Shown here in pieces: positions 1-7,926 of a stretch of 7,926 nucleotides of DNA. A model generated the notes under the pieces. That model saw nothing but the letters and a program-made list of their open reading frames with translations. It was not told the origin of the DNA and did no database searches. Location: NCBI GenBank assembly GCA_017620315.1, contig JAFZQQ010000374.1, positions 1 to 7,926 of the forward strand. Direction: 5' to 3'. Within the stretch, counting starts at the first letter, position 1; every line of letters begins with the position of its first letter. This DNA comes from Oscillospiraceae bacterium (GTDB lineage: Bacteria > Bacillota > Clostridia > Oscillospirales > Oscillospiraceae). The translations under genes and the position numbers were made by a program.

Positions 1-270
1 CGCCTCCGGCGGGCTCAGGCGCGGGTGCCGGGGCCGCGGCTCCGCCGCCGTTCATCAGCGCTTCGATCTGCTCCTGCGTGAGCGTCCCGCCGCCTCCCGC
101 CGGTGCGGGTGCGGGCGCCGGGGCTGCGGCTCCGCCGCCGCTCATCATCGCCTCGATCTGCTCCTGCGTAAGCGTTCCGCCGCCTCCGGCGGGTTCGGGT
201 GCGGATGCGGCAGGAGCGTTCGCCGCTGCCATCATCGCCTCGATCTCCGCCTGAGACATCGGGCGTCCGC
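1..270 (-). repeat. 90-bp tandem repeat encoding the FliY linker
   Basis: Bases 1-90 and 91-180 are two direct copies of a 90-bp unit differing at about 13 positions. Bases 181 to about 270 are a third, more diverged copy with a spacing of about 87 bp. The period is a multiple of three, so the frame is kept. Each unit encodes a Gly4 stretch, a TLTQEQIEA(M/L)M-type peptide, a Gly3 stretch and an Ala-Pro tail. The last codons before the window edge (Pro-Ala-Gly-Gly) match the start of another unit, so the array may extend outward. Confidence 0.9.
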
Positions 271-916
271 CGGAATCATCCTCGATCTCAGCCTCAAGGA
301 CGCCGGACGAATCCTCGCCCTCGCCCAGGCCGAAGCCGGAAACCATTTCCTTCGCGAGCTCCACTGACATAACGTTCATGAACTCGCTGCTCATCGCACC
401 TTCGATGCTCAGCGCGAAGGAGACTACCACGATCGGGCCCTGCTGCACGGGCAGATGCTCCGCGCGCATCTGTTCCATGCTGTCGCAATTAAAGGTCACC
501 GGCGTTGAAATGTTGACGACGCGTCCGAGGAAGTCGCTCAGTGCCGTGGAGGACGAGCCCATCATCTGGTTCATGACCTCGCAGACCGCGCTGAGCGTCA
601 GGTCGTTGAGCTCGAACTCCTCGTCCGGCGTCTCCATTCCCATAAGGATGTCGACGATGAGCTTGACGTCGCTCATTTTCAGAAGCATGATGTTGCTTCC
701 GTCAAGTCCTGCGACATAGCGTATCTCGACGCCTATCGCAGGATTCAGCTGTCCCAGTGTGAAGTCCTCCGCATTTACGATCCTGACTGTCGGAGTCGTA
801 ATGTCAACTCTGTGATCCAGCAGGTTAGAGACCGCTGTTGCCGAAGAGCCCAGACTGATGTTCATGATCTCTCCGATGGCGTCTATTTCCATCGGGGTAA
901 AGATTTCATTCGCCAT
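1..916 (-). CDS. fliY: Flagellar motor switch phosphatase FliY, 3' end beyond window
   Basis: C-ring switch protein that hydrolyses CheY-P and, through a FliN-like C-terminal domain, forms part of the rotor. 305 codons are visible; the FliN/SpoA domain lies beyond position 1. The reading starts at ATG 916-914 (MANEIFTPMEIDAIGEI), overlapping the fliM end by 11 bp, with a loose GGGAGGGAG about 12 nt upstream. Residues 1-200 are a CheC-like domain. Both phosphatase centres fit the family pattern [DS]-x3-E-x2-N-x22-P: D12/E16/N19/P42 and S109/E113/N116/P139. Residues 215-305 form an acidic, then Ala/Pro/Gly-rich linker with three copies of an (L/M)(S/T)Q-x-x-IEA-(M/L)M peptide at residues 220-229, 249-258 and 279-288. 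Bacillus FliY carries such a peptide at its N-terminus, where it is missing here. Gene position after fliM, the phosphatase motifs and the GSSATA(V/L)S stretches make the call firm. Confidence 0.95.
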   Translation of the reverse strand, partial: MANEIFTPMEIDAIGEIMNISLGSSATAVSNLLDHRVDITTPTVRIVNAEDFTLGQLNPAIGVEIRYVAGLDGSNIMLLKMSDVKLIVDILMGMETPDEEFELNDLTLSAVCEVMNQMMGSSSTALSDFLGRVVNISTPVTFNCDSMEQMRAEHLPVQQGPIVVVSFALSIEGAMSSEFMNVMSVELAKEMVSGFGLGEGEDSSGVLEAEIEDDSGGRPMSQAEIEAMMAAANAPAASAPEPAGGGGTLTQEQIEAMMSGGGAAAPAPAPAPAGGGGTLTQEQIEALMNGGGAAAPAPAPEPAGG

Positions 917-2066
917 CTCTCTGCAAACTCCCTCCCTCATCAAGTTCCGGCTCTGCAACGATCTCCGGCCCGGTCAACTCGCCCGGTTCACTTTCAGTTG
1001 CAAGTCCCTGCAGCTCCTGCATTGCCTGTATCTGCTGTTGCTGCTGTTGTTGTTGCTGATCGCGGATCAGTGTAAACTCGCTTCTCAGCTCGCCCTGCAC
1101 ATCGCGTATCTTGACTGCAAGGCGTTTTTCGTGTGTTCCCATGTATCCCGCGAACCACTCGCGTCCGCCGATACGAAGACTGACCACGGAATCCTTTTTC
1201 TTATTCATGTCGATCACATCGCCGACATTCAGGTTGTAAATGTCCTGCAAACGGAGCCTTGTGCGTCCAAGCTCCGCCGTGATCTCCAGCTCGCTGGTGC
1301 GAAGGTGGGTATAGATGTCGTCCGAATGATCCTCGCGTTCCTTGCGCATCACCGCGTTGCCCTTGTTGATCTCGGTGAATATCTTGCTCAGCACCGCATC
1401 CGGAAGGCAGATGTCCAAGCGCCCGGAGCTGTTTGAGAATTTGATGTCTAGGCTGACCATGATGACCGTTTCTTCAAAGCCGATGAGCTGCACAAGCGTA
1501 GGGTTTGCCTCGATTCGCCCGTACTCGAAGCGCAGGCTTATGTAGTTCTCCCAGCTTCCGCCCATTATATTGACGAAGTCAGTCATAAGGTTCTGGTAAA
1601 GGCTCAGGTCGAGGTCCGTATAGGTGTAGTCGGAGGGCAGATCCTCCTCAACATCGCCGTTGCCGCCCATAAGTCTGTCTATAAGGCTGACCATTATGCT
1701 CGGCGTCGCCACGATGATGACCGGGGTGTCCTCTCTGTCGCCGTGGATGTCCAGATACGCCAGAGTGACCACCTGACCGTCGATCAGTGCGTTGGAAAAC
1801 TCGTAGTATCGCTGCTCGTCGACCGTGTCCACCTCCACCTCGCAGGTGGCGCGGGCAAGTGCGTTGATACGGGTGTTTAGGACCTTCGCATAGTTCTCGA
1901 AAACACCGTTGAGCATCTTCAAACGCTCCTTGGTGTATTTTCGGGGACTTCGGAAGTCGTACTTTAAGTACTTCTTTTCTTCCTTCTGCTGCGAGAGGTC
2001 CTGAGTCCCGCTCATTGCTGCGGCCAACAGCGCGTCGATTTGACTTTGTGATAATACCTCGGCCAT
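906..2066 (-). CDS. fliM: Flagellar motor switch protein FliM
   Basis: C-ring protein that binds CheY-P and transmits the switch to the rotor. The product is 386 aa. Residues 5-14 (LSQSQIDALL) are the CheY-P docking peptide. YDFRSPRKYTKERL (36-49) leads into the CheC-like middle domain, which has the GGxG motif at G134-G137. The C-terminal SpoA domain (about 255-332) includes LRLQDIYNLNVGDVI and ends around EFTLIRD. After it comes an unusual tail of about 50 residues: nine consecutive Gln (337-345), then an acidic Pro/Glu/Gly stretch; most FliM proteins stop soon after the SpoA domain. The start ATG 2066-2064 has GGAGAGG seven bases upstream. It begins 38 bp after motB and its end overlaps the fliY start, suggesting translational coupling. 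No fliL lies between motB and fliM. Confidence 0.97.
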   Translation of the reverse strand: MAEVLSQSQIDALLAAAMSGTQDLSQQKEEKKYLKYDFRSPRKYTKERLKMLNGVFENYAKVLNTRINALARATCEVEVDTVDEQRYYEFSNALIDGQVVTLAYLDIHGDREDTPVIIVATPSIMVSLIDRLMGGNGDVEEDLPSDYTYTDLDLSLYQNLMTDFVNIMGGSWENYISLRFEYGRIEANPTLVQLIGFEETVIMVSLDIKFSNSSGRLDICLPDAVLSKIFTEINKGNAVMRKEREDHSDDIYTHLRTSELEITAELGRTRLRLQDIYNLNVGDVIDMNKKKDSVVSLRIGGREWFAGYMGTHEKRLAVKIRDVQGELRSEFTLIRDQQQQQQQQQIQAMQELQGLATESEPGELTGPEIVAEPELDEGGSLQRDGE

Positions 2067-2104
2067 CGATCAACCTCTCCTGCCGTTCTACAGTAATCTT
2101 AGTC

Positions 2105-2995
2105 TCAGGGCTGCGGAGGCACGACTGCGTTCATCGCGGCGTCCGCGTTGTTAAGCCCTCCCGCATCGGCGGCTTCGCTGCCCGTTATAAGCGACGCCTC
2201 TCCGGCGCGGATACTGGTGTACTGCTCAAGCGCGTCGCCGAGCTTGCTTTCAATATCCTTGCCGGTAATGAGCAGCTCAACGCGGCGGTTATGCGCGCGG
2301 TGCGCGCCGTCGGCATTGCTGTCCACCGGTCGCCACTGTCCGTAGCCGATGCTGAGAAGCCTTGCAGGTTCTATGGAGCAGTTTTCCTGAATGTAGATCA
2401 GAACGTTCGTCGCGCGGTTCGAGGCAAGTCGCCTGTCGCCCTCGACGGGGTTCGGGGCGTCGGCACGCGCCTGCGCGGTATGCCCCATGACGCGCAGCTC
2501 GTCTATCGCGGGTACGGCAGGCTCCAGCGCGCCGATAACGACGTCGAGGATCTCCTTTCCGTCGCGGCGGAGCACCGGGCTGTCTCCGTCGAAGAACACC
2601 GCGTCCGCGAAGGACACGAACACGTACCCGTCGCCCTTGGTGATCTCGATCACGTCCTCCATCTGGCTTTCTTCCGCGTAGCTTTTCAGCGACTGGAAAA
2701 GCATCTGGAGCGCGTCCTCAACGTCCTGCGGGGTCATCTCCTCCGGGCCGAGCTGAAGCTCGCCGGTGCCAAGGTTGTCATCCCCCGCGATGGGGCCGTC
2801 GTTGCCCGAGGTCTCCTGCGCGTCCAAAACCGCGCTGGGGTTGAAGCTCTGGACTATCGCCTTCCATTTATCCTGGCTGATGGTCGACATAGAGTAGAGA
2901 AGAACGAAGAAGCACAGCAGAAGCGTCACCATGTCGCCATAGGTGTCCATCCAGTTCGCGCCGCCGCCACCGCTGCTTTTCTTTTTAACTGCCAT
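2105..2995 (-). CDS. motB: Flagellar stator protein MotB
   Basis: Stator subunit that anchors the MotAB ion channel to peptidoglycan. The product is 296 aa. A short basic, Gly-rich cytoplasmic start (MAVKKKSSGGGG) precedes NWMDTYGDMVTLLLCFFVLL. D21 fits the conserved ion-binding aspartate and residues about 22-38 the single transmembrane helix. A periplasmic linker (about 40-115) leads to the OmpA-like domain (about 116-245), with LASNRATNVL and NRRVELLI conserved. The usual GHTD motif reads GHTA (A174), followed by a longer loop than in E. coli; R194 is kept. A tail of about 50 residues rich in Ala, Gly and Asn follows. Ion type (H+ or Na+) cannot be judged here. ATG 2995-2993 has AAAGGA 11 bases upstream, inside the end region of motA, and the gap to motA is 18 bp. 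Confidence 0.95.
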   Translation of the reverse strand: MAVKKKSSGGGGANWMDTYGDMVTLLLCFFVLLYSMSTISQDKWKAIVQSFNPSAVLDAQETSGNDGPIAGDDNLGTGELQLGPEEMTPQDVEDALQMLFQSLKSYAEESQMEDVIEITKGDGYVFVSFADAVFFDGDSPVLRRDGKEILDVVIGALEPAVPAIDELRVMGHTAQARADAPNPVEGDRRLASNRATNVLIYIQENCSIEPARLLSIGYGQWRPVDSNADGAHRAHNRRVELLITGKDIESKLGDALEQYTSIRAGEASLITGSEAADAGGLNNADAAMNAVVPPQP

Positions 2996-3013
2996 AGCGG
3001 TACGTTTCCTTTC

Positions 3014-3823
3014 TTACTCGTCCTTCTTGCCCTTCTTGCCTCCGCCGCCGTCACGGTCTTTCTGGCTGACAAAGGTCAAAAGGCGCTCGCGAAGGAACTT
3101 GGGGTTCTCGCCCGCCTGAATGCCGCAGATGCCCTCGACGATGATCTGCTTGCAGATGACCTCCTTTTCATCCTGCGAGCGCAGATGCGTCGCAAGAGGG
3201 CCGAAGATCATATGTGCAAGTATACAGCCGTAGAACGTGGTGATAAGCGCGGTGCCCATGTCGTTACCGAGGTTTGAACTGCCCTCCGACATATTAAGGC
3301 CCTTACACATGTTCACCAGTCCGCACAGCGTACCGACCATTCCGAATGCCGGCGCGACTGCCGAAGCCTTGTCATACAGCGCAGCGCCCGCGTCGTGGCG
3401 CGCCGACATGTTTTCGATATCCGTTTCAAGCACCGTTCGCACGCGATCCGCGTCGCTTCCGTCGACGAGAAGCATGATCGCCGACTTGAAGAACGGGTCG
3501 GTCTGCTCCGCCGCGCTCGCCTCGAGCGAAAGAAGGCCGTCCTTTCTCGCCTTGTTCGCCAGTTCGGTGAGCTGGTCAATATAGAGCATGGGGTTGAACA
3601 GCTTGGTGTTGAGAACGATCTTAAAATGCTTCGGGATCGATTTGAGCGTTGCTGCCGGCATACGTGCCGCCACGATCGCGAAGGTACATCCGACGACGAT
3701 CATAACGCTGGGGCCATCCCAGAAGTTTTTCAGCTTGTCGATCGATATCGCCGGAAACCCGAGCATTCCGAGGAAAATGAATACCGTCGACAGGACGACG
3801 CCGATAATATATGTAATATTCAT
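3014..3823 (-). CDS. motA: Flagellar stator protein MotA
   Basis: Membrane subunit of the stator; its cytoplasmic loop pushes on FliG. At 269 aa it has normal length. Predicted helices are at about 3-22, 37-54, 154-175 and 190-212. The cytoplasmic motif ARKDGLLSLE contains R93 and E101, matching the charged residues that contact the rotor. VAPAFGMVGTLCGLV in the third helix carries the conserved proline P158, and P209 in the fourth helix is also kept. The C-terminus is a flexible Gly/Lys-rich tail (GGGGKKGKKDE). ATG 3823-3821 is preceded seven bases upstream by CAGGGTGG. It lies 35 bp after flbD and 18 bp before motB, so the stator pair is co-transcribed. Confidence 0.96.
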   Translation of the reverse strand: MNITYIIGVVLSTVFIFLGMLGFPAISIDKLKNFWDGPSVMIVVGCTFAIVAARMPAATLKSIPKHFKIVLNTKLFNPMLYIDQLTELANKARKDGLLSLEASAAEQTDPFFKSAIMLLVDGSDADRVRTVLETDIENMSARHDAGAALYDKASAVAPAFGMVGTLCGLVNMCKGLNMSEGSSNLGNDMGTALITTFYGCILAHMIFGPLATHLRSQDEKEVICKQIIVEGICGIQAGENPKFLRERLLTFVSQKDRDGGGGKKGKKDE

Positions 3824-3858
3824 TGTCTATCCACCCTGTAAGGAACGAATTTCGACGA

Positions 3859-4077
3859 TTACCGCTTGTCGACGAGCGTGACCTGACGATGTATGTCCAC
3901 GACCTTGGCAGTATAATCCGCTATCTTTTGGATTATCTCTTCCCCGGTCTCTTCGACGAGATAATAGTCGCGGTTCATCATCACGATCTTCGTTTCCGGG
4001 ATGAATTCGATGTGCTGTATCTGGTTGTGGTTGACAAGGAATTTTTCCTTGCTCTTCAGCTTGCTTAATACGATCAT
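3859..4077 (-). CDS. flbD: FlbD/SwrD family flagellar protein
   Basis: Small cytoplasmic protein of 72 aa in the FlbD family (Pfam PF06289), known in Bacillus subtilis as SwrD (YlzI), which raises motor torque for swarming. The sequence starts MIVLSKLKSKEKFLVNHNQI, continues with HIEFIPETKIVMMNRDYYLV and ends in a helix EEIIQKIADYTAKVV. This is the usual family layout of short strands, a turn and a C-terminal helix. The start ATG 4077-4075 is chosen because it matches the family N-terminus; an in-frame ATG at 4149 would add 24 Arg-rich residues that translate a hairpin. The ribosome site is weak (AAAGGA about 12 bases upstream). Lying directly before motAB fits a role in stator function. It is not the unrelated Caulobacter regulator also called FlbD. 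Confidence 0.93.
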   Translation of the reverse strand: MIVLSKLKSKEKFLVNHNQIQHIEFIPETKIVMMNRDYYLVEETGEEIIQKIADYTAKVVDIHRQVTLVDKR

Positions 4078-4104
4078 ATATCCCGCCGTCCTTTCCCTTT
4101 GCTT

Positions 4105-4138
4105 CCCTGTCCGCCGCCGCTCACGGCGGCGGACAGGG
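4105..4138 (-). other. Perfect 15-bp GC-rich hairpin between flgE and flbD
   Basis: Bases 4105-4119 (CCCTGTCCGCCGCCG) and 4124-4138 are exact reverse complements around a 4-base loop. In the minus-strand transcript the loop reads UGAG. The element begins 36 nt after the flgE stop codon and ends 27 nt before the flbD start codon. No U run follows it on either strand, so it is not a standard intrinsic terminator. A role in protecting the 3' end of upstream mRNA, or in RNA processing, is inference. Confidence 0.85.
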
Positions 4139-4174
4139 CGGCGATTCATGATTCAGATCAGAAAGAGCCGGTTA

Positions 4175-5602
4175 TCAGCGCTTCATATTGACCAGCTCTT
4201 CAAGCATGGAGTCGGTCACTGTGACGATACGGGTGTTCGCCTGATAGCCGCGCTGCACCGTGATCATATTCGTGATCTCGGTTGCAAGGTCGGTGCCGGA
4301 GGACTCAAGGCCGCCGGTGATGAGCTTGGTGTCGCCCGCGCTCTCGGGTCCGGTGACGTTGCCGTCCTTGTCCTTGATACCGCTGACTGCACCCTTGATA
4401 GTGGTCACGCGAACCGTACCGGCGCCGTCAGCCGCCTGATAGTAGCGCCCGTCGACGTGCGTCACGCCGTTGGGGTTCGTCACCTTGGCAATGGCGAGGT
4501 AGCCGACGGTGTAGATCTGGCCGTCGCTGGTCATGGCGCGGATCGCGCCCGACTTCTCGTCGATGGTCACGCTGTCCGCCTGCAAACGTGTGTCCGCGCC
4601 GTCCACAAACTTTGCGGGCTCGGCGGGAGACTTGACGCCCGAGGAGGGCAGATTCGGCGTGTTGTACTCAACCGGCTTTGCGGCGATGTACTGCGGCCAC
4701 TCGATGGTGTTGGTGTCCTTGTCGCGGGTCATAAGGCGGATGGCGCCCATGACCGAGGTCTGCGTGACCGTTGCGCTGACAAGATAGGAGTCGCCGATCT
4801 TGATCGCGGGTTTTCCCTCAGTGCCGCTTCCCGTGTCGATCCCCAGACGCGCGAGAAGGTTCTTTTCCTCTTCGGTAAGCGCATCGGGTGTATTTTCATT
4901 CTTGGCGACCAGCTCGTTGTACTTGTCCTGCGTCAGCGTCTCAAAGTGGACGTTATGGAGGTTGACTCCGAGCTTCTGAAGCTTTTTGATCTCGTCCTCG
5001 GTCATGTCGCGCAGCTCCTTGACGACAGGCTGCGTCGCGTTGGGATCGTTGTTGTTATTGTTATTGTTGTTCTCCGTGCTGACAACGATCTCGCCGCTGC
5101 CGAGGTTGTACTGTGTGGTCAGATCCGCTTCTTCCTCAAGGAAGCCCCAGACCACGCTGCCGTTACCGTCGACCAGGTAGCCGTTGGGGTCGATGTTGAA
5201 GTTGCCGAGACGCGTGATGTTCATGCCCTTGAGGCTCGCCTCGTCGCCGCAGGAAACCGCAGTTGCTCCGCTGCCGAGCTCCTTGTCGCCGACGAAGAAG
5301 AATCCGTCGCCGTCGATCATCGTGTCGAGCAGCTGGCCCGTGGGGTTGTAGTTCTTGGTGCTCATGTCGATGTCGATGGTACCGATGGAGGCGCCGAAGC
5401 CGACCTGAGCGGGGTTGCGGCCGCCGGACACCAACGTGCCGTCGGAACCGCTGCGCTGCGTGGTGTAGAGAGCCTCGTTGAACGTGTAGCGCGTCGCCTT
5501 ATAGGCGGTGGTGTTGACGTTGGAAACGTTGTTTCCGATAACGTTCAGCGCATTCATGTGGGACTTGAGTCCCGAAACAGCCGCATACATGGAACCTGTC
5601 AT
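4175..5602 (-). CDS. flgE: Flagellar hook protein FlgE
   Basis: Extracellular structural protein of the hook, exported by the flagellar type III system. The product is 475 aa. The N-terminal rod domain has SGLKSHMNALNVIGNNVSNV and TTAYK (residues 10-35). LLDTMIDGDGFFFVG (91-105) and TRLGNFNIDPNGYLV (130-144) are typical FlgE motifs. The C-terminal region (429-475) has GGLESSGTDLATEITNMI, then VQRGYQANTRIVTVTDSMLEEL, the Flg_bbr_C signature. The surface domain is unusual: eight Asn in a row (178-185), two related 15-residue segments (200-214 and 242-256) and one cysteine (C118). ATG 5602-5600 is chosen because AAAGGAGG lies 10 bases upstream and the family N-terminus begins here; an in-frame ATG at 5668 would add 22 unrelated residues. 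The presence of FliK and FlgD upstream supports FlgE over FlgF or FlgG. Confidence 0.95.
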   Translation of the reverse strand: MTGSMYAAVSGLKSHMNALNVIGNNVSNVNTTAYKATRYTFNEALYTTQRSGSDGTLVSGGRNPAQVGFGASIGTIDIDMSTKNYNPTGQLLDTMIDGDGFFFVGDKELGSGATAVSCGDEASLKGMNITRLGNFNIDPNGYLVDGNGSVVWGFLEEEADLTTQYNLGSGEIVVSTENNNNNNNNDPNATQPVVKELRDMTEDEIKKLQKLGVNLHNVHFETLTQDKYNELVAKNENTPDALTEEEKNLLARLGIDTGSGTEGKPAIKIGDSYLVSATVTQTSVMGAIRLMTRDKDTNTIEWPQYIAAKPVEYNTPNLPSSGVKSPAEPAKFVDGADTRLQADSVTIDEKSGAIRAMTSDGQIYTVGYLAIAKVTNPNGVTHVDGRYYQAADGAGTVRVTTIKGAVSGIKDKDGNVTGPESAGDTKLITGGLESSGTDLATEITNMITVQRGYQANTRIVTVTDSMLEELVNMKR

Positions 5603-5612
5603 TTTAAATGAT

Positions 5613-5620
5613 CCTCCTTT
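5613..5620 (-). promoter_or_regulatory. Ribosome binding site of flgE
   Basis: AAAGGAGG in the transcript, 10 bases before ATG 5602. It decides the flgE start in favour of this codon over the in-frame ATG at 5668. Confidence 0.88.
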
Positions 5621-5634
5621 TTTGGTGCGCCGCC

Positions 5635-5661
5635 GGGGATCAGCCAATCGGGCTGCTCCCC
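5635..5661 (-). other. Hairpin in the flgE leader
   Basis: Arms 5635-5645 and 5651-5661 pair over ten base pairs with one G·A mismatch, around a 5-base loop. It lies between the TIGR02530 gene stop and the flgE ribosome site. No U run follows, so it is not an intrinsic terminator. A role in mRNA stability is possible but unproven. Confidence 0.6.
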
Positions 5662-5689
5662 ATAGCATCCTGAAGAGGTCCTGCTATCT

Positions 5690-6076
5690 TTAAAGAAGTA
5701 CGGCGCCGTCGATATTTGTGAATACGTTTTCCTTCATTTCCTCCTGCGACATAGTGGTTATCACCCTGCCGTAGGGGATGTTGATTATGAACGCCCTGGA
5801 ATCGTCGAACGCGAGGATATTCGTCGCGCCCTTCTCCTGGGCCTTCTCGACCGAGCTTGCCAACCTGTCCATCAGCGTCGGCGTCAGCTCTATGCCCCTC
5901 TCCTCCGCGCGCTCAAGCGCGTGCTTGGAGAAATTGACCTGCTGTGCGCCTTGCGTCTTTTCCGCAAGCTGCTCACGCAGCATTGCGCCAAACGCCGTTT
6001 GTCCGCCGGGAGTCTTTTGACTGCTTACGGACGGCGTCACGACAGGCTGCACGGGGCCATGGATCTTTTCAATCAC
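5690..6076 (-). CDS. TIGR02530-type flagellar operon protein
   Basis: A 128-residue protein matching the flagellar operon family TIGR02530, found in Clostridia and other Firmicutes next to flgD and flgE. Its biochemical role is not established. The N-terminus (1-45) is Gln/Thr-rich and likely flexible. The conserved core begins NFSKHALERAEERGIELTP (48-66), continues with a helix (LMDRLASSVEKAQEKG) and a strand-rich part (NILAFDDSRAFIINIPYGRVITTM), and ends KENVFTNIDGAVLL, the family's hallmark C-terminus. It starts at GTG 6076-6074, supported by AAAGGAGG eight bases upstream and by the Met-Ile-Glu-Lys-Ile start. No signal peptide or membrane segment is visible. Its place between the hook scaffold and hook genes suggests a part in hook assembly or export; this is inference only. 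Confidence 0.92.
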   Translation of the reverse strand: MIEKIHGPVQPVVTPSVSSQKTPGGQTAFGAMLREQLAEKTQGAQQVNFSKHALERAEERGIELTPTLMDRLASSVEKAQEKGATNILAFDDSRAFIINIPYGRVITTMSQEEMKENVFTNIDGAVLL

Positions 6077-6084
6077 GGCTCAGG

Positions 6085-6092
6085 CCTCCTTT
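6085..6092 (-). promoter_or_regulatory. Ribosome binding site of the TIGR02530 gene
   Basis: AAAGGAGG in the transcript, eight bases before the GTG at 6076. It is what supports the non-ATG start. Confidence 0.88.
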
Positions 6093-6115
6093 CCTTTGCG
6101 TTGTCCCGAAGTCGG

Positions 6116-6706
6116 TCAGCCAAGCGCGCCGTTTTCGTCCGGTACATGCGGATCGCGATCTCCGCTGTCCGTTCCGCTGCCGGTTTCCGTTTCCGCCGTG
6201 GTCGTCCATGCCGAAGACTGCTGCCAGGCCGCGGCGTTGTCCATCTCGCTCTTGGGTATCGAATCGGGGATGGAGCCCACCGCAAGAATGTTCGCGATGT
6301 CGTAGGGCGTGTCCTTATGGTCAAGGAACAGAACCTGCTTGCCGTCCAGCGTTCCCGTACCGGTCACGGTTCCGAGTATCTGCTCGATGGTGCTGCCGTT
6401 TTGCTCGCCGATCGTGACTTCCTTGCCGACGAGGGACGCGGCATAGCTGAGGTTGGTAGAATCGGTGACAAGCGTGGAAAGATTGGTGATCGCCTGAATG
6501 ACCGACATCTGAACCATCTGATTCATCATCTCGGTGGTATCTGCGGTGGAGTCAATGCTCTGGTTCTGGAACTGAGCGACCATGAGCTTGAGGAAATCAT
6601 CCATCACAAGGTCGTTGCCGGCCTTCTTGTTTGTGGAGTTCTCTGCCGTCTTCTGCGCCTGCTGCGAACCGAACACGGTATTGAGGTCAAGGGAAAAATC
6701 ACTCAT
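6116..6706 (-). CDS. flgD: Flagellar hook assembly scaffold protein FlgD
   Basis: Hook-capping protein needed for FlgE polymerisation at the tip. The product is 196 aa. The conserved N-terminal region contains DDFLKLMVAQFQNQ (36-49), the family signature, followed by MMNQMVQMSVIQAITNLSTL (60-79). SLVGKEVTI (91-99) and GTVTGTGTLDGKQVLFLD (112-129) fit the tudor-like part of FlgD. The last 40 residues are low-complexity, rich in Ser, Thr, Gly and Asp. The complete Ig-like domain of longer FlgD proteins is not apparent, so this is a short form. ATG 6706-6704 has a strong ribosome site 8 bases upstream. It lies 27 bp after fliK and 39 bp before the next gene. Confidence 0.94.
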   Translation of the reverse strand: MSDFSLDLNTVFGSQQAQKTAENSTNKKAGNDLVMDDFLKLMVAQFQNQSIDSTADTTEMMNQMVQMSVIQAITNLSTLVTDSTNLSYAASLVGKEVTIGEQNGSTIEQILGTVTGTGTLDGKQVLFLDHKDTPYDIANILAVGSIPDSIPKSEMDNAAAWQQSSAWTTTAETETGSGTDSGDRDPHVPDENGALG

Positions 6707-6714
6707 ATTGTTGT

Positions 6715-6722
6715 CCTCCTTT
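6715..6722 (-). promoter_or_regulatory. Ribosome binding site of flgD
   Basis: AAAGGAGG in the transcript, eight bases before ATG 6706, within the short gap after the fliK stop codon. The same octamer precedes the next two genes. Confidence 0.88.
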
Positions 6723-6733
6723 CATTTCTGTTC

Positions 6734-7926
6734 TTACTGACCGTCGTTGTCCACGAGTCCGAGGCGGAGCTGCTGCAGGAAGTCCTGCGTGTCCTGCCTG
6801 TCGCGGCGGCGGTCGTTCTGCTGCTGTTGCTGCTGTCTGTTGTCCTGCCTGTTCTGGCCGTTGGGATCAAGGAATTGACGCTGCGACTCATCGCTGGGAC
6901 GCACCTGCACCTCGACCTCGTTCTGATTTGTGGGTCTGAGCGCGTTCTGAAGCCCCGCGGTGTTCTTCTCAAGAAGATTTGCCGCGCGCTCCGTGCTGGG
7001 ATGCAGCACGATCTCAAGTCTTCCGTTCTCACCGCGCATGATCTCCACGGTCAGCTTGCCGAGGTTTTCGGGCGTCAGCGTGATCTCCACGCGATCCGCG
7101 TCGGCGCTGTTGACGATGATATCGTCAAGCTCACGGCCGAGCTGCTCGACTCCGTCCTCAGCCTCAAGAGGTATGGGTCTCGGCGCTTCCACGACCTTCG
7201 TCTCAGGCTGCTCCGTTCTTCCGAGTGCCGGTCCGGACTGTGCAAGCTGCGCAGTATCGGTCTCATTCTCCGTGTTCTCCCGTACCTGCGTATGCTCCGC
7301 GCGCCTGACCGTGCGGGTCTGCTCGGGCTGTCTGTCCACGCGCTGCGTGTCCGCTTTCCCGGTCTCTGCGCGTCTGTCGGTCTGCTCGGGAGCTTTTTCG
7401 GTTTCCGCCGCTTTTTGCTCCGGGTCGGCCTTTTGCGTTTCGACCTGCTCCGCCTTGCCGCTATTCACGGTCTCGTGCAGCGGCGCGTTTTCAGTCTCCG
7501 TCGGAAGCTCGTTCCGTACCGTCTGCGTCTCGGCATCTGTCTGCTGCGGGACAGGGATCTCAAGGTTTTCAGGCTTTACGCTCTCCTGCGGCGCTTCCGC
7601 AGCCGGCGTATCCATAGTCAGCTCCGGGATTGCCGTATCTGTCTCCTCGGTCATCGGCTCGATGCGCAGCCCCGGCTGAGGGCCGATCAGCATTGCCGCC
7701 GCAACCGCGAGCCGCTCGCCGTCGGGCTGTGCCGTGGTATCCCCCTGCTCCTGCGTGGGCGTCGTCTTGCCTGTTTTCTCTGTCTTTGCGCTCTTCGTTT
7801 CGCTCTTTCCCTCGCTGCGCCTCTGATTGACCATGCTGTTGAAATCGCGTCCGTCGCTCTCCTTGGGCTTCGCCGTATTGGGATTTGCCGGGACCTGAGC
7901 AGCGGTGTTGACCAAAAGCTGGTCCA
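6734..7926 (-). CDS. fliK: Flagellar hook-length control protein FliK, 5' end at window edge
   Basis: Secreted molecular ruler that measures hook length and switches the export gate to filament substrates. The frame stays open to the window edge (Asp-Gln-Leu-Leu-Val-Asn-Thr). The edge bases TG, read with one missing base, would give an ATG for MDQLLVNTAAQ, so the true start is probably one base outside. A TTG at 7915-7913 is in frame but has no ribosome site. The central 200 residues are a low-complexity Glu/Thr/Gln/Pro/Lys linker, as expected of the ruler. The conserved hook domain (about residues 262-345 counted from the TTG) includes RVEITLTPENLGKLTVEI and RLEIVLHP, the Flg_hook (PF02120) signature. 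A Gln/Arg/Asp-rich tail with six Gln in a row follows. Position directly before flgD fits the usual order. The low-complexity part offers no evidence beyond composition. Confidence 0.92.
   Translation of the reverse strand, partial: DQLLVNTAAQVPANPNTAKPKESDGRDFNSMVNQRRSEGKSETKSAKTEKTGKTTPTQEQGDTTAQPDGERLAVAAAMLIGPQPGLRIEPMTEETDTAIPELTMDTPAAEAPQESVKPENLEIPVPQQTDAETQTVRNELPTETENAPLHETVNSGKAEQVETQKADPEQKAAETEKAPEQTDRRAETGKADTQRVDRQPEQTRTVRRAEHTQVRENTENETDTAQLAQSGPALGRTEQPETKVVEAPRPIPLEAEDGVEQLGRELDDIIVNSADADRVEITLTPENLGKLTVEIMRGENGRLEIVLHPSTERAANLLEKNTAGLQNALRPTNQNEVEVQVRPSDESQRQFLDPNGQNRQDNRQQQQQQNDRRRDRQDTQDFLQQLRLGLVDNDGQ

What the first reader, a model, noticed from the sequence alone, without database searches (positions are those of the whole stretch)
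53..259. Tandem CheY-docking-like peptides in the FliY linker
Seen: FliY residues 220-229 (MSQAEIEAMM), 249-258 (LTQEQIEAMM) and 279-288 (LTQEQIEALM) resemble the FliM docking peptide in the same window (LSQSQIDALL) and the LSQ-x-EIDALL peptide of Bacillus FliM and FliY. The peptides sit in flexible Ala/Pro/Gly spacers repeated every 87-90 bp. FliY here lacks the usual N-terminal copy and begins straight at the CheC-like domain. Inference: the docking peptide moved into the linker and multiplied, making a multivalent CheY-P tether beside the phosphatase and rotor domains. Repeat number could vary between strains and tune the switch. Whether this arrangement has been described is not known to me.
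Basis: partly seen in the sequence, partly recalled or inferred. Interest (0 to 1): 0.72.

Follow-up and report, generated by a model that had tools for sequence, protein, structure and literature searches.

The report
Repeated CheY-docking peptides in FliY linker
The flagellar switch protein FliY of this bacterium carries, in the stretch after its first domain, at least three copies of a short peptide matching the one with which other switch proteins hold the signal protein CheY; relatives carry none to six copies, and the array would likely collect CheY next to the rotor and to FliY's own predicted phosphatase, making the number of signal-docking sites per rotor an evolvable setting.

Summary
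Window FliY (minus strand, 916 to 2, cut by the contig end) has three linker peptides at 259-230, 172-143 and 82-53. They score 24.5-26.2 bits against a profile built only from N-terminal FliM/FliY docking peptides; the best of 20,000 linker shuffles reached 15.0. Of 171 FliY genes compared (a sample weighted to close relatives), 91 have linker copies, 42 the usual N-terminal copy, 33 neither, 5 are cut too early to tell, none has both. Copy number runs from 0 to 6. Two complete genes, 95.9% identical, differ by one 87-bp unit, besides a 3-base gap and substitutions. Synonymous change in the peptides is as high as in the spacers, replacement change much lower. AlphaFold puts a short helix at four of five copies of a relative. 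Both CheC-type active sites are intact; eight relatives have no separate FliN. Most likely these are CheY-docking peptides forming a multivalent tether beside the phosphatase; binding is untested. 'Moved from the N-terminus' is not shown. The same peptide arrays occur in two other protein types. New variant of a known kind.

The parts
2..916 (-). fliY, 5' part (ATG at 916-914); runs off the contig start inside the linker
   Evidence: ORF; CheC Pfam match; FliY equivalog NF005995 match of the complete close relative L034; window is the whole contig
317..910 (-). CheC-like phosphatase domain of FliY (limits approximate)
   Evidence: Pfam CheC 2e-25; model of L034 FliY matches T. maritima FliY 4hyn, E 4.4e-17
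791..883 (-). first CheC-type active-site signature, DxxxExxN-x22-P (D12, E16, N19, P42)
500..592 (-). second CheC-type active-site signature, SxxxExxN-x22-P (S109, E113, N116, P139)
21..253 (-). tandem repeat array, period about 90 bp, spacer rich in Ala, Pro and Gly
230..259 (-). docking-like peptide 1, MSQAEIEAMM
   Evidence: 24.5 bits against the N-terminal docking profile
143..172 (-). docking-like peptide 2, LTQEQIEAMM
   Evidence: 25.3 bits
53..82 (-). docking-like peptide 3, LTQEQIEALM
   Evidence: 26.2 bits
906..2066 (-). fliM, overlapping the start of fliY by 11 bases
   Evidence: Pfam FliM 2.7e-36; TIGR01397
2025..2054 (-). canonical N-terminal CheY-docking peptide of FliM, LSQSQIDALL
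   Evidence: 30.7 bits; this or a near variant in 77 of 80 named loci, the other 3 cut by the contig end

Best explanation
FliY carries tandem copies of a docking-type peptide in the linker between its CheC-type phosphatase domain and (in complete relatives) its FliN domain, and these would likely bind CheY-P as a multivalent tether that collects the signal at the rotor and hands it to the phosphatase. Shown: the peptides, their place, their conservation, their variable number, the intact phosphatase signatures, the FliN-type domain in relatives and the absence of a second FliN in 8 relatives. Inferred: that the peptides bind CheY, and CheY-P better than CheY; that the flexible spacers let each bound CheY-P reach the CheC active sites or pass to FliM; that more copies raise local CheY-P and lengthen its stay. 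The working principle resembles CheZ, where a separate peptide on a flexible arm docks CheY for the catalytic core (CheZ comparison recalled, not from a call), here multiplied and built into the rotor. FliM keeps its own single peptide and would remain the actuator of switching.
For: A profile from N-terminal peptides alone recognises the linker copies; NCBIfam's FliM model aligns its positions 2-21 to the linker copy at 314-333 of L034 FliY, weakly (E 0.00026, 20.3 bits against a cut-off of 206, no stretch passing on its own). Conserved across a 105-row clade with SH-aLRT 98: 90 with copies, 10 without, 5 cut. pN/pS 0.25 in the 10 codons, 0.80 and 0.64 in the flanks; pS 0.68 against 0.60 and 0.72, so the likeness is not merely recent duplication; position 5, not fixed by the search pattern, is E/Q/D in 177 of 179 and position 8 is free (0.81). 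Two exact (D/S)xxxExxN-x22-P sites in 170 of 171. A CheY-like receiver gene, found by a sequence pattern, within 0.9 kb downstream in 68 of 69 testable linker-type loci; that of L034 is close to T. maritima CheY, E about 8e-37. Helices at copies 1-4 of 5. Only FliM and FliY carry the FliN-type domain in 8 of 8 genomes tested, so every FliN place in such rotors would bear FliY. One-unit difference between 95.9%-identical genes.
Against: No binding data. Consensus differs from FliM: E for D at position 7, often M for L at 9 and 10. For T. maritima FliY, assays reported no higher affinity for activated than for inactive CheY (PMC7355467, passages read). Complete FliYs with zero copies exist in this clade: L058, L064, L071, L075, L078, L123, L126-L129, so the array is dispensable. 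The conservation test used units found by a pattern that fixes Q at position 3 and limits six others. The five-copy model has pTM 0.41, the helices have block pLDDT 52-73, and the fifth copy is not helical. The cheY of the window's own genome was not identified.
Confidence: 0.62

Rival explanations
1. The linker peptides bind CheY-P but act as a sink that buffers and damps the signal, not as a feed for the phosphatase or the switch.
For: More docking sites per chain than the single FliM peptide; the FliM peptide is kept in 77 of 80 named loci, the other 3 being cut; FliY is the only FliN-type protein besides FliM in 8 of 8 genomes.
Against: The array is fused to a phosphatase domain with intact signatures, which would turn a sink into a drain.
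Confidence: 0.2
2. The peptides dock another partner, such as FliY's own CheC domain, another subunit of the C-ring, or a different receiver protein.
For: Residue 7 is E where FliM has D; the same peptides occur in ComFB-type and MGNVLK-type proteins whose partners are unknown; one genome (G398) has the peptides in an MGNVLK-type protein but not in its FliY.
Against: The core positions of the CheY-docking peptide are kept (Q3 by choice of pattern, I6 in 178 of 179, acid at 7 in 175 of 179), and a CheY-like gene lies behind fliY in 68 of 69 testable linker-type loci.
Confidence: 0.15
3. Neutral tandem duplication in a GC-rich spacer, with no function beyond spacing.
For: Copy number 0-6, unit gain or loss between close kin, some lineages without any.
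Against: Replacement change is low in the peptide and high around it at similar synonymous change; 90 of the 100 clade members that can be judged keep at least one copy.
Confidence: 0.08

Closest known systems
FliY of Bacillus subtilis and Thermotoga maritima (CheC-FliN rotor phosphatase)
   Same: CheC-like domain with two active-site signatures, linker, FliN-type C-terminal domain in relatives; gene behind fliM
   Different: Docking motif at the N-terminus there (EIDALL motif at the N-termini of FliM and FliY, PMC9126983, passages); here none at the N-terminus and three or more in the linker
N-terminal CheY-docking peptide of FliM (FliM-N)
   Same: L/M-S/T-Q-x-x-I-D/E-x-L/M-L/M core, predicted short helix
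   Different: Internal, tandem, several per chain; acid is Glu where E. coli FliM has Asp12, which bridges to CheY Lys119 in simulations (PMC7012829, passages)
CheZ, with its C-terminal CheY-docking peptide on a flexible arm (recalled)
   Same: Separate docking peptide tethered flexibly to a CheY-P phosphatase core
   Different: Unrelated fold; one peptide per chain; not built into the rotor (recalled)
CheC and CheX phosphatases
   Same: Fold and active-site signature (signature recalled)
   Different: No FliN domain; no docking array that I know of (not searched)

Membership tests
FliY (CheC-FliN switch phosphatase) | CheC-like domain | tested here: met
   Pfam CheC 2e-25 on the window protein
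FliY (CheC-FliN switch phosphatase) | Two (D/S)xxxExxN-x22-P active sites | tested here: met
   Both in the window protein; exact signature twice in 170 of 171 genes, once in L131
FliY (CheC-FliN switch phosphatase) | C-terminal FliN-type (SPOA) domain | tested here: inconclusive
   Window gene is cut by the contig end and the only FliN-type match in its genome is FliM; met in complete relatives, e.g. L034 E 5.7e-21
FliY (CheC-FliN switch phosphatase) | CheY-P phosphatase activity | not testable with these tools
   Signature only
CheY-docking peptide (EIDALL type) | Sequence consensus | tested here: met
   24.5-26.2 bits against a profile of N-terminal peptides; shuffle maximum 15.0
CheY-docking peptide (EIDALL type) | Location at the N-terminus | tested here: not met
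   None at the N-terminus of the window FliY or of the other linker-type genes among 91; hence called docking-like here
CheY-docking peptide (EIDALL type) | Helix formation | tested here: inconclusive
   Short helices predicted at 4 of 5 copies of L034, block pLDDT 52-73
CheY-docking peptide (EIDALL type) | Binding to CheY-P | not testable with these tools
   No complex prediction or assay available
CheZ | CheZ fold and catalytic residue | not tested
   Compared for working principle only, from recall

The most novel reading that the evidence does not exclude
A portable, copy-number-tunable CheY-docking array: in Oscillospirales the docking peptide left its fixed N-terminal seat, was multiplied in tandem, and was fitted to at least three protein types (the FliY rotor phosphatase; a ComFB-type protein, relatives of which are encoded behind a ParA-like ATPase; an MGNVLK-type protein with 2-11 copies and a last copy nearly always 19 residues from the C-terminus), making CheY capture a quantity that evolution sets by gaining or losing units of about 90 bp.
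Probability: 0.35. Interest if true: 0.8.

Novelty: new variant of a known kind. Interest (0 to 1): 0.6.

Why it matters
How many CheY-P molecules a motor holds, and where they are dephosphorylated, sets the sensitivity of the flagellar switch. FliM, and FliY of most other Clostridia sampled here, typically offer one N-terminal peptide. Here the number per FliY chain varies from 0 to 6 among relatives, with a single-unit change between close kin, on the subunit that also carries the phosphatase signature and is the only FliN-type protein besides FliM in 8 of 8 genomes tested. That gives a natural dosage series for testing how docking-site number shapes switch gain and recovery time. If the arrays in ComFB-type and MGNVLK-type proteins bind CheY too, they name unknown CheY clients.

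Tried and rejected
Internal translation start giving a FliN-like short product: considered because some copies begin with Met; set aside because position 1 is Leu in 94 and Met in 85 of 179 copies. Separate FliN gene: none in 8 of 8 genomes. Recovery of the missing 3' end of fliY from the same assembly: the only FliN-type match is FliM. Identity of PF28396, which the protein database lists on most of these FliYs: not in the held Pfam; its meaning is unknown to me and may overlap with this feature. The other array families were followed for co-occurrence: in G398's family 2 of 148 genomes have the MGNVLK type and both have FliM (49 of 148 have FliM), one genus only, so weak. Of 40 ComFB matches in 30 of 32 chosen genomes, all 40 frames were read: one (L238, genome G005) has a docking-type peptide, LSQDEIERML; one (L219) has repeats of MSDDAIAALF, which score under 8 bits; that of the window's own genome (L209) has none. 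So arrays in ComFB proteins are uncommon in the window's relatives. Prior art: eight full-text searches on FliY, CheY and the motif listed no title or abstract about linker or tandem docking peptides in FliY; I read listings and, of four papers, passages only. Subscription papers are mostly not held, and PMC3650386, PMC2850201 and PMC6436343 could not be read. Two further searches were on ComFB and on CheY contacts.

Full report
What is there. The window is the whole 7926-base contig G000:C23 of a 68.6% complete genome. On the minus strand it carries a flagellar gene run, and near its start the 5' part of fliY. FliY begins at 916, overlaps fliM by 11 bases, and is cut at base 2 inside the linker. 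Three docking-like peptides lie at 259-230, 172-143 and 82-53, 87 and 90 bp apart.

Is it more than chance. I built a 10-position profile only from peptides near the N-terminus: 17 distinct FliY and 17 distinct FliM 10-mers, no linker sequence. The three linker peptides score 24.5, 25.3 and 26.2 bits, the window's FliM peptide 30.7. The best score in 20,000 shuffles of the linker was 15.0, the 99th percentile 3.3. Independently, NCBIfam's FliM model aligns its N-terminal positions 2-21 to a linker copy of the complete relative L034, though weakly (E 0.00026, 20.3 bits, far under that family's cut-off of 206).

How widespread. I read 183 FliY frames: 80 named loci (the closest of 508 confirmed) and loci of genomes without names. 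Eleven repeats of the same locus and one frame without my anchor (L115, which has three linker copies) were dropped, leaving 171. At 12 bits or more: 91 have linker copies and no N-terminal copy, 42 an N-terminal copy only, 33 neither, 5 are cut too early to tell, none has both. The 73 complete linker-type genes have 1 (24), 2 (33), 3 (5), 4 (9) or 5 (2) copies. Of 4505 proteins found in a metagenome-scale search with FliYs of this type the best 120 were listed; all 120 have at least one copy: 1 (2), 2 (42), 3 (56), 4 (15), 5 (4), 6 (1). That set is biased to such proteins. Cultured strains show it too: [Clostridium] viride DSM 6836 has 2 (L105), Oscillibacter ruminantium GH1 4 (L108), Flintibacter muris 1 (L104), Neglectibacter sp. 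X58 4 (L061).

History. A CheC-domain tree of the 171 puts 90 linker-type genes in one 105-row group (SH-aLRT 98; with 10 motif-less and 5 cut rows); the remaining one, L124, stands apart. Three labels need 10 changes against a mean of 66 for shuffled labels. All 42 N-terminal genes lie on the other side, with 3 motif-less ones, and further motif-less lineages lie between (quick method, midpoint root, deep branches weak). So the N-terminal peptide was probably lost before the linker peptide arose; a direct move is not shown. Within the group the array was lost several times (L058/L064/L075, L071, L078, L123, L126-L129).

Selection or mere duplication. In 179 copies from 89 loci (the window itself left out), compared over 3693 pairs of well separated loci, pN/pS is 0.25 in the peptide (0.169/0.683) and 0.80 and 0.64 in the flanks. 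Synonymous differences are high in both, so the likeness is old and held by selection. Copies were found with a pattern, which biases seven of ten positions; position 5, which the pattern leaves free, is still E, Q or D in 177 of 179, position 4 has ratio 0.17, while position 8 is free (0.81).

Copy number changes. L046 and L047, both complete, are 95.9% identical over 1314 aligned bases and differ by one 87-base gap, which holds one unit, and one 3-base gap. Both are metagenome assemblies, so collapse of a repeat cannot be fully excluded. In 20 of the 80 named loci the contig ends inside fliY, as in the window: the array seems to break assemblies, and counts may be low.

Surroundings. Both CheC-type active-site signatures are intact in the window and in 170 of 171 genes. 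The model of L034 FliY matches T. maritima FliY 4hyn best (E 4.4e-17). A CheY-like receiver gene, found by pattern, follows within 0.9 kb in 68 of 69 testable linker-type loci; that of L034 is closest to T. maritima CheY, including 4iga. CheY of the window's own genome was not picked out among 47 receiver matches. FliM keeps LSQSQIDALL or a near variant in 77 of 80 named loci, the other three being cut. Eight of eight genomes have exactly two FliN-type domains, one in a frame that is FliY and one in the FliM frame before it.

Structure. AlphaFold of L034 FliY (17 sequences; mean pLDDT 64.8, pTM 0.41) gives a confident CheC part and a linker mostly of low confidence, with short helices at 222-233, 253-260, 283-290 and 319-327, on copies 1 to 4; copy 5 has none, and the linker also holds a long confident helix at 405-445 outside the array.

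Working. The best reading is a CheZ-like tether (CheZ recalled) made multivalent: docking peptides on flexible arms would catch CheY-P at the rotor and present it to the CheC active sites of the same chain, while FliM's single peptide acts on the switch. Binding, phosphorylation dependence and the role of copy number are inferred. Against it: T. maritima FliY was reported not to prefer activated CheY (PMC7355467, passages), and zero-copy relatives exist.

Beyond FliY. The profile search met other proteins with the same arrays. The 340 proteins collected are the listed best of three searches. Crude script rules sorted 178 as FliY, 134 as a type beginning MGNVLK..., 22 as ComFB-type and 6 as other (at least P0167 is a FliY missed by the rule); all have at least one copy. 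MGNVLK-type proteins have 2-11 copies, with the last copy 19 residues from the C-terminus in 120 of 134; ComFB-type proteins have 2-5. Two of these searches used array-bearing queries and the third FliYs with arrays, so they say nothing on frequency. In a look not chosen by array, 1 of 40 ComFB frames from 30 genomes has a docking-type peptide. A ParA-like gene lies before the ComFB-type or array gene in L188, L189 and L190, and a gene that I read as fliD (by eye, no family search) lies beside it in L189 and L190. In the window's own, incomplete, genome the one ComFB found has no array and the MGNVLK type was not found.

Papers: PMC9126983, PMC7355467, PMC7012829 and PMC6946799 were read as passages. 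The reference list of PMC6946799 names a T. maritima CheY structure with the FliM N-terminal region; I saw the title only.

Noticed in passing
L186 833-2365 (G398:C9); P0237-P0340: Unnamed protein type (N-terminal MGNVLKxNRYRLVDN domain, without a Pfam or NCBIfam match of its own) followed by up to 11 tandem MSQ[DE][DE]IE[AK][LM][LI]-like peptides; last copy 19 residues from the C-terminus in 120 of 134.
   Followed up: partly
L187/L190 (G250:C275); P0132, P0137, P0139, P0185, P0195; L238 (G005): ComFB-domain proteins with 2-5 docking-like peptides (P records) or one (L238); in L190 an array-bearing gene, cut by the contig end before any ComFB domain, lies right behind a ParA-like ATPase gene.
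   Followed up: partly
L188 847-2058, L189 104-1351, L219: In three genomes whose FliY linker has no docking peptide (G271, G327, G160), the ComFB-type protein carries repeats of a different peptide, [LM]SDDAI[AS]ALFAQN.
   Followed up: partly
L024 (G008), L178 (G242), L183 (G278): FliY N-termini: More than one copy at the N-terminus: L178 and L183 have LSQDEINALL and MSQAELDALL; L024 has LSQEEIEAMM followed by degenerate MSPEAIAAMLDD, MSPEAVAAMLDD and MSAEDIASLLEG, so multiplication also happened there.
   Followed up: partly
L142 (G632), L143 (G560): Linker-type FliY with two copies each in genomes of the same class but other families, outside the window's order by the tool's kinship labels; transfer or misplacement, not resolved.
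   Followed up: no
L150-L152, L154, L156, L157, L165, L171, L172, L174: The first helix of the CheC domain of many FliYs (e.g. LTPEEIDALG) itself scores as a docking-type peptide at 12 bits or more; it was kept out of the N-terminal count by position.
   Followed up: no
L116 and L185 (both G223): One genome assembly carries two fliY genes of the linker type.
   Followed up: no
window 1030-1059: Run of Gln codons near the FliM C-terminus; the FliM of the close relative L034 lacks it.
   Followed up: no
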